This document shows, piece by piece, positions 1 through 41,522 of a stretch of 41,522 nt of DNA. The DNA comes from a virus, in IMG/VR virus record IMGVR_UViG_3300028610_000622, positions 1 to 41,522 of that record; one strand, given 5' to 3'. The notes below the pieces were generated by a model that worked only from the letters and a program-made list of their open reading frames with translations, ran no database searches and had not been told where the DNA came from. The position numbers were made by a program, and so were the translations under genes. Within the stretch, counting starts at the first letter, position 1, and each line of letters opens with the position of its first letter.

Positions 1-1
1 C

Positions 2-178
2 GACCTCCGCTGTGCCGACCTCAGCAGTGCCGACCTCTGCCGTGCCGACCTCAGCAGTGCCAATCTCTGCGATGCCGACTTTGACCGCGCTACAATAATC
101 CATCGTGGCCGCCAAGTGATAATTCACTTCGAGTATGTAACAACAGGACAACAAGGGGCGCAGCGTGCCAGAACATGA
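2..178 (+). CDS. Pentapeptide-repeat protein, C-terminal part (5' end outside window)
   Basis: The frame is open from the window edge to TGA at 176-178. It reads as consecutive A(D/N)(L/F)xx units: ADLSS, ADLCR, ADLSS, ANLCD, ADFDR. A non-repeat tail of about 28 residues follows. Such repeats form a right-handed quadrilateral beta-helix. Known members include DNA-mimic proteins that bind gyrase, but most have no known role and none can be assigned here. At DNA level the repeats show as alternating near-copies of a 15-nt unit. The stop overlaps the GTG start of the next gene by 14 nt, so the two are probably translationally coupled. The length and N terminus cannot be judged. Confidence 0.8.
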   Translation, partial: DLRCADLSSADLCRADLSSANLCDADFDRATIIHRGRQVIIHFEYVTTGQQGAQRART

Positions 179-389
179 CTGTCGATTCCAACGACTCCGA
201 CTCGCGGCCGGTCTCACCCAGGTCGAGTTGGCCGACCTAACGGGCCTGGCACAGTCGACGATCGTTCTTAACGAACAGGGCCAGCCGTCGGACAGGTATA
301 TCATCGCGCTGGCCAAGGCTCTGCGTATAACCGTCGAGGACCTTCTGGATCCACGCATAACCGTCGAGAAACTCTTGAAGGATGAGTGA
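165..389 (+). CDS. Small XRE/Cro-type helix-turn-helix regulator
   Basis: This 74-residue protein is essentially one HTH_3 domain. It reads LRLAAGLTQVELADLTGL (helices 1-2), then the recognition-helix region AQSTIVLNEQGQ, then the typical IIALAKALRITVEDLLDP end. It starts at GTG 165, behind an AAGGGG ribosome binding site inside the end of the pentapeptide-repeat gene. It probably binds a phage operator as a repressor or Cro-like switch protein. A short duplication is visible near the C terminus (RITVEDLLDP then RITVEKLLKD). The HTH call is firm; the target and sign of regulation are unknown. Confidence 0.8.
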   Translation: MPEHDCRFQRLRLAAGLTQVELADLTGLAQSTIVLNEQGQPSDRYIIALAKALRITVEDLLDPRITVEKLLKDE

Positions 390-640
390 TGCTAAGAGAA
401 ATGCTCCCGGGTTGGTACCCGTTCCGGTGGTTCCCGTTCCAACGCTGTATTGAATGTCGCAAATGGTACTTTGGCGGGCTGCCGTGGTTCGGCTGGCTGC
501 CAGCCTGGCGGGAATTCTGCTGCCGAGAGTGTTGCGATAAGAACATGGATCGCGTCGACGACTACCATGACGCACTCCGCGCAACCGTGGCCTCGCTGAA
601 GGCAGAGCTGGCAAAAGCCAGGGAGAAGAACGATGGATAA
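389..640 (+). CDS. Small Cys-rich putative zinc-binding protein
   Basis: This 83-residue protein starts at ATG 389, six bases after AAGGA. A GTG three bases upstream is too close to the ribosome binding site. The first half is rich in Trp, Phe and Pro and carries CIEC and CCRECC, a plausible zinc site made of two CxxC-like knuckles. The second half is a charged helix (ALRATVASLKAELAKAREK) likely to form a coiled coil. It overlaps both neighbours by a few bases. Function is unknown; DNA or protein binding is only inferred from the fold type. Confidence 0.65.
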   Translation: MLREMLPGWYPFRWFPFQRCIECRKWYFGGLPWFGWLPAWREFCCRECCDKNMDRVDDYHDALRATVASLKAELAKAREKNDG

Positions 641-1010
641 CCAAGTAAACCTTGCCAGGATTGAACAGCGGAACCTACACCGTCGTTTGGCGGCCGACCT
701 TCGCAACCTCATCGGCGAAGAGATAGTCAAGGCCGGAGGCCAGTGCCAGGACATTTACGAGAAGATGCTTCACTCGCTACTACCGCCGCCTCCGGAGCCT
801 GCCTCGCCCCAGAAGCCGATGACAGACGCGGAGTCGCGAGCGTTTGGCCTAAGGGTCATGCCCGACAAATACCACGCCCACGCAGGCGATCGAGTCGACT
901 CGGTGCCCCTGGACTACATCCATTACGTTACCGAACGCGACGACTTTGCCAAAGACCTTCGCCGTTACTGGATGAGTGCTCGAATACAGCGAGAGCAAGC
1001 CGATGATTGA
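633..1010 (+). CDS. Hypothetical protein with possible DUF3820-like C-terminal half
   Basis: This is a 125-residue protein starting at ATG 633, overlapping the upstream stop. The N-terminal half is helical (LARIEQRNLHRRLAADLRNL) and is followed by a proline-rich linker. The last 60 residues (FGLRVMPDKYHAHAGDRV, then LDYIHYVTE) recall the small phage family in which a conserved MPxGKYxG motif precedes PLDYLxW. The glycines of that motif are poorly kept, so the family link is weak. No enzymatic role can be assigned. Confidence 0.6.
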   Translation: MDNQVNLARIEQRNLHRRLAADLRNLIGEEIVKAGGQCQDIYEKMLHSLLPPPPEPASPQKPMTDAESRAFGLRVMPDKYHAHAGDRVDSVPLDYIHYVTERDDFAKDLRRYWMSARIQREQADD

Positions 1011-1080
1011 CATCCTAATCGTCGCGGCGGTGCTGACGGTGCTGCTGGTCGCCGTGGAAATACTTGATAGGAGGAAATGA
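1003..1080 (+). CDS. 25-residue single-span membrane protein
   Basis: The frame ATG 1003 to TGA 1078-1080 gives MIDILIVAAVLTVLLVAVEI followed by LDRRK. That is one hydrophobic helix of about 18 residues with a positively charged C-terminal end. The start overlaps the upstream stop (ATGATTGA), and the stop sits beside the ribosome binding site of the next gene, so it fits the operon without gaps. Such tiny spans in phages may be membrane effectors or holin-like, but nothing here proves that. Confidence 0.5.
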   Translation: MIDILIVAAVLTVLLVAVEILDRRK

Positions 1081-1081
1081 G

Positions 1082-1255
1082 ATGCCTGACAATCTAAACG
1101 AGGGCTTCGACCGGGCCCAGTTCAGGCACGACAACCAGTCGCCGCCGGAGGGTCCTCGGTGCCGGGACTGCGGCGAGTTCCTTGACGAAGACGATGACGA
1201 CTGCGAGGGGCTGTGTACTGCATGCTACTTCGACGAAGAGGAAGACGATGCCTAA
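1082..1255 (+). CDS. Small acidic zinc-ribbon-like protein
   Basis: This 57-residue protein starts at ATG 1082, seven bases after GGAGG. An in-frame TTG at 1064 would bury the ribosome binding site and is rejected. It has CRDCGEF and CTACYF separated by an acidic loop, a four-cysteine zinc-ribbon layout. It ends in EEEDDA, which is encoded by the ribosome-binding module of the next gene. Function unknown. Confidence 0.6.
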   Translation: MPDNLNEGFDRAQFRHDNQSPPEGPRCRDCGEFLDEDDDDCEGLCTACYFDEEEDDA

Positions 1256-1364
1256 AAAATACTGTATCTACTGCGGCAGGGAGCTAGACGAGGGGGAAGA
1301 AATTCTCTGTGACGGGTGCGAGTACGCTGGTTCCCATTCCGATGAGGAGGAAGACGATGGCTAA
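1248..1364 (+). CDS. 38-residue zinc-ribbon protein
   Basis: ATG 1248 follows GAGGAAGAC and overlaps the upstream stop by eight bases. The protein carries CIYCGRE and CDGCEY (two CxxC pairs 12 residues apart), a minimal zinc ribbon, and ends in EEEDDG. The same acidic ending in this and the preceding gene comes from a duplicated ribosome binding site (1238-1250 and 1347-1359). Too small for a functional guess beyond metal binding. Confidence 0.55.
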   Translation: MPKKYCIYCGRELDEGEEILCDGCEYAGSHSDEEEDDG

Positions 1365-1569
1365 CGACATGGAGATATACGAGGATATGCGCGCGTTCGC
1401 TGAATGTCTGACGCGTGCCCGCGACGCCCTGACGGATCGCGAGGACCTAGACCGCATCCAGCCCGATACCAACTTTAGCGAGATACACGCGACAGTACGC
1501 AAACTCTTGGACGGGGCCGAACAAAACATCGGTGCCGCGTTGCTGGCACTCGGGTTTTCAGACTTGTAA
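1357..1569 (+). CDS. Hypothetical helical protein
   Basis: This 70-residue protein starts at ATG 1357, directly after the second GAGGAAGACG module. It is predicted all-helical and amphipathic (YEDMRAFAECLTRARDAL, then FSEIHATVRKLLDGAEQNI). There are no recognisable motifs and no signal or membrane segments. It sits in a run of small early genes with overlapping ends. Confidence 0.55.
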   Translation: MANDMEIYEDMRAFAECLTRARDALTDREDLDRIQPDTNFSEIHATVRKLLDGAEQNIGAALLALGFSDL

Positions 1570-1582
1570 AAGGAGGAAGACG

Positions 1583-1744
1583 ATGGCAGTAATCTGTCAT
1601 CAGACATTAGGCAGGGCGATCTACCTGCACAATCCCACGCAAGAGCCGTTCGAGATGCTTGGCGACGCGATACGAACGGCGATCGACGCATCGGTCTACC
1701 TGCGATCGGGAAGGGAGAAGTCATGCACGCCACCGACACACTAA
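1583..1744 (+). CDS. Hypothetical 53-residue protein
   Basis: ATG 1583 lies seven bases downstream of AAAGGAGGA, one of the best ribosome binding sites in this region and a third copy of the GAGGAAGACGATG module. The product is a short mixed protein with no recognisable domain. It overlaps the next gene by 22 bases, in a different frame. Confidence 0.5.
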   Translation: MAVICHQTLGRAIYLHNPTQEPFEMLGDAIRTAIDASVYLRSGREKSCTPPTH

Positions 1745-2115
1745 TCGCGCGGGTCCGGGACGGCGTGCTGGTGCGCAACGTCAGTGGCCATCTATTTTAT
1801 TGCATCCGCGTGCCGGTAGCAACTGATCTAGCAATCGCCATCACCGAAGAAGTTTGGCGAGTCGGCGTCCATGCAGCCGAAGAGGAAGGAGTTGAAGACA
1901 TGCGAGGCGAAAAGCAAATAGCCAAATGCAACGAGTGGAGGCTCTATCGTGACAAGCTCGGAGAGGTACGATTTGAGACTCACGGTCTAGCTGTCATTTA
2001 CCACAAGGGGGAGTGCGACGTCTGGTTACCCGACGCCGCAGTCGAGGCCCTCGTAGCCGACGTGGCTGCCCGGGACCATCAAGTCACCGAACTACTGGAG
2101 GCCGGCGATGAGTAG
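1723..2115 (+). CDS. Hypothetical protein, 130 aa
   Basis: Starts at ATG 1723 behind AGGGAG. It is soluble, mixed alpha/beta, with a beta-rich middle (EWRLYRDKLGEVRFETHG, then AVIYHKGECDVWLPDAAV) and a helical end. The last residues EAGDE are encoded by the ribosome-binding module of the next gene. No family recognised. Confidence 0.6.
   Translation: MHATDTLIARVRDGVLVRNVSGHLFYCIRVPVATDLAIAITEEVWRVGVHAAEEEGVEDMRGEKQIAKCNEWRLYRDKLGEVRFETHGLAVIYHKGECDVWLPDAAVEALVADVAARDHQVTELLEAGDE
2098..2115 (+). repeat. Ribosome-binding/start module, copy 1 (ends in EAGDE)
   Basis: The sequence GAGGCCGGCGATGAGT supplies the ribosome binding site and ATG of the 2108 gene and the last codons of the gene before it. 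The same 18 bases, with one difference, recur at 2249-2266. Confidence 0.7.
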
Positions 2116-2266
2116 TCTATCTCTCGGAATGTTCATTAGCGCGATCATGGTGGTGGGAATATGGGTGTGCCTCGTGATACACTCGCTCAACAATATCACG
2201 GATCGCATATGGCACGTCGTCTTGGAACTGCGGAAGCATAATGAACGGGAGGCCGGCGATGAGTGA
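2108..2266 (+). CDS. 52-residue membrane protein
   Basis: The frame ATG 2108 to TGA 2264-2266 encodes a protein whose residues 4-25 form one hydrophobic span (LSLGMFISAIMVVGIWVCLV). A charged helical tail follows and ends in REAGDE. It starts inside the upstream stop (ATGAGTAG), and its end overlaps the exonuclease start, so it is translationally coupled on both sides. The topology is that of a small inner-membrane protein; no function can be named. Confidence 0.5.
   Translation: MSSLSLGMFISAIMVVGIWVCLVIHSLNNITDRIWHVVLELRKHNEREAGDE
2249..2266 (+). repeat. Ribosome-binding/start module, copy 2 (ends in EAGDE)
   Basis: Second copy of the 18-base joint at 2098-2115. It carries the ribosome binding site and ATG of the exonuclease gene and the last residues of the 52-residue membrane protein. 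Only one base differs, in the stop codon (TAG versus TGA). Confidence 0.7.
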
Positions 2267-3173
2267 CATACTACCGACGGAGGCCGAATGGCTGGCGGAA
2301 CGTAAAAAGGGACTCGGTGGCTCCGATGCCGCCGCTGCCCTGGGTGTCCCGACGTACAAGACGCCATACGAGTTGTGGGCCGACAAGGTGAGCCCCGGCG
2401 AAATCGAGCCGGACGCGGCCAAGCGGGAACTCTTCAGGTGGGGCCACCTAATGGAACAACCGATTGCCAAGGCGTTGGCCGAAGACACGGGGCGAAACGT
2501 AATGTTGTCGCAGCCATACGCGATTAGGCGCCATCCGACTTGCCCGATCATGTTTTGCACGCCTGACGCCATCCAGCGCGACGGTGATCGGGGTGGCCGA
2601 GTCGAGGGCGTTGGGATCGTCCAGATTAAGAACGTCGACGATCGCGTCGCGTGGGCATGGAAAGAGGGCCCACCGCTGGACGTCGAGGTCCAGATACAAC
2701 ACGAGATGGAATGTACGTCCACGAAGTGGGGTACGATAGCCGCGCTAATCGGCAAGAGCGACTTCCGGTATTACGACGTCGAGTACGATCCGGACTTCGT
2801 CAAGGCCATGATGGCCACCGAGGCCAAGTTCTGGCAGCGGGTGGTCGACCACGATCCGCCACCGCTTGACGGCACGTCGCCTGAGACCTACGCCCGGGTG
2901 CTCAGGCAATTACATCCGCAAGACTCCGGCGAGACGATATCGTTGACGCTCGAAGTGGAAGAAGTAGGCGACCGGCTTTTGGAAGTAAAGGCGGAGATCA
3001 AGAACTTGGCGGACCTCAAGACTTCACTAGAAAACGAAATTAAACAAGCGCTGGGGGATGCGACCTTCGGCACGTTACCAGGAGGAGGTAAGTACTCATG
3101 GAAAACAACGGAATGCAAGGGGTACACGGTCAAGGCGACCCAGCAGAGGACGTTGCGGAGGCTCAAGAAGTAA
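2259..3173 (+). CDS. YqaJ-type viral recombinase / lambda-exonuclease-family nuclease
   Basis: This 304-residue protein is expected to digest one strand of DNA ends 5' to 3' to feed phage recombination. The family order is visible: an N-terminal RKKGLGGSDAAAALG (residues 16-30), GHLMEQPIA with the conserved Glu66, CTPDAI with Asp103, the catalytic strand VQIKN (Gln122, Lys124), and VEVQIQHEM in place of the usual QVQHQM helix. A Gln replaces the usual Glu of the (D/E)xK motif, an uncommon but known variation in PD-(D/E)xK nucleases. The last 70 residues are a coiled-coil tail. Start ATG 2259 is chosen because it follows GGGAGGCCGGCG; upstream ATG 2241 has no site. Its 3' end overlaps the annealing-protein gene by 76 nt, the classic pairing for a SynExo recombination module. 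Confidence 0.85.
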   Translation: MSDILPTEAEWLAERKKGLGGSDAAAALGVPTYKTPYELWADKVSPGEIEPDAAKRELFRWGHLMEQPIAKALAEDTGRNVMLSQPYAIRRHPTCPIMFCTPDAIQRDGDRGGRVEGVGIVQIKNVDDRVAWAWKEGPPLDVEVQIQHEMECTSTKWGTIAALIGKSDFRYYDVEYDPDFVKAMMATEAKFWQRVVDHDPPPLDGTSPETYARVLRQLHPQDSGETISLTLEVEEVGDRLLEVKAEIKNLADLKTSLENEIKQALGDATFGTLPGGGKYSWKTTECKGYTVKATQQRTLRRLKK

Positions 3174-4141
3174 GCGCGACAACCGGCCTGCTCGACCAAG
3201 TGATGGATGCCACCATCCCAGAGGACTATCGGAACGTAGTTGATCCTGGTCGGTTTAAGCAGGTATGGCGGGCGGCCACGCTCTATTCTAAGTCTGAAAT
3301 GGTGCCCAAACGATTCCAGGCGAGGTTTGCCGAGCCCGGGCAGGACAGAATTTCGGACTGTTTCGTCGTGATTGACACGGCTATGCGGCTAAAGATCAAC
3401 ATTATGTTGGCTTTTCAGCAACTATACGTCGTCCATGGCACCCCGTCGATGGGCGCTCAACTTGCGATCGCCTTAGCGAATAGATCGGAAGCGATAGACG
3501 GCCGCATACACTTCGAGCTGACCGGCGAAGGCGGAACACGGGCATGCCGTGCCTACGCAACGGATGATACCGGTACGAAGATTGATCTGACTGTGGATAT
3601 GGCGCTGGCGAATAAGTCAGGATGGACCAAGCCACGAGGTAAGAGCGGTATGATCCCGCTGTGGGTCACAAACCCAGACCTCATGCTACGGTACCGGTCG
3701 GCTACCTATTTGATTCGCACGCATTGCCCGGAGGTTCAAATGGGGTTACCCACCGACGATGAGGTAGAGGATATGGATGAGCCCAAGGCGATACCCGCCA
3801 CGCCGAAGAGTCTCGGCGAACTAACCGAGCGGCTGAACGCACCGGCGGTAGACGTGGAGTCCGAACCGGAGGACATCCTGACGCCCAAGGGCCAGGCCGT
3901 CGCGGCGGAGGCACCGGCAGACGAGACGCTAAAGGCAGCAAACAAGCCCGACCCCGTGATCTGGATGGCAGAGCTTGAGGAAGCCTTTGGCGCCGCGAAG
4001 ACCACTGAGGAAGTGATGGCTCTATGCGACCAGGGCAAGGCCTTCATTAAGGAACTTGGTGGCTCACAGAAGACATATGCCGGCAACGTGGAGACCTGGG
4101 ATAAGAAGGCACATCACCGAATCGCGGACAAGGATATTTAA
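3098..4141 (+). CDS. Probable RecT-like single-strand annealing protein
   Basis: This 347-residue protein has ATG 3098 nine bases after GGAGGAGG, inside the end of the exonuclease gene. Residues about 50-230 form the conserved core: FKQVWRAATLYSKSEMVPK, a block containing DTAMRLKINIMLAFQQLYVV, then GTPSMGAQLAIALANRS and PDLMLRYRSATYLIRTHCPE. This arrangement occurs in phage proteins encoded beside exonucleases and regarded as RecT/Bet-like annealing proteins. The C-terminal 110 residues are acidic, low-complexity and probably flexible. The expected role is annealing complementary strands with the upstream exonuclease. Family assignment is by pattern and neighbourhood only. Confidence 0.65.
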   Translation: MENNGMQGVHGQGDPAEDVAEAQEVSATTGLLDQVMDATIPEDYRNVVDPGRFKQVWRAATLYSKSEMVPKRFQARFAEPGQDRISDCFVVIDTAMRLKINIMLAFQQLYVVHGTPSMGAQLAIALANRSEAIDGRIHFELTGEGGTRACRAYATDDTGTKIDLTVDMALANKSGWTKPRGKSGMIPLWVTNPDLMLRYRSATYLIRTHCPEVQMGLPTDDEVEDMDEPKAIPATPKSLGELTERLNAPAVDVESEPEDILTPKGQAVAAEAPADETLKAANKPDPVIWMAELEEAFGAAKTTEEVMALCDQGKAFIKELGGSQKTYAGNVETWDKKAHHRIADKDI

Positions 4142-4163
4142 CCCAACCCGAAGGAGGTGAGTC

Positions 4164-4790
4164 GTGAATAAGAAAGAAGCGGCGGAGATACTGAGCGCCA
4201 TTTCGGCATCCGCCGAGCTCGTGACATTGCCCGGCCAACATGAGAGACGGCTACTGAGGTGGGGCGATATGGACAGTCTTAATGAGGTGGCCGGCTACCT
4301 GGAGGCACTCGCCGAAACTGACCAAGCCAAGTTCGACCAGGCCGTGGCCGCCGCGGTGGAGGCGAAGCTGGACGCGGATAGCAAGCTGGATCGCGGGGCG
4401 GTCCGCGTTGCAAAGGAAGACATTGAACAGGTACTCAAGGCCGCGGCCGGTCTTAACGTCGATGGGCTAGCCGTGTCTAATAACCAGATACCATGTGTCA
4501 AGGAGTTGCAGCGCGTCGCAACCCGCTGTGTTGATGCCGGGACACTCGACCTCGCGTGTGCCGAAAACCAGGTTGAGCTGTCGAGCTTCGAGGCGGCGGT
4601 GAGGAAGAGCCTTTCGACGTTTGCTTTACCGATCGATACCGTGGCGGCGGGAGTGGGTACTCTGGTAATGTGTTACCTGAGTACGTTGACTGGCATGACG
4701 ACAAGCAACCGCCAGGCGGTCCGGCTGGCACATCTATCAGCCGCGTGCCAGCACATCGCGGACAGCCTTTACAGAGAAGAGGGAGGTTAG
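4164..4790 (+). CDS. Hypothetical helical protein, 208 aa
   Basis: It begins at GTG 4164 behind AAGGAGGTGA, a near-perfect anti-16S match. The protein is almost entirely alpha-helical and Ala/Glu/Lys-rich (AKFDQAVAAAVEAKLDADSK), with a less charged Cys-containing second half. A region near residues 160-180 is hydrophobic but contains Thr and Cys and is not a clear membrane span. It sits between the recombination module and an XRE regulator. No family recognised. Confidence 0.65.
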   Translation: MNKKEAAEILSAISASAELVTLPGQHERRLLRWGDMDSLNEVAGYLEALAETDQAKFDQAVAAAVEAKLDADSKLDRGAVRVAKEDIEQVLKAAAGLNVDGLAVSNNQIPCVKELQRVATRCVDAGTLDLACAENQVELSSFEAAVRKSLSTFALPIDTVAAGVGTLVMCYLSTLTGMTTSNRQAVRLAHLSAACQHIADSLYREEGG

Positions 4791-4792
4791 CC

Positions 4793-5104
4793 ATGGGAGT
4801 CAAGATCGGAGCGGCCGCGCGGTGTATAAGACAGGCCGCCGGCCTGACCCAGGCTGAAGTGGCCGCGCAGATCGGGTGTAGTAGGGTCCATGTTGCCAGA
4901 ATCGAACTCGGCACCCGCTGGCCATCACAGTCTATCCAAGAGGCATACAGGGACCTCTGGCGGATCGATCTCTATTGCGTGGCCTGGTGTCTGTTTGGCG
5001 ACGTGGACAGGCTCCCGCCCGGGTTGCGTAAGCCCACGCGGGCACTAGCCGAGGCATACCAGACGACGATTGACGCAATCAGGACTTCTAGAAAACAGAA
5101 ATGA
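4793..5104 (+). CDS. XRE-type HTH regulator
   Basis: This 103-residue protein has an N-terminal HTH_3 domain: ARCIRQAAGLTQAEVAAQIG, then CSRVHVARIELGTRWPS. The remainder (about 50 residues) contains WRIDLYCVAWCLF and may serve for dimerisation. ATG 4793 follows GGGAGG. Its TGA at 5102-5104 lies at the very start of repeat element A. It is likely a transcription regulator of this early region; the operator is unknown. Confidence 0.75.
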   Translation: MGVKIGAAARCIRQAAGLTQAEVAAQIGCSRVHVARIELGTRWPSQSIQEAYRDLWRIDLYCVAWCLFGDVDRLPPGLRKPTRALAEAYQTTIDAIRTSRKQK

Positions 5105-5199
5105 AGCCTTTGCTCCCCGTCGCCGGCCAGATAACCAATGAGAGAGACTACTGTCCGGCGGCGGGTTTGCTATAAGTGAAAGGGAGGTGAGACGATGGA
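5102..5199 (+). repeat. Repeat element A, copy 1 (hairpin plus ribosome binding site)
   Basis: This is about 98 bases, repeated at 5479-5571. It holds an 11-bp stem, CCCGTCGCCGG (5116-5126) with CCGGCGGCGGG (5155-5165), containing one GU pair. The stem is followed by TTT, then TATAAGTGAAAGGGAGGTGAGACG and the ATG of the next gene. The hairpin could act as a weak terminator or attenuator, or as a structure setting access to the ribosome binding site. It begins exactly at the stop of the upstream gene. Confidence 0.75.
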
Positions 5200-5401
5200 A
5201 AATATTACCCGTGTAAAACCCACCAGGTTGCAGCTCAATGTGTGTCTTCCAAGAGCACTCTGGGCGCGAATGAGGCAACGGGACGATATCAATTGGCAAG
5301 CGGTTTGTCGCAACGCAATTGAGGTTGTACTGGGAGACGCCAAGCGGCTAGAGGGTCAACCGGGTGAAGCCGAAGAGCCCGATAACGCAGCGGCCCCGTA
5401 A
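5195..5401 (+). CDS. Small ribbon-helix-helix-like protein
   Basis: This 68-residue protein starts at ATG 5195 after AAAGGGAGGTGAG in element A. It has the layout of a ribbon-helix-helix DNA-binding protein: a strand TRLQLNVCLP, helix RALWARMRQRDD, then NWQAVCRNAIEVVLG. The C-terminal tail (GEAEEPDNAAAP) is encoded by element B, so the end of the protein is supplied by the repeat. It may repress its own cassette, but no operator is visible. Confidence 0.6.
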   Translation: MENITRVKPTRLQLNVCLPRALWARMRQRDDINWQAVCRNAIEVVLGDAKRLEGQPGEAEEPDNAAAP

Positions 5402-5468
5402 CAAACCGGGGGACATATTTGCCGCCACGCTTCCAGCGGTGCCGCATCAACGGCGGGAGCTAATTCAA
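5361..5468 (+). repeat. Repeat element B, copy 1
   Basis: This element follows the first cassette gene and recurs at 5746-5863. Two blocks are strongly conserved: 5361-5397 is identical over 37 bases to 5746-5782, and 5434-5468 matches 5829-5863 with one difference. The stretch between them is diverged and differs in length by about 10 bases. Copy 1 encodes the tail of the ribbon-helix-helix-like protein; the remainder (5402-5468) appears non-coding. Confidence 0.8.
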
Positions 5469-5478
5469 GGAGGCAGAC

Positions 5479-5571
5479 TGAAGCCTTTGCTCCCCGTCGC
5501 CGGTCCGACAACCAAGAGAACACGGTCCGGCGGCGGGTTTACTATAAGGGAAAGGGAGGTGAGACGATGGA
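5479..5571 (+). repeat. Repeat element A, copy 2 (hairpin plus ribosome binding site)
   Basis: Second copy of element A. The same 11-bp stem lies at 5493-5503 and 5527-5537 with a shorter loop (23 rather than 28 bases), followed by TTT and an AAAGGGAGGTGAGACG site before ATG 5567. Identity to copy 1 is highest in the stem arms and the ribosome binding site, which suggests these parts are under selection. Confidence 0.75.
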
Positions 5572-5752
5572 CAACGACGGCAAAAAGATAGGATGTGTTG
5601 ATTGTCATTGGTGGGATCCTTACCCAGCGGATAGTAACGGAGTGTATGGCCAGTGCCGGTATAATCCACCGATCGCATGCCCAGAGGATTCGGGTGCCCT
5701 TTGGCCGATAGTTACGCCTTTTGACTGGTGTCGGCAGTTCTTAATCGGGTGA
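5567..5752 (+). CDS. Small Cys/Trp-rich protein (phage CxxC family)
   Basis: This 61-residue protein has CVDCHWWD near the N terminus, GQCRYNPP in the middle and WPIVTPFDWCRQF at the end. The pattern CxxC...GxCRxxxP...WP...WC is common in small phage proteins and probably binds zinc or an iron-sulfur cluster. It is the second gene of the duplicated cassette: element A supplies its ribosome binding site, and element B' begins at its last codons. It is unrelated to the gene in the equivalent place in cassette 1. Confidence 0.7.
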   Translation: MDNDGKKIGCVDCHWWDPYPADSNGVYGQCRYNPPIACPEDSGALWPIVTPFDWCRQFLIG

Positions 5753-5863
5753 AGCCGAAGAGCCCGATAACGCAGCGGCCCCAAACCTCGAATAAAAAAC
5801 TGGGGACGACATTAAGCCGCGCGCTCCCAGCGGTGCTGCATCAACGGCGGGAGCTAATTCAAT
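5746..5863 (+). repeat. Repeat element B, copy 2
   Basis: Second copy of element B, starting in the last codons of the upstream gene. Here it is otherwise non-coding: with the following AT-rich stretch (5864-5893, GAATGATGAATGAGGAATGATG) it fills the 155-base gap before the next gene. No ORF with a ribosome binding site is present in the gap. Confidence 0.8.
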
Positions 5864-5907
5864 GCTGAATGATGAATGAGGAATGATGAACTAGAAGGGA
5901 GGTGACT

Positions 5908-6096
5908 ATGAAGACCGTGCGGGAGTCGATATCAGACGAGACGCTCAACGCCCTCATCGACGCGGCCGTAAATATTACCGGATGGGCCATCGGGAACCCG
6001 GGGACGGGGAGCTATGTTGCCGTGAAGGTAGAGGCGTACAACGCGGTTTCAAGCGCTGGGAGCGCGGTACTTGCTGACTTGGAGCGAGCGAAGTGA
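5908..6096 (+). CDS. Hypothetical 62-residue protein
   Basis: ATG 5908 follows GAAGGGAGGTGAC, a very strong ribosome binding site that favours it over GTG 5902. The protein is short, helical and Ala-rich, with no recognisable motif. Its stop TGA (6094-6096) is followed in the same frame by a further open stretch that ends inside the next gene. Confidence 0.5.
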   Translation: MKTVRESISDETLNALIDAAVNITGWAIGNPGTGSYVAVKVEAYNAVSSAGSAVLADLERAK

Positions 6097-6147
6097 TCCA
6101 AGGAAGGCCCGCTCGGGCGTCGAACGTTTCCCGGCGTCCCGGATGGG

Positions 6148-6231
6148 ATGCTTCTACAACTGGCCGCCAAGCTGGTTGAGTCGGCCGACGCCGCGGACCG
6201 GGAGAATAGCAAAGGAGAAGACGATGCCTGA
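6148..6231 (+). CDS. Possible 27-residue ORF, or a continuation of the 5908 gene beyond TGA
   Basis: In the frame of the 5908 gene, the 44 codons after its TGA are open and read like coding sequence. The stretch ends TGA 6229-6231, overlapping the ATG of the next gene (ATGCCTGA). The only in-frame ATG is 6148, behind a weak GGATGGG. It may be a separate tiny gene (MLLQLAAKLVESADAADREN and on), a readthrough extension or a decayed gene. Confidence 0.3.
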   Translation: MLLQLAAKLVESADAADRENSKGEDDA

Positions 6232-6595
6232 AGAGCGGGAGATTAAACTGGCGAGGTGCGAGGAGTGCGGCGAGGTGCGAATTAACGCGACGGATTACAG
6301 CGTATGCCACACAGGCAATTGCGGCCGCCTGCACGCAAAGATCGGGGTAGGAAAAAACAGGATAGCTCTAGCGATGGCAACAAACCGGCTTGGGGAGTTT
6401 CACTCCATGCTGCCGGTGACAACTGGCTTTACGGGCGTCCAGCGGCAGCTATTCACGATCATAAAACGAGAGGGGCTCTACCGCCGCGTCCCGGCGAAGG
6501 ACCACCGGAAGACGGATATCCCGGTCTGGCTGCCAGTGGCTGCGAAGCGAGTCCGGAATATCTACCTGCGAAAATGGAACGACACGGAAGGCTAG
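6224..6595 (+). CDS. Hypothetical protein with N-terminal zinc ribbon
   Basis: This 123-residue protein starts at ATG 6224 behind AAAGGAGAAGACG; an upstream in-frame start has no site. Residues 10-35 carry CEECGEV and a second pair of cysteines (SVCHTGNCG), a zinc-ribbon pattern. The rest is basic (IIKREGLYRRVPAKDHRK), ending in a predicted basic helix, so nucleic-acid binding is plausible. It lies directly before the replication initiator gene, two bases apart, and may belong to the replication module. No family recognised. Confidence 0.6.
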   Translation: MPEEREIKLARCEECGEVRINATDYSVCHTGNCGRLHAKIGVGKNRIALAMATNRLGEFHSMLPVTTGFTGVQRQLFTIIKREGLYRRVPAKDHRKTDIPVWLPVAAKRVRNIYLRKWNDTEG

Positions 6596-6596
6596 G

Positions 6597-7385
6597 ATGC
6601 CGATAGGCTACATCAAGATCGATCGACGGCTGCTAGACTCGGCCTGCTGGCAGGACGCGGAGTGCGGCCACCTCTGGGTCGAGCTGTTGTTGAGGGCCCG
6701 ATTCTCGGACGGGTGGGAGAAGGTCCGAAGCGGCAGCGGACACCGAACAATCAAGCTAGCGAGGGGGCAGGTGATATTCGGTCGCGGGTCATACGCGAAG
6801 AGGCTCAACCAGAAGGAAGGCACCGTCCGGAAGAACCTCGCTCTGCTGGCCAAATGGGGGAACATTACAACGGACACTACCAGTAGACCAACGATCGTAA
6901 CTATCTGCAACTACAACACTTGGCAGGACAGGCAAGAGGACAGCCGCCAGTTGGGCGCCAGTGATGCGCCAGTGATGCGCCAGTTGGGCGCCAGTGATGC
7001 GCCAGGAAAGAAGAAGGGAAAGAAGGGAAAGAAGGTAGAAGAAACACTACAGCAACAGCCGTTGCTGACGGCGGTGGGCGTCGATGCGATTGCAGAAGAG
7101 TTCAACCAATGTGAGGGGGTTAAGCCCTTTGTGCAGCTCAGCCCGAGCCGGCGGCGGATCATGGTGGCCAAACTGAGGGACCCCGCCTGGCTTGGGCTGT
7201 ACCGCCAAGCGTTGGCCAAGTTCCCGCTCATCTATCGCGGCAAGGATGGCGACTGGGAGCCGGACCTTGACTGGCTGTTGAAGGATGACAACGTGTTGAA
7301 GCTTGTGGAAACTACGTATTTTGACAAAGTACATGGGAGTACCGATAATGGACCAGCAGACTACAGCGGAGCCGCGGATATCTGA
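6597..7385 (+). CDS. Phage replication initiator (O/DnaD-like)
   Basis: This 262-residue protein has three parts. Residues 1-105 are a winged-helix N-terminal domain of the phage replisome-organiser type (GYIKIDRRLLDSACWQD, RGQVIFGRGSYAKRL, then VRKNLALLAKWGNI). Residues 110-150 are a low-complexity linker with a duplicated RQLGASDAP and a Lys/Gly stretch. The C-terminal domain ends in DGDWEPDLDWLLKDDNVLK, a signature seen at the end of many such proteins. It is expected to bind the phage origin and recruit the helicase loader encoded next. The linker DNA is an array of 11-bp repeats, so the origin itself may lie inside this gene. Confidence 0.75.
   Translation: MPIGYIKIDRRLLDSACWQDAECGHLWVELLLRARFSDGWEKVRSGSGHRTIKLARGQVIFGRGSYAKRLNQKEGTVRKNLALLAKWGNITTDTTSRPTIVTICNYNTWQDRQEDSRQLGASDAPVMRQLGASDAPGKKKGKKGKKVEETLQQQPLLTAVGVDAIAEEFNQCEGVKPFVQLSPSRRRIMVAKLRDPAWLGLYRQALAKFPLIYRGKDGDWEPDLDWLLKDDNVLKLVETTYFDKVHGSTDNGPADYSGAADI
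6945..7005 (+). repeat. Iteron-like array inside the replication gene (candidate origin)
   Basis: Five tandem 11-bp units are directly readable. CGCCAGTTGGG occurs at 6945 and 6978; CGCCAGTGATG occurs at 6956, 6967 and 6989. A partial sixth unit, CGCCAG, starts at 7000. They are followed by a purine-rich tract (about 7005-7052, GGAAAGAAGAAGGGAAAG and on). An 11-bp period places every unit on one face of the helix. In lambda the origin iterons likewise lie within gene O. Origin function is inferred. Confidence 0.6.
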
Positions 7386-8067
7386 CGATCGTTATCGCGA
7401 GCTAACCAGAAAGCATTGCGCAAGAACGCTGACGGATTCTGAGCGGTGCGAGTTATTTGGCGTCAAGACGCCGTTTGAACGGTTTGCGTTGGAGGCTGGC
7501 GCACGATACGTCGGCCTCAACTGGGACAACTTCAAGTGCGACCACACAGGGCAGACGGAGGTTGTCCAAGGCCTCAAGCATTACGCCCGCCGGCTACAGA
7601 GTAGCGTTAACAAAGGGGAGGGAGTGGTCTTGTTTGGCCGCCCGGGAACCGGCAAAGACCTCCTGCTATCAATCCTCGCGCGGCTCTTTGGGTACAACGT
7701 AGCGTTCCAAGACGGCACCCGGTTGTGGGCGTCCTTGACAGAAGCCATACTTGACGACAGCTCGCAGGTCGACATACTCTCGCGGCTGGCAACCGCGACC
7801 GTGTTGTATCTAGCCGACCCGGTACCAGGTCGGAAGGAACTCACGCGATTTCAGCGCGAGAAGCTACACCACGTTTTGGATGAGCGGTATCGACATCACC
7901 GACCGGTCTGGTGTTCGTTGAATGCGAGAGACAAGTCTGACGCGGAGCGACTGCTAGGCCAGAACGCCTGGGATCGTCTGAAGGATGGCGCGGTTGTGTG
8001 TAACTGCAACTGGCCCAGCCACCGCAAGCCGTTGCGAGCGTGGGACGGAACCAAGTGGGTGGAATAG
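7348..8067 (+). CDS. DnaC-like AAA+ helicase loader
   Basis: This 239-residue protein starts at ATG 7348, eight bases after GGGAG and overlapping the initiator gene by 38 bases. Motifs: Walker A FGRPGTGKD (residues 96-104), a Walker B-like strand TVLYLADP (151-158) in which the second acidic residue is missing, and a sensor-1 region WCSLNARD with Asn192. DnaC-family loaders place replicative helicase on DNA opened by the initiator, and the gene order fits this. The weak Walker B could mean slow ATP hydrolysis, which is an inference. Confidence 0.75.
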   Translation: MDQQTTAEPRISDDRYRELTRKHCARTLTDSERCELFGVKTPFERFALEAGARYVGLNWDNFKCDHTGQTEVVQGLKHYARRLQSSVNKGEGVVLFGRPGTGKDLLLSILARLFGYNVAFQDGTRLWASLTEAILDDSSQVDILSRLATATVLYLADPVPGRKELTRFQREKLHHVLDERYRHHRPVWCSLNARDKSDAERLLGQNAWDRLKDGAVVCNCNWPSHRKPLRAWDGTKWVE

Positions 8068-8075
8068 CGACCGGC

Positions 8076-8103
8076 GGCAAGACGCCAGGAAGGAGACGTG
8101 ATG
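8076..8103 (+). repeat. Ribosome-binding module GGCAAGACGCCAGGAAGG, copy 1
   Basis: A 28-base segment carrying the ribosome binding site and start of the 8101 gene. Copies 2 (8408-8435) and 3 (8882-8909) are identical to each other and differ from this one at only a few bases near the AGGAGAC core. Here it lies between genes rather than inside a coding end. Confidence 0.75.
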
Positions 8104-8433
8104 TTCCAGTCCTGTGACAGCAGTTGCGACTACGACTACGAGATAGTTTTCTTAAAGTCCACGACTCCGGTGGCCCGTAAGCGGCACCGCTGCTGCGAGT
8201 GCGGCGAAGCCATCGAACCCGGCAGTAGGTATGATTACCAGGCACTCCGCGCTGATGAGTTTTATACAGTCAAGACGTGCCTGGTGTGTGCGGCCATACG
8301 CCGTGACTGGCGCGGCTGCCAAGATTATGGCGACCTCTGGGAAGCCATCCACGAAAGCCATAACGGCTGCGATTGCGGCGATGAGTTCTGCATGTGCCCA
8401 CAAAGAAGGCAAGACGCCAGGAAGGGAGCGTGA
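8101..8433 (+). CDS. Cys-rich putative zinc-binding protein
   Basis: This 110-residue protein carries HRCCECGEAIEPGSRY, then CLVCAAI, then CDCGDEFCMC: at least two possible metal sites. The central block recalls small phage proteins in which CxxCxxxIxPG precedes a WxxHxxC region. ATG 8101 follows AGGAAGGAGACGTG. The last residues RQDARKGA are encoded by module copy 2, which also starts the next gene. Molecular role unknown. Confidence 0.65.
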   Translation: MFQSCDSSCDYDYEIVFLKSTTPVARKRHRCCECGEAIEPGSRYDYQALRADEFYTVKTCLVCAAIRRDWRGCQDYGDLWEAIHESHNGCDCGDEFCMCPQRRQDARKGA

Positions 8434-8435
8434 TG
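8408..8435 (+). repeat. Ribosome-binding module, copy 2
   Basis: Identical over 28 bases to copy 3 (8882-8909). It encodes the C-terminal RQDARKGA of the upstream protein while providing the AGGAAGGGAG site and ATG of the downstream gene. Confidence 0.8.
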
Positions 8436-8684
8436 GTAAAGCAGAAGAGGGTGTGTGCCGAGTGTGACTGGTGTGGCGACGTTAGTGAGCTTCTGCTTGC
8501 GTCCAGCCCGTTCGATAGTGAGGTGATGCTGCACGGGTGTCCGCAATGTAAGGGCGTAGACTGCTGTCGCGTTGCGTGTGATGAACCCGGATGTTGCCGG
8601 CCGGTGACGTCGGGGACGATGACGCCAAAGGGCTACCGTAATACGTGCCGCGACCACGTGCCGGAAAGGAAACGTGATGGCTAG
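8433..8684 (+). CDS. Small multi-cysteine zinc-finger-like protein
   Basis: This 83-residue protein starts at ATG 8433. Cysteine pairs occur as CAECDWCG, CPQCKGVDCC and CDEPGCC, with a final CRDH, consistent with two zinc sites. It sits between two genes ending in RQDARKGA and itself ends differently (ERKRDG), at a variant of the same joint (GGAAAGGAAACGTGATGG). Function unknown. Confidence 0.6.
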   Translation: MVKQKRVCAECDWCGDVSELLLASSPFDSEVMLHGCPQCKGVDCCRVACDEPGCCRPVTSGTMTPKGYRNTCRDHVPERKRDG

Positions 8685-8907
8685 GTACTACCTGATGGAC
8701 CGTGACGTCGATGGTTGCTGCCTCGACGATAGCGATGTAGCCGACGGCGACCGGTGGGTCCACGTGAAGGTCATCAACGGTCGTATCTGCTTCGACAGTT
8801 CCGGGGACCTACGCCTGTCACTTCACGAAGCGCGGCGGTTTGCCCAAGATATCACCGAGTTGTGCGGCCGTGAGGAACAAAGGCAAGACGCCAGGAAGGG
8901 AGCGTGA
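8677..8907 (+). CDS. Hypothetical 76-residue protein
   Basis: Starts at ATG 8677 behind AAAGGAAACGTG. It is a small alpha/beta protein: acidic strands (RYYLMDRDVDGCCLDD, DRWVHVKVINGRICF) then a helix (LSLHEARRFAQDI). It ends in RQDARKGA like the 8101 product, although the two proteins are otherwise unrelated. Confidence 0.55.
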   Translation: MARYYLMDRDVDGCCLDDSDVADGDRWVHVKVINGRICFDSSGDLRLSLHEARRFAQDITELCGREEQRQDARKGA

Positions 8908-8909
8908 TG
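8882..8909 (+). repeat. Ribosome-binding module, copy 3
   Basis: Identical to 8408-8435. It encodes the end of the 76-residue protein and the start of the DUF1064-type nuclease. Confidence 0.8.
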
Positions 8910-9305
8910 GAACTGCCGCGCACCTACACGGACGGCCAGAAAACGAAGCGGGTCTGCGCGAAGGGCGAGCATAAACAGCGCCACGTAATGAACCAGCTGG
9001 AGACCGACTACTACAACGAGATACTCCTACCCGCCAAGCAATGCGGTAGGATTTTGTGGGCCAAGTACGAAGGCATCAGGTTGCTGCTTGCCCTCCCGCT
9101 GCCCGGCAAGAAGGGCGGGAGGGCCGTGTGGTATACCCCGGACTTCGCCGTGCTATGGAACGATCTCTGCTTTGAGATTCATGAGGTAAAGGGGCATATG
9201 CGAGAGGCCGGCCGAGTTCGGTTGCGTTGTGCCGCCGACCAGTACCCATTCAAGTTCTTACTGATTAAGCGCCCGAGCGGCGTGTGGAATACCGAGGAGG
9301 TGTGA
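8907..9305 (+). CDS. DUF1064-type putative nuclease (PD-(D/E)xK fold)
   Basis: This 132-residue protein shows the family pattern YTPDFAVL (Asp79), then FEIHEVKGHMREAGRVRL with Glu93-x-Lys95, then RCAADQYPFKFLLIKR. These are the catalytic Asp, the ExK pair and the following helix of restriction-endonuclease-fold proteins. Small phage members near replication genes are proposed to act as Holliday-junction or flap nucleases. The N-terminal 50 residues (helical, MNQLETDYYNEILLPA) would form the dimer or substrate-binding part. The start overlaps the upstream stop. Confidence 0.75.
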   Translation: MELPRTYTDGQKTKRVCAKGEHKQRHVMNQLETDYYNEILLPAKQCGRILWAKYEGIRLLLALPLPGKKGGRAVWYTPDFAVLWNDLCFEIHEVKGHMREAGRVRLRCAADQYPFKFLLIKRPSGVWNTEEV

Positions 9306-9667
9306 TGATGAAAAAGATGAGCCCACGATTGACGCTCCGCAAGGGGTGGTTGTGCGCTGTAGACAATCCAAACAAGGTGCGCGCCTTCATGTGTACGCAG
9401 GGGCTTTCGGAGCGAGTTGACATTCCGCCGGCCCGGTCGTATTGGATTGAGGCGCGCCTTTCGCAGTGGCCTGACGGCAGCGGGAGTCCCGTGTGGGTAG
9501 AGCAGATAGAAGGGAGCGCGTGCGCGACATATAGCGCCACGCGGCAGAAACTATACTCCGATTGCGATGACCTGATGCCTTTTGCTTCTGAAGAACTCGC
9601 CACGCTAATCCCCGAAGGCAGCCCACCGCGCCGGATATTCTTTCGCCTACTGTACGAGGAGGTGTGA
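9305..9667 (+). CDS. Hypothetical protein, 120 aa
   Basis: Begins ATGATG at 9305/9308 behind GAGGAGGTGTG; the second ATG has the better spacing. It is a mixed alpha/beta protein with strands (WIEARLSQWPDGSGSPVWVE) and no recognised motif. It ends in YEEV like the upstream protein's TEEV, because the joint CGAGGAGGTGTGA occurs at both ends (9293-9305 and 9655-9667). Confidence 0.55.
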   Translation: MMKKMSPRLTLRKGWLCAVDNPNKVRAFMCTQGLSERVDIPPARSYWIEARLSQWPDGSGSPVWVEQIEGSACATYSATRQKLYSDCDDLMPFASEELATLIPEGSPPRRIFFRLLYEEV

Positions 9668-9668
9668 C

Positions 9669-9932
9669 ATGACTGACAAACCATTTATACCTGCTGAGGC
9701 GATTCACCCCGCCGAGTATATACGCGATGAAATGAAGGCGAGAGGGTGGACGGCGTTAAAGCTATCAGAGGTGTCCGGCATCCCCGTGCAGTACATGCCG
9801 CTACTGCTAGGTGGCAGGATCCCGGTGAATCGGACTCTAGCGAAGTACCTCGCAAAAGCGTTCTGCGTAAACCCGCAGACGTTGGTGAATCTCCAAGCGG
9901 CATACGACCTGGCGAAACGAGCCGGGCGATAA
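9669..9932 (+). CDS. HigA-like XRE-family regulator
   Basis: This 87-residue protein has IHPAEYIRDEMKARGWTALK, LSEVSGIPVQYMPLLLGGRI, and PVNRTLAKYLAKAFCVNPQT with LVNLQAAYDL. That is the full VapI/HigA-type helix-turn-helix pattern, including the conserved N-terminal HPGE-like and C-terminal NLQxxYDL elements. In HigBA systems this protein is the antitoxin and autorepressor. No HigB-like toxin is encoded beside it, so here it is more likely a stand-alone phage regulator. Confidence 0.8.
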   Translation: MTDKPFIPAEAIHPAEYIRDEMKARGWTALKLSEVSGIPVQYMPLLLGGRIPVNRTLAKYLAKAFCVNPQTLVNLQAAYDLAKRAGR

Positions 9933-9958
9933 CGGTCAGTCACGGAAGGGACGCTGGG

Positions 9959-10570
9959 ATGGATGGAGTCGAGCCGATCTGGGCTGACGTGTCACGATAC
10001 GATGGTCAGCGTGATGGGCTGGTGAGGTTTTGCCAGTCGATCGCCGGCATCGCCCTGGTGGATAGCCCGGTCAATATCCAGTCGATCGTCAGAGACCATA
10101 GTGACGAGCGAAACATCGTACTGGACAGACTCTCTCCCGGCCAGTGGTTCGGCTCGGACATGAAGACGTGGGCGGCCGTCATACTATGCGTCAACGAGGG
10201 GCCATACGCCACCCGGAAGCGATGGGTCAGGACCTACGATTTGCTGATTTGTTTCGGTTTGCCGATTTGGCGGTACATCGAGACCGATCGAACCGGCCCG
10301 CGGCTCCGGTTCCGACGGACGCCGCGGGCCGTGGCCATTGACAGGGCCGGCCCTCGCTGGCGGCCGACGCCGCACCGCGGCAGGAAGATCACGGCGACCC
10401 TGGTCGAGAGGATCGAGAGCGACATGATCGACGGGCTCGGGCTCGACACCATCGCGACCAAGTACGACGTGGCGCGCCACGTCGTACAGTCCGTTGCGAA
10501 AGCGGAGGAAGAGGAAATCAAGGAACTTCGTGCCACCTTTGGGGGCCCGGGGGTAGACAAGGTCGTATAA
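9959..10570 (+). CDS. Putative late regulator with C-terminal HTH
   Basis: This 203-residue protein starts at ATG 9959 behind GGAAGGGACGCTGGG; an earlier in-frame start lies inside the upstream gene and is rejected. The N-terminal 110 residues are mixed (FCQSIAGIALVDSPVNIQSI, WFGSDMKTWAAVILCVNEGP). A basic Arg/Pro-rich linker follows, then a homeodomain-like HTH (LVERIESDMIDGLGLDTIAT, KYDVARHVVQSV). Its position at the end of the early region, before the lysis-like and structural genes, is where late activators or antiterminators are found. That role is inference only. Confidence 0.6.
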   Translation: MDGVEPIWADVSRYDGQRDGLVRFCQSIAGIALVDSPVNIQSIVRDHSDERNIVLDRLSPGQWFGSDMKTWAAVILCVNEGPYATRKRWVRTYDLLICFGLPIWRYIETDRTGPRLRFRRTPRAVAIDRAGPRWRPTPHRGRKITATLVERIESDMIDGLGLDTIATKYDVARHVVQSVAKAEEEEIKELRATFGGPGVDKVV

Positions 10571-10642
10571 TGATGGCGGCTGGGTTAGACGCAAGTAGAC
10601 GCCCCGTGTTTGACGAACCTGCTAGTTGGCCAAAAGAGTGAT

Positions 10643-10807
10643 ATGAGCGACCGTGTGAGAATCCCGACGGAGTCGGTGCGGATAGCTGAGCGGACCGATG
10701 ACGAGGAGCCTGAGTGGGATCCTGTTTGTTATCGGGTGGGCCTGTTAGTCGACGAGTACTTTGCGGACTGGTGTAATGGCATCTCGGCTAGCAGGGGTGC
10801 TCGGTAA
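10643..10807 (+). CDS. Hypothetical 54-residue acidic protein
   Basis: The frame runs from ATG 10643 (weak AAGAG site) to TAA 10805-10807. It has an acidic middle and a Trp/Tyr-containing end (YFADWCNGISASRGAR). Its last 45 bases coincide with the 5' part of the tRNA-like sequence, so either the protein or the RNA reading may be spurious. No family recognised. Confidence 0.4.
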   Translation: MSDRVRIPTESVRIAERTDDEEPEWDPVCYRVGLLVDEYFADWCNGISASRGAR

Positions 10808-10889
10808 CACGCTTCGGCTAGGCGCCTCCGGCCCGGCAGGGCCTTGGTAGTCACCGGAGAGATTTGGGTTCGAGTCCCATTTGTCCGCA
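10763..10889 (+). tRNA. tRNA-like sequence, non-canonical (degenerate or interrupted)
   Basis: The outer ends pair as an acceptor stem: GCGGAC (10763-10768) with GTCCGC (10883-10888), then A at the discriminator position. A D-arm-like TGGTGTAATGGCATC (10769-10783) follows the 5' strand. A standard T arm, TTGGGTTCGAGTCCCAT (10864-10880), precedes the 3' strand. CTCCGG and CCGGAG near 10825 and 10853 can pair as an inner stem, and AGAT would then be the variable loop. The total of 127 bases is about 50 too long, there is one extra T between T stem and acceptor, and no clean anticodon loop is visible. It may be a decayed or interrupted tRNA. Amino-acid identity cannot be given. Confidence 0.3.
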
Positions 10890-10900
10890 CTTGAGGTTTC

Positions 10901-11128
10901 GTGGCGGAAGATACGCAGTTGTCATGTAAGATGTTTGATGGTTCTCCCATGGCGGTTTATCCTGATTGGGTACCAGCCGAAAGGCCACGTTGACAATTCC
11001 CTGATTGGCCGCTGCTGGAATATGCAGAACAGAAGGATGTCCTGGCAGATAATGCCAGCGAGACTTCGACTGATGACGGGTGCAGGTATCGAATCCTGCC
11101 GGAACCTCAACTCACAACGACACAATGA
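10901..11128 (+). pseudogene. Small gene interrupted by an in-frame TGA
   Basis: From GTG 10901 (GAGG five bases upstream) the frame reads 30 codons, including MFDGSPMAVYPDWVPAERPR, to TGA 10991-10993. It then continues open for 44 codons with a coding look (QFPDWPLLEYAEQKDVLADN and on) to TGA 11126-11128, which overlaps the ATG of the next gene in the usual ATGA joint. The second half has no start of its own. The simplest reading is one 75-codon gene with a nonsense mutation or sequencing error. Stop-codon readthrough is possible. No family recognised. Confidence 0.4.
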
Positions 11129-11790
11129 AACAAACCTTCCAACACTACGACGCGGTACGCGACGACATCCCCCATGGTGCCGTGCTGTTGTTCCGGCCGG
11201 ACCGGGTATCGTGGCGGTCATTCCGGTGGTTGTGGGGTATCCCGATTGCTCGGCTCGGGCGGTCGGAGTATTGCCACGCGGGCATGGTGGAACGTCGAAG
11301 CTTCGAGGGCCGAGTGCCAGTGTGCCTGGAAGTGCTCGAAGGCCCAGGCGGCCGGGAGAATGTGCTGAGCGACGTAGTTGACGCCCACTACCCGGGCCAG
11401 ATCGACGTGTACAAAGTGTGCGAAGCGGTGGGTTGGCCCGGAGCGTATACGCCGGAGGGGCGGGGGCAAAGAATGGTCAACCGGATGCGGCAACTGGTCG
11501 CCTTGCCCTACGGCTGGTGGGACATGTTCCGCATCGTGCTGCGGCACGTGCCGTTCTTGCGGCTGGTACTGAAGACGCCGACCGACGACGACAACGGCCG
11601 GGTCCAACCCTGCGTGTGCTCCGGTGCCGTAGCTAAGGCGGTGGAGGCCGGAGGGCTCGACCTGGTGGCGAGGCTGCCGGCCTCGTTCGTCCAGCCGGGA
11701 GACCTTGCAAGATCACCCTTCCTGGATTACCTTTGTACCCTGTTGCCGACCGTGGAGGGCAAGCCGCTTACCGATGGAGACGGAGAGTAA
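11125..11790 (+). CDS. Permuted papain-like (YiiX/NlpC-P60-type) putative hydrolase
   Basis: This 221-residue protein has the circularly permuted papain-fold order, with the catalytic His before the Cys. HGAVLLFRPD opens the domain, EYCHAGMV carries His51, and PCVCSGAVAKAVEAGGLDLV carries Cys165. PYGWWD and FVQPGDLARSPFLDYL are typical flanking elements. Members cleave amide bonds in peptides, lipids or cell-wall peptides. Beside a secreted protease and small membrane proteins, a role as endolysin or wall-modifying enzyme is plausible. It has no signal peptide. The start overlaps the upstream TGA. Confidence 0.65.
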   Translation: MKQTFQHYDAVRDDIPHGAVLLFRPDRVSWRSFRWLWGIPIARLGRSEYCHAGMVERRSFEGRVPVCLEVLEGPGGRENVLSDVVDAHYPGQIDVYKVCEAVGWPGAYTPEGRGQRMVNRMRQLVALPYGWWDMFRIVLRHVPFLRLVLKTPTDDDNGRVQPCVCSGAVAKAVEAGGLDLVARLPASFVQPGDLARSPFLDYLCTLLPTVEGKPLTDGDGE

Positions 11791-11794
11791 GCCG

Positions 11795-11974
11795 ATGGGA
11801 GGTTTCATTAGGTTGCACATCTTACCTCCTAACTGGTGGCCATGGGTAAGCAAGAAGGCCAGTGAGGCACGCGCCTTGGTACTCCTAAACATGGCCAGGG
11901 AAGAGCGAAGGCTACGGTTCGCTGCCGAAAGAAAACTCAAGAAAACTACCCAACCAGAAAGCCCAGAGTCATGA
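11795..11974 (+). CDS. Hypothetical basic helical protein, 59 aa
   Basis: ATG 11795 is preceded by CGGAGAG at good spacing; ATG 11774 in the same frame is also possible. After an N-terminal hydrophobic/aromatic stretch (GGFIRLHILPPNWWPWV) it is a strongly basic helix (AREERRLRFAAERKLKK). The stop overlaps the protease start (ATGA). It might be an amphipathic membrane-active or regulatory peptide, but this is not shown. Confidence 0.5.
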   Translation: MGGFIRLHILPPNWWPWVSKKASEARALVLLNMAREERRLRFAAERKLKKTTQPESPES

Positions 11975-13602
11975 GAGTGTTTATCCTAACAGTGATCGCC
12001 CTGCTGGCCATGGCGGCCGCCGTGTTCGGTGACATGTCGACCTGCGTTGACGCAACGTGCCGGGTATCCTGTCCCGGCGGACGCGGTAGCGGGGTCGTAA
12101 TCTCCGCCACCGCCGACCGCGTGCTGGTGCTGAGCAACGCCCACGTAGTCGACGCGCCGAGCCCCGAGTGTGAGTTCTGGAGTCACGGTCATCAGAGCCT
12201 ACCGGTCACGGGAAGCGTTGTGATGCGCAACCCGTCTATCGACGTCGCAGTTATCGCTATCCCGACAGCAGCCTTTGGCGGGCGAGTACCCCCGGCCATA
12301 CCGATAGCACGCGACATGCCGGCAGCCCGTGAGACGGTGACATCGATAGGATGTGCCGACGGTAATTGGGCCACGGGATGGAAGGGTCATCTGCTCGGGT
12401 ATCCCGATGCCAGCCAGATGCGCTTCCTACCCAGCCCAGCCGGCGGGCGATCGGGGTCCGCATTGTTCAACGCGGACGCTACGGAGATTGTCGGTCTGAT
12501 TCGAGCCAGAACACCAGACGACCGGGAAGGCATAGCCATCCCGGCACCACGCATCTTGGCTGCCCTCGGGCACCAGGAACCCTCGGCTCAGCGCATGGAC
12601 GCGCGGGCCGGGGCTATTGAGGTTCCCCTTCGGGGGCTTGACGCCTCAGCCAGCCTTTTGGACCAGCCCGCAACTTGTGCGGGCTGGCGCGCACAAGTTG
12701 CGCGCGGGCTGGATGGGGCGGTTTTGACTCAGGTATGCCCACCCGGAGGCTGCCCGGATGGCAACTGCCAAGGTGGCAGTATCCTGAACCCGTTCGGCTC
12801 GGGCCGCGTCTTGCCGTACCGTCAGGAGCAGGACCAATACAACGGGCTGCAGAACGGCCGGATCGGACGGCTGGAGAACATCTATCCGACCCTGCCGGTA
12901 CCCGGCCCGGCGCCCAGTGCGCGGCCGATGGTCAAGGTCGACATGCAGCCCGTGGTCGATGCCGTCAACTCGGTGGGCGACAAGCTGGATGGGTTCGGCA
13001 CCGCGTTTGAGTCGATCGACCAGAAGCTGGACGTGATAATCGACCAGACTGCCGAGCCGCTGCACGGAACCGGCTATCTCCGACCGCCCGAGCCGGACGA
13101 CGGCACGATCGATAATCCGGCCGTTCTGGACGCTATTGACGCGACCAACGATCAGGTAACCGCGCTGGCCAAGATCACGCAGGCCGCGCTCGGCGACCGT
13201 GACACGCTTATGCAGCGGATGCAAGAGCGGTTGGATAAGGTCGAGGCAGAGAACCCGGAGGCGTCGGCGTTGGAACTGGCCAAGCTGTACGCGAAAGACT
13301 ACGCCGGCGACAAGGGCGGCGAGCTAGGGTGGACCGGTGGCGAGATGTTGGCGGGTGTAGCAGGCATCGGTGGGATCGGAGCTCTGGTACTCAGTATGAT
13401 GGGCTGGCTGATCGGGCGCGACATTGGAGACAGGATTAAAACCGGTGACCCGCTGATGATCGAGAAGCTTATGTCCCGATTTGGCGGCGGAGGTCAGCAG
13501 CAGGCAGCACCGAACATCACATACGTCACACCACCCGCACAGGCGCCGCCTATACAGCAGGCACCCGCCCAAGAGCCACCCGCGGAAACCCCCACGAAGT
13601 AG
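11971..13602 (+). CDS. Secreted trypsin-like serine protease with C-terminal membrane anchor
   Basis: This 543-residue protein has a signal peptide (residues 1-20, MRVFILTVIALLAMAAAVFG). A chymotrypsin-fold domain follows, with His58 in VLSNAHVV, Asp91 in SIDVAVIAI and Ser161 in GGRSGSALF. Residues 255-320 are Pro/Gly-rich with a Cys cluster (CPPGGCPDGNC). Residues 325-440 are helical with coiled-coil tendency, 459-482 form a hydrophobic span (MLAGVAGIGGIGALVLSMMG), and the end is Pro/Gln-rich. The product should cross the cytoplasmic membrane and stay anchored. Such a protease is unusual in a phage; it could attack envelope proteins for lysis or exclusion, which is inference. Confidence 0.8.
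   Translation: MRVFILTVIALLAMAAAVFGDMSTCVDATCRVSCPGGRGSGVVISATADRVLVLSNAHVVDAPSPECEFWSHGHQSLPVTGSVVMRNPSIDVAVIAIPTAAFGGRVPPAIPIARDMPAARETVTSIGCADGNWATGWKGHLLGYPDASQMRFLPSPAGGRSGSALFNADATEIVGLIRARTPDDREGIAIPAPRILAALGHQEPSAQRMDARAGAIEVPLRGLDASASLLDQPATCAGWRAQVARGLDGAVLTQVCPPGGCPDGNCQGGSILNPFGSGRVLPYRQEQDQYNGLQNGRIGRLENIYPTLPVPGPAPSARPMVKVDMQPVVDAVNSVGDKLDGFGTAFESIDQKLDVIIDQTAEPLHGTGYLRPPEPDDGTIDNPAVLDAIDATNDQVTALAKITQAALGDRDTLMQRMQERLDKVEAENPEASALELAKLYAKDYAGDKGGELGWTGGEMLAGVAGIGGIGALVLSMMGWLIGRDIGDRIKTGDPLMIEKLMSRFGGGGQQQAAPNITYVTPPAQAPPIQQAPAQEPPAETPTK
12663..12702. repeat. Two overlapping, mutually exclusive perfect hairpins inside the protease gene
   Basis: Hairpin I is a 10-bp perfect stem, CCAGCCCGCA (12663-12672) with TGCGGGCTGG (12678-12687), loop ACTTG. 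Hairpin II is a 13-bp perfect stem, CGCAACTTGTGCG (12669-12681) with CGCACAAGTTGCG (12690-12702), loop of 8. They share bases 12669-12681 and cannot form together. TTTT follows at 12721. The segment encodes the junction after the protease domain. Confidence 0.7.
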
Positions 13603-13609
13603 GTGAGCG

Positions 13610-13813
13610 ATGACCGACGAAGATCCCACGCTCACGGCCATCAACGACTTGGCCAAGAAGCTTGACCCGAACCTGCTATTCCTCAATGGCAACGGCCGCC
13701 GGCCAGCCTCCGAGAGATTGGGGCGTGTCGAGTGTGTGACCTATGGGACGTGCGCAGTAGTTTTGGTGTGCATCGGCGCGATCGTGACGTGGGGCCTGGG
13801 GTACCTGACATGA
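13610..13813 (+). CDS. Small C-terminally anchored membrane protein (holin-like candidate)
   Basis: This 67-residue protein follows the protease after seven bases, with GTAGGTGAGCG before ATG 13610. The N-terminal 40 residues are polar, and residues 45-64 form a membrane span (YGTCAVVLVCIGAIVTWGLG). A single C-terminal span with a cytoplasmic head matches some small holin-like or spanin-like proteins, and the neighbourhood fits a lysis cluster. The identity is not proven. Its stop overlaps the next start. Confidence 0.5.
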   Translation: MTDEDPTLTAINDLAKKLDPNLLFLNGNGRRPASERLGRVECVTYGTCAVVLVCIGAIVTWGLGYLT

Positions 13814-14154
13814 CAGACGTAAGAACGCCTCCGGGTTGGCTCCTATCGTGGTCAGGGTGGCCAATGACGGTACGGAGGACTGAGCCGATGACACTATGGT
13901 TGTGCGGACAATGGCGATCGGTTACAGCAACAGGAGGCGTCGCATGGGACTTTCAGGGCATCTTTGCCACAGAGGACGAAGGCGTCGCATGGGACTTTCA
14001 GGGCATCTTTGCCACAGAGGACGAAGCCGTCGCGGCGTGCAGGAGTAAGTGGTACTTCATCACTCCGGTGGTACTTGGTCAAGAGTACCCGGACGATATG
14101 GTGGAGTTTAAGAATGTCCGGTACCCCGTAAGTACCGACGTTATCAATACTTAG
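13810..14154 (+). CDS. Hypothetical protein with a duplicated 15-residue block
   Basis: This 114-residue protein starts at ATG 13810 (ATGA overlap); ATG 13888 behind GGAGGACTGAGCCG is an alternative. The core GVAWDFQGIFATEDE is present twice in tandem and is followed by AVAACRSKWYFITPVVLGQE. Without the duplication it resembles small phage proteins with a WxFQGxFxTxxxAVxAC pattern. The duplication is in frame, so the protein may still fold with an extra strand-helix unit. Function unknown. Confidence 0.6.
   Translation: MTDVRTPPGWLLSWSGWPMTVRRTEPMTLWLCGQWRSVTATGGVAWDFQGIFATEDEGVAWDFQGIFATEDEAVAACRSKWYFITPVVLGQEYPDDMVEFKNVRYPVSTDVINT
13936..14025 (+). repeat. Perfect 45-bp tandem duplication
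   Basis: Bases 13936-13980 and 13981-14025 are identical, beginning GGCGTCGCATGGGACTTTCA and ending GAGGACGAA. Perfect identity indicates a recent slippage or unequal-exchange event. It adds exactly 15 codons. Confidence 0.95.
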
Positions 14155-14162
14155 GAGAACCC

Positions 14163-14489
14163 ATGAAGACCGACCCACTGAAAACCACGGCTGCGTTTGA
14201 CAAGGACAAGCCGACGGTTAAGGACGCCAACACCCGGATGCGGCAGGTAAAGGCAACTGCGAGCGAGCTAGCGGCCGGCGAGACGGTCTACCTGCCGTTC
14301 GTGGTCATCGATCCGAACGCAAGCAAGGCCACCATCCGCGAACACATGCTATTACATCCGGGCATCCGCGAGGTCGGCGCCGGTATCGAGCTACCGATCC
14401 CCGAGCAGGCCGAGTGGCCTGACCGCGCGGCCGATGCTAGCGTTGTCATGACCGGTAAGGTCACGTTCATCGAAGCGCCACCCGAGTGA
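14163..14489 (+). CDS. Hypothetical 108-residue protein
   Basis: ATG 14163 follows AGGAGAACCC. The N terminus is polar and Lys/Thr-rich. The remainder is beta-rich (AGETVYLPFVVIDPNASK, ASVVMTGKVTFIEAPPE), suggesting a small structural or accessory domain. No family recognised. It belongs to the block of small genes ahead of the fibre-like genes. Confidence 0.55.
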   Translation: MKTDPLKTTAAFDKDKPTVKDANTRMRQVKATASELAAGETVYLPFVVIDPNASKATIREHMLLHPGIREVGAGIELPIPEQAEWPDRAADASVVMTGKVTFIEAPPE

Positions 14490-14492
14490 ACC

Positions 14493-14819
14493 ATGGATAG
14501 CGCCACCGCGAAGAACGTGTGGACCCTACGGGGACGGTACCGGCGAGACCCGGCACGGGTCGCCTACAGCTTCGGTTTGAAGGTGCTTCGGCGACTACGA
14601 CAGACACCGCGGCTCCCGCGCCCACGTGTCCGGACGATTCCAACGGGGCTCTACATGCAGTGGGACCGCGGTGTTGTCACAGTCTATTGCGAAGCGGACG
14701 AAGACTCCGCGCTGTGGGTTGTCTCCGGGCCCGATGGGTTCGTGGATGTTGACTACGAAGACCATGATTTCGACGTAGACTATGGTGCCGGCTGTGTCGA
14801 GTCCGCATTCCGAAGGTGA
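14493..14819 (+). CDS. Hypothetical 108-residue protein
   Basis: Starts at ATG 14493, four bases after the previous stop. The N-terminal half is basic (WTLRGRYRRDPARVAYSFGL), the second half acidic and beta-rich (RGVVTVYCEADEDSALWVV, then DVDYEDHDFDVDYGAG). No recognised domain. It ends just before the pectate-lyase-fold gene and may be its partner. Confidence 0.5.
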   Translation: MDSATAKNVWTLRGRYRRDPARVAYSFGLKVLRRLRQTPRLPRPRVRTIPTGLYMQWDRGVVTVYCEADEDSALWVVSGPDGFVDVDYEDHDFDVDYGAGCVESAFRR

Positions 14820-14826
14820 GTACGAC

Positions 14827-15921
14827 ATGGAACTATACCAGCATTTCAGACAAATGGCGAAGTGTCCCGTCGACGACATCGTGCGGCTGCGGGACTATGA
14901 CGGCGGTGACGACTGGACGGTCGCCTTTGAAAACGCACTGGCGGATTGCGCGGATCGTGACGTAGCCCTGGACCTGGGCTCCGAGACGTATCCCGTTGGT
15001 AGCACCATCACCATCGGACCGGTTCATCGGGGCCGACACATCTACGGGCGTGGCGCGACGATTCAGGTTCGGCCGGACTTTGTTAGTTCCACGGTATTTG
15101 AGCTACGGGGATTCCAGCACGTCGCGGGCCAACCCGAGGGCGGACATCTGACGTTCTCCGGCTTCGAGATCGTGGGTGAGTACAAGGCCAAGACGTCCGA
15201 GCAACTGGCCGCCGGTTTTGCCTCTGTTGACGGTGTACCGAAGGGGACTGTCTGGCGCGACGTCCGCTGCGAGAATCTCCTGTTCGGTTGGGACTTGTCC
15301 GGCACGTTCAGCAACCAGATCGATCATTGTGGTGCGTACCACTGTGCCCAGGGCGTTCGGGGTGAGGGGATGATGGGCACGACGCACATCGGCGGCCAGT
15401 CGGACATCCGCCGCAACGGTTGCGGGATATACATCACCGACTGTTCCAAGGGCGTTCAGCTAGTGATCGACCAGGCGACCGTGATCGAGGGGAACGGGTG
15501 GGGCGGACTCCATGCGGCCGGCGACAACCGTGGCTACATCGCCCTGGACGCGGTACATTTCGAGCATCAGCCGGTGCACCTGGCCGTCGAGGGAAGCGGC
15601 CTTGACGTGCGGGTATCGGGTTGCGGGTTCGGCGACTGTGTCGATTGCCACATCCGGCTGGGGGAGGTGGTCGTGGACAATCCGAGCGAGTTCAGCCCGC
15701 TGCTCCGCACCCGGTTCACACTCAACAGGTACTATCAGGAGAAGCCGGCGATAACCATCGTCTCGCCGTTGCAGGGTGACGATCACGTGTTCGACGCCTG
15801 CCCTGTCGTGGCAGAGGAAGTGGAGTGTACGAAACTTTTCGCGTCACCCAACCCCCTGTATTACTGGGAGCCGGACGGCAACGGGCAGTACGCACGGGCA
15901 CCACGCACACAACCGGCGTAA
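14827..15921 (+). CDS. Right-handed beta-helix protein (pectate-lyase-3-like fold)
   Basis: This 364-residue protein opens with the standard entry of phage and bacterial beta-helices: VRLRDYDGGDDWTVAFENAL, then the strand series DVALDLGSETYPVGSTITI and HIYGRGATIQVRPDF. Repeated coils follow, with CGIYITDCSKGVQLVIDQAT typical of the middle. This fold is used in tail spikes and depolymerases that bind or cut surface polysaccharide. No catalytic residues can be assigned, so binding rather than cleavage is equally possible. ATG 14827 lies behind GGTGAGTACGAC. It sits far from the tail operon, near another solenoid gene. Confidence 0.7.
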   Translation: MELYQHFRQMAKCPVDDIVRLRDYDGGDDWTVAFENALADCADRDVALDLGSETYPVGSTITIGPVHRGRHIYGRGATIQVRPDFVSSTVFELRGFQHVAGQPEGGHLTFSGFEIVGEYKAKTSEQLAAGFASVDGVPKGTVWRDVRCENLLFGWDLSGTFSNQIDHCGAYHCAQGVRGEGMMGTTHIGGQSDIRRNGCGIYITDCSKGVQLVIDQATVIEGNGWGGLHAAGDNRGYIALDAVHFEHQPVHLAVEGSGLDVRVSGCGFGDCVDCHIRLGEVVVDNPSEFSPLLRTRFTLNRYYQEKPAITIVSPLQGDDHVFDACPVVAEEVECTKLFASPNPLYYWEPDGNGQYARAPRTQPA

Positions 15922-15930
15922 GGTGGAGTG

Positions 15931-16245
15931 ATGGCAGTTGCGGACCGTGATTACTTTCGAGGACATAAAATACACAACGAAGATGGGGAATGGTTGTTCT
16001 CGGATACAAGGGAACGTGTCTCCACCTCATGGCAACGTCGCCCTTGTGGGTACTGCGCTGCCACGAACACGCTGGAAGGGTACGACGGATGTATTGGGCG
16101 ACTAGTTGGCGTAGTGAATGCCTGCTGTGGGCACGGGCAAGTTGAATTGGCATACGTACAATTTAGCACAGGGTTACTTCTACGGGGCGTCGCAGCCGGC
16201 ATAATTGGGCCTGCAATAAAAGCATGTACACGTAAGGTAGGGTAG
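15931..16245 (+). CDS. Small Cys-rich phage protein
   Basis: This 104-residue protein has the block CGYCAATNTLEGYDGCIGRL followed by VVNACCGHG and YVQFSTG. The pattern CxxC...EGxDxC...VxNACCGHG recurs in small phage proteins and probably binds zinc. ATG 15931 follows AAGGTGGAGTG. It abuts the 976-residue solenoid gene with no gap. The molecular role is unknown. Confidence 0.65.
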   Translation: MAVADRDYFRGHKIHNEDGEWLFSDTRERVSTSWQRRPCGYCAATNTLEGYDGCIGRLVGVVNACCGHGQVELAYVQFSTGLLLRGVAAGIIGPAIKACTRKVG

Positions 16246-19176
16246 ATGGCTACAACAGCAGACTCATTTACGAATCTGGGAATCGGAGCGGAGACGCTCA
16301 CGTATACCGCTACGTTTACGGACGATAGCGCCCGGCACGAAGTCGACGAGACCAATACCGCGGACGGCTTCGACTTCTACTACACGTTCGTCGATCAGAC
16401 TTGGCTGCCCAAGGTTGTCCGATTCGTCGGGTACTACTTTGCGGCCGGGGGTTCCCACACGGTCGATGTGTACGTCTGGGATTACGTCGGCGAAGACTGG
16501 GAGTCGATCAGCCCGAGTTCTATCCAGATTGGTTCGGAAGACGAGAGCCTGCAATGGACGATAGCCAAGGAATCCAAATACTACAGCAACGGAGAGTCGG
16601 GCGGGGACATGCGCATCCGATTCTTGCACCCGGCCCCGGGCAACGTGAATCACGTCTTCTTGACGAACTTCCTGAGCCTCGAAGACACGGCGACGTACAC
16701 GTGGAACAACGCTGACGGCGACGAGACGTGGGACGAGCCCGACAACTGGGACTTGGACGCCGTGCCGGGATGCGGTGACTGTGCCCTTATCGATGGCACA
16801 ACTGACGATGACTGCACCCTGGACGTACACACGGCGACCCTAGGCGATCTGTCAGTGACCGCTGACTACGATGGGGTCGTTGACTGTGATTCGTTCAACC
16901 TAAACGTCACCGGCGACGTCACACTGGCCGGCTCGGGTGCATTCGACTTCGGTACCGGCGATCACGTCTTCACTGATTGTGTCTATACCACTACTGACCA
17001 GGTAACGTTGACGGCGACTGCTGGATCAGTGTCGTTTATTGGCACGTGTGAGATTACCACTGAAAGTGACCATGACCTATTTGACGTGACGTTTGGGCCT
17101 GGTACGACCACGATGAAGGGGACCCGGTTGGACGTGGCGGGTGTTACAACTGTCGTCGGCACATTGGAAATAGCGTCCGGACAAACCGTAAAGGCGAGTG
17201 GCGTAGTAAACATAACTGGCAACATTACTGACGAGACAAGCAACGGGACGTACGACTACATCGCAACCACTGGCGACATCCTGACTCTAAGCGACGGCGG
17301 CACGATTGATGTGTCGACCTTTACGATCAGCAATCCCCGCGACCTGAGTGATTCTCCGCTGGCACCGGGTACCTATGATTCGGCGTTAGTAAGAATTTTG
17401 GCCTCCGTTAGTGGCAGGGAATTTAACTTCGGGGCCGGTACGTACATATTTAGCGGCGACCTGACGTGTGACACGTCCGCCACTGGTGAGCTGATAGTTG
17501 ACCTCGCCACTAACAACCCCACGATTAACATTTCTAGCGATCTGACGATATCGTGCGACGGCACGACCCTTGATTTCAACGCCAGTGACAACCCACTGAC
17601 AGTTGACGGCGACCTCGCGATAACGGAGACGTCCGGTACGCTCACGTTCACCACCGGCACCGAGCCGATCGAGGTGCTAGGCAATATCACGATCGCCGAC
17701 AGCGGGAATTTGGTGTTCGATGATAATGCAATCACGCGAGCCGTGTTTCTCCTGACCGGTACGGACAACGTTACGCTCGACATGGCGGACGTCGATACCG
17801 GCAGCGTCGAAATCGACAAGGCAAGCGGCACGGTCGATTTCGACGATGTGGATGTGGACCTGTCGGACGTGGCGATGACAGGTGCTTTCGCGTTCAACAG
17901 CGGTGCGTTGCAGTACGATTCTGCGAGCGACGGCACGTTCAGCCATGGCGACGTGACGTGGGGCGCCGGCACGGTAGCGCTTAACGCTGCGACGATCACG
18001 ATTGCAGGCAGCTTCGATTACTCTGCCGCCAGCTCCGTGGCCGATGGGACCAGCACCGTCGTGATGACGGGCACGGGCAAGACGCTGACGGCTAAGGACA
18101 ACACCAACCTATACAACCTGACTATCGCGGCCGACGCGACCATCACGGCAGCGGTAACGACGAATCAGCCAATTGCCAACGCCTTGACGCTCAACGGCTC
18201 GCTGGACATGGACGGCAAGCGGCTGGACCTACTGAGCACAGCCACCGCCAGCTTAGGCGCCGCCAGTGCGTTTGCAGGAACCGGGATCCTACGGCTTGCG
18301 GAACCCGACACCGGCAAGGGTATCACCACCAACAACGGAGCGACGTTCGCAGCCGGCAGTACCCTAGAGCTGCTGGTAGGTAATGAGACCGACCCGATTG
18401 CACCGGGCAGCTACCCGATCGGCAAGATATTCACGACCGACACGGCCGGGACATGGGCCCCGGGCGCTGGAACCTACGTCTTTGCCGGCAACCTGACCTA
18501 CGAGGCAAGCGCAACCGACGCGCTAACGATCACCAATAGCGCCAACCCCAACTTCTCGCTAGCAGCGAATCTCACGATAACAGACGGCGGAGGCACGGTC
18601 ACCTACACCAAGGGCACGGGCGTCATCACGTTCACTGCCAACGCCACGTACACCGATGGTGACGGCGTAGCACCCGACTTAGAAGCGATCGTCATCGCCG
18701 GAGGGACGTTCACCCAAGCAGCGGACATCGATACTTGCGACGGCTTCGCCGTACAGAGCGGAGCCACCTGGGACCCGGGTAGCTCTGACCTAAAAACGGC
18801 CAACGGCGGCGACCTGATACTAGAGGCCGGCTCGGACGTGGCGACCGTCAACCTGGACGGCCGGACCTGGACCGTGGACGGCAACTTGCTGATTCAAGGC
18901 AAGCCGGACGCGCTGCTCGACATGGCTGCCAGTGCGGCACTAACGATCAATAACGTCAGCGGCACCAATACCGCGTTTCACTGCAAGATGCAAAACGTGG
19001 CACTTACCGGAGCACAGACCGGCATCGGTTGGAACTGCTTTCGTTCCGACGGAACCACGCCGTTGCTGGGATTTGAGGACGGCACGGGAAACACCGGCTG
19101 GACGTTCTTCGCGATCCCCAAAGGCGGGATCGGGATAGGACTATCACTCACCGGGGCAACCCCGGGCAAGCTATAA
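16246..19176 (+). CDS. Large beta-solenoid surface/fibre-like protein, 976 aa
   Basis: Residues 1-145 form a beta-rich head domain. Residues about 147-180 carry a W..NW module (YTWNNADGDETWDEPDNWDL, then AVPGCGDCALIDGT) of the kind that opens solenoids in Planctomycetes and similar bacteria. The remaining roughly 780 residues are Thr/Ser/Gly/Asp-rich short strands. One module occurs at least twice: APGTYDSAL...FGAGTYIFSGDLT and APGSYPIGK...PGAGTYVFAGNLT. There is no signal peptide, transmembrane span or C-terminal anchor, so it is more likely a virion fibre or appendage than a secreted host adhesin. Codon use looks like that of its neighbours. Its receptor is unknown. Confidence 0.65.
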   Translation: MATTADSFTNLGIGAETLTYTATFTDDSARHEVDETNTADGFDFYYTFVDQTWLPKVVRFVGYYFAAGGSHTVDVYVWDYVGEDWESISPSSIQIGSEDESLQWTIAKESKYYSNGESGGDMRIRFLHPAPGNVNHVFLTNFLSLEDTATYTWNNADGDETWDEPDNWDLDAVPGCGDCALIDGTTDDDCTLDVHTATLGDLSVTADYDGVVDCDSFNLNVTGDVTLAGSGAFDFGTGDHVFTDCVYTTTDQVTLTATAGSVSFIGTCEITTESDHDLFDVTFGPGTTTMKGTRLDVAGVTTVVGTLEIASGQTVKASGVVNITGNITDETSNGTYDYIATTGDILTLSDGGTIDVSTFTISNPRDLSDSPLAPGTYDSALVRILASVSGREFNFGAGTYIFSGDLTCDTSATGELIVDLATNNPTINISSDLTISCDGTTLDFNASDNPLTVDGDLAITETSGTLTFTTGTEPIEVLGNITIADSGNLVFDDNAITRAVFLLTGTDNVTLDMADVDTGSVEIDKASGTVDFDDVDVDLSDVAMTGAFAFNSGALQYDSASDGTFSHGDVTWGAGTVALNAATITIAGSFDYSAASSVADGTSTVVMTGTGKTLTAKDNTNLYNLTIAADATITAAVTTNQPIANALTLNGSLDMDGKRLDLLSTATASLGAASAFAGTGILRLAEPDTGKGITTNNGATFAAGSTLELLVGNETDPIAPGSYPIGKIFTTDTAGTWAPGAGTYVFAGNLTYEASATDALTITNSANPNFSLAANLTITDGGGTVTYTKGTGVITFTANATYTDGDGVAPDLEAIVIAGGTFTQAADIDTCDGFAVQSGATWDPGSSDLKTANGGDLILEAGSDVATVNLDGRTWTVDGNLLIQGKPDALLDMAASAALTINNVSGTNTAFHCKMQNVALTGAQTGIGWNCFRSDGTTPLLGFEDGTGNTGWTFFAIPKGGIGIGLSLTGATPGKL

Positions 19177-19188
19177 AGGATCATACCC

Positions 19189-19521
19189 ATGACTATTAGA
19201 GGTTGGACAGTCCACGCACCCGCCGTCGATACCGCGGCTATAGCCACCACGACTGCCCAGGGGAATGGCAAGCACCGGCTCGCGGACGTGCTCTTCAGCT
19301 ATGACGCCGCGCCTACCGCCGGTTCGCTTCTCATCAGTGACGGCACGACTGACATATTGGTCGCAATCACCGACGCAGGACCCGGGCGGATACCATCGCA
19401 CTTTCTCCCGATCGAGTCAACGGACCAAATCACGGTGACACTGGCAGCCGCGGGCGGGGCAGTAACCGGCACACTGAACATCCGCAACGCCGAGCAGTCC
19501 CCTAATCTGCTCGGTGGCTAG
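19189..19521 (+). CDS. Small beta-rich structural-like protein
   Basis: This 110-residue protein lies 12 bases after the solenoid gene. It is mostly strands (HRLADVLFSYDAAPTAGSLL, then DQITVTLAAAGGAVTGTLNI) and looks like a beta-sandwich of the kind found in phage decoration or fibre-associated proteins. ATG 19189 has only a weak AAAGGATC site. The function is inferred from fold type and position. Confidence 0.5.
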   Translation: MTIRGWTVHAPAVDTAAIATTTAQGNGKHRLADVLFSYDAAPTAGSLLISDGTTDILVAITDAGPGRIPSHFLPIESTDQITVTLAAAGGAVTGTLNIRNAEQSPNLLGG

Positions 19522-19562
19522 GTAACCAACGCGGGGCAATACTCCAATGGGAGGGCGAGGCC

Positions 19563-20198
19563 ATGAAGGTGCAAATGGAATTCGAGGAGTGGGATCAGCA
19601 CTTACTGGAGAAGGAAAGGCTGCGGAAAAAAGCAGAGGGGCTACAAGATCGGGTGGGACAATTGGAGGCCGCAAACAGACACCTCCAACGGGAGCAAGAG
19701 GCCGACGAATTTCAGACCGAGGCCCCGCCGGACGATGGCGACTTAATCATGGTGACCGGTTGGTTCTGGCATAGGGCGAAGGCGTATCGGGTCGAAGCGG
19801 GGGAACTGAAGGCACGGAATAAACGGCTCGTAAGCCGCAATAAACAGCTAGTCGCGGAAAGCAAGGGCGAGAGCGTTGCATCGACATCTACGTCAGGCAA
19901 CCGGAAGTGCCGCGTTACCGTGAACCCCATATTCGCATTGTCTTACCGTCAAGGAACTTTGGGGCTGCCCGATAGGGTGTACGTGAAGCGTATGGTCGGC
20001 ACCCTGGAAAGCGGAGAATATGATATACTGTTCCAGGGCCCTGGTTTGCCGGAGTGGTGCGAGACTCAGGAGGGCGCGGCCGTGCCCAAGGGACAGCTCA
20101 GGGTTACCGAGCGGCGAATCAGCGGACTGGGTATCGATAGTTTCCTAGGAGCCACGGCTATTTCCCTAGGGTTCACGATCGAGGTTGTGAAGCCATGA
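19563..20198 (+). CDS. Coiled-coil protein of unknown function, 211 aa
   Basis: ATG 19563 follows GGGAGGGCGAGGCC. Residues 15-45 (EKERLRKKAEGLQDRVGQLE) and 75-100 (ELKARNKRLVSRNKQLVAES) are coiled-coil segments. The last 100 residues are beta-rich (CRVTVNPIFALSYRQGTLGL). It overlaps the next gene by ATGA. No domain recognised; possibly an oligomeric accessory or structural protein. Confidence 0.5.
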   Translation: MKVQMEFEEWDQHLLEKERLRKKAEGLQDRVGQLEAANRHLQREQEADEFQTEAPPDDGDLIMVTGWFWHRAKAYRVEAGELKARNKRLVSRNKQLVAESKGESVASTSTSGNRKCRVTVNPIFALSYRQGTLGLPDRVYVKRMVGTLESGEYDILFQGPGLPEWCETQEGAAVPKGQLRVTERRISGLGIDSFLGATAISLGFTIEVVKP

Positions 20199-20440
20199 CG
20201 ATCCGGGACCGAATCAAGGAACTCTCGCCGAGCGGAGGCGTCAACGTATTGGCGCTGGTAAAGGGTTCGGAACGTTACGTGTTCCTCTACGACGAAGCCA
20301 GCCGTGCCGATACACTTAGGACGCTGGGACGCTACGCATCGAACGAGGACCTGAGCTTCACGTGGTCCGATGCCGCCGTACTCAGCCAGCGGATACGTCA
20401 GGCACCAGATATAGGGCTGGAACCGGAGGTGAGGAGATGA
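20195..20440 (+). CDS. Hypothetical 81-residue protein
   Basis: It starts within the upstream stop (ATGA). The sequence LVKGSERYVFLYDEASRADT followed by LRTLGRYASNEDLSFTWSDA is highly structured and compact, a pattern seen in small phage proteins of no known role. Its last codons contain the GGAGGTGAGGAG site of the next gene. Confidence 0.6.
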   Translation: MTIRDRIKELSPSGGVNVLALVKGSERYVFLYDEASRADTLRTLGRYASNEDLSFTWSDAAVLSQRIRQAPDIGLEPEVRR

Positions 20441-20802
20441 GCGAGACAGACAAACCACGCAAAGGGGAGAAATACCCACCCTTTACAGTGATAGATGTCC
20501 CGGCGGACGTGGAGTACAGCCTCAAAGGAGGGGCTATCGTCTTGCATCTTTTGCGGGACGAGCCGGATAAGACGGTCTGCACGCGGTGCTATCGAGAGTT
20601 ACCGGTGGCGGAGATAATCTCGACGTACAACTACGGCTGGTGGGGGGAGAAGTCGGGACGCACTGGCGGGGTGTGCCTCAGGTGCTCGAGCGAGGAAATT
20701 CGCGAGATAGGCAAGTGGGTGACGGCGAACATAGTCGTTATCGCGACAGGGATGGTAGCGTTAGTTGCCAGCTTCCTCTTCATAGCGATGAGAGACTACT
20801 GA
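20437..20802 (+). CDS. Zinc-finger protein with C-terminal membrane span
   Basis: This 121-residue protein starts at ATG 20437 behind GGAGGTGAGGAG (ATGA overlap). It has a CTRCYRE...CLRCSSEE zinc site (residues about 48-88) and a C-terminal hydrophobic helix (TANIVVIATGMVALVASFLF) ending in AMRDY. It is a tail-anchored cytoplasmic zinc domain. Function unknown; it could recruit a partner to the membrane. Confidence 0.6.
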   Translation: MSETDKPRKGEKYPPFTVIDVPADVEYSLKGGAIVLHLLRDEPDKTVCTRCYRELPVAEIISTYNYGWWGEKSGRTGGVCLRCSSEEIREIGKWVTANIVVIATGMVALVASFLFIAMRDY

Positions 20803-21080
20803 TGAGCGAACCACAGAACTACTATATCGCACTGACCTGCGCCCCGACGCCTCAAGGCATCGCATGTCTGCCGACCAGCCACGTCGCCCGCTGTAAGGCG
20901 GTAGGGTTTTGGGATGATGACGCCGTACCCAAGCCGGATGACGGGGTAAGCGTCGAAGCCTTCGCTGGGACCACCGGGCAGATCGTACAGTCGAAGATCA
21001 TGGAAGCATACTCGCAGGAGCCGGTCATCGTCTGGACGCAATCAGACACGAACGCGAGGACACCCGATGGGGGGGCCTAA
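20802..21080 (+). CDS. Hypothetical 92-residue protein
   Basis: Starts at ATG 20802 in a TGATG overlap. It is a small alpha/beta protein (NYYIALTCAPTPQGIACLPT, then VARCKAVGFWDDDAVP). No recognised domain. It ends just before the csrA-like gene and is probably co-transcribed with it. Confidence 0.5.
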   Translation: MSEPQNYYIALTCAPTPQGIACLPTSHVARCKAVGFWDDDAVPKPDDGVSVEAFAGTTGQIVQSKIMEAYSQEPVIVWTQSDTNARTPDGGA

Positions 21081-21097
21081 CCTAGGAAGGAATGACC

Positions 21098-21280
21098 ATG
21101 CTAGTATTGACAAGGAAGGTAAACGAACGGATCCTCATCGGCGAGACTATCACCATAGTTATCGTGAAGATAAGTGACTACGATGGGCACTTGTCCGTTC
21201 GCCTCGGAATAGACGCACCCCGAGAAGTGGCGATAGCCCGCAGCGAACTGCTCGTGTGCAAAGGCGATGGGCATGGGTAG
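21098..21280 (+). CDS. csrA: CsrA-family RNA-binding translational regulator
   Basis: This 60-residue protein begins [20 protein letters not shown] and contains [15 protein letters not shown] (residues 37-51). These are the N-terminal LTR strand and the conserved APxEVxxxR segment holding the RNA-contacting Arg (R48, equivalent to R44 in E. coli CsrA). A four-residue insertion (around DYDGH) lengthens the loop between the middle strands. ATG 21098 is chosen because it gives the canonical N terminus and lies seven bases after AGGAAGG; ATG 21092 is too close to that site. CsrA dimers bind GGA motifs at ribosome binding sites. The gene overlaps the small terminase and is carried with late genes. 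Confidence 0.85.
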
Positions 21281-21743
21281 ACCTAAGTTAGACATTGATC
21301 CAAAGCTTGTCCTGCGGGCGCTGAGGATCGGTTGCACGACCCCGGAAATAGCGGCCTTGTGTGACTGCTCGGAGGATACCATTGAGCGGCGTTTTGCGGG
21401 TGTCCTTAAAAGGGGGCGGCTACTGTTCTGCGCCAGTATTCGCCGGCAGCAATACCGGATGCTGAAGAAGGGGGACCGCACAATGGGTGTCTGGATGGGC
21501 AAGCAGTACCTCGGGCAGGCCGACAAGCAGGAAATCGAGACGACCGGCAAGAGCGAGATAAAGGTGGTGGTCGAGCATGACCGGAACTTCTACGGCAACG
21601 CAAACCGTCTGCCTACCGGCGGCAATGGCGCACCAATTACCGATCTTACAGAGTCCGGCGAGGCACAAGCTGGTCGTCTCGGGTCGCCGGGTGGGGAAAA
21701 CGGCAACGGGTCTAATAGCAACGGTACAGGGCCACGGACCTGA
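21267..21743 (+). CDS. Putative small terminase subunit
   Basis: This 158-residue protein has an N-terminal HTH ([16 protein letters not shown], then [20 protein letters not shown]), as in small terminase subunits that recognise packaging sites. A basic middle ([34 protein letters not shown]) precedes a beta segment [13 protein letters not shown]. The last 50 residues are low-complexity Gly/Asn-rich. They overlap the large terminase frame by 167 bases, so this tail may be constrained by the other frame. It starts inside csrA at ATG 21267 or 21273. Confidence 0.65.
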
Positions 21744-22851
21744 GCCCGGGGCGTTGCGTGGGGCTGTGGACGGTGGCACGATCTGGTGGGTCGGCCCAAC
21801 GTTCACCATCACGCAACTTATCTGGCGGCTGCTGAAGACGGCCTGCTGCGGTGCCTGGGTGGAGAAGAGCGAACAGGACCATCGGATCGAACTACCGGGC
21901 GGCGGCTCGGTCTGCGTCAGATCAGCCGACAACCCCGACCGCGGTAGCTTGCGAGGTGAGGGCCTAGACGGCCTGGTAATTGACGAGGCAGCCTTCATAT
22001 CCAAACGGGCATGGGTCGAGTCGCTTCGGCCGGCGTTGTCCGACAAGCAGGGCTGGTCGATGATGCTAACCACCCCAGCGGGCTACAACTGGCTAAAGGA
22101 GCAATGGGACGCGGCAGCCGTAGATGACACATGGGCACGGTTCCGGCTGCCGACGTCAGCTAACCCACTGATCCCCCAAAGCGAGCTAGACGCAGCCTAC
22201 CGTGACATGGGGGCCCGGGCGTTTGCCCAGGAGCATGAAGCACAGTTCACCGACGTCGAGGGGGCGGAGTTCGACGGCGCCTACTTCGGCGACTCGATAT
22301 GGTTTGACCAATGGCCGCCCGAGGCCGAAATACAGTGGCGAGTCATCACGCTGGACCCGTCGAAAGGGGCCACTGAGAAGTCGGATTACTCGGCCTTCGT
22401 CATGATGATGCTGGACAAACACGGGGTAATGTGGGTTGACGCAGACATAGCGAAGCGTGATACTCACCGGATAGTGGTAGATGGCATCAGGCTGGCCCGG
22501 GAGTTCGAGCCCCATGCGTTCGGAGTCGAGACCAATCAGTTTCAAGAGATGCTCGTCAAGGACTTTGAGCGAGAGTCCCTCAAGGCGAAGGTGTTTCCCA
22601 ACTTCTACGGTATCGATAACCGCATCAATAAAGTGGTCCGTATTCGAGGCGGACTTACTCCGTATCTGTCTCGCGGACAGATTCGATTCAAACGCGGAAG
22701 TCCGGGTGCCCGGCTGCTAGTCGAACAGCTTAGAGGCTTCCCGGTAGCAAAGCACGAAGACGGGCCTGACGCCCTGGAGATGGCGGTTCGGCAGATGCGA
22801 CACGTATTCAACCACGGGGTAGAAGACCAGCGGGCAGAGATCGGAGCGTGA
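21577..22851 (+). CDS. Large terminase subunit (packaging ATPase/nuclease)
   Basis: This 424-residue protein shows Walker A SGRRVGKT (residues 35-42), Walker B GLVIDEA (132-138) and a coupling motif MMLTTPAG (162-169). The RNase H-like nuclease domain has Asp260 in ITLDPSKG, Glu318 in FGVETNQ and Asp398 in DGPDALEM. It pumps DNA into the prohead and cuts concatemers. The start at ATG 21577 is preceded by AAGGTGGTGG. ATG 21625 would also keep Walker A and shorten the overlap with the small subunit from 167 to 119 bases. Confidence 0.9.
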   Translation: MTGTSTATQTVCLPAAMAHQLPILQSPARHKLVVSGRRVGKTATGLIATVQGHGPEPGALRGAVDGGTIWWVGPTFTITQLIWRLLKTACCGAWVEKSEQDHRIELPGGGSVCVRSADNPDRGSLRGEGLDGLVIDEAAFISKRAWVESLRPALSDKQGWSMMLTTPAGYNWLKEQWDAAAVDDTWARFRLPTSANPLIPQSELDAAYRDMGARAFAQEHEAQFTDVEGAEFDGAYFGDSIWFDQWPPEAEIQWRVITLDPSKGATEKSDYSAFVMMMLDKHGVMWVDADIAKRDTHRIVVDGIRLAREFEPHAFGVETNQFQEMLVKDFERESLKAKVFPNFYGIDNRINKVVRIRGGLTPYLSRGQIRFKRGSPGARLLVEQLRGFPVAKHEDGPDALEMAVRQMRHVFNHGVEDQRAEIGA

Positions 22852-22852
22852 G

Positions 22853-23659
22853 ATGGATACAAAGATGAATCGGTCCACCGAGGCCAAGATACTACGTGCC
22901 GAAGTTAATCGGCTATGGGAAGAGAACGCAGAACTCCAAGCCACGGTATTTACTGGTCAGCCGCCGTGGGTTGACTACTTCGGCATGTCGGTCACTCTAC
23001 CGATCATCAAGCAAGAGTTGCAAGTAACTATCAAGCCCAAAAGCGGGCCAGAACGATTTATGACCATCGAGCTACTGGACGATGGCGAGACGCTCATCAC
23101 AGCCCACGGGACAGAGCCGGCAAAGACTCGCTTCGCTTACAAGGGCGAGGCTACTCCCGAGCCCGAGTTCATTGTCGGGGCCACGTTAGCCAAGCAAGTG
23201 GCGTCGGAGATCAAAGCCAGGGAGGTGCAGCGGATGACGAGCCCATTCGTGCCGCTCGACACGAGCGGCCTATGCCACGGCGAGACGGCCCGCTTGCAAC
23301 TCAAGGTAGACAGTTTACTCGCAGAGAACGCGAAGCAAGCGACCGAGATACACGAGCACGTTGAGGCAGCCATGGCACTACGAGCTGAGAACGCCAAACT
23401 GCGCAAGGACAACCGCCCATGGGTGAAACTGCAAGCGGCCGAACAAGAGGCCAAGCGGCTGCGGATAGCGAATGGGCTGCTGAGGACCGAGCTGACCGCA
23501 GCCGAGACCGAACGAACGATGGAGTTTTCCGACAGTGAAACCGCCCAGATGGTGGTAAAGATGAGCGAAGAGTCCATCAGACGGGGGAGCGAAATCTTAG
23601 ACCTGAAGAAAGAGATTAACGTCCTGAGGATGGCATTGGTCGCGAAAGATAGTGACTAG
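22853..23659 (+). CDS. Coiled-coil protein between terminase and portal, 268 aa
   Basis: ATG 22853 overlaps the terminase stop region. An N-terminal helix (AEVNRLWEENAELQATVF) precedes a beta domain (residues 40-115) and a long C-terminal coiled coil (LRAENAKLRKDNRPWVKLQA and on). No catalytic motif. Position suggests a head accessory or packaging-associated protein, but no family is recognised. Confidence 0.5.
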   Translation: MDTKMNRSTEAKILRAEVNRLWEENAELQATVFTGQPPWVDYFGMSVTLPIIKQELQVTIKPKSGPERFMTIELLDDGETLITAHGTEPAKTRFAYKGEATPEPEFIVGATLAKQVASEIKAREVQRMTSPFVPLDTSGLCHGETARLQLKVDSLLAENAKQATEIHEHVEAAMALRAENAKLRKDNRPWVKLQAAEQEAKRLRIANGLLRTELTAAETERTMEFSDSETAQMVVKMSEESIRRGSEILDLKKEINVLRMALVAKDSD

Positions 23660-23680
23660 ATAACACACGCCGGGGCAGGC

Positions 23681-25570
23681 ATGTTTAACAGTAAACTGCG
23701 GCGCATACGCGCGCAGCACGAGGAAGCGCGTCTCCTGCTGGAGACAGCCCAATACCGCGCGCGTCAGGGGCTGATCGACGGCAGCGTCCGGACCATCAAA
23801 GAGTCCTGGGGCGATCTAGTCCAGGTTCCCGAGCAGCATGGGTTCGACGGTACGGGCTTTCATGTCGGCGGCGGACACGGCGCGCAACTTGGCGATCGCG
23901 ACCACGGCCGGATGCCGCCGATCATCAACGTCGAGTCGGACTTGACGACAATTCGAGCCCGGATGCGCCTGCTGCTGGAGACCTCCCCCACGGCCATCGG
24001 TGTGATGGGCAACCTGGCAAACTTCATTATGGGGACCGGGTTCGACTATCGGGCAGTCGTCAAGAAGGTGCGCAGTAGTCAGCCGACGGCGCTCGCGGCC
24101 TCGTTGGTCTCCGCTGTTGACGACATCATTGACGAGTTCATTGACCACAATAAATGGGCCGGCGCGATGGAGCGGGAGATATTCCAGCGCTCCAAGCGGG
24201 ACGGCGAAGGCATTCCCACGTTATGGCACACCGGAGGGGGACAAGTCACGGTTCGCACAGCAGAGCCAGAGCAGATCACGGAGCCGGCCGCCCCTGGCGT
24301 CATCGAGAAATGGATACTCGACCGTCGTATTGGGCTATGGGACGGGCGCCCCAGTGATTGGCGGTTCGGCGTCCATACCGACGCCCGGGATATCACCAAC
24401 GTGTTCGGCTACTACGTACAGTGGTCCGACGACGCTCAGGATTGGGACTACCTGCCAGCATCCCGGGTCGAACACATCAAGCTTAACACCGACCAGACGA
24501 TCAAGCGGGGGCTATCTGACTTCTACCCGGTCCACTCGACGCTGACCGACGCGGAGAAGCTGCTCACCAACACGGCCCGAGGGGCAGCGGTCCAAGCCGC
24601 TATTGCCTTTATCCGGGAGCACGCCGCAGGCGTCGAAGCGAACGAGATCAAGCCGATGATCGCAGCCAATGCCCACGCCGAAGTGCAGACGCATACTCAC
24701 GGCCAGGGCACAAAGCAGACTAGTGTCACAGAATACGCCCCCGGCTCCACCCTCGATACCGGCGCGGGTGTCACATACAAGCCGGGCCCACACGGCGCAG
24801 CCCACGCGACCAACTTTATAGCCATCGAGCAAGCCGTCCTCCGTACCGCCGGCACCCGGTGGAGCATGCCGGAGTACATGATTTCAGCCGACAGCAGTAA
24901 CGCGAACATGGCGAGCACGATGGTCGCCGAGTCGCCATTCGTCAAGATGGCCGTGACCGAGCAAGCGTTCTACATCGCGGCCTACACAAGCCTGCTCTGG
25001 AAAGTCGTGGCCATAGCCCATGATGCCGGCCGGTTCGCCGGGTTCGAGCTATCGTTTGCCCAGATCAAGCGGCTTGTCGAGATCAAGATTGAAGCGCCTC
25101 GCGTTGCTGTCCGTGACGCCAAAGAAGAGACCGAACGCAATGCTCTGCTGTTCAAGTTCGGCCGGCTTTCCCCCGAAACGTGGTCCGCCCGCGAAGAGCT
25201 AGACCACGAGCAAGAGCAGGCTCAGGGCGCGGTGCAACAGGTGATATCGACAGACTTCGGGGAACAGCCGATAGCGCCGGCCGGTCCAGGGCGGCGCTCA
25301 GGCGACGGTACGCCACCACCTGCGGCAAATCAGCCGGCGGCTTCGGATGGCACGGGCCAGGCCCCTGACAACGTAGATGCCACGGTGTCGCTTAACGGCG
25401 CCCAGATCACGGCCGTCAAGGATGTGCTGGCTGGTATTACGGCAGGCACCACCGCCACGCTAGTTGCCACCGAACTGCTTGTTGCGGTCGGGCTTGACAG
25501 GAAGCGGGCGGCCGCGATGGTCCAGGCAGCCGGCCAACAAACTACCCCAGCCACAACGGCAGGAGGCTAG
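23681..25570 (+). CDS. Portal protein
   Basis: This 629-residue protein lies after the terminase and has the lambda-type portal pattern: RMRLLLETSPTAIGVMGNLA, then FIMGTGFDYRAVVKK, EREIFQRSKRDGEGIPTLW, and SRVEHIKLNTDQTIKRGLS with DFYPVHSTL. The length is larger than the common 450-530 because of a C-terminal extension with Pro/Gly linkers and a helical Ala/Thr-rich end (residues 530-629). Twelve copies are expected to form the DNA gate at one capsid vertex. ATG 23681 has a modest GGGGCAGG site. Confidence 0.8.
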   Translation: MFNSKLRRIRAQHEEARLLLETAQYRARQGLIDGSVRTIKESWGDLVQVPEQHGFDGTGFHVGGGHGAQLGDRDHGRMPPIINVESDLTTIRARMRLLLETSPTAIGVMGNLANFIMGTGFDYRAVVKKVRSSQPTALAASLVSAVDDIIDEFIDHNKWAGAMEREIFQRSKRDGEGIPTLWHTGGGQVTVRTAEPEQITEPAAPGVIEKWILDRRIGLWDGRPSDWRFGVHTDARDITNVFGYYVQWSDDAQDWDYLPASRVEHIKLNTDQTIKRGLSDFYPVHSTLTDAEKLLTNTARGAAVQAAIAFIREHAAGVEANEIKPMIAANAHAEVQTHTHGQGTKQTSVTEYAPGSTLDTGAGVTYKPGPHGAAHATNFIAIEQAVLRTAGTRWSMPEYMISADSSNANMASTMVAESPFVKMAVTEQAFYIAAYTSLLWKVVAIAHDAGRFAGFELSFAQIKRLVEIKIEAPRVAVRDAKEETERNALLFKFGRLSPETWSAREELDHEQEQAQGAVQQVISTDFGEQPIAPAGPGRRSGDGTPPPAANQPAASDGTGQAPDNVDATVSLNGAQITAVKDVLAGITAGTTATLVATELLVAVGLDRKRAAAMVQAAGQQTTPATTAGG

Positions 25571-25573
25571 ACG

Positions 25574-26638
25574 ATGCAAATCCAACTACTTGAAGCCACT
25601 AGTTCCCCCGACGCTCAGGTAGACACGGAGGCCTGCGTTATCCGCAACGTCAAGGTGATCGGCCGCCAGTCGCGCAACGGCCGCGTCTACGGAGAGGCGT
25701 GCCTACGAGAGGCAATCCCTCGCTACGAGGGCCTGACGGTCAACTGCGACCACCGCCAGCGTAGCCCCGACAGTCATTCGGACCGCCTGATTGCGGAGCA
25801 GTTCGGGTGGCTGGAACGTGTCCGCGAACACCCGACCGGCCTGATGGCTGACCTGCATTATTTGGCAAGTTGCCGGCTGGCCGATCAGATCGTGGAAACC
25901 GCGCGGCGACGTCCAGGAATGCTAGGCCTCTCTCACGAGGCTATCGGAGACGCGAAACAGGAAGGCGACGTCGTCCAGGTAAATCACATAACCGAAGTCT
26001 TTAGCGTAGACGTGGTTACGGACCCCGCAACCACTGACTCTCTTTTTGAAAGTAAGGAGTATAGACAGATGCCAGAACAGAACGCAGTACTGCCGCCCGA
26101 GGCCGCACCCGCGGATCCGCTGGTTGCGCCCGACGTGGTTACCGACGCCCCGCCGGCCGATCCAGTGGAGGCTATCGTAGTATCGTTCAGAACTGCCGCA
26201 CAGGCCGTCCTGGACGATGTGAGCCTTGATGAGGCCGCCGTAGTGGCGGCAATCAAAGAGCTGATGCGAGCCCGAGACAAGGTGGTAACCATTGTTTCCG
26301 GTGAAGCCCCGGCCGCCGAACCCGCAGCCGACGCGGCGCCCGCCGAAAAGCCGACGCCCGAGAGCTTCCAGCGGCTCCGTAGCGACAACGCCAACCTACG
26401 ACGGCGTGAACACTGTCGCAACTTGCTTGAGTCCGCTGGCCGAGCCCCTACAACGCTCCGGGTGGCAGCGGTGGCCGGCCTGACCGATGAGAAGCTGCAA
26501 CTGCAACTGATCGAGTCGTTCCCCAGGGATTCCGGCAGCGTCGATCGCCCCCGGTCGATGCCGCTGTCTACCGTCGAGGAGAAAAGCAACAAACCCGTGA
26601 CCGACGGCAAGTCGTTTGCGGCTGCCGTAACCGGTTGA
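25574..26638 (+). CDS. Prohead protease fused to scaffold domain
   Basis: Residues 1-165 look like a capsid maturation protease: VIRNVKVIGRQSRNGRVYGE, then LREAIPRYEGLTVNCDH (likely catalytic His), GMLGLSHEAIG (likely catalytic Ser), and ITEVFSVDVVTDPATTDSLF. Residues 166-354 are acidic, Ala/Pro-rich and helical, typical of an internal scaffold. A strong internal start at ATG 26069 would make the scaffold alone, as in lambda C/Nu3. It lies between portal and the head genes. The two catalytic residues are assigned by pattern only. Confidence 0.75.
   Translation: MQIQLLEATSSPDAQVDTEACVIRNVKVIGRQSRNGRVYGEACLREAIPRYEGLTVNCDHRQRSPDSHSDRLIAEQFGWLERVREHPTGLMADLHYLASCRLADQIVETARRRPGMLGLSHEAIGDAKQEGDVVQVNHITEVFSVDVVTDPATTDSLFESKEYRQMPEQNAVLPPEAAPADPLVAPDVVTDAPPADPVEAIVVSFRTAAQAVLDDVSLDEAAVVAAIKELMRARDKVVTIVSGEAPAAEPAADAAPAEKPTPESFQRLRSDNANLRRREHCRNLLESAGRAPTTLRVAAVAGLTDEKLQLQLIESFPRDSGSVDRPRSMPLSTVEEKSNKPVTDGKSFAAAVTG
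26069..26638 (+). CDS. Nested scaffold protein from internal start
   Basis: AAGGAG (26054-26059) stands nine bases before the in-frame ATG 26069 within the protease-scaffold gene. It would give a 189-residue protein beginning MPEQNAVLPPEAAPADP, exactly at the change from protease domain to scaffold region. Nested scaffolds of this kind are known in lambdoid phages. Its expression here is inferred from the ribosome binding site. Confidence 0.5.
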   Translation: MPEQNAVLPPEAAPADPLVAPDVVTDAPPADPVEAIVVSFRTAAQAVLDDVSLDEAAVVAAIKELMRARDKVVTIVSGEAPAAEPAADAAPAEKPTPESFQRLRSDNANLRRREHCRNLLESAGRAPTTLRVAAVAGLTDEKLQLQLIESFPRDSGSVDRPRSMPLSTVEEKSNKPVTDGKSFAAAVTG

Positions 26639-26681
26639 AAACGTTACCCCCACCCCACTTACAACGAAAGGATACCGACAC

Positions 26682-27773
26682 ATGAATCGCCCACATGTGT
26701 TTCTCGCTATGCCCCGGTCCAGCGCCAAGCTGAACATGGGGGTTGCGCGCGCGTTCTTCCAGACAGCAACCGAACCCGGGAGAATGACGCTGCTACTCGA
26801 TGTGCTCATGAGCAAGGTGCCGGCCGACATCAAGATCGCCGGTGCGTTGCGTGAGTGCGGCCCGGAGGGTATGGGACAAGCGATGCCGCCTGACGTGCTA
26901 CAGCCGATTGTCAAGGTCCTGACCGACCCCGATACCAGGGAAGTCGAGAAGATAGCCAAGGCCACCCAGGCAGCCCATAGCCTCAACGGCCTGGATATCA
27001 CCCGGGCTGATAAAGTGTCTTCCGCGTTGTGCGAGAACTTCAACAGCCTATGGGGCTTGGCTCTGACAACCAAGACCGGCAAGCGGCCGTGTTCGCATTT
27101 CGCGATGATCCACGATGACATCGAACCCAGGCGAGATGTGTTCTGGTTAGATGTCTTGATGGATGAGATGCGGCGCACCGGGGCGGATGTCATGTCGGCG
27201 GTATCCCCGATAAAAGACCCACTCGGCAAAACCAGTACCGCAGTCGGCGACGCCGACAATGCTTGGGACAACCGCCGCCTGATGATTAAGGAACTGGCGG
27301 CCCCGATCGTAATGGACGAAAGCGGTAGCCCGATTGGCAAGTCAGAGAGCGATGAACCCGAGCGGCCACGGCTGCCGGAGACGTTCGGGATTGACGAGTT
27401 GGTAGAGTGGGACCCGACGCTTGAGGGCAAGTGCCTTCTGATGAATACCGGCCTCTGGCTCGCTGACCTGAGCAAGCCATGGGTCAATGACGTATGCTTT
27501 GAGACGTGTCAGCGCCTGACAATCGGAGACGACGGCGCGAGACACAGTTGGTTTGCCCCCGAGGATTGGCTCTTTGCCCGCCAACTCGCCCACTGGGGCG
27601 CAAAGGTCATGGCCACAACCAAGGTGCCTCTGATCCACTGGGGCGATGCGGCCCCGTGGCCGTGCCCGGGCGAATGGGGCAACGAGACAGACGAAGAGTT
27701 TACCGCCCATCTGGCGGCTGATGTCCCACCTCCAGAACAGCCTGAGTGCATCCGCAGGGTGGCTGTATGCTAA
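26682..27773 (+). CDS. Putative GT-A fold glycosyltransferase in the head operon
   Basis: This 363-residue protein starts at ATG 26682, nine bases after AAAGGA. Key features are HFAMIHDDIEP (residues 139-149, a DxD-like metal/nucleotide-sugar site), TGADVMSAVSPIKDP, LLMNTGLWLADLSKPWV and APEDWLFARQLAHWG followed by VPLIHWG. This is the GT-2-like order of donor site, acceptor region and catalytic base. It probably transfers a sugar from a nucleotide donor to a phage or host acceptor. It is joined to a methyltransferase by a seven-base overlap, and both lie between scaffold and capsid genes. Confidence 0.65.
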   Translation: MNRPHVFLAMPRSSAKLNMGVARAFFQTATEPGRMTLLLDVLMSKVPADIKIAGALRECGPEGMGQAMPPDVLQPIVKVLTDPDTREVEKIAKATQAAHSLNGLDITRADKVSSALCENFNSLWGLALTTKTGKRPCSHFAMIHDDIEPRRDVFWLDVLMDEMRRTGADVMSAVSPIKDPLGKTSTAVGDADNAWDNRRLMIKELAAPIVMDESGSPIGKSESDEPERPRLPETFGIDELVEWDPTLEGKCLLMNTGLWLADLSKPWVNDVCFETCQRLTIGDDGARHSWFAPEDWLFARQLAHWGAKVMATTKVPLIHWGDAAPWPCPGEWGNETDEEFTAHLAADVPPPEQPECIRRVAVC

Positions 27774-28336
27774 GTACCTTGAATCACTGGATGGCTTGCA
27801 TGCCTAATGTCAACAACCATGGCTGCTGGCAGACCCGCACGGGCGAGGGTCACGTTGACGATCGCGGCCTTGCCTCCGCACTGATAGAGTTCATCGGTGG
27901 TCATACCGTGATTGACTTCGGCTGTGGGTTGGGTGCCAACGTAGAAGCCATCGGGCCCAACGCCCGAGGCTACGACGGGAACCCGCATACACCGCTGATA
28001 GCGGGCGACCGATGCGAGGTACTTGACCTAGCCGTCCCGGTTCTCGTCGAGCCGGCCGACTGGGTTCTATCGTTGGAAGTCGGCGAACACATCCCGGCCG
28101 AGTTTCAGGATGCGTTTATCGGCAACCTACATACCCACAACCGTTTGGGGATCGTCATCAGTTGGGCGGTTCCGGGGCAGGGCGGTTGCGGTCACGTCAA
28201 CTGTCGAGATAACGGCTACGTCCGTGGCATCTTCCACGAACTGGGCTACACCAGCGACTATGGGGCACAGACGCAACTACGCGCCGCCGCCTCCATGGTC
28301 TGGTTTAAGAACACGCTTATGGTTTTCCGGCGATAG
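27767..28336 (+). CDS. SAM-dependent methyltransferase
   Basis: This 189-residue protein has motif I VIDFGCGLG (residues 48-56), the post-I strand GYDGNP (68-73) and EVGEHIPAEFQDAF (104-117). The tail VISWAVPGQGGCGHVNCRDN is seen in small-molecule or sugar methyltransferases of the class I fold. ATG 27767 overlaps the glycosyltransferase stop, so the pair is translationally coupled and may act on the same glycan. The substrate is unknown. Confidence 0.7.
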   Translation: MLSTLNHWMACMPNVNNHGCWQTRTGEGHVDDRGLASALIEFIGGHTVIDFGCGLGANVEAIGPNARGYDGNPHTPLIAGDRCEVLDLAVPVLVEPADWVLSLEVGEHIPAEFQDAFIGNLHTHNRLGIVISWAVPGQGGCGHVNCRDNGYVRGIFHELGYTSDYGAQTQLRAAASMVWFKNTLMVFRR

Positions 28337-28374
28337 ACGTCGGACCAACACTACACGAAAGGACTATGGGGCAC

Positions 28375-29481
28375 ATGGTAAAACTACTTCAACTTCCGGA
28401 CTTTATCGAGAGGCGTCGAGAGTACACGCTAGAGACCGATTTCTTCGAGGAGTCGCCGAGGCAGATGTTCGACGCCTACACAATCGCCGAACTGGCGGCC
28501 AACGCCAACTTGGCCTCGGTTGTCTTCCAGACTGCCGGGCAGTCGATCTACATTCATGACGTCGGCATTCTGCCTACCACGGTCGCCGACGTGGCGCCAA
28601 ACAATGGCAACACCTGCGCCGTGACGATTACCACGGACGGGACTATCGGCGTGGTCACAAAAACCTATCAGACCGATGTGGTGTGGCCAGCTGTTGACAC
28701 ATACGACTCGCTGTTTACGTCCGGGACTGCCGGGCGGCGGCACCTTGCTCAGGGCGGCCACCTCGAAGTGGGTGTGGTCCAGGGCACGGCCTCCAATATC
28801 AGCGTTACCGATCTAGTGGTGACCTACTCGGACGCTAACGCCTACCCGGTCCCCGGCTTCCAGGTTCTCGTCACCGACGGCGGGTCTATCGCTATCACGA
28901 CCGATGGCGTCAAGCGTATCTGCCGCATAACGACCGGGGCGACGGACAATGACGAGGCCTATCTCTTCTCGTCTGGGGAGAGCTTCAAGTTCCTGGCTAA
29001 CAAGCCGTTCGTTGCCGAGTGTAAACTTGCAATCACTGAGGCAGACGACGATCGCGCCATGGTAATATTCGGACTAATGAGCGACGTGGGCGCCGGCGAC
29101 GCAATGCAAGACGACGAGGATGGCCCTAAGGGCACCTACTCCGGCGCCATCATTTTCAAGATGGGCACCGACGTTGGTACGCGAGTGTGGAACGTTGAAA
29201 GCTCTGTCGGCAGCACCCAGGTTCCGGCAACCGGCAACGGTACGGCCAGTACTGTGGTCGCGTCCACTGGGGGTGTGTTTCAGACCCTTCGCATCGAGTT
29301 CCTGCCGACCACCACCACCGGCAATCAGGTCAACTTCTTCGTCGACGGAGTTCAGATCGGAAGCAATATCCAGACGCTTACCAGCGCCACGGAAATGCAC
29401 CTCGTGGTTGGCGTCAAAGCCAGTAGCGCGGCTGCTGAGATCGTCGACTGCGACTATATCGGCTGTTCCCAGATGCGATAA
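28375..29481 (+). CDS. Beta-rich head decoration or fibre-like protein
   Basis: This 368-residue protein lies just before the major capsid gene. ATG 28375 (MVKLLQLPDF) is preferred; ATG 28366 is only two bases from AAAGGA. Residues 60-160 form a strand-rich domain. Residues 165-365 resemble a concanavalin-like jelly roll (AYLFSSGESFKFLANKPFVA, TLRIEFLPTTTTGNQVNFFV, DGVQIGS). It could decorate the capsid and bind carbohydrate. Confidence 0.55.
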   Translation: MVKLLQLPDFIERRREYTLETDFFEESPRQMFDAYTIAELAANANLASVVFQTAGQSIYIHDVGILPTTVADVAPNNGNTCAVTITTDGTIGVVTKTYQTDVVWPAVDTYDSLFTSGTAGRRHLAQGGHLEVGVVQGTASNISVTDLVVTYSDANAYPVPGFQVLVTDGGSIAITTDGVKRICRITTGATDNDEAYLFSSGESFKFLANKPFVAECKLAITEADDDRAMVIFGLMSDVGAGDAMQDDEDGPKGTYSGAIIFKMGTDVGTRVWNVESSVGSTQVPATGNGTASTVVASTGGVFQTLRIEFLPTTTTGNQVNFFVDGVQIGSNIQTLTSATEMHLVVGVKASSAAAEIVDCDYIGCSQMR

Positions 29482-29541
29482 CCATCGGAGCAACGCGACA
29501 CTACAACCTACAATTTCACGACATTCACATAGGGGCAAACT

Positions 29542-30714
29542 ATGAGACGATTTCGACGAACCAGCCCGCAATCTCTCGCACGAGAGATCGGCCGGCTTTA
29601 CAGGGCGGACGGCGCCGTGGCCACCTGCCGACACATGCAAGAATCGCTGGAAGAGGGGCACCTGAGCCTCGGCCAGTTTTCGCTCCGGAGCCTGGCGGAA
29701 GAGTTGGTCGGCCGGGAGTGGGTCGAGAGCCTCAACCCCCGGCACGAGACCGGCATGGTGCTGACCGAGGCCAACAGCGCGGTCGATACCTCGGTCTTCT
29801 CCAACATCTTCGGACAATTGGCGTACAGCGCCATCATGGACGCCTACGACAATCCCGCCTTTATCGGCGACCAGCTTGTCACGACCGTGCCCACCACGCT
29901 CAACGGCGAGCGGATTCCGGGCATGAGCACTCTCGGTGACGACAGCGAAATAGTTGACGAGGCGCAGCTGTACCCGACGACCGGCATCGCGGAAGACTGG
30001 ATCGACACGCCGGTGATCCCAAAGCGTGGTCACATCGTGCCGGTCACGAAGGAAGCCGTCTTTCACGACAACGTCCACTTGGTGCTGACGCGCGCCGGTG
30101 AGGTCGGCAACTCTCTGGGCATCAGCAAGGATAACCGGATTCTTGACGTCGCGCTCGGCGAGACCAACAACTACAAGCGAAGGGGGTCGAGCTTCAACAC
30201 GTATGCGGCCAGCGGCGGGCACGGGATCGTCAATCAACACAGCGGAGTGCTGGCCGATTGGAGCGACATTGACGAGGCCGAGTTGCTGTTCGACGCTATG
30301 ACCGACCCGAACAACACCGAGCCGATCGACGTGCTGCCGACGACCTTGATCGTCCCGTCCGCGCTGCGGCACAAAGCCCGGCAAATCTTGGGTGCCGAGC
30401 GAATCGACTCGCGGCCGAACCTCACGAACGCGGCCGGCGAGATCACGATAGGCCCGTCCACGCTCTCGCCTTACGAGTTGCTCACTAGCCCGCGTATCAA
30501 GGCCCGGACATCAAGCGCCGCTCAATGGTGGTTCGGCAATCCGAAGAAAGCGTTCTGGTACATGGAGAACTGGCCGATCACGATCACGCAGCAGGGCCCG
30601 GATAGCCCCGAGGCGTTTAGTCGGGATATCGTGGTCCAGTTCAAGGCGTCCGAAAAGGGCGTGCCGGCCGTTGTCGATCCCCACTTCATGGTGCATTCTG
30701 ACGCGGGCGAATAA
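29542..30714 (+). CDS. Major capsid protein (HK97 fold, probable)
   Basis: This 390-residue protein follows AGGGGCAAACT with ATG 29542. An N-terminal helical arm leads into a long core with GDQLVTTVPTTLNGERIPG, DTPVIPKRGHIVPVTKEAVF, PTTLIVPSALRHKARQILG and WWFGNPKKAFWYMENWPITI. The end FSRDIVVQFKASEKGVPAVV matches the usual closing strands of Mu/HK97-type capsids. Length and position between scaffold and connector genes agree. Confidence 0.75.
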   Translation: MRRFRRTSPQSLAREIGRLYRADGAVATCRHMQESLEEGHLSLGQFSLRSLAEELVGREWVESLNPRHETGMVLTEANSAVDTSVFSNIFGQLAYSAIMDAYDNPAFIGDQLVTTVPTTLNGERIPGMSTLGDDSEIVDEAQLYPTTGIAEDWIDTPVIPKRGHIVPVTKEAVFHDNVHLVLTRAGEVGNSLGISKDNRILDVALGETNNYKRRGSSFNTYAASGGHGIVNQHSGVLADWSDIDEAELLFDAMTDPNNTEPIDVLPTTLIVPSALRHKARQILGAERIDSRPNLTNAAGEITIGPSTLSPYELLTSPRIKARTSSAAQWWFGNPKKAFWYMENWPITITQQGPDSPEAFSRDIVVQFKASEKGVPAVVDPHFMVHSDAGE

Positions 30715-30753
30715 CCCACACCCGTCCGAAAGCCCTAACTTAGGAGGCAGCTA

Positions 30754-31068
30754 ATGCCCAGAAAGAAGCGACAGCCGGCCCCGCACGTTCCGGCCCCGAA
30801 ACCCGAGCGACCGCCCCCAGCCGAGGCGGTTGCCGTAGACGATGACGACGTAGCCAAGCCGCTCGCTGAAGCGGTAGTTCCGGAGCCGGTGCCCGCTCTC
30901 CAGAAATTCCGCGTCACCTGCGCCAAGGTCAAGAAGCCCGGCGACCCCGAAAAGGCTAACATCATCATGGCTGAAGACGCTCGGTCGGCCGTCATAGCGT
31001 TTTTGGAAGCTCGCCCGGTGCTTAGATCGGACGACTGGGCGGACCCCCAGGCCAGCATGGTCGATTAA
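30754..31068 (+). CDS. Small head-region protein with disordered N terminus
   Basis: This 104-residue protein starts at ATG 30754 behind TAGGAGGCAG. The first 50 residues are Pro/Ala/Lys-rich and probably unfolded (PRKKRQPAPHVPAPKPERPP). Residues 52-95 form a compact domain (KFRVTCAKVKKPGDPEKANI). It sits directly after the capsid gene, where capsid-stabilising or connector proteins occur. Confidence 0.55.
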   Translation: MPRKKRQPAPHVPAPKPERPPPAEAVAVDDDDVAKPLAEAVVPEPVPALQKFRVTCAKVKKPGDPEKANIIMAEDARSAVIAFLEARPVLRSDDWADPQASMVD

Positions 31069-31080
31069 CGGGAGCATAAC

Positions 31081-31308
31081 ATGGCGACCGTACTTGAAAA
31101 CCTGAGGACCCGGCGGGAAACCGTCGCGCAGATACTTGCCGACATCGACAGTACCGCTGCCGGCGGCAAACCGGATGACGCGGCGACCGGTATCGACCAC
31201 ACCGAATACCGGCTCTCGCTCTACCGGGAACTGGAAATGCTCGATAAGAGGATTGCCGCCGCCGGTGGCGGAACCTTTGAAATCCATAGCAGGGCGGTGT
31301 CCGGATGA
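31081..31308 (+). CDS. Small helical head-tail joining-region protein
   Basis: This 75-residue protein is helical (ENLRTRRETVAQILADID, YRLSLYRELEMLDKRIAA) with a Gly-rich end. The size and helix-loop-helix pattern are like gpW/FII-type or coiled-coil joining proteins, but no signature is clear. Its stop overlaps the next start (ATGA). Confidence 0.5.
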   Translation: MATVLENLRTRRETVAQILADIDSTAAGGKPDDAATGIDHTEYRLSLYRELEMLDKRIAAAGGGTFEIHSRAVSG

Positions 31309-31649
31309 CGCTATTCGAGGATCTTCAGCAAGACTACCTGCACGTCGACGGGATTCAAACCGTGACCTACACCGACGAATCTGCGTCGACGTCGGTCGCT
31401 ACCGTCAAGGCGGACACGCAGGCCCTCGATAAGCGCGAGACTTCGCTTGCTGGACAGCTCGGGCTACAGCCGAACGTCAAGGTCTGGCGAGTATGGTCGG
31501 CTACGCTCGAAGGTATGGTACCAGACAAGGGCGACAGCATCACGGACAGCGAGTCGAAGGTCTGGACTGTAAAGTCATTGACGGAAACCCGGCACGGCAC
31601 GACCTCGATATTCCACCGTGCCCTGTGCGAACAGCAGAAGTATGCCTGA
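31305..31649 (+). CDS. Putative head-tail connector
   Basis: This 114-residue beta-rich protein (DGIQTVTYTDESASTSVATV, KVWTVKSLTETRHGTTSIF) lies between the capsid genes and the virion-morphogenesis gene. This is where head-completion or stopper proteins are encoded. The assignment is from gene order and fold type. Confidence 0.5.
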   Translation: MTLFEDLQQDYLHVDGIQTVTYTDESASTSVATVKADTQALDKRETSLAGQLGLQPNVKVWRVWSATLEGMVPDKGDSITDSESKVWTVKSLTETRHGTTSIFHRALCEQQKYA

Positions 31650-32086
31650 TGCCCCGCCAAACCGCAGAAGAGTTCGCCGCCGATTTCAACACGCTGGCCG
31701 CCGCGTTCGGGCAGGATATGACGGCCGCGTTGCAGGAATGCGCGCCGCTCATCTTGAAAGGCATAGAAGAGCATTTCGACGAATCCCGCACCGCTGCCGG
31801 AGAGGCGTGGCCTGCCCGAAAGGACCCGGGCCCAACCCACCCGCTGTTGATCCTGGAAGGCACGCTGAAGTTGGCCGCAACGCTCGGCCAGATCAACGAG
31901 GTGATCGATGGGCAAACGCTCAAAGTGGGCGTCGACAAAGACGTGGTTCCATACGCCGGCGTTCACCAGTTCGGCTTTCCGGAAGGTAACATCGCCCAGC
32001 GTGAATATCTGGCGATGTCCGACGTAACCATCGGGGCGTGCGGCGACGTGATCGCCAAACACGCGGTCAGCCAAGTAGAGGGGTAG
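31649..32086 (+). CDS. Phage virion morphogenesis / tail-completion protein (Mu gpG / P2 S-like)
   Basis: This 145-residue protein starts at ATG 31649 in a TGATG overlap. It has the family layout: an N-terminal helical stretch, then EEHFDESRTAAGEAWPARKD where the family has FxxxxxPDGxxW, then LILEGTLKLAATL and a beta segment KVGVDKDVVPYAGVHQFG. Members complete the tail for joining to the head. Confidence 0.7.
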   Translation: MPRQTAEEFAADFNTLAAAFGQDMTAALQECAPLILKGIEEHFDESRTAAGEAWPARKDPGPTHPLLILEGTLKLAATLGQINEVIDGQTLKVGVDKDVVPYAGVHQFGFPEGNIAQREYLAMSDVTIGACGDVIAKHAVSQVEG

Positions 32087-32087
32087 C

Positions 32088-32861
32088 GTGGTAGCAACAC
32101 CAACACTAACGGTAGCAGACCAAGCCGACGGCACCGGAGCCACGGCGACCGTCGCGGATGGTGACGCTGAGTCGGACCATACCATCTTCACAATGGCATT
32201 TGACGGAGCGCTTGGCACCGGCACCTGGACAAACAGCGGTGACCGCGAGGGCGACGGGACCGTTGATCTGTCCCTGACCGCGGGCCATTACTTCGCCTAC
32301 TGCTTGGCCGAGGATGACAAGGATAGTCCGACTGAGTCCGCCATCTCGACGGTCGTCTATTTCGTCGTGACCACAGGCGACGAGTCGACGCATTACCAGA
32401 TACTTGTAGCGGTCCAAGCCGTTATCCAGTCGCTGACGCTGGCCGGCCTGGATAACGACAGCGTGGTTGTCAAGAAGCTGCCGCTAGAACGGGCGTTCGA
32501 CCCGGAGACCGCCAACCCCGTGGTCGCGCTGCCCTGCGTTCTGATTACGCCGGTACGCGAGATAATGCCGCCGACGGCCGGTGTAACCTCGTTTGACGAC
32601 GTTCTCTACGGCGTCCTGGTCACTACCGTCGGCAAGGACAACCAAGAGAAGACGCTGGCCGCCGATATCGACACGTTCACACTGTGGCGGCAACGGATAG
32701 CCATGGCGTTCCGCAGCCAAGGGCTGTCGGCCGTCGCCACGGTTTATAACGCGGTCGTCGAGCCGGCCGACGTCGTTATCCCAAGTGCGTGGCACGCCAA
32801 CCTGTTCGCGTCCGCCCTACTGATACGATTCACCAGCCGCGAAACCCGTGGCCTAACATAA
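32088..32861 (+). CDS. Tail-terminator-like protein with N-terminal Ig/FN3-like domain
   Basis: This 257-residue protein starts at GTG 32088. The first 95 residues form a beta-sandwich-like domain (ATPTLTVADQADGTGATATV, ending STVVYFVVTTGDES). The rest (THYQILVAVQAVIQSLTLAG, RIAMAFRSQGLSAVATVYNA, FASALLIRFTSRETRG) has the size and order of tail-terminator proteins that cap the tail tube. Fusing an Ig-like domain to this protein would place it near the head-tail neck. Both calls are by pattern. Confidence 0.55.
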   Translation: MVATPTLTVADQADGTGATATVADGDAESDHTIFTMAFDGALGTGTWTNSGDREGDGTVDLSLTAGHYFAYCLAEDDKDSPTESAISTVVYFVVTTGDESTHYQILVAVQAVIQSLTLAGLDNDSVVVKKLPLERAFDPETANPVVALPCVLITPVREIMPPTAGVTSFDDVLYGVLVTTVGKDNQEKTLAADIDTFTLWRQRIAMAFRSQGLSAVATVYNAVVEPADVVIPSAWHANLFASALLIRFTSRETRGLT

Positions 32862-32876
32862 CGGAAAGGCCAAATC

Positions 32877-33752
32877 ATGGCAGACTCTTTTGAAGCGACT
32901 ATGGGGCATAAGACCCACATGTCAATGGTCATTACGGCGGGTGGGGCGCCTGTCAATACGGCATTGCCCATGCCGGTCGTCAGTGAGACACTTGCCAAGC
33001 GGCAGGTCCTCCTGGAGAGACAAGGGCTGCGCGGAGTTAGGGGCCGCGATATAGATGACCTCGCGGTAGGTCCGCACACGGTGGAAGGGACGATTGTCTT
33101 GGAGCCGACGTCAGCGGAACTCGTCTACTTGTGGTTTGCGGCCGGGATCGGCACTGGAGTCGGCGTAGAACCGCTGCCGGTGGTCACCCTCGTTATTGAC
33201 CGTGGGGTGAGTGTCTTCACCTACGCAAGCTGCAAGTTGAGCCGGTTGACCCTGTCGAGTTCGCAAGGCGGCCTGCTACAGGCCTCCTGTGACTTCGTGG
33301 CACTGGACGAGTCGGTCGGCGGTGCGGTCGCCGAACCGGCGACCGCCTTGCCGATGTCGCACGGCAATTCCACGCTGGTCATCGGCGCGGTCGATCCCGC
33401 CCCTTGTCTGGAGTATACGTTCACGGTCGACAACGCGGTCGAGTCCGGCCGGTTCCTAATGGGCCTGACGATACCGGAGGCAGTGGCTACCGATCGCCGG
33501 GTAACGCTTTCGGCAACCCTCCCCTACAATGCCACAAATAAGGCGCTTATAGACGGAAACGTTGCCGGCGTGGAAGCCGTGTTGGTGATAGGCGACGGGA
33601 CCAATACGCACGAGATCACCATGACAAAGGTTGCCGGCGGTGCCGAGACGCCGGCAACCGGCGGCCGTTCTGAAATCACCATCCCGATCAACCTGACGGC
33701 CTACAAGGACGCCGCCACCACGGGCGAAGCCCAGGTGGTAGTCGGCCCGTGA
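32877..33752 (+). CDS. Probable major tail tube protein
   Basis: This 291-residue beta-rich protein has ATG 32877 behind GGAAAGGCCAAATC. The first 210 residues contain paired strands (VGPHTVEGTIVLEPTSAELV, KLSRLTLSSSQGGLLQASCD) as in tube proteins. Place and size just before the chaperone pair support the call. The last 80 residues could be an extra surface domain. Its final codons overlap the sulfotransferase start (GTGA). Confidence 0.65.
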   Translation: MADSFEATMGHKTHMSMVITAGGAPVNTALPMPVVSETLAKRQVLLERQGLRGVRGRDIDDLAVGPHTVEGTIVLEPTSAELVYLWFAAGIGTGVGVEPLPVVTLVIDRGVSVFTYASCKLSRLTLSSSQGGLLQASCDFVALDESVGGAVAEPATALPMSHGNSTLVIGAVDPAPCLEYTFTVDNAVESGRFLMGLTIPEAVATDRRVTLSATLPYNATNKALIDGNVAGVEAVLVIGDGTNTHEITMTKVAGGAETPATGGRSEITIPINLTAYKDAATTGEAQVVVGP

Positions 33753-34390
33753 CGCGAGCCCTTTTCCTCTGGGTGCCTAAGACCGCCGGATCGAGCATCT
33801 GGGCCGCGATAAAGGCCAGCGGTGAAACCTATCAGGAGCTTTGTTATCCGAACCATATCGACCAATACCAGCCGGAACCACGGTTCACAACGTGGGGACA
33901 TTGCCACGTCGGGACTCTCATCGAGGCGGGGCGGTGCCGGGTTTTCTGCCCGCTTACCGGTGCCTTTACCTTCGCCTTCGTCCGCAATCCGTGGGACCGG
34001 CTGGTCTCTTTGTTCCATTACGAATCCCAGAAGCGAAACCTCAACCCCGACGGCTTCCGCAATTACATCCGCATGGTTACGCGCGGGGCGATCGACCCGA
34101 TTGGCGCATACAATGAGCAGGGCCACTCCAAGGCCAACCGCCAACTCGACTGGCTCCGCTGGGGCGACCGCTGGCTACCCGACTTCGTGGGTCGCTTCGA
34201 GAACCTGGAAGCCGACTGGAGAACCGTCTGCGGGGAACTCGGGATAGACGCCCCGCTGCCACACCACAACGCCAGCAACCACGACCACTACAGCACCTAC
34301 TATACCGATGCGTTAGCCCGGCGGGTCGCCGTCCGATTCGCCGAAGAGATAGACATGTTTCACTATACCTTTCAGGAATCGCCCTTATGA
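33749..34390 (+). CDS. Sulfotransferase (Sulfotransfer_2-like) in the tail operon
   Basis: This 213-residue protein starts at GTG 33749 overlapping the tube gene stop. The 5'-phosphosulfate loop is VPKTAGSSIW (residues 9-18). The 3'-phosphate site is AFVRNPWDRLVSLFHY (76-91), with the conserved Arg and downstream Ser. These bind PAPS and define the fold. GHCHVG and HNASNHDHYSTYYTDALAR are also family-like. It would transfer sulfate to a carbohydrate or other hydroxyl acceptor. Translational coupling to tail genes suggests a virion or tail glycan substrate; this is inference. Confidence 0.85.
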   Translation: MTRALFLWVPKTAGSSIWAAIKASGETYQELCYPNHIDQYQPEPRFTTWGHCHVGTLIEAGRCRVFCPLTGAFTFAFVRNPWDRLVSLFHYESQKRNLNPDGFRNYIRMVTRGAIDPIGAYNEQGHSKANRQLDWLRWGDRWLPDFVGRFENLEADWRTVCGELGIDAPLPHHNASNHDHYSTYYTDALARRVAVRFAEEIDMFHYTFQESPL

Positions 34391-34833
34391 CAAACAACCT
34401 AAACTACACACCGGATGACGGCTACACCGAGCCCGGCTACATCAAGCCGGTGATTGGCTTGCACGGAGAGTTCCGGTTTCGGTTCCGGCCGATGCTCACC
34501 GAGGAGTACAGCCACCTGATAGCCGCGTCGGACGAAATGAGCGGCCAGGCCTACGACCGCAAAGCGGCCGACATGATGCTAGGCAAGCTGACCGAGTGGA
34601 ACCTGAGCGACGGCAAGGGCGTGCTCGTCCCGATCACACAGAAGACCATCCTCCGTCTGAAGGTCGCGTTATTCAACAAACTGTACAAGATCATTACCGG
34701 TACCGACGCGACCGACATCGATCCGCTGTGGTCCGACGATATTACCGACACGAAGGCCGACGAAGAATACGAGTCGGCGTTGAGCGACCGGACGCCGGGT
34801 GAGGTCCGCGAAGAGAACGACGCAAAAAACTAA
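34387..34833 (+). CDS. Tail assembly chaperone, short form (lambda G-like)
   Basis: This 148-residue protein starts at ATG 34387 (ATGA overlap). It is helical and acidic towards the end (TEEYSHLIAASDEMSGQAYD, ILRLKVALFNKLYKIITGTD). It lies between tube and tape measure genes, as tail chaperones do. Its last codons GCA AAA AAC TAA contain the slip site that yields the long form. Confidence 0.75.
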   Translation: MTNNLNYTPDDGYTEPGYIKPVIGLHGEFRFRFRPMLTEEYSHLIAASDEMSGQAYDRKAADMMLGKLTEWNLSDGKGVLVPITQKTILRLKVALFNKLYKIITGTDATDIDPLWSDDITDTKADEEYESALSDRTPGEVREENDAKN

Positions 34834-35216
34834 GGCGCGGGGTAGCCCTACTTCTGGCCGACCCCGCGATAGCATCGCTGAGGTGCGACGAATGCGTGGC
34901 ATGGATAATCGACGAAGAGACCGGCCAACGGAAGATCAGCCGTGGCGTCGAGGTCCCGAGGCCGCCTGGTACAATGCCGCCATGCGTGAAGTGTGCGAAG
35001 TGCCAAGGGCGCCCATACGGCGAACAACGGCCGGCCGTTGGCAGACTATCGGAGCTGAGCCGGAAGAACCGGCGGACGCTATGGGCCTACTATGAGCATG
35101 AGGCCTGCGGCGGACAGATAACCGACCCGATCACCCGGCGGAACTTCGGCACCATCCGGTGGTTGATAGATAAACTTGGTAGAGACGTGTCTACGGCGGC
35201 ATTAGCACGGGGCTGA
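34387..35216 (+). CDS. Tail assembly chaperone, -1 frameshift fusion (lambda GT-like)
   Basis: Ribosomes slipping back one base at A_AAA_AAC (34824-34830) leave the zero frame before TAA. They continue as CTA AGG CGC GGG GTA to TGA 35214-35216, giving a predicted 276-residue fusion with 128 new residues. The T part begins LRRGVALLLADPAIASLRCD, then ECVAWIIDEETGQRK, and holds a CVKCAKC cysteine cluster. In lambda the GT form binds the tape measure and recruits tube subunits. The downstream frame has no convincing independent start. Confidence 0.8.
34824..34868 (+). promoter_or_regulatory. -1 programmed ribosomal frameshift signal
   Basis: The slippery heptamer A AAA AAC is at 34824-34830 in the zero frame. 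The spacer TAAGG is 34831-34835. The stem CGCGGGGT (34836-34843) pairs perfectly with ACCCCGCG (34861-34868) across a 17-base loop. All elements have textbook type and spacing. Confidence 0.85.
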
Positions 35217-35217
35217 C

Positions 35218-37206
35218 ATGGTAGTAGCAGTAGGTGACAGCAGCCGGGAAGTGGTCATCACGCTAGGCGTGGCGCTCGATCCCAAGACAGCCAAGGTCTT
35301 TCAGGACACCGCCAAGGCCGCCCAGAAGGCCCAGGATACGGTCTCGAAGGCCACCGCCAAAGCTGCCGACGATGGCGCTAAGGCCGTCGCCAAGGCGGAG
35401 GCCGCCAAGTCAAAGATTCTCGACGCTAACGTCAAAGTGCGGGCCAAGCTTGACAAGCAAGCGGCCAAAGAGCAGGCAACGGAGATTGCGGCCAACATCC
35501 GCAACGAGGCCAAGCTGCGGGCCAAGTTCCGCACTGACCTGGCTCGAAGCGAACGGGACGCACAACGGGAGAGGGCTCGCGGCGAGCGGGAGGCACAACG
35601 CAACCGGGACCAATTGCTCCGCGAAGAGTCCCGAGAGATAGAAGCCAATATCCGGGAGCGGGAGAAAGCGGCGAAAGACGCGGAGCGAGCAATTGCCCGC
35701 GAACGGCGAACCAACTCGATCGAGTTCCGCAACGCACAAACCAAGGTTCGCACCGAAAACAGGAAGCTCACCGCGTCGTTCCGGGGCGTTGCCGCCGGTG
35801 TAGCCAACGTGGCACGCGGCGTAGCTATCCTGGGTATCGTCGGCGAGAAGGACATAGAGAAGCTTGTCCGCTCGTTGCTAAAGGTGCAAGCCGGGATCGA
35901 CGTATTCCGTGGTTCGATCCAAACGGTGCTTGCATTGGTCCGAGGCTGGCAAGCCTACCGGGCAGCCGTAACGGCAGCCGCCGTGGCTCAAGGCACACTG
36001 GCAACCGCCCAAGCCGTGACCGTCGCCGGCGGCATCGCAGGCGGGGTCGGGGGCAAGGTGGCGCGAGGGCCCGTTAAGGGGGCTATTCCTCCTGTAATCT
36101 CAGGCCTTGGTGGCCTTGGGGTGGGTGCGGGGGGGGCGAAGGTTGCCGGTGGCGGTGGCTTGGCGGCGGCAGGGACAGCAGCCGCTCCGTTCGCCGCTGG
36201 AGCGGCTGCGGGATTTGGTGTGGGCGCGGCGGGGACCGCGATATACGAGACCGGTAGGGGAATCGCGAAAAGCGGATTTGGCGGTGGCACACAAGTTGGC
36301 GGCCCCTCGGACATCATCGGTGGGTTAGAGAGTAGTCTCTTCAGTGGTGCCGCCGGTTTGGTGGGCCTCGACCCACTCGGGTTCCGACGTCAAGAGCGAC
36401 AAGCGGAGCGGCAGAGGATCACCAATATACGCCTCTCGGCGAATGAGCAGATAGGCACCATTCAGGCCGCCGCAAACCGCGACTTCCGCGCCCGCAACAT
36501 CACCACGCTAGGTGGTGCCCAAGAAGAGTTGGCGGCGTCGAAAGCCGCGTCGGGTGTCGGCTCGGCAGCGCAACGTACCGCCAACGACCTCCGCACCATC
36601 CAGGCTGCCCAGCAGGTCCTCCGGTTCCGCAAGGAAGGTTTGGAGGTGACCCAGGAGCAATCGCGCGTTGAGCTTACCGCACAACAGAAGACACTGACCG
36701 GCCTACAAAGGCAGCTCGCCCTGAAGAAGAGCGAACGCGACGCGGCGATCAACGCCAGCCGCTCGGCTTTCCAGCGATTCGGGGCATTGACCGGCATCGA
36801 GCAGGCACAGGCAAAGGCCGCGTTTGCCCGCGTCAAGGCGGGGCGGGGGTCGCGAGAAGATGAGATCCGTGTCCAGTCACTTGGGGCCGCCCTGACCGGC
36901 GGCATTGGCGGCGAAGCGTTAGAGGAGCGTGGCCGGCGTGGTGCAGGCGGACTCTTCGGCGCTGACTTCCGAATCGGCGAACTCAACCGACAGGTCCGTG
37001 GTGCCGAGGCCGCCGCGGGCCGTCAAGACGAGCTAGTCATCCGGTTGATAAACGACGGTGAGGCCGCTATCGAGGGTGCCGCCGTGGGAGACAAGGAATT
37101 CGAGCGGGAGATATTAGAAGCGACCAACCGGTTGGCGAAACGGGAGGCGGATCGGCAGATCGGGGCGGTTCGCGAGCAGGCACAACTAGCAGCCGGGGAG
37201 CCGTAA
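35218..37206 (+). CDS. Tail tape measure protein
   Basis: This 662-residue protein follows the chaperone pair directly. Residues 20-185 are a long, highly charged helix (KAEAAKSKILDANVKVRAKL, SERDAQRERARGEREAQRNR). Residues about 240-345 are Ala/Gly-rich and hydrophobic, as in the membrane-crossing part of tape measures. Residues 385-660 are helical again with Gln/Arg-rich repeats. At about 1.5 angstrom per residue it would set a tail near 100 nm. ATG 35218 is weakly sited but the frame is clear. Confidence 0.75.
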   Translation: MVVAVGDSSREVVITLGVALDPKTAKVFQDTAKAAQKAQDTVSKATAKAADDGAKAVAKAEAAKSKILDANVKVRAKLDKQAAKEQATEIAANIRNEAKLRAKFRTDLARSERDAQRERARGEREAQRNRDQLLREESREIEANIREREKAAKDAERAIARERRTNSIEFRNAQTKVRTENRKLTASFRGVAAGVANVARGVAILGIVGEKDIEKLVRSLLKVQAGIDVFRGSIQTVLALVRGWQAYRAAVTAAAVAQGTLATAQAVTVAGGIAGGVGGKVARGPVKGAIPPVISGLGGLGVGAGGAKVAGGGGLAAAGTAAAPFAAGAAAGFGVGAAGTAIYETGRGIAKSGFGGGTQVGGPSDIIGGLESSLFSGAAGLVGLDPLGFRRQERQAERQRITNIRLSANEQIGTIQAAANRDFRARNITTLGGAQEELAASKAASGVGSAAQRTANDLRTIQAAQQVLRFRKEGLEVTQEQSRVELTAQQKTLTGLQRQLALKKSERDAAINASRSAFQRFGALTGIEQAQAKAAFARVKAGRGSREDEIRVQSLGAALTGGIGGEALEERGRRGAGGLFGADFRIGELNRQVRGAEAAAGRQDELVIRLINDGEAAIEGAAVGDKEFEREILEATNRLAKREADRQIGAVREQAQLAAGEP

Positions 37207-37207
37207 T

Positions 37208-37927
37208 ATGTTCGTTAAATACGGCGGCTACACACACGCCGACAATGAGGTGGCCCTGGTTATCACCAAGCAGGCCGAGCATTCCAGCAACGGTATCCTG
37301 ACCGGTGTCCGCGAACGTTGGAACCTTCAAGGCCGGCTGCAAGCCGACGGGGCGGCGGCGATCACGGCCGCTATCAACGCGCTGGAAGCCGCTTACGCAG
37401 ACGACGGCAAGGACCTTGAGCTGCTGACGTCACCGGACCAAGGGCCTACCTCCCACCGGATCATCAGCGTTGAGACAAACAGCGGGACCCTTGTCACGAC
37501 CCGACCCAGTTTCCCCTCAAGCGCCGGTGCCGAGTACGCCACAATCCGTGATTACAATATCGTTGTCGAGGCGTTGCTGAAGTCCGGCTTTAATGACGTA
37601 GTAAGCTGGACCGAGACCATCAATATACGTGGCACCGGCGGACCGGTTTGGGGATACCTACAATCGATCAACGCGGCCCCGATAGCCCAGACGTTCGCAC
37701 AGGCGTCGCCGATCACGATTACCCAACGTGGGGAAGCCGTCAAGATGGGCGGGTATCCGGTGCCTCCAGAGCCCGTCGAACTACAACAAGAGCACCAAGA
37801 ACGGCGCGACATCACGCGACACCTGCCCGCCGACAACTCGCAGAGGCGACGCACAAGCTGGTCCTACGTGATGGAAGTTCTGTCGCACACCGGGCCGAAT
37901 CCAACACCATTCCAAATAGACGCATAA
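37208..37927 (+). CDS. Putative distal tail protein
   Basis: This 239-residue protein starts one base after the tape measure stop region (ATG 37208). Strand-rich halves (MFVKYGGYTHADNEVALVIT; RPSFPSSAGAEYATIRDYNI) and a polar Arg/Gln-rich end agree with a baseplate or distal tail adaptor, but no family motif is certain. Position is the main support. Confidence 0.5.
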   Translation: MFVKYGGYTHADNEVALVITKQAEHSSNGILTGVRERWNLQGRLQADGAAAITAAINALEAAYADDGKDLELLTSPDQGPTSHRIISVETNSGTLVTTRPSFPSSAGAEYATIRDYNIVVEALLKSGFNDVVSWTETINIRGTGGPVWGYLQSINAAPIAQTFAQASPITITQRGEAVKMGGYPVPPEPVELQQEHQERRDITRHLPADNSQRRRTSWSYVMEVLSHTGPNPTPFQIDA

Positions 37928-37936
37928 GGGGCGAAC

Positions 37937-39196
37937 ATGGCACTCAATAGATGGATAGGCGGGGCGGCTGCGGTCGCTCAGGTGCAGACCGAGACCGTGG
38001 CCGACACATGGGCCAATGCTCAACCCGATACGCTGACCGCCACGATCAACAATAAGGACGTGGTTTTCACGGTCGGCGCCACGGAAACGGTCTCGGCTGT
38101 TGTCGCCGGTATGGTCGCGGCGTGGAATGCGTCGACCGTTCCCGAACACGCCGAAATTACAGCGGTAGATGCCGATCCCGATATCGTCTTTACCGCCGAC
38201 ATCGCTGGCATCCCCTTCATCCTCACGTTAGTTGCTGACACAGCCGGAGACGGTGACGTCAGTTCGGTGGCCACCACGGCCGCAACGGGGCCGAACCATG
38301 CCGACAGCGCCGCTAACTGGTCGTTAGGCGCCGTGCCCGTCAACACAAACGAGGTCATTATAGAGGATTCGTCAGTTCCCATTCTCTACGGTTTCGATCA
38401 GTCAGGGGTGGCACTGGCAAGTTGCGACATAAAGCAGTCATACACCGGCACGATCGGGCTTCCGACTCAGAACGCCAACGGGTACGCGGAGTACCGGGAA
38501 CAATACCTGAAGATCGACCCGGGCGTATTGACCATCGGTGAAGGCGGGGGCACCGGCAGCGGACGCATCAAGATCGACCATGGGGCAGAGCCCCAGGTGA
38601 TTACGGTCCTGGGCTCAGGAGCCCGGGCCGAGCCCGGTATCCCGTCGATTCTCCTGAAGGGCAGCGACGGGGCGAATACGCTCGCAATAAACAGGGGTGA
38701 CGTCGGCGTGGCGATATTCGGAGGTGAATCTGCGGAATATGCAAGCCTCGCGATCGGCTACACAACCAGCCAACCGACCGACGCCAGAGTCATCACCGGC
38801 GGCTCGGTGACTTTACCGGTCGTGGATAAGTCCGGAGGGACGCTTGATCTGGGTGCCGCCAGCCTGACCACGGTGACTCAGAGCGCCGGCGAAATGACCT
38901 TGCGGTCTACCTCCGACATAGTGAATACGCTCAAACTCGACGGCGGGATTTGTTACGACATGGGGGGCGTCAACACGGTTGGCACCCTGACGATAGCAGA
39001 GGCCGCCGAATACAATCACGATAAGAGCCACGCCGCACGGACCATCACTAATATCACGATGGTCAAGGGCGCCATCTTCACCGATACCTTCGGCGTAACT
39101 ACTCAAACCTACGGCTTCGATCTATCGCTGACTAAACTCGAAGACGTCGTCATACATCTACCGCCCAACAAGACCTGGACCCCTTCCGCGATTTAA
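37937..39196 (+). CDS. Beta-solenoid tail-tip or fibre-like protein, 419 aa
   Basis: ATG 37937 follows AAGGGGCGAAC. Residues 1-115 form a separate beta domain (AVAQVQTETVADTWANAQPD). From about residue 120 (NHADSAANWSLGAVPVNTNE) it turns into a solenoid with Gly/Thr-rich turns (GGSVTLPVVDKSGGTLDLGA). This is the same style as the solenoid protein encoded at 16246-19176, including an NW entry motif. It is encoded in the tail operon and may form or decorate the tail tip. Confidence 0.55.
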   Translation: MALNRWIGGAAAVAQVQTETVADTWANAQPDTLTATINNKDVVFTVGATETVSAVVAGMVAAWNASTVPEHAEITAVDADPDIVFTADIAGIPFILTLVADTAGDGDVSSVATTAATGPNHADSAANWSLGAVPVNTNEVIIEDSSVPILYGFDQSGVALASCDIKQSYTGTIGLPTQNANGYAEYREQYLKIDPGVLTIGEGGGTGSGRIKIDHGAEPQVITVLGSGARAEPGIPSILLKGSDGANTLAINRGDVGVAIFGGESAEYASLAIGYTTSQPTDARVITGGSVTLPVVDKSGGTLDLGAASLTTVTQSAGEMTLRSTSDIVNTLKLDGGICYDMGGVNTVGTLTIAEAAEYNHDKSHAARTITNITMVKGAIFTDTFGVTTQTYGFDLSLTKLEDVVIHLPPNKTWTPSAI

Positions 39197-39199
39197 GCC

Positions 39200-40987
39200 A
39201 TGCCGGGACCCCAAGGCCTCGCGTTCTTCCCAGGTGTCGAGCGCGTGCTAGACTGTACTATCAGCGTCGGCCACGGCCCATCCCCCGCCGTGGCCGTTAT
39301 GACTATTGCGCCCCAGGTCGGCGGCATAGCCGAGGGCGGCCGGCTGATATTTCTCTACGAGGGGCAACGATACGACTTCGACGACTGCAAGATCGACCGG
39401 GCCAGCTTCCGCCGCAACGCCGCCGGGCAAATATGGCGGCTGTCGATCTTCGACCGGCGGTGGAAGTGGGCCTTCGGCGAGATCTCCGGCTGGTACAACC
39501 AACGCCACCCCGACGGCGCGATCAAAGATGAGACCCGCAAGACGCTACATGAATTGGCCGTGCTTTGTATCGAGGCCATGGGCGAATCCGTCGCCGAATC
39601 CAGGATTGCCGACCTGCCGGCCGATTCCTTCCCCGAGGTCAAGTGGGATTTCGACGTCCCTGCCCGCGCCCTTGCGTCGATGGTCGGTGACCGTGGCTAC
39701 CGTCTTCTAAATCAGCTTGACCAACGCCTAGCGATCCGCAAGGTCGGCGAAGGTGCCGAGCTACCGCCCGGCGCCATCATCGACGGCTCCGCAACCGTCG
39801 ACCCGCCGGAGACACCGGACGCCGTGGCCGCGGTGGGACAGCCCGATCTGTACGAAGCGGACCTTCCCTTACAAGCCGTCGGCAAGGACCGCGACGGCTC
39901 GCTCAAGCCGCTGAAGGACCTGGCCTACGCGCCCGACGCCAACGCCCCTAACGGCGGCTTCACGGCCGGGATGTGGCCGGCGTACCCGGGCTTTGCCGAA
40001 TCCGATCGCGAGCTTGCACAACAGAGCATTTTCTTCTTGTACCAGGTCGATCTATCAACTCCGGTTCGCATCCCCGGTTACGTCGGGCCCGGTGGCGGAC
40101 TCGCCGCTGACCTGGTGGCCGATCGTGACCTACTGATCCTACACACCGAACAGGTCGACACTCGCCGTAAGGCCAACACCCCGCCGGACGTGTTCCGTCG
40201 TGAACGAAAGCCGGCGCGAGTGTCCGGTGTCTGGTGTCGACGCGCCGGGCCGCCGTTCAACAATACGCAAGCTGTGCTAGCGCCTGTCGCCGACGGTGAC
40301 GACGCGGTTGTAGACCGTCCATTCAAGCTGGACCTGGTAAATCAGCTCGTCACGTTCGAGGACCCGATGTTCAAGAACGACGGTGGCGGCGGCGCGGCGG
40401 GCAACGGGTCCGTGGTCAATCTCCAATCACTCAGCGCGCAAGTGGCTGATCTGCGTCTGAGGACCGCCGTCAACGTCCGGCACCGCGACACCGGAGCGAT
40501 CAAGCGGTACGTCCGGGAACGACAGATCGGGCAATTGGGCACCGAGACCAGATACATCCAGACGCCAGAACTTGTCATAAAACGCCGAACGCATATCTAC
40601 GCCCGATATGGTGTCCCACCGGCAACCGATGGGTTCAATCCGCCGTTGCGCCAGAAGGGGGCGGAGATAGACGCCGAAGCCGACCAGGCAATCGACGGTG
40701 CCATTGCCGAATACGAGCAGACCAATCCGCAGGTCAACCGCTATATCGGACTGATAGCGGCCGAACTGGACGGCGCGATCCAGCAGATCGTGTTGTCGAT
40801 CGGCCGATCCGGTGCGACGACCCTGGTTGCCCGTAACGACGAAGACTTGACCGAGACGATATCTTACCGGCAGCGACGCAAGCTGGACGAGCAGCGGGAA
40901 GACGCCGAACTCCGCCGGCAACGCGCGGCAGCGATCAAGCAGGCACCTGTCCGGAACTGGGCGGATTTGTTGGCGCTGTTGCAATGA
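39200..40987 (+). CDS. Putative tail hub/tip protein, 595 aa
   Basis: A beta-rich start (FFPGVERVLDCTISVGHGPS, GGRLIFLYEGQRYDFDDCKI) and LHELAVLCIEAMGES recall tail-hub or late-control-like proteins that carry the tail tip. A helical segment with RQRRKLDEQREDAELRRQRA closes the protein. It lies at the distal end of the tail operon. The function is inferred from order and general fold. Confidence 0.5.
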   Translation: MPGPQGLAFFPGVERVLDCTISVGHGPSPAVAVMTIAPQVGGIAEGGRLIFLYEGQRYDFDDCKIDRASFRRNAAGQIWRLSIFDRRWKWAFGEISGWYNQRHPDGAIKDETRKTLHELAVLCIEAMGESVAESRIADLPADSFPEVKWDFDVPARALASMVGDRGYRLLNQLDQRLAIRKVGEGAELPPGAIIDGSATVDPPETPDAVAAVGQPDLYEADLPLQAVGKDRDGSLKPLKDLAYAPDANAPNGGFTAGMWPAYPGFAESDRELAQQSIFFLYQVDLSTPVRIPGYVGPGGGLAADLVADRDLLILHTEQVDTRRKANTPPDVFRRERKPARVSGVWCRRAGPPFNNTQAVLAPVADGDDAVVDRPFKLDLVNQLVTFEDPMFKNDGGGGAAGNGSVVNLQSLSAQVADLRLRTAVNVRHRDTGAIKRYVRERQIGQLGTETRYIQTPELVIKRRTHIYARYGVPPATDGFNPPLRQKGAEIDAEADQAIDGAIAEYEQTNPQVNRYIGLIAAELDGAIQQIVLSIGRSGATTLVARNDEDLTETISYRQRRKLDEQREDAELRRQRAAAIKQAPVRNWADLLALLQ

Positions 40988-41018
40988 CCGCGGCCGTATC
41001 ACTCTAGGGAACTTCCTA

Positions 41019-41522
41019 ATGGGCACACGATTTTCGGGCGTCGATGACTTACAATGGGTGCCCTGTCTCGACGCCGATGGGGCGGTGGCGTTCGCGGTTC
41101 GCGAGGTCTGGGGCAGTACGGTCAACAACTCGGTCACGATCCTCAAGACCCGTAACCCGGTGGACGACACACCGGGCAAGATGTACGTGATTCTCGGCCC
41201 AGAACCAATCGCCGCCGGGGCTTACGGCCGTTGTACCTTCGCCCACGAGGTACCGAGCTACGCCAGGTACGATGACGGCGACGACACCCCCTCGTTCAAT
41301 GACGAAATGGGGCCCAAGATCGACCAGGCAACGCTTGACGAAGAGGGGTTCGGCTTTACCTGTCTTGCCGCCGGAGCCGACGGTATTGTCTGGTGCATCC
41401 AGCAGCCGCGGCCGCAGGCCACGATCATCCGGGCACTCATCAACGAGGGGGGTGACGTGGCTACGAGCGACGCCAACTTCTCAATCGACAACGTGACGAT
41501 CCTGGCCCCCCAGAACGCCGTT
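41019..41522 (+). CDS. Tail-region protein, N-terminal part (runs off window)
   Basis: ATG 41019, preceded by AGGGA at good spacing, opens a frame without stop for 168 codons to the window end (MGTRFSGVDDLQWVPCLDAD, then AVREVWGSTVNNSVTILKTR). It is strand-rich with no membrane or signal segment. It follows the hub-like gene after 31 bases and is probably another tail or baseplate component. Confidence 0.6.
   Translation, partial: MGTRFSGVDDLQWVPCLDADGAVAFAVREVWGSTVNNSVTILKTRNPVDDTPGKMYVILGPEPIAAGAYGRCTFAHEVPSYARYDDGDDTPSFNDEMGPKIDQATLDEEGFGFTCLAAGADGIVWCIQQPRPQATIIRALINEGGDVATSDANFSIDNVTILAPQNAV

Follow-up and report, generated by a model that had tools for sequence, protein, structure and literature searches.

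The initiator gene and its neighbors

The window analyzed here is the whole 41,522-nucleotide stretch of IMG/VR virus record IMGVR_UViG_3300028610_000622 (positions 1 to 41,522), in which a putative replication initiator gene of the O/DnaD-like kind lies at 6597–7385 on the plus strand. The open reading frame codes for 262 amino acids, and residues 3–149 match phrog_2514 ("DnaD-like helicase loader") with an E value of 6e-20; an HMM that we built for the winged-helix (WH) domain of the family recognizes the protein at E 1e-35, the window protein being among the seeds of that HMM. An AlphaFold2 model, built on a 63-sequence alignment, predicts an N-terminal WH domain (residues 1 to ~111), a disordered linker (116–160), and a helical C-terminal domain (159–245), with pLDDT values above 90 for most of residues 1–110 and below 50 for 116–160. 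We rejected "DnaD domain" as a Pfam assignment, there being no match in Pfam or NCBIfam, and a PDB sequence search with the family alignment returned weak GntR-like WH matches only, the best at E 0.003.

A helicase loader gene was predicted to lie just downstream, and a DnaC-like open reading frame (phrog_50, E 7e-15) is indeed found there at 7303–8067 on the plus strand, overlapping the end of the initiator gene. The frame opens at a TTG (7303) and contains internal ATGs, such that a shorter start is likely; its NCBIfam matches are of the DnaC/DnaI type and fall below the cut-off. A loader or a DnaB helicase also adjoins the initiator gene at four related loci (L181, L191, L297, and L218). 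Upstream of the initiator gene, at 2241–4141 on the same strand, are recombination genes coding for a YqaJ/RecE-like exonuclease (2241–3173) and a RecT-like annealing protein (3098–4141), and by these gene assignments the repeats described below sit in a replication and recombination gene cluster. The original prediction proposed looking for a turn in cumulative GC skew near position 7000, but the skew rises steadily through the site with no turn; it is uninformative here, as the identified genes all run one way.

Tandem repeats in the linker-coding segment

The putative iteron array spans 6945–7005 on the plus strand and starts 18 nt past the end of the WH-coding region, coding for residues 117–137, between the WH and C-terminal domains. 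The tandem 11-bp units first noticed in the linker-coding part of the gene were recovered both by TRF (6945–7005, period 11, 5.5 copies) and by a repeat search (unit spacings 11, 11, 11, and 11), and are more cleanly described as six CGCCAG cores at exact 11-bp spacing (6945, 6956, 6967, 6978, 6989, and 7000), with TTGGG or TGATG in between. There are five exact copies of the unit within the window, all of them in the array, which ranks second among the window's short-period repeats, behind a 15/30-bp repeat at 1–79. No inverted repeats were found in the array; the units are direct repeats of period 11. The 11-residue protein repeat that these units were said to force is real (RQLGASDAPVM/RQLGASDAPG), a by-product of three times 11 bp.

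Beyond the array come a 5-bp spacer, GAAAG (7006–7010), and a 9-bp purine ladder, AAGAAGGGA AAGAAGGGA AAGAAGGTA (7011–7037), both read on the plus strand, the ladder being a candidate strand-opening element. TRF reports 2.8 copies of AAGAAGGGA at 7011–7035 with a period of 9, and the predicted purine-rich tract behind the array is plainly present, in that a pure purine run of 32 nt at 7004–7035 is the longest in the window, where the next longest is 14 nt; the GC content of 7006–7047 is 40%, as against 60% for the whole window. The ladder codes for KKGKKGKK, following RQLGASDAP, and the residues encoded by iterons and ladder fall within the segment that AlphaFold2 predicts to be disordered. 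The end point first given for the feature, 7052, takes in both array and tract, but the array proper stops at 7005, the ladder running on to about 7037.

Similar arrays behind other WH domains

A tblastn search of phage records with the window protein matched 123 records, with Staphylococcus DnaD-like proteins at one end of the range and the HK620, HK022, and Sf6 O proteins at the other; all of the matches listed span only the N-terminal ~110–135 residues, and thus a part of the protein. No close relatives were found in viral or genome contigs, and conservation of the array is thus judged on divergent relatives, the window's own lineage having yielded none. The survey sample comprised 314 loci with the WH domain, reduced to 88 representatives sharing <70% identity, with hosts (by record titles) among the Firmicutes, Proteobacteria, Bacteroidota, Planctomycetota, Verrucomicrobiota, Elusimicrobia, Spirochaetota, Nitrospirota, and Chlorobi.

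The relatives first examined all carry a tandem repeat, with a period of 11 bp or close to it, right behind the WH domain. Among the 88 representatives, 73 have an 11-bp array straight after the WH domain, and in the 150 nt past the domain a period of 11 is the strongest in 56 of 86, with a period of 22 in four more. As controls, the WH coding region has period 11 as its top signal in none of the 88, and two other regions gave at most two matches, none at period 11. The other 15 representatives mostly have 12-bp, 23-bp, or interrupted arrays, and L311 alone is clearly without any; relatives keeping the protein and lacking the repeats, which were looked for because the original prediction had named them as evidence against it, thus come down to a single clear case. 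With a query limited to the WH domain, 60 of 72 representatives have an 11-bp array, and 63 of the 72 have a motif of fixed geometry that scores above every control.

This geometry extends past the array. The distance from the end of the array to the start of the 9-bp repeat is 5 bp at 28 loci, the mode by automatic calling, and the family ladder consists of AAGAATGNN repeats beginning 5 bp past the array. A matrix covering the last iteron, spacer, and ladder has the consensus RCAAnTGAMCA, then CAAAC, then AAGAATGNNAAGAATG; it scores above 8 in 74 of the 88 representatives, against maxima of 8.5 in 88 WH-coding controls and 3.0 in downstream controls. In the window, the best matrix site is at 6995, the expected place, and is the highest on both strands, but at 1.5 bits it barely exceeds the runner-up at 1.4 bits (6733). 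The window has the 11/5/9 geometry of the family in GC-rich and diverged letters (CGCCAG cores, GAAAG for the family's CAAAC spacer, and a AAGAAGGGA ladder), and intermediate GC-rich forms occur in L215 (GAACAGCTCGC repeats followed by AAGAAGG) and L203 (AAGAAGGGAAAGAATG), both being AAGAAGG variants. Judged by its layout, the window is a diverged member of the family. The original prediction understated the case: on the survey evidence the layout, with its fixed spacer and its second repeat, is shared widely, and the window array is one example of it.

A neutral origin of the repeats, in which slippage produced a functionless tandem repeat, accords with the way tandem arrays are known to expand and with the 66-bp differences among some HK620-type copies. 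It leaves unexplained why the same period recurs at the same place across phyla with unrelated unit sequences, why the 5-bp spacer is fixed, and why neighboring coding regions lack such repeats; the family survey makes it very unlikely, and we give it almost no credence.

We also approached the layout from the DNA side, by scanning IMG/VR with a query of DNA alone, the spacer-plus-ladder string CAAACAAGAATGNNAAGAATG. The scan returned at least 120 loci, and among the matches listed, 116 of 120 have a WH-family domain in the same open reading frame and 118 of 120 have an 11-, 22-, 12-, or 23-bp array directly upstream. The other four listed comprise three with 11-bp arrays and truncated or unresolved upstream frames, and one, L413, that codes for a different protein. 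In L413, which lacks a WH-family match, the same ACAAACAAGAATGGGAAGAATGGG ladder stands behind an AGAAG repeat of 5 bp, and the ladder may thus not be confined to the WH family.

Separately, three copies of CGCCAGTNNNG were found in IMG/VR at five loci (L439–L443), which we rejected as relatives of the window, as they have no WH family member and no convincing reading frame, and carry the core in both orientations. Clusters of the words TGCGCCAGT and ACTGGCGCA, which match the iteron word of the window, lie there in apparently non-coding DNA of environmental viral contigs; some are spaced at 11 bp, and both orientations occur.

Constraint on the repeats at the DNA level

Units of 11 bp do not divide evenly into codons, and the array therefore holds one DNA word in three reading frames, which argues that it is kept as DNA. 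Its 11-bp self-match score is 27.5, and none of 20,000 synonymous recodings, in which the peptide was left unchanged and codons were drawn by the phage's own codon usage, reached this value (mean 4.7, maximum 23); nor did any of 20,000 shuffles of codon order (maximum 11.5). The 11-bp array of the window is constrained at the DNA level, and not merely by its peptide. The same recoding test applied to relatives gives p≤0.05 for the 11-bp period in 73 of 85.

The ladder behaves differently in the recoding test, with p≤0.05 for the 9-bp period beyond the peptide at just 19 of 85 loci, and the period is locked to codons, AAGAATG being in frame in 121 of 129 cases. As the peptide accounts for most of this periodicity, we rejected it as proof that the DNA is under selection. 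The choice of codons within the ladder is strongly biased: where Lys precedes Asn in the linker, AAG is used at 157:21, as compared with 584:1172 for Lys in the rest of the genes (p 1e-47), and the Asn of these linker pairs is AAT at 166:12, as compared with 541:469 elsewhere (p 1e-27), p-values that are nominal as the sequences are related. This bias indicates that the ladder, too, is kept as DNA.

These results bear on whether the repeats are selected as protein, with a repetitive, flexible linker (RQLGASDAP, then KKGKKGKK) as the selected trait and the DNA period as a side effect. The in-frame ladder, its largely peptide-explained period, and the predicted disorder of the linker would all suit such a protein. 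Loss of the 11-bp period on synonymous recoding, in the window and its relatives alike, would not, as the period is out of step with the codons, and neither would the Lys and Asn codon bias in the ladder. For the 11-bp array, a protein-only explanation is refuted by the recoding result, and overall we consider selection as protein decidedly unlikely.

Iteron sequence and the WH domain

Natural recombinants indicate which part of the initiator may read the iterons. Across the family, iteron similarity tracks the identity of the WH domain (partial rho 0.37) and hardly that of the C-terminal domain (0.09). In Staphylococcus phages, HSA84-like and SA7-like genes share ~96–99% of the C-terminal domain and 32% of the WH domain, and their iterons differ; conversely, L269 and the HSA84 group are 93% identical in the WH domain and ~30% in the C-terminal domain, and the iteron is kept, the L269 group being essentially one event. 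The iterons adjoin the WH-coding region, and linkage alone could account for part of the correlation. From these comparisons it follows that iteron sequence probably goes with the WH domain, not with the C-terminal domain.

Comparison with known systems

The closest known counterparts are the O genes of the HK620/Sf6/HK022 type, which code for a homologous WH domain (tblastn E about 1e-5, and a member by hmmsearch) and, as in the window, have 11-bp direct repeats inside the initiator gene from right behind that domain. In HK620 and Sf6, a rep_origin is annotated inside the O gene exactly at the place of the array. This type differs from the window in having two short 11-bp clusters rather than one array, in ending with a ATAATATAAATAA-like tract instead of AAGAATGNN or AAGAAGGGA, and in being followed by a DnaB-type helicase gene, where the window has a DnaC-type loader. 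Together with the family survey, these annotations support the candidate origin first proposed within the initiator gene, a function that we infer. Two HK620-type O genes (L143 and L146) are ~66 bp longer or shorter than usual; as 66 bp is six times 11 and also 22 codons, this is consistent with a change in array length that keeps both phase and frame.

The TubR–tubC, ParR, and RepA_N plasmid proteins bind tandem iterons that repeat roughly every helical turn or at longer intervals; their sites are not known to fall among the linker codons of the gene that encodes the binding protein. A Foldseek search with the WH model gave weak, generic WH matches only, including TubR (3m8f) and the initiator domain of pSK41 RepA (4pt7), neither of them significant (E 0.06–0.1) and both scoring like many other WH proteins; many of the neighbors are transcriptional repressors. 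The last observation, and the general suitability of a WH protein with tandem sites for regulation, would fit an operator through which the protein regulates or represses the replication operon from within its own gene, with replication starting elsewhere. However, the array lies ~350 bp inside the gene and not at its start, in relatives as well as in the window, it is coupled to a purine ladder at fixed spacing, and origins are annotated at the array site in the family members HK620 and Sf6. We consider an operator unlikely, and favor an origin of replication.

Intragenic origins are described in the literature for lambda, Stx phages, SPP1, and 80alpha. Lambda has iterons in the linker-coding part of gene O, followed by an A/purine-rich strand-opening region, with the loader gene P next (PMC5043065), and the window shares these features, with iterons between the domains, a low-GC purine tract alongside, and an adjacent helicase loader. 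The original prediction saw in lambda the same plan with a different unit sequence; lambda iterons are imperfect palindromes of 18–19 bp, about two turns apart and bound by dimers, whereas those of the window are 11-bp direct repeats. Lambda O gave no hmmsearch match to the WH family even with filters off, and we rejected membership of the window initiator in the lambda O family on account of the missing homology and the period-11 direct repeats without inverted repeats. In 80alpha, ORF20 and ORF21 suffice to support autonomous replication, and complementation of ORF20 in trans fails; the origin lies, as proposed for the window, within the initiator gene, with direct repeats and an AT-rich element (PMC5499656), but the repeats are of 15/30 bp and ORF20 does not match the WH model significantly (E 0.018). 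SPP1 gp38 acts at oriL, which is located in gene 38 and, compared by its published description only, also combines direct repeats with an AT-rich element in an initiator gene (PMC6316719).

A model for an intragenic origin

We propose that 6945–7037 is very probably the replication origin of this phage, a lambda-like origin lying within the initiator gene. The protein encoded by that gene would bind through its WH domain, one monomer to each 11-bp iteron, and the one-turn period would align successive monomers along roughly one face of the helix, forming a filament. The strands would open at the ladder, which would lie a defined distance beyond the filament's end, and one strand would be held there; the C-terminal domain and the neighboring DnaC-like loader would next bring the replicative helicase into place. 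The DNA signal would largely dictate the sequence of the linker peptide, which would serve as a disordered tether.

More speculatively, and with some doubt on our part, the AAGAATGNN/AAGAAGGGA ladder might be a sequence-specific strand-opening code, in which the last iteron-bound initiator, 5 bp away, moves onto one strand in 9-nt steps. Such a code would be a phage counterpart of the DnaA-box/DnaA-trio, common to very many phages across bacterial phyla and written within the linker codons of the initiator.

The concept of an intragenic origin is already known, and the 11-bp, 5-bp, and 9-bp variant may be new; a literature search, mostly of open-access papers, did not find this layout, and an earlier description may exist. 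If the model holds, it offers a sequence rule for pinpointing a probable origin with single-base precision across a broad class of phages and prophages, by finding the WH domain and looking directly downstream. Each initiator domain would come paired with its cognate 11-bp site, making the recognition code, the one-turn spacing, and strand opening testable with natural variants. It would also be a case of heavy overprinting, with the linker peptide of an initiator largely dictated by a DNA signal carried in its gene.

Other features of the window

Several further features were noted elsewhere in the window. The 15/30-bp tandem repeat at 1–79, at the very start of the record, consists of 5.3 copies of CGACCTCAGCAGTGC. 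Between 5102 and 5862 a module of ~380 bp is duplicated, with matching pieces of 37, 60, 40, and 70 nt at 80–98% identity; in each copy a small open reading frame (5195–5401 and 5567–5752) comes with a GC-rich leader hairpin and the ribosome-binding region GGGAGGTGAGACG, and the whole looks like a duplicated leader-plus-small-gene cassette. The open reading frame at 11971–13602 codes for a 543-amino acid protein with a trypsin-like peptidase domain (Pfam Trypsin_2, E 1e-11), here in a phage genome. A 45-bp tandem repeat (13935–14033, 2.2 copies, 98% matches) lies inside the open reading frame at 13732–14154.

Follow-up and report, generated by a model that had tools for sequence, protein, structure and literature searches.

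A probable -1 frameshifted tail chaperone pair with a four-cysteine T domain in a virus and its diverged relatives

The virus described here very probably encodes a G/GT pair of tail assembly chaperones that would be produced by a -1 ribosomal slip on the heptamer A AAA AAC, aided by a downstream hairpin, in which GT would recruit the tail tube protein through a T domain built on four cysteines (Cys4). Judged by alignment, the heptamer, its register, the hairpin, the -1-frame protein and its cysteines are conserved in strongly diverged relatives, and seen across these relatives a programmed -1 frameshift yielding G and GT appears very likely. The initial annotation of this DNA had proposed such a frameshifted pair, and with these elements conserved it is the best reading of the site. 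The basic G/GT scheme is already well known; what is new in comparison with lambda-type pairs is the Cys4 T domain and a stop codon that abuts the slip site. The analysis adds an apparently unnamed family of tail chaperones, spread over virus contigs and Planctomycetota-linked genomes, whose frameshift signal is strongly conserved and whose T domain looks like a metal site.

Layout of the site among the tail genes

The window, by which we mean the whole stretch of DNA analysed, is a 41.5-kb virus record (IMGVR_UViG_3300028610_000622; 41,522 nt). The features of interest are the following.

32877..33752, + strand: tail tube gene (Phage_tube_2, E 1.4e-23, Pfam; phrog_290, E 1.7e-23, PHROG)
33749-34390, + strand: sulfotransferase gene (Sulfotransfer_2, E 5.7e-8, Pfam; phrog_3347, E 2.9e-22, PHROG)
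34387..34833, + strand: G, the putative short tail assembly chaperone, 148 aa, C-terminus ...DAKN-stop (ORF; 14 aligned homologs; AF2 model)
34824..34830, + strand: slippery heptamer A AAA AAC (canonical X XXY YYZ, same register in relatives)
34831..34833, + strand: zero-frame stop TAA, immediately 3' of the heptamer
34836..34868, + strand: putative stimulatory hairpin, 8-bp stem of 34836-34843 with 34861-34868 (folding, protein-preserving null)
34830..35216, + strand: T domain, the predicted -1-frame extension, 128 codons (34830-35213) plus stop TGA (conserved alignment, AF2 model)
34884..34895, + strand: first CxxC of T, residues 19-22 (invariant, 14/14 rows)
34983..35003, + strand: second cysteine pair of T, C52-x2-C55, plus C58 in this virus (C52 and C55 invariant in 14/14 rows)
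35218..37206, + strand: probable tape measure gene, 662 aa (from position and size only)

The G/T site is thus placed between the tail tube gene and the presumed tape measure gene, for which no Pfam or PHROG match was found, with the sulfotransferase gene intervening. The sulfotransferase gene overlaps each of its neighbours, the tail tube gene and G, by 4 nt and is an odd cargo within a tail operon.

The zero frame ends with GCA AAA AAC TAA, the heptamer abutting the stop. All the parts of the cassette that had been described from the letters of this virus are in place: the heptamer at 34824-34830 lies in the frame of the ORF 34387-34833, the 5-nt spacer 34831-34835 contains the TAA, and the 8-bp stem is perfect. 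Folding of the 45 nt from 34831, which had been suggested as a check, gave this same spacer and stem at -21.7 kcal/mol (z -2.8), and only 2 of 200 shuffles folded as stably; against a null that preserves the T protein, the window hairpin reached p = 0.023 (the same sequence is counted below as L005). The -1 frame is open for 128 codons as stated, whereas its claimed extension to the base before the tape measure gene needs a correction of one or two bases, since the TGA ends at 35216 and one base (35217) separates it from the start of the next gene at 35218.

The motif AAAAAAC occurs three times on the + strand of the window and not at all on the - strand.

Relatives and the conserved slip signal

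Among the window proteins, neither G nor T has a Pfam match at E ≤ 1, and among the PHROGs G is without a match and T has only a chance-level one (E 0.045). DNA and protein searches of a phages collection (50,697 records) gave no match for G, T and the next gene taken together, for G, for T, for the tail tube or for the gene at 37937-39196, nor did that collection match T of the window, of L077 or of L054. Scanning viral contigs with the single proteins G, T and tail tube returned the same virus only, as a near-identical contig, and a terminase search yielded one further relative and distant phages, which did not enter the later comparisons. It was the major capsid protein that opened the family: beyond this virus it led to 52 viral loci, at 26-49% identity, and public genome bins contributed another 13, at 37-49% identity. 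Twelve of the 13 bin loci are labelled Planctomycetota, Pirellulales, Planctomycetia or Planctomycetaceae, the other being labelled only 'bacterium', which points to a planctomycete (Planctomycetota) as the probable host.

T was found in 11 of the 66 capsid-related loci, and many of the remaining contigs are cut off too soon to show whether it is there. The first clear pair was that of L006, with the same A AAA AAC TAA and with BLASTP identities of 40% for G and 30% for T. Profiles of G and T gave ten seed pairs. With the T profile, T was found in two of the eight genomes behind capsid-related loci and in at least 15 of 392 genomes from the phylum of G002 (Planctomycetota; the genome that holds L060), with up to 10 candidates scored in each genome, and the G profile found G in 14 of 392 genomes in an equal-sized draw, 12 of them also with T. 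Of the 15 surveyed genomes with a T match, 12 have G immediately upstream of it. Further viral loci came from a two-row G alignment and from T peptide patterns. All non-seed loci were found by T/G profiles or T/G peptide patterns, and no query demands the heptamer, with the caveat that the last base of the heptamer belongs also to the first T residue.

Several loci were left out of the counts: L001-L004 and L091 (the same virus as the window, counted as L005), L030 (equal to L029), L093 (from the record of L006), L073 (at the position of L067), L101-L102 (whose site is that of L085 or a near copy of it, both fitting the pattern), L104-L113 (at the positions of T loci found earlier) and L089 (T match at E 7e-4 with three internal stops). 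L038 and L094 carry G on contigs that end before the T region.

A canonical X XXY YYZ heptamer was found in the same register in all 31 intact distinct T loci, out of 34 distinct loci examined. Ten of the 31 are seeds in which the T start was set at the heptamer, and the fair test is given by the non-seed loci, in which 21 of 21 fit (17/17 intact, plus 4/4 new ones, L098, L099, L100 and L103). The heptamer is A AAA AAC in 27 of the 31 loci, G GGA AAC in two, G GGA AAA in one and A AAA AAA in one. In the first set of 30 distinct T loci, 27 were intact, and in all 27 the heptamer precedes the first T column by exactly six bases (23 A AAA AAC, 2 G GGA AAC, 1 G GGA AAA, 1 A AAA AAA). In-register slippery heptamers occur at this place in 27 of these 27 loci, ten of them seeds, versus three times in their 3686 other G codons; the heptamer at the G end exceeds chance expectation. 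Moreover, the A run is not explained by codon bias, because in the rest of the G frames lysine is encoded more often by AAG than by AAA (129 versus 81). The codon after the heptamer is a zero-frame stop in 29 of the 31 loci (25/27 and 4/4 new loci), with 13 TAA, 8 TGA and 4 TAG among the 25, and in L020 and L079 the stop comes 4 and 8 codons later, respectively.

The three exceptions among the 34 distinct loci (L087, L088 and L090) are degenerate or distant. The heptamer is absent from L090, which has a zero frame of 25 codons, and from L087, in which a T piece lies within a 510-codon frame; these T remnants without slip site are probably those of decayed prophages. The distant L088 has A AAT TTT displaced by one codon and a stop four codons on. 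One further locus (L114, 157-640) has G (E 1.4e-7) with neither T nor heptamer, and the next long gene begins shortly after it.

Sequencing errors are frequent in homopolymer runs, and the site could in principle consist of two overlapping genes split by such an error or of a pseudogene. A second contig, L002, carries the same site with one base different in 6384 and with G and T proteins 100% identical, and the layout recurs in every one of the 31 intact distinct loci. This explanation is refuted by the relatives and we give it practically no weight.

The hairpin was compared with a null in which the T protein and the local codon use are preserved and the zero-frame stop is free to change. 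Over the first 50 nt past the heptamer, stability exceeds this null at p ≤ 0.05 in 21 of 31 loci (mean z -2.17), whereas in five later control windows of T this level is reached in 0-3 of 30-31 loci (mean z -0.37 to 0.27). In the run on 27 loci, 18 were at p ≤ 0.03 and 9 above 0.05. When a 10-bp stem is imposed in a fixed register, 67.8% of cells are paired versus 36-57% in slid registers, and 9 of the 10 pairs are changed on both sides among relatives. Support from covariation as such is weak: the score is 0.210 versus 0.207 for the structure slid by -3, with 20 versus 20 further pair types. RNAalifold gave no consensus structure for the 27-row alignment and, in our own reading of the per-locus folds, the stem register is shifted by a base between subgroups. 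As the fixed-register stem is weak and RNAalifold came out empty, the case for the hairpin rests on the per-locus null with its position controls.

Upstream of the heptamer, pairing of the Shine-Dalgarno (SD) kind is stronger than in other windows of G (mean -6.7 versus -3.4 kcal/mol), and in 13 of 27 loci at most 10% of the other G windows equal it. The best SD-like stretch of the window is not clearly placed, at about 18 nt upstream of the heptamer, and we claim no stimulatory role for it there.

Such SD-like sequences upstream of many sites could also be read as start signals, T then being a separate gene with its own start or with termination-reinitiation at the G stop, and the heptamer being incidental. 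Two other features go in this direction, namely a GTG at codon 5 in several relatives and the TAATG of L006 (10957-10965), in which an ATG at T codon 2 overlaps the G stop alongside the slip site, so that reinitiation could possibly make nearly all of T in that locus. The start codons themselves argue otherwise. In 23 of 27 loci the T frame has no ATG, GTG or TTG up to and including codon 4 (L006, L007, L096 and L097 do have one), and in three of the 27, this virus, L029 and L076, there is no such codon in the T frame before Cys19. In the window the first one is the GTG at 34896, that is, codon 23. An independent start for the frame 34896-35216, which the initial annotation had named as a finding that would speak against frameshifting, fares badly, since it falls past two invariant cysteines (C19 and C22) and conserved residues. 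Besides, a distance of about 18 nt or more from an SD sequence to a start is too far for ordinary initiation, and by our own reading the SD-like stretch mostly stands before the heptamer, about 18 nt or more from codon 5. Reinitiation would moreover have no need of a heptamer that is kept in 31 of 31 intact distinct loci. A separate T gene was rejected on the lack of a start before codon 23 here and on the conserved heptamer, and we consider it very improbable. As the first usual start codon comes after the first CxxC, gene callers are expected to miss or truncate T in the window.

The frames could also be joined by transcriptional slippage on the A run, the usual site having six A's. Ribosomal frameshifting is typically marked by a downstream hairpin and an X XXY YYZ register, and both are found here. 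Four of the 31 sites differ from A AAA AAC, three being of GGGAAA type without a long A run and one A AAA AAA. Furthermore, the usual run of six A's is below the length at which transcriptional realignment is named in the available text of PMC3711429, which is more than 7 A's. Transcriptional slippage was rejected on the GGGAAA-type sites, the hairpin and the register, and it appears to us still less credible than a separate T gene; we keep to ribosomal -1 frameshifting in what follows.

The G protein and the Cys4 T domain

The AF2 model of G has a pLDDT of 84.0. Its top-ranked folds in the PDB are the HK97 tail assembly chaperone (2ob9) and Bacillus YqbN (3klu), which we take to be a phage-tail chaperone, and the similarity is weak in both cases (Foldseek E 1.4 and 2.5; Z 5.3 each; 6-11% identity). 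The family Phage_TAC_4 was touched by one of ten G rows (E 0.018) and by none of the others. G thus weakly resembles tail chaperones of the HK97 type, which is consistent with its position and layout.

In an alignment of 14 T domains, one of them shortened by a contig end, C19, C22, C52, C55 and K57 are invariant; T of this virus has its CxxC at 19/22, followed by C52, C55 and C58. The cysteine cluster that had been pointed out as unusual for a fused domain of this kind is therefore real, its four cysteines being kept in 14 of 14 aligned domains. Two cysteine pairs with such spacing suggest a zinc site, and the sequence suggests that the Cys4 site of T holds a zinc ion. On the 14-row alignment, AF2 modelled T with a pLDDT of 87.9 and a pTM of 0.74.

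With ten rows of T, 0 of 10 had a Pfam match at E ≤ 1, the best NCBIfam match was at E 0.25 and the best PHROG match at E 0.022, both at chance level. Against the PDB, T had no significant sequence or fold match, which does not prove a new fold. In BFVD one match of probability 1.00 was obtained (A0A6J5RFK5, E 0.043, 30% identity), an uncharacterised protein of an uncultured Caudovirales phage. Among the papers that the literature searches listed, titles and abstract beginnings gave no cysteine or zinc T domain, and narrower queries came back empty.

Proposed mode of action and comparison with known systems

We infer from sequence both the slipping and its rate. Most ribosomes would terminate at the TAA at 34831-34833 and release G of 148 aa, and a minority would move back by one base at A AAA AAC, stimulated by the hairpin that begins 5 nt further on, and would produce GT, which is G followed by the 128-residue T domain. 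For the mode of action of the pair, that of lambda G/GT is the likeliest by analogy. In the available text of PMC5009743 and PMC4493119, gpG of lambda attaches to the tape measure protein, and the tail tube protein is bound by the T portion of gpGT; in the literature consulted, what is said of the role of T goes back to lambda and TP901-1. By the lambda scheme, G would cover the tape measure protein, and a few copies of GT would recruit the tail tube protein (32877..33752), the likely partner of T, through a domain organised about four cysteines that most likely bind a zinc ion. The binding of T to the tail tube protein is assumed here from the lambda analogy.

The likeness to lambda G/GT lies in a -1 slip near the end of G with T as a C-terminal extension, and in the location between the tail tube gene and a long gene taken as the tape measure. 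Unlike in lambda G/GT, the zero-frame stop directly abuts the heptamer here, in 29 of 31 loci. The T domain also has four invariant cysteines and no significant match to the named families, a distinction from lambda G/GT that is drawn at the level of family models. The signal resembles that of E. coli dnaX, which, in the available text of PMC3711429, has an A-rich heptamer, a downstream hairpin and an upstream SD-like stretch; such a stretch is present in many relatives. It differs from dnaX in the heptamer, which is A AAA AAG there, and in the SD-like stretch of the window, whose placement is unclear.

We think that the compact and confidently modelled Cys4 T may be a testable alternative solution for recruiting the tail tube. 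A more elaborate version, which we find rather doubtful, would have the stop behind the heptamer make slipping compete with the release factor, partly while the stop occupies the A site and the slip codons the E and P sites, so that the termination speed of the host would set the G:GT ratio and, by way of it, tail assembly; in addition, Cys4 T would act as a separate, metal-dependent module for recruiting the tube, in place of the cysteine-free T modules of sister phages.

Cysteine-free candidates do exist among the capsid-related phages. When 33 capsid-related loci lacking T were scanned mechanically, nine showed a slip heptamer and a cysteine-free -1 frame of 70-86 aa (L011 8765, L036 15023, L055 15025; L022 15738, L026 7132, L027 14274; L042 16454, L045 14527, L046 18427); 15 of the 33 gave nothing and the remainder single unassessed frames. 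These frames share with Cys4 T a slip heptamer near the end of an ORF and a location downstream of the capsid gene. If they are tail chaperones, for which they are candidates, Cys4 T would be one of several T modules in related phages.

As a separate observation, L115 has a G-like gene at about 99-1040 (E 9.8e-6) with an in-register GGGAAAA 67 nt before its stop, and the -1 frame there holds a different cysteine cluster, which is possibly a second kind of cysteine T domain.
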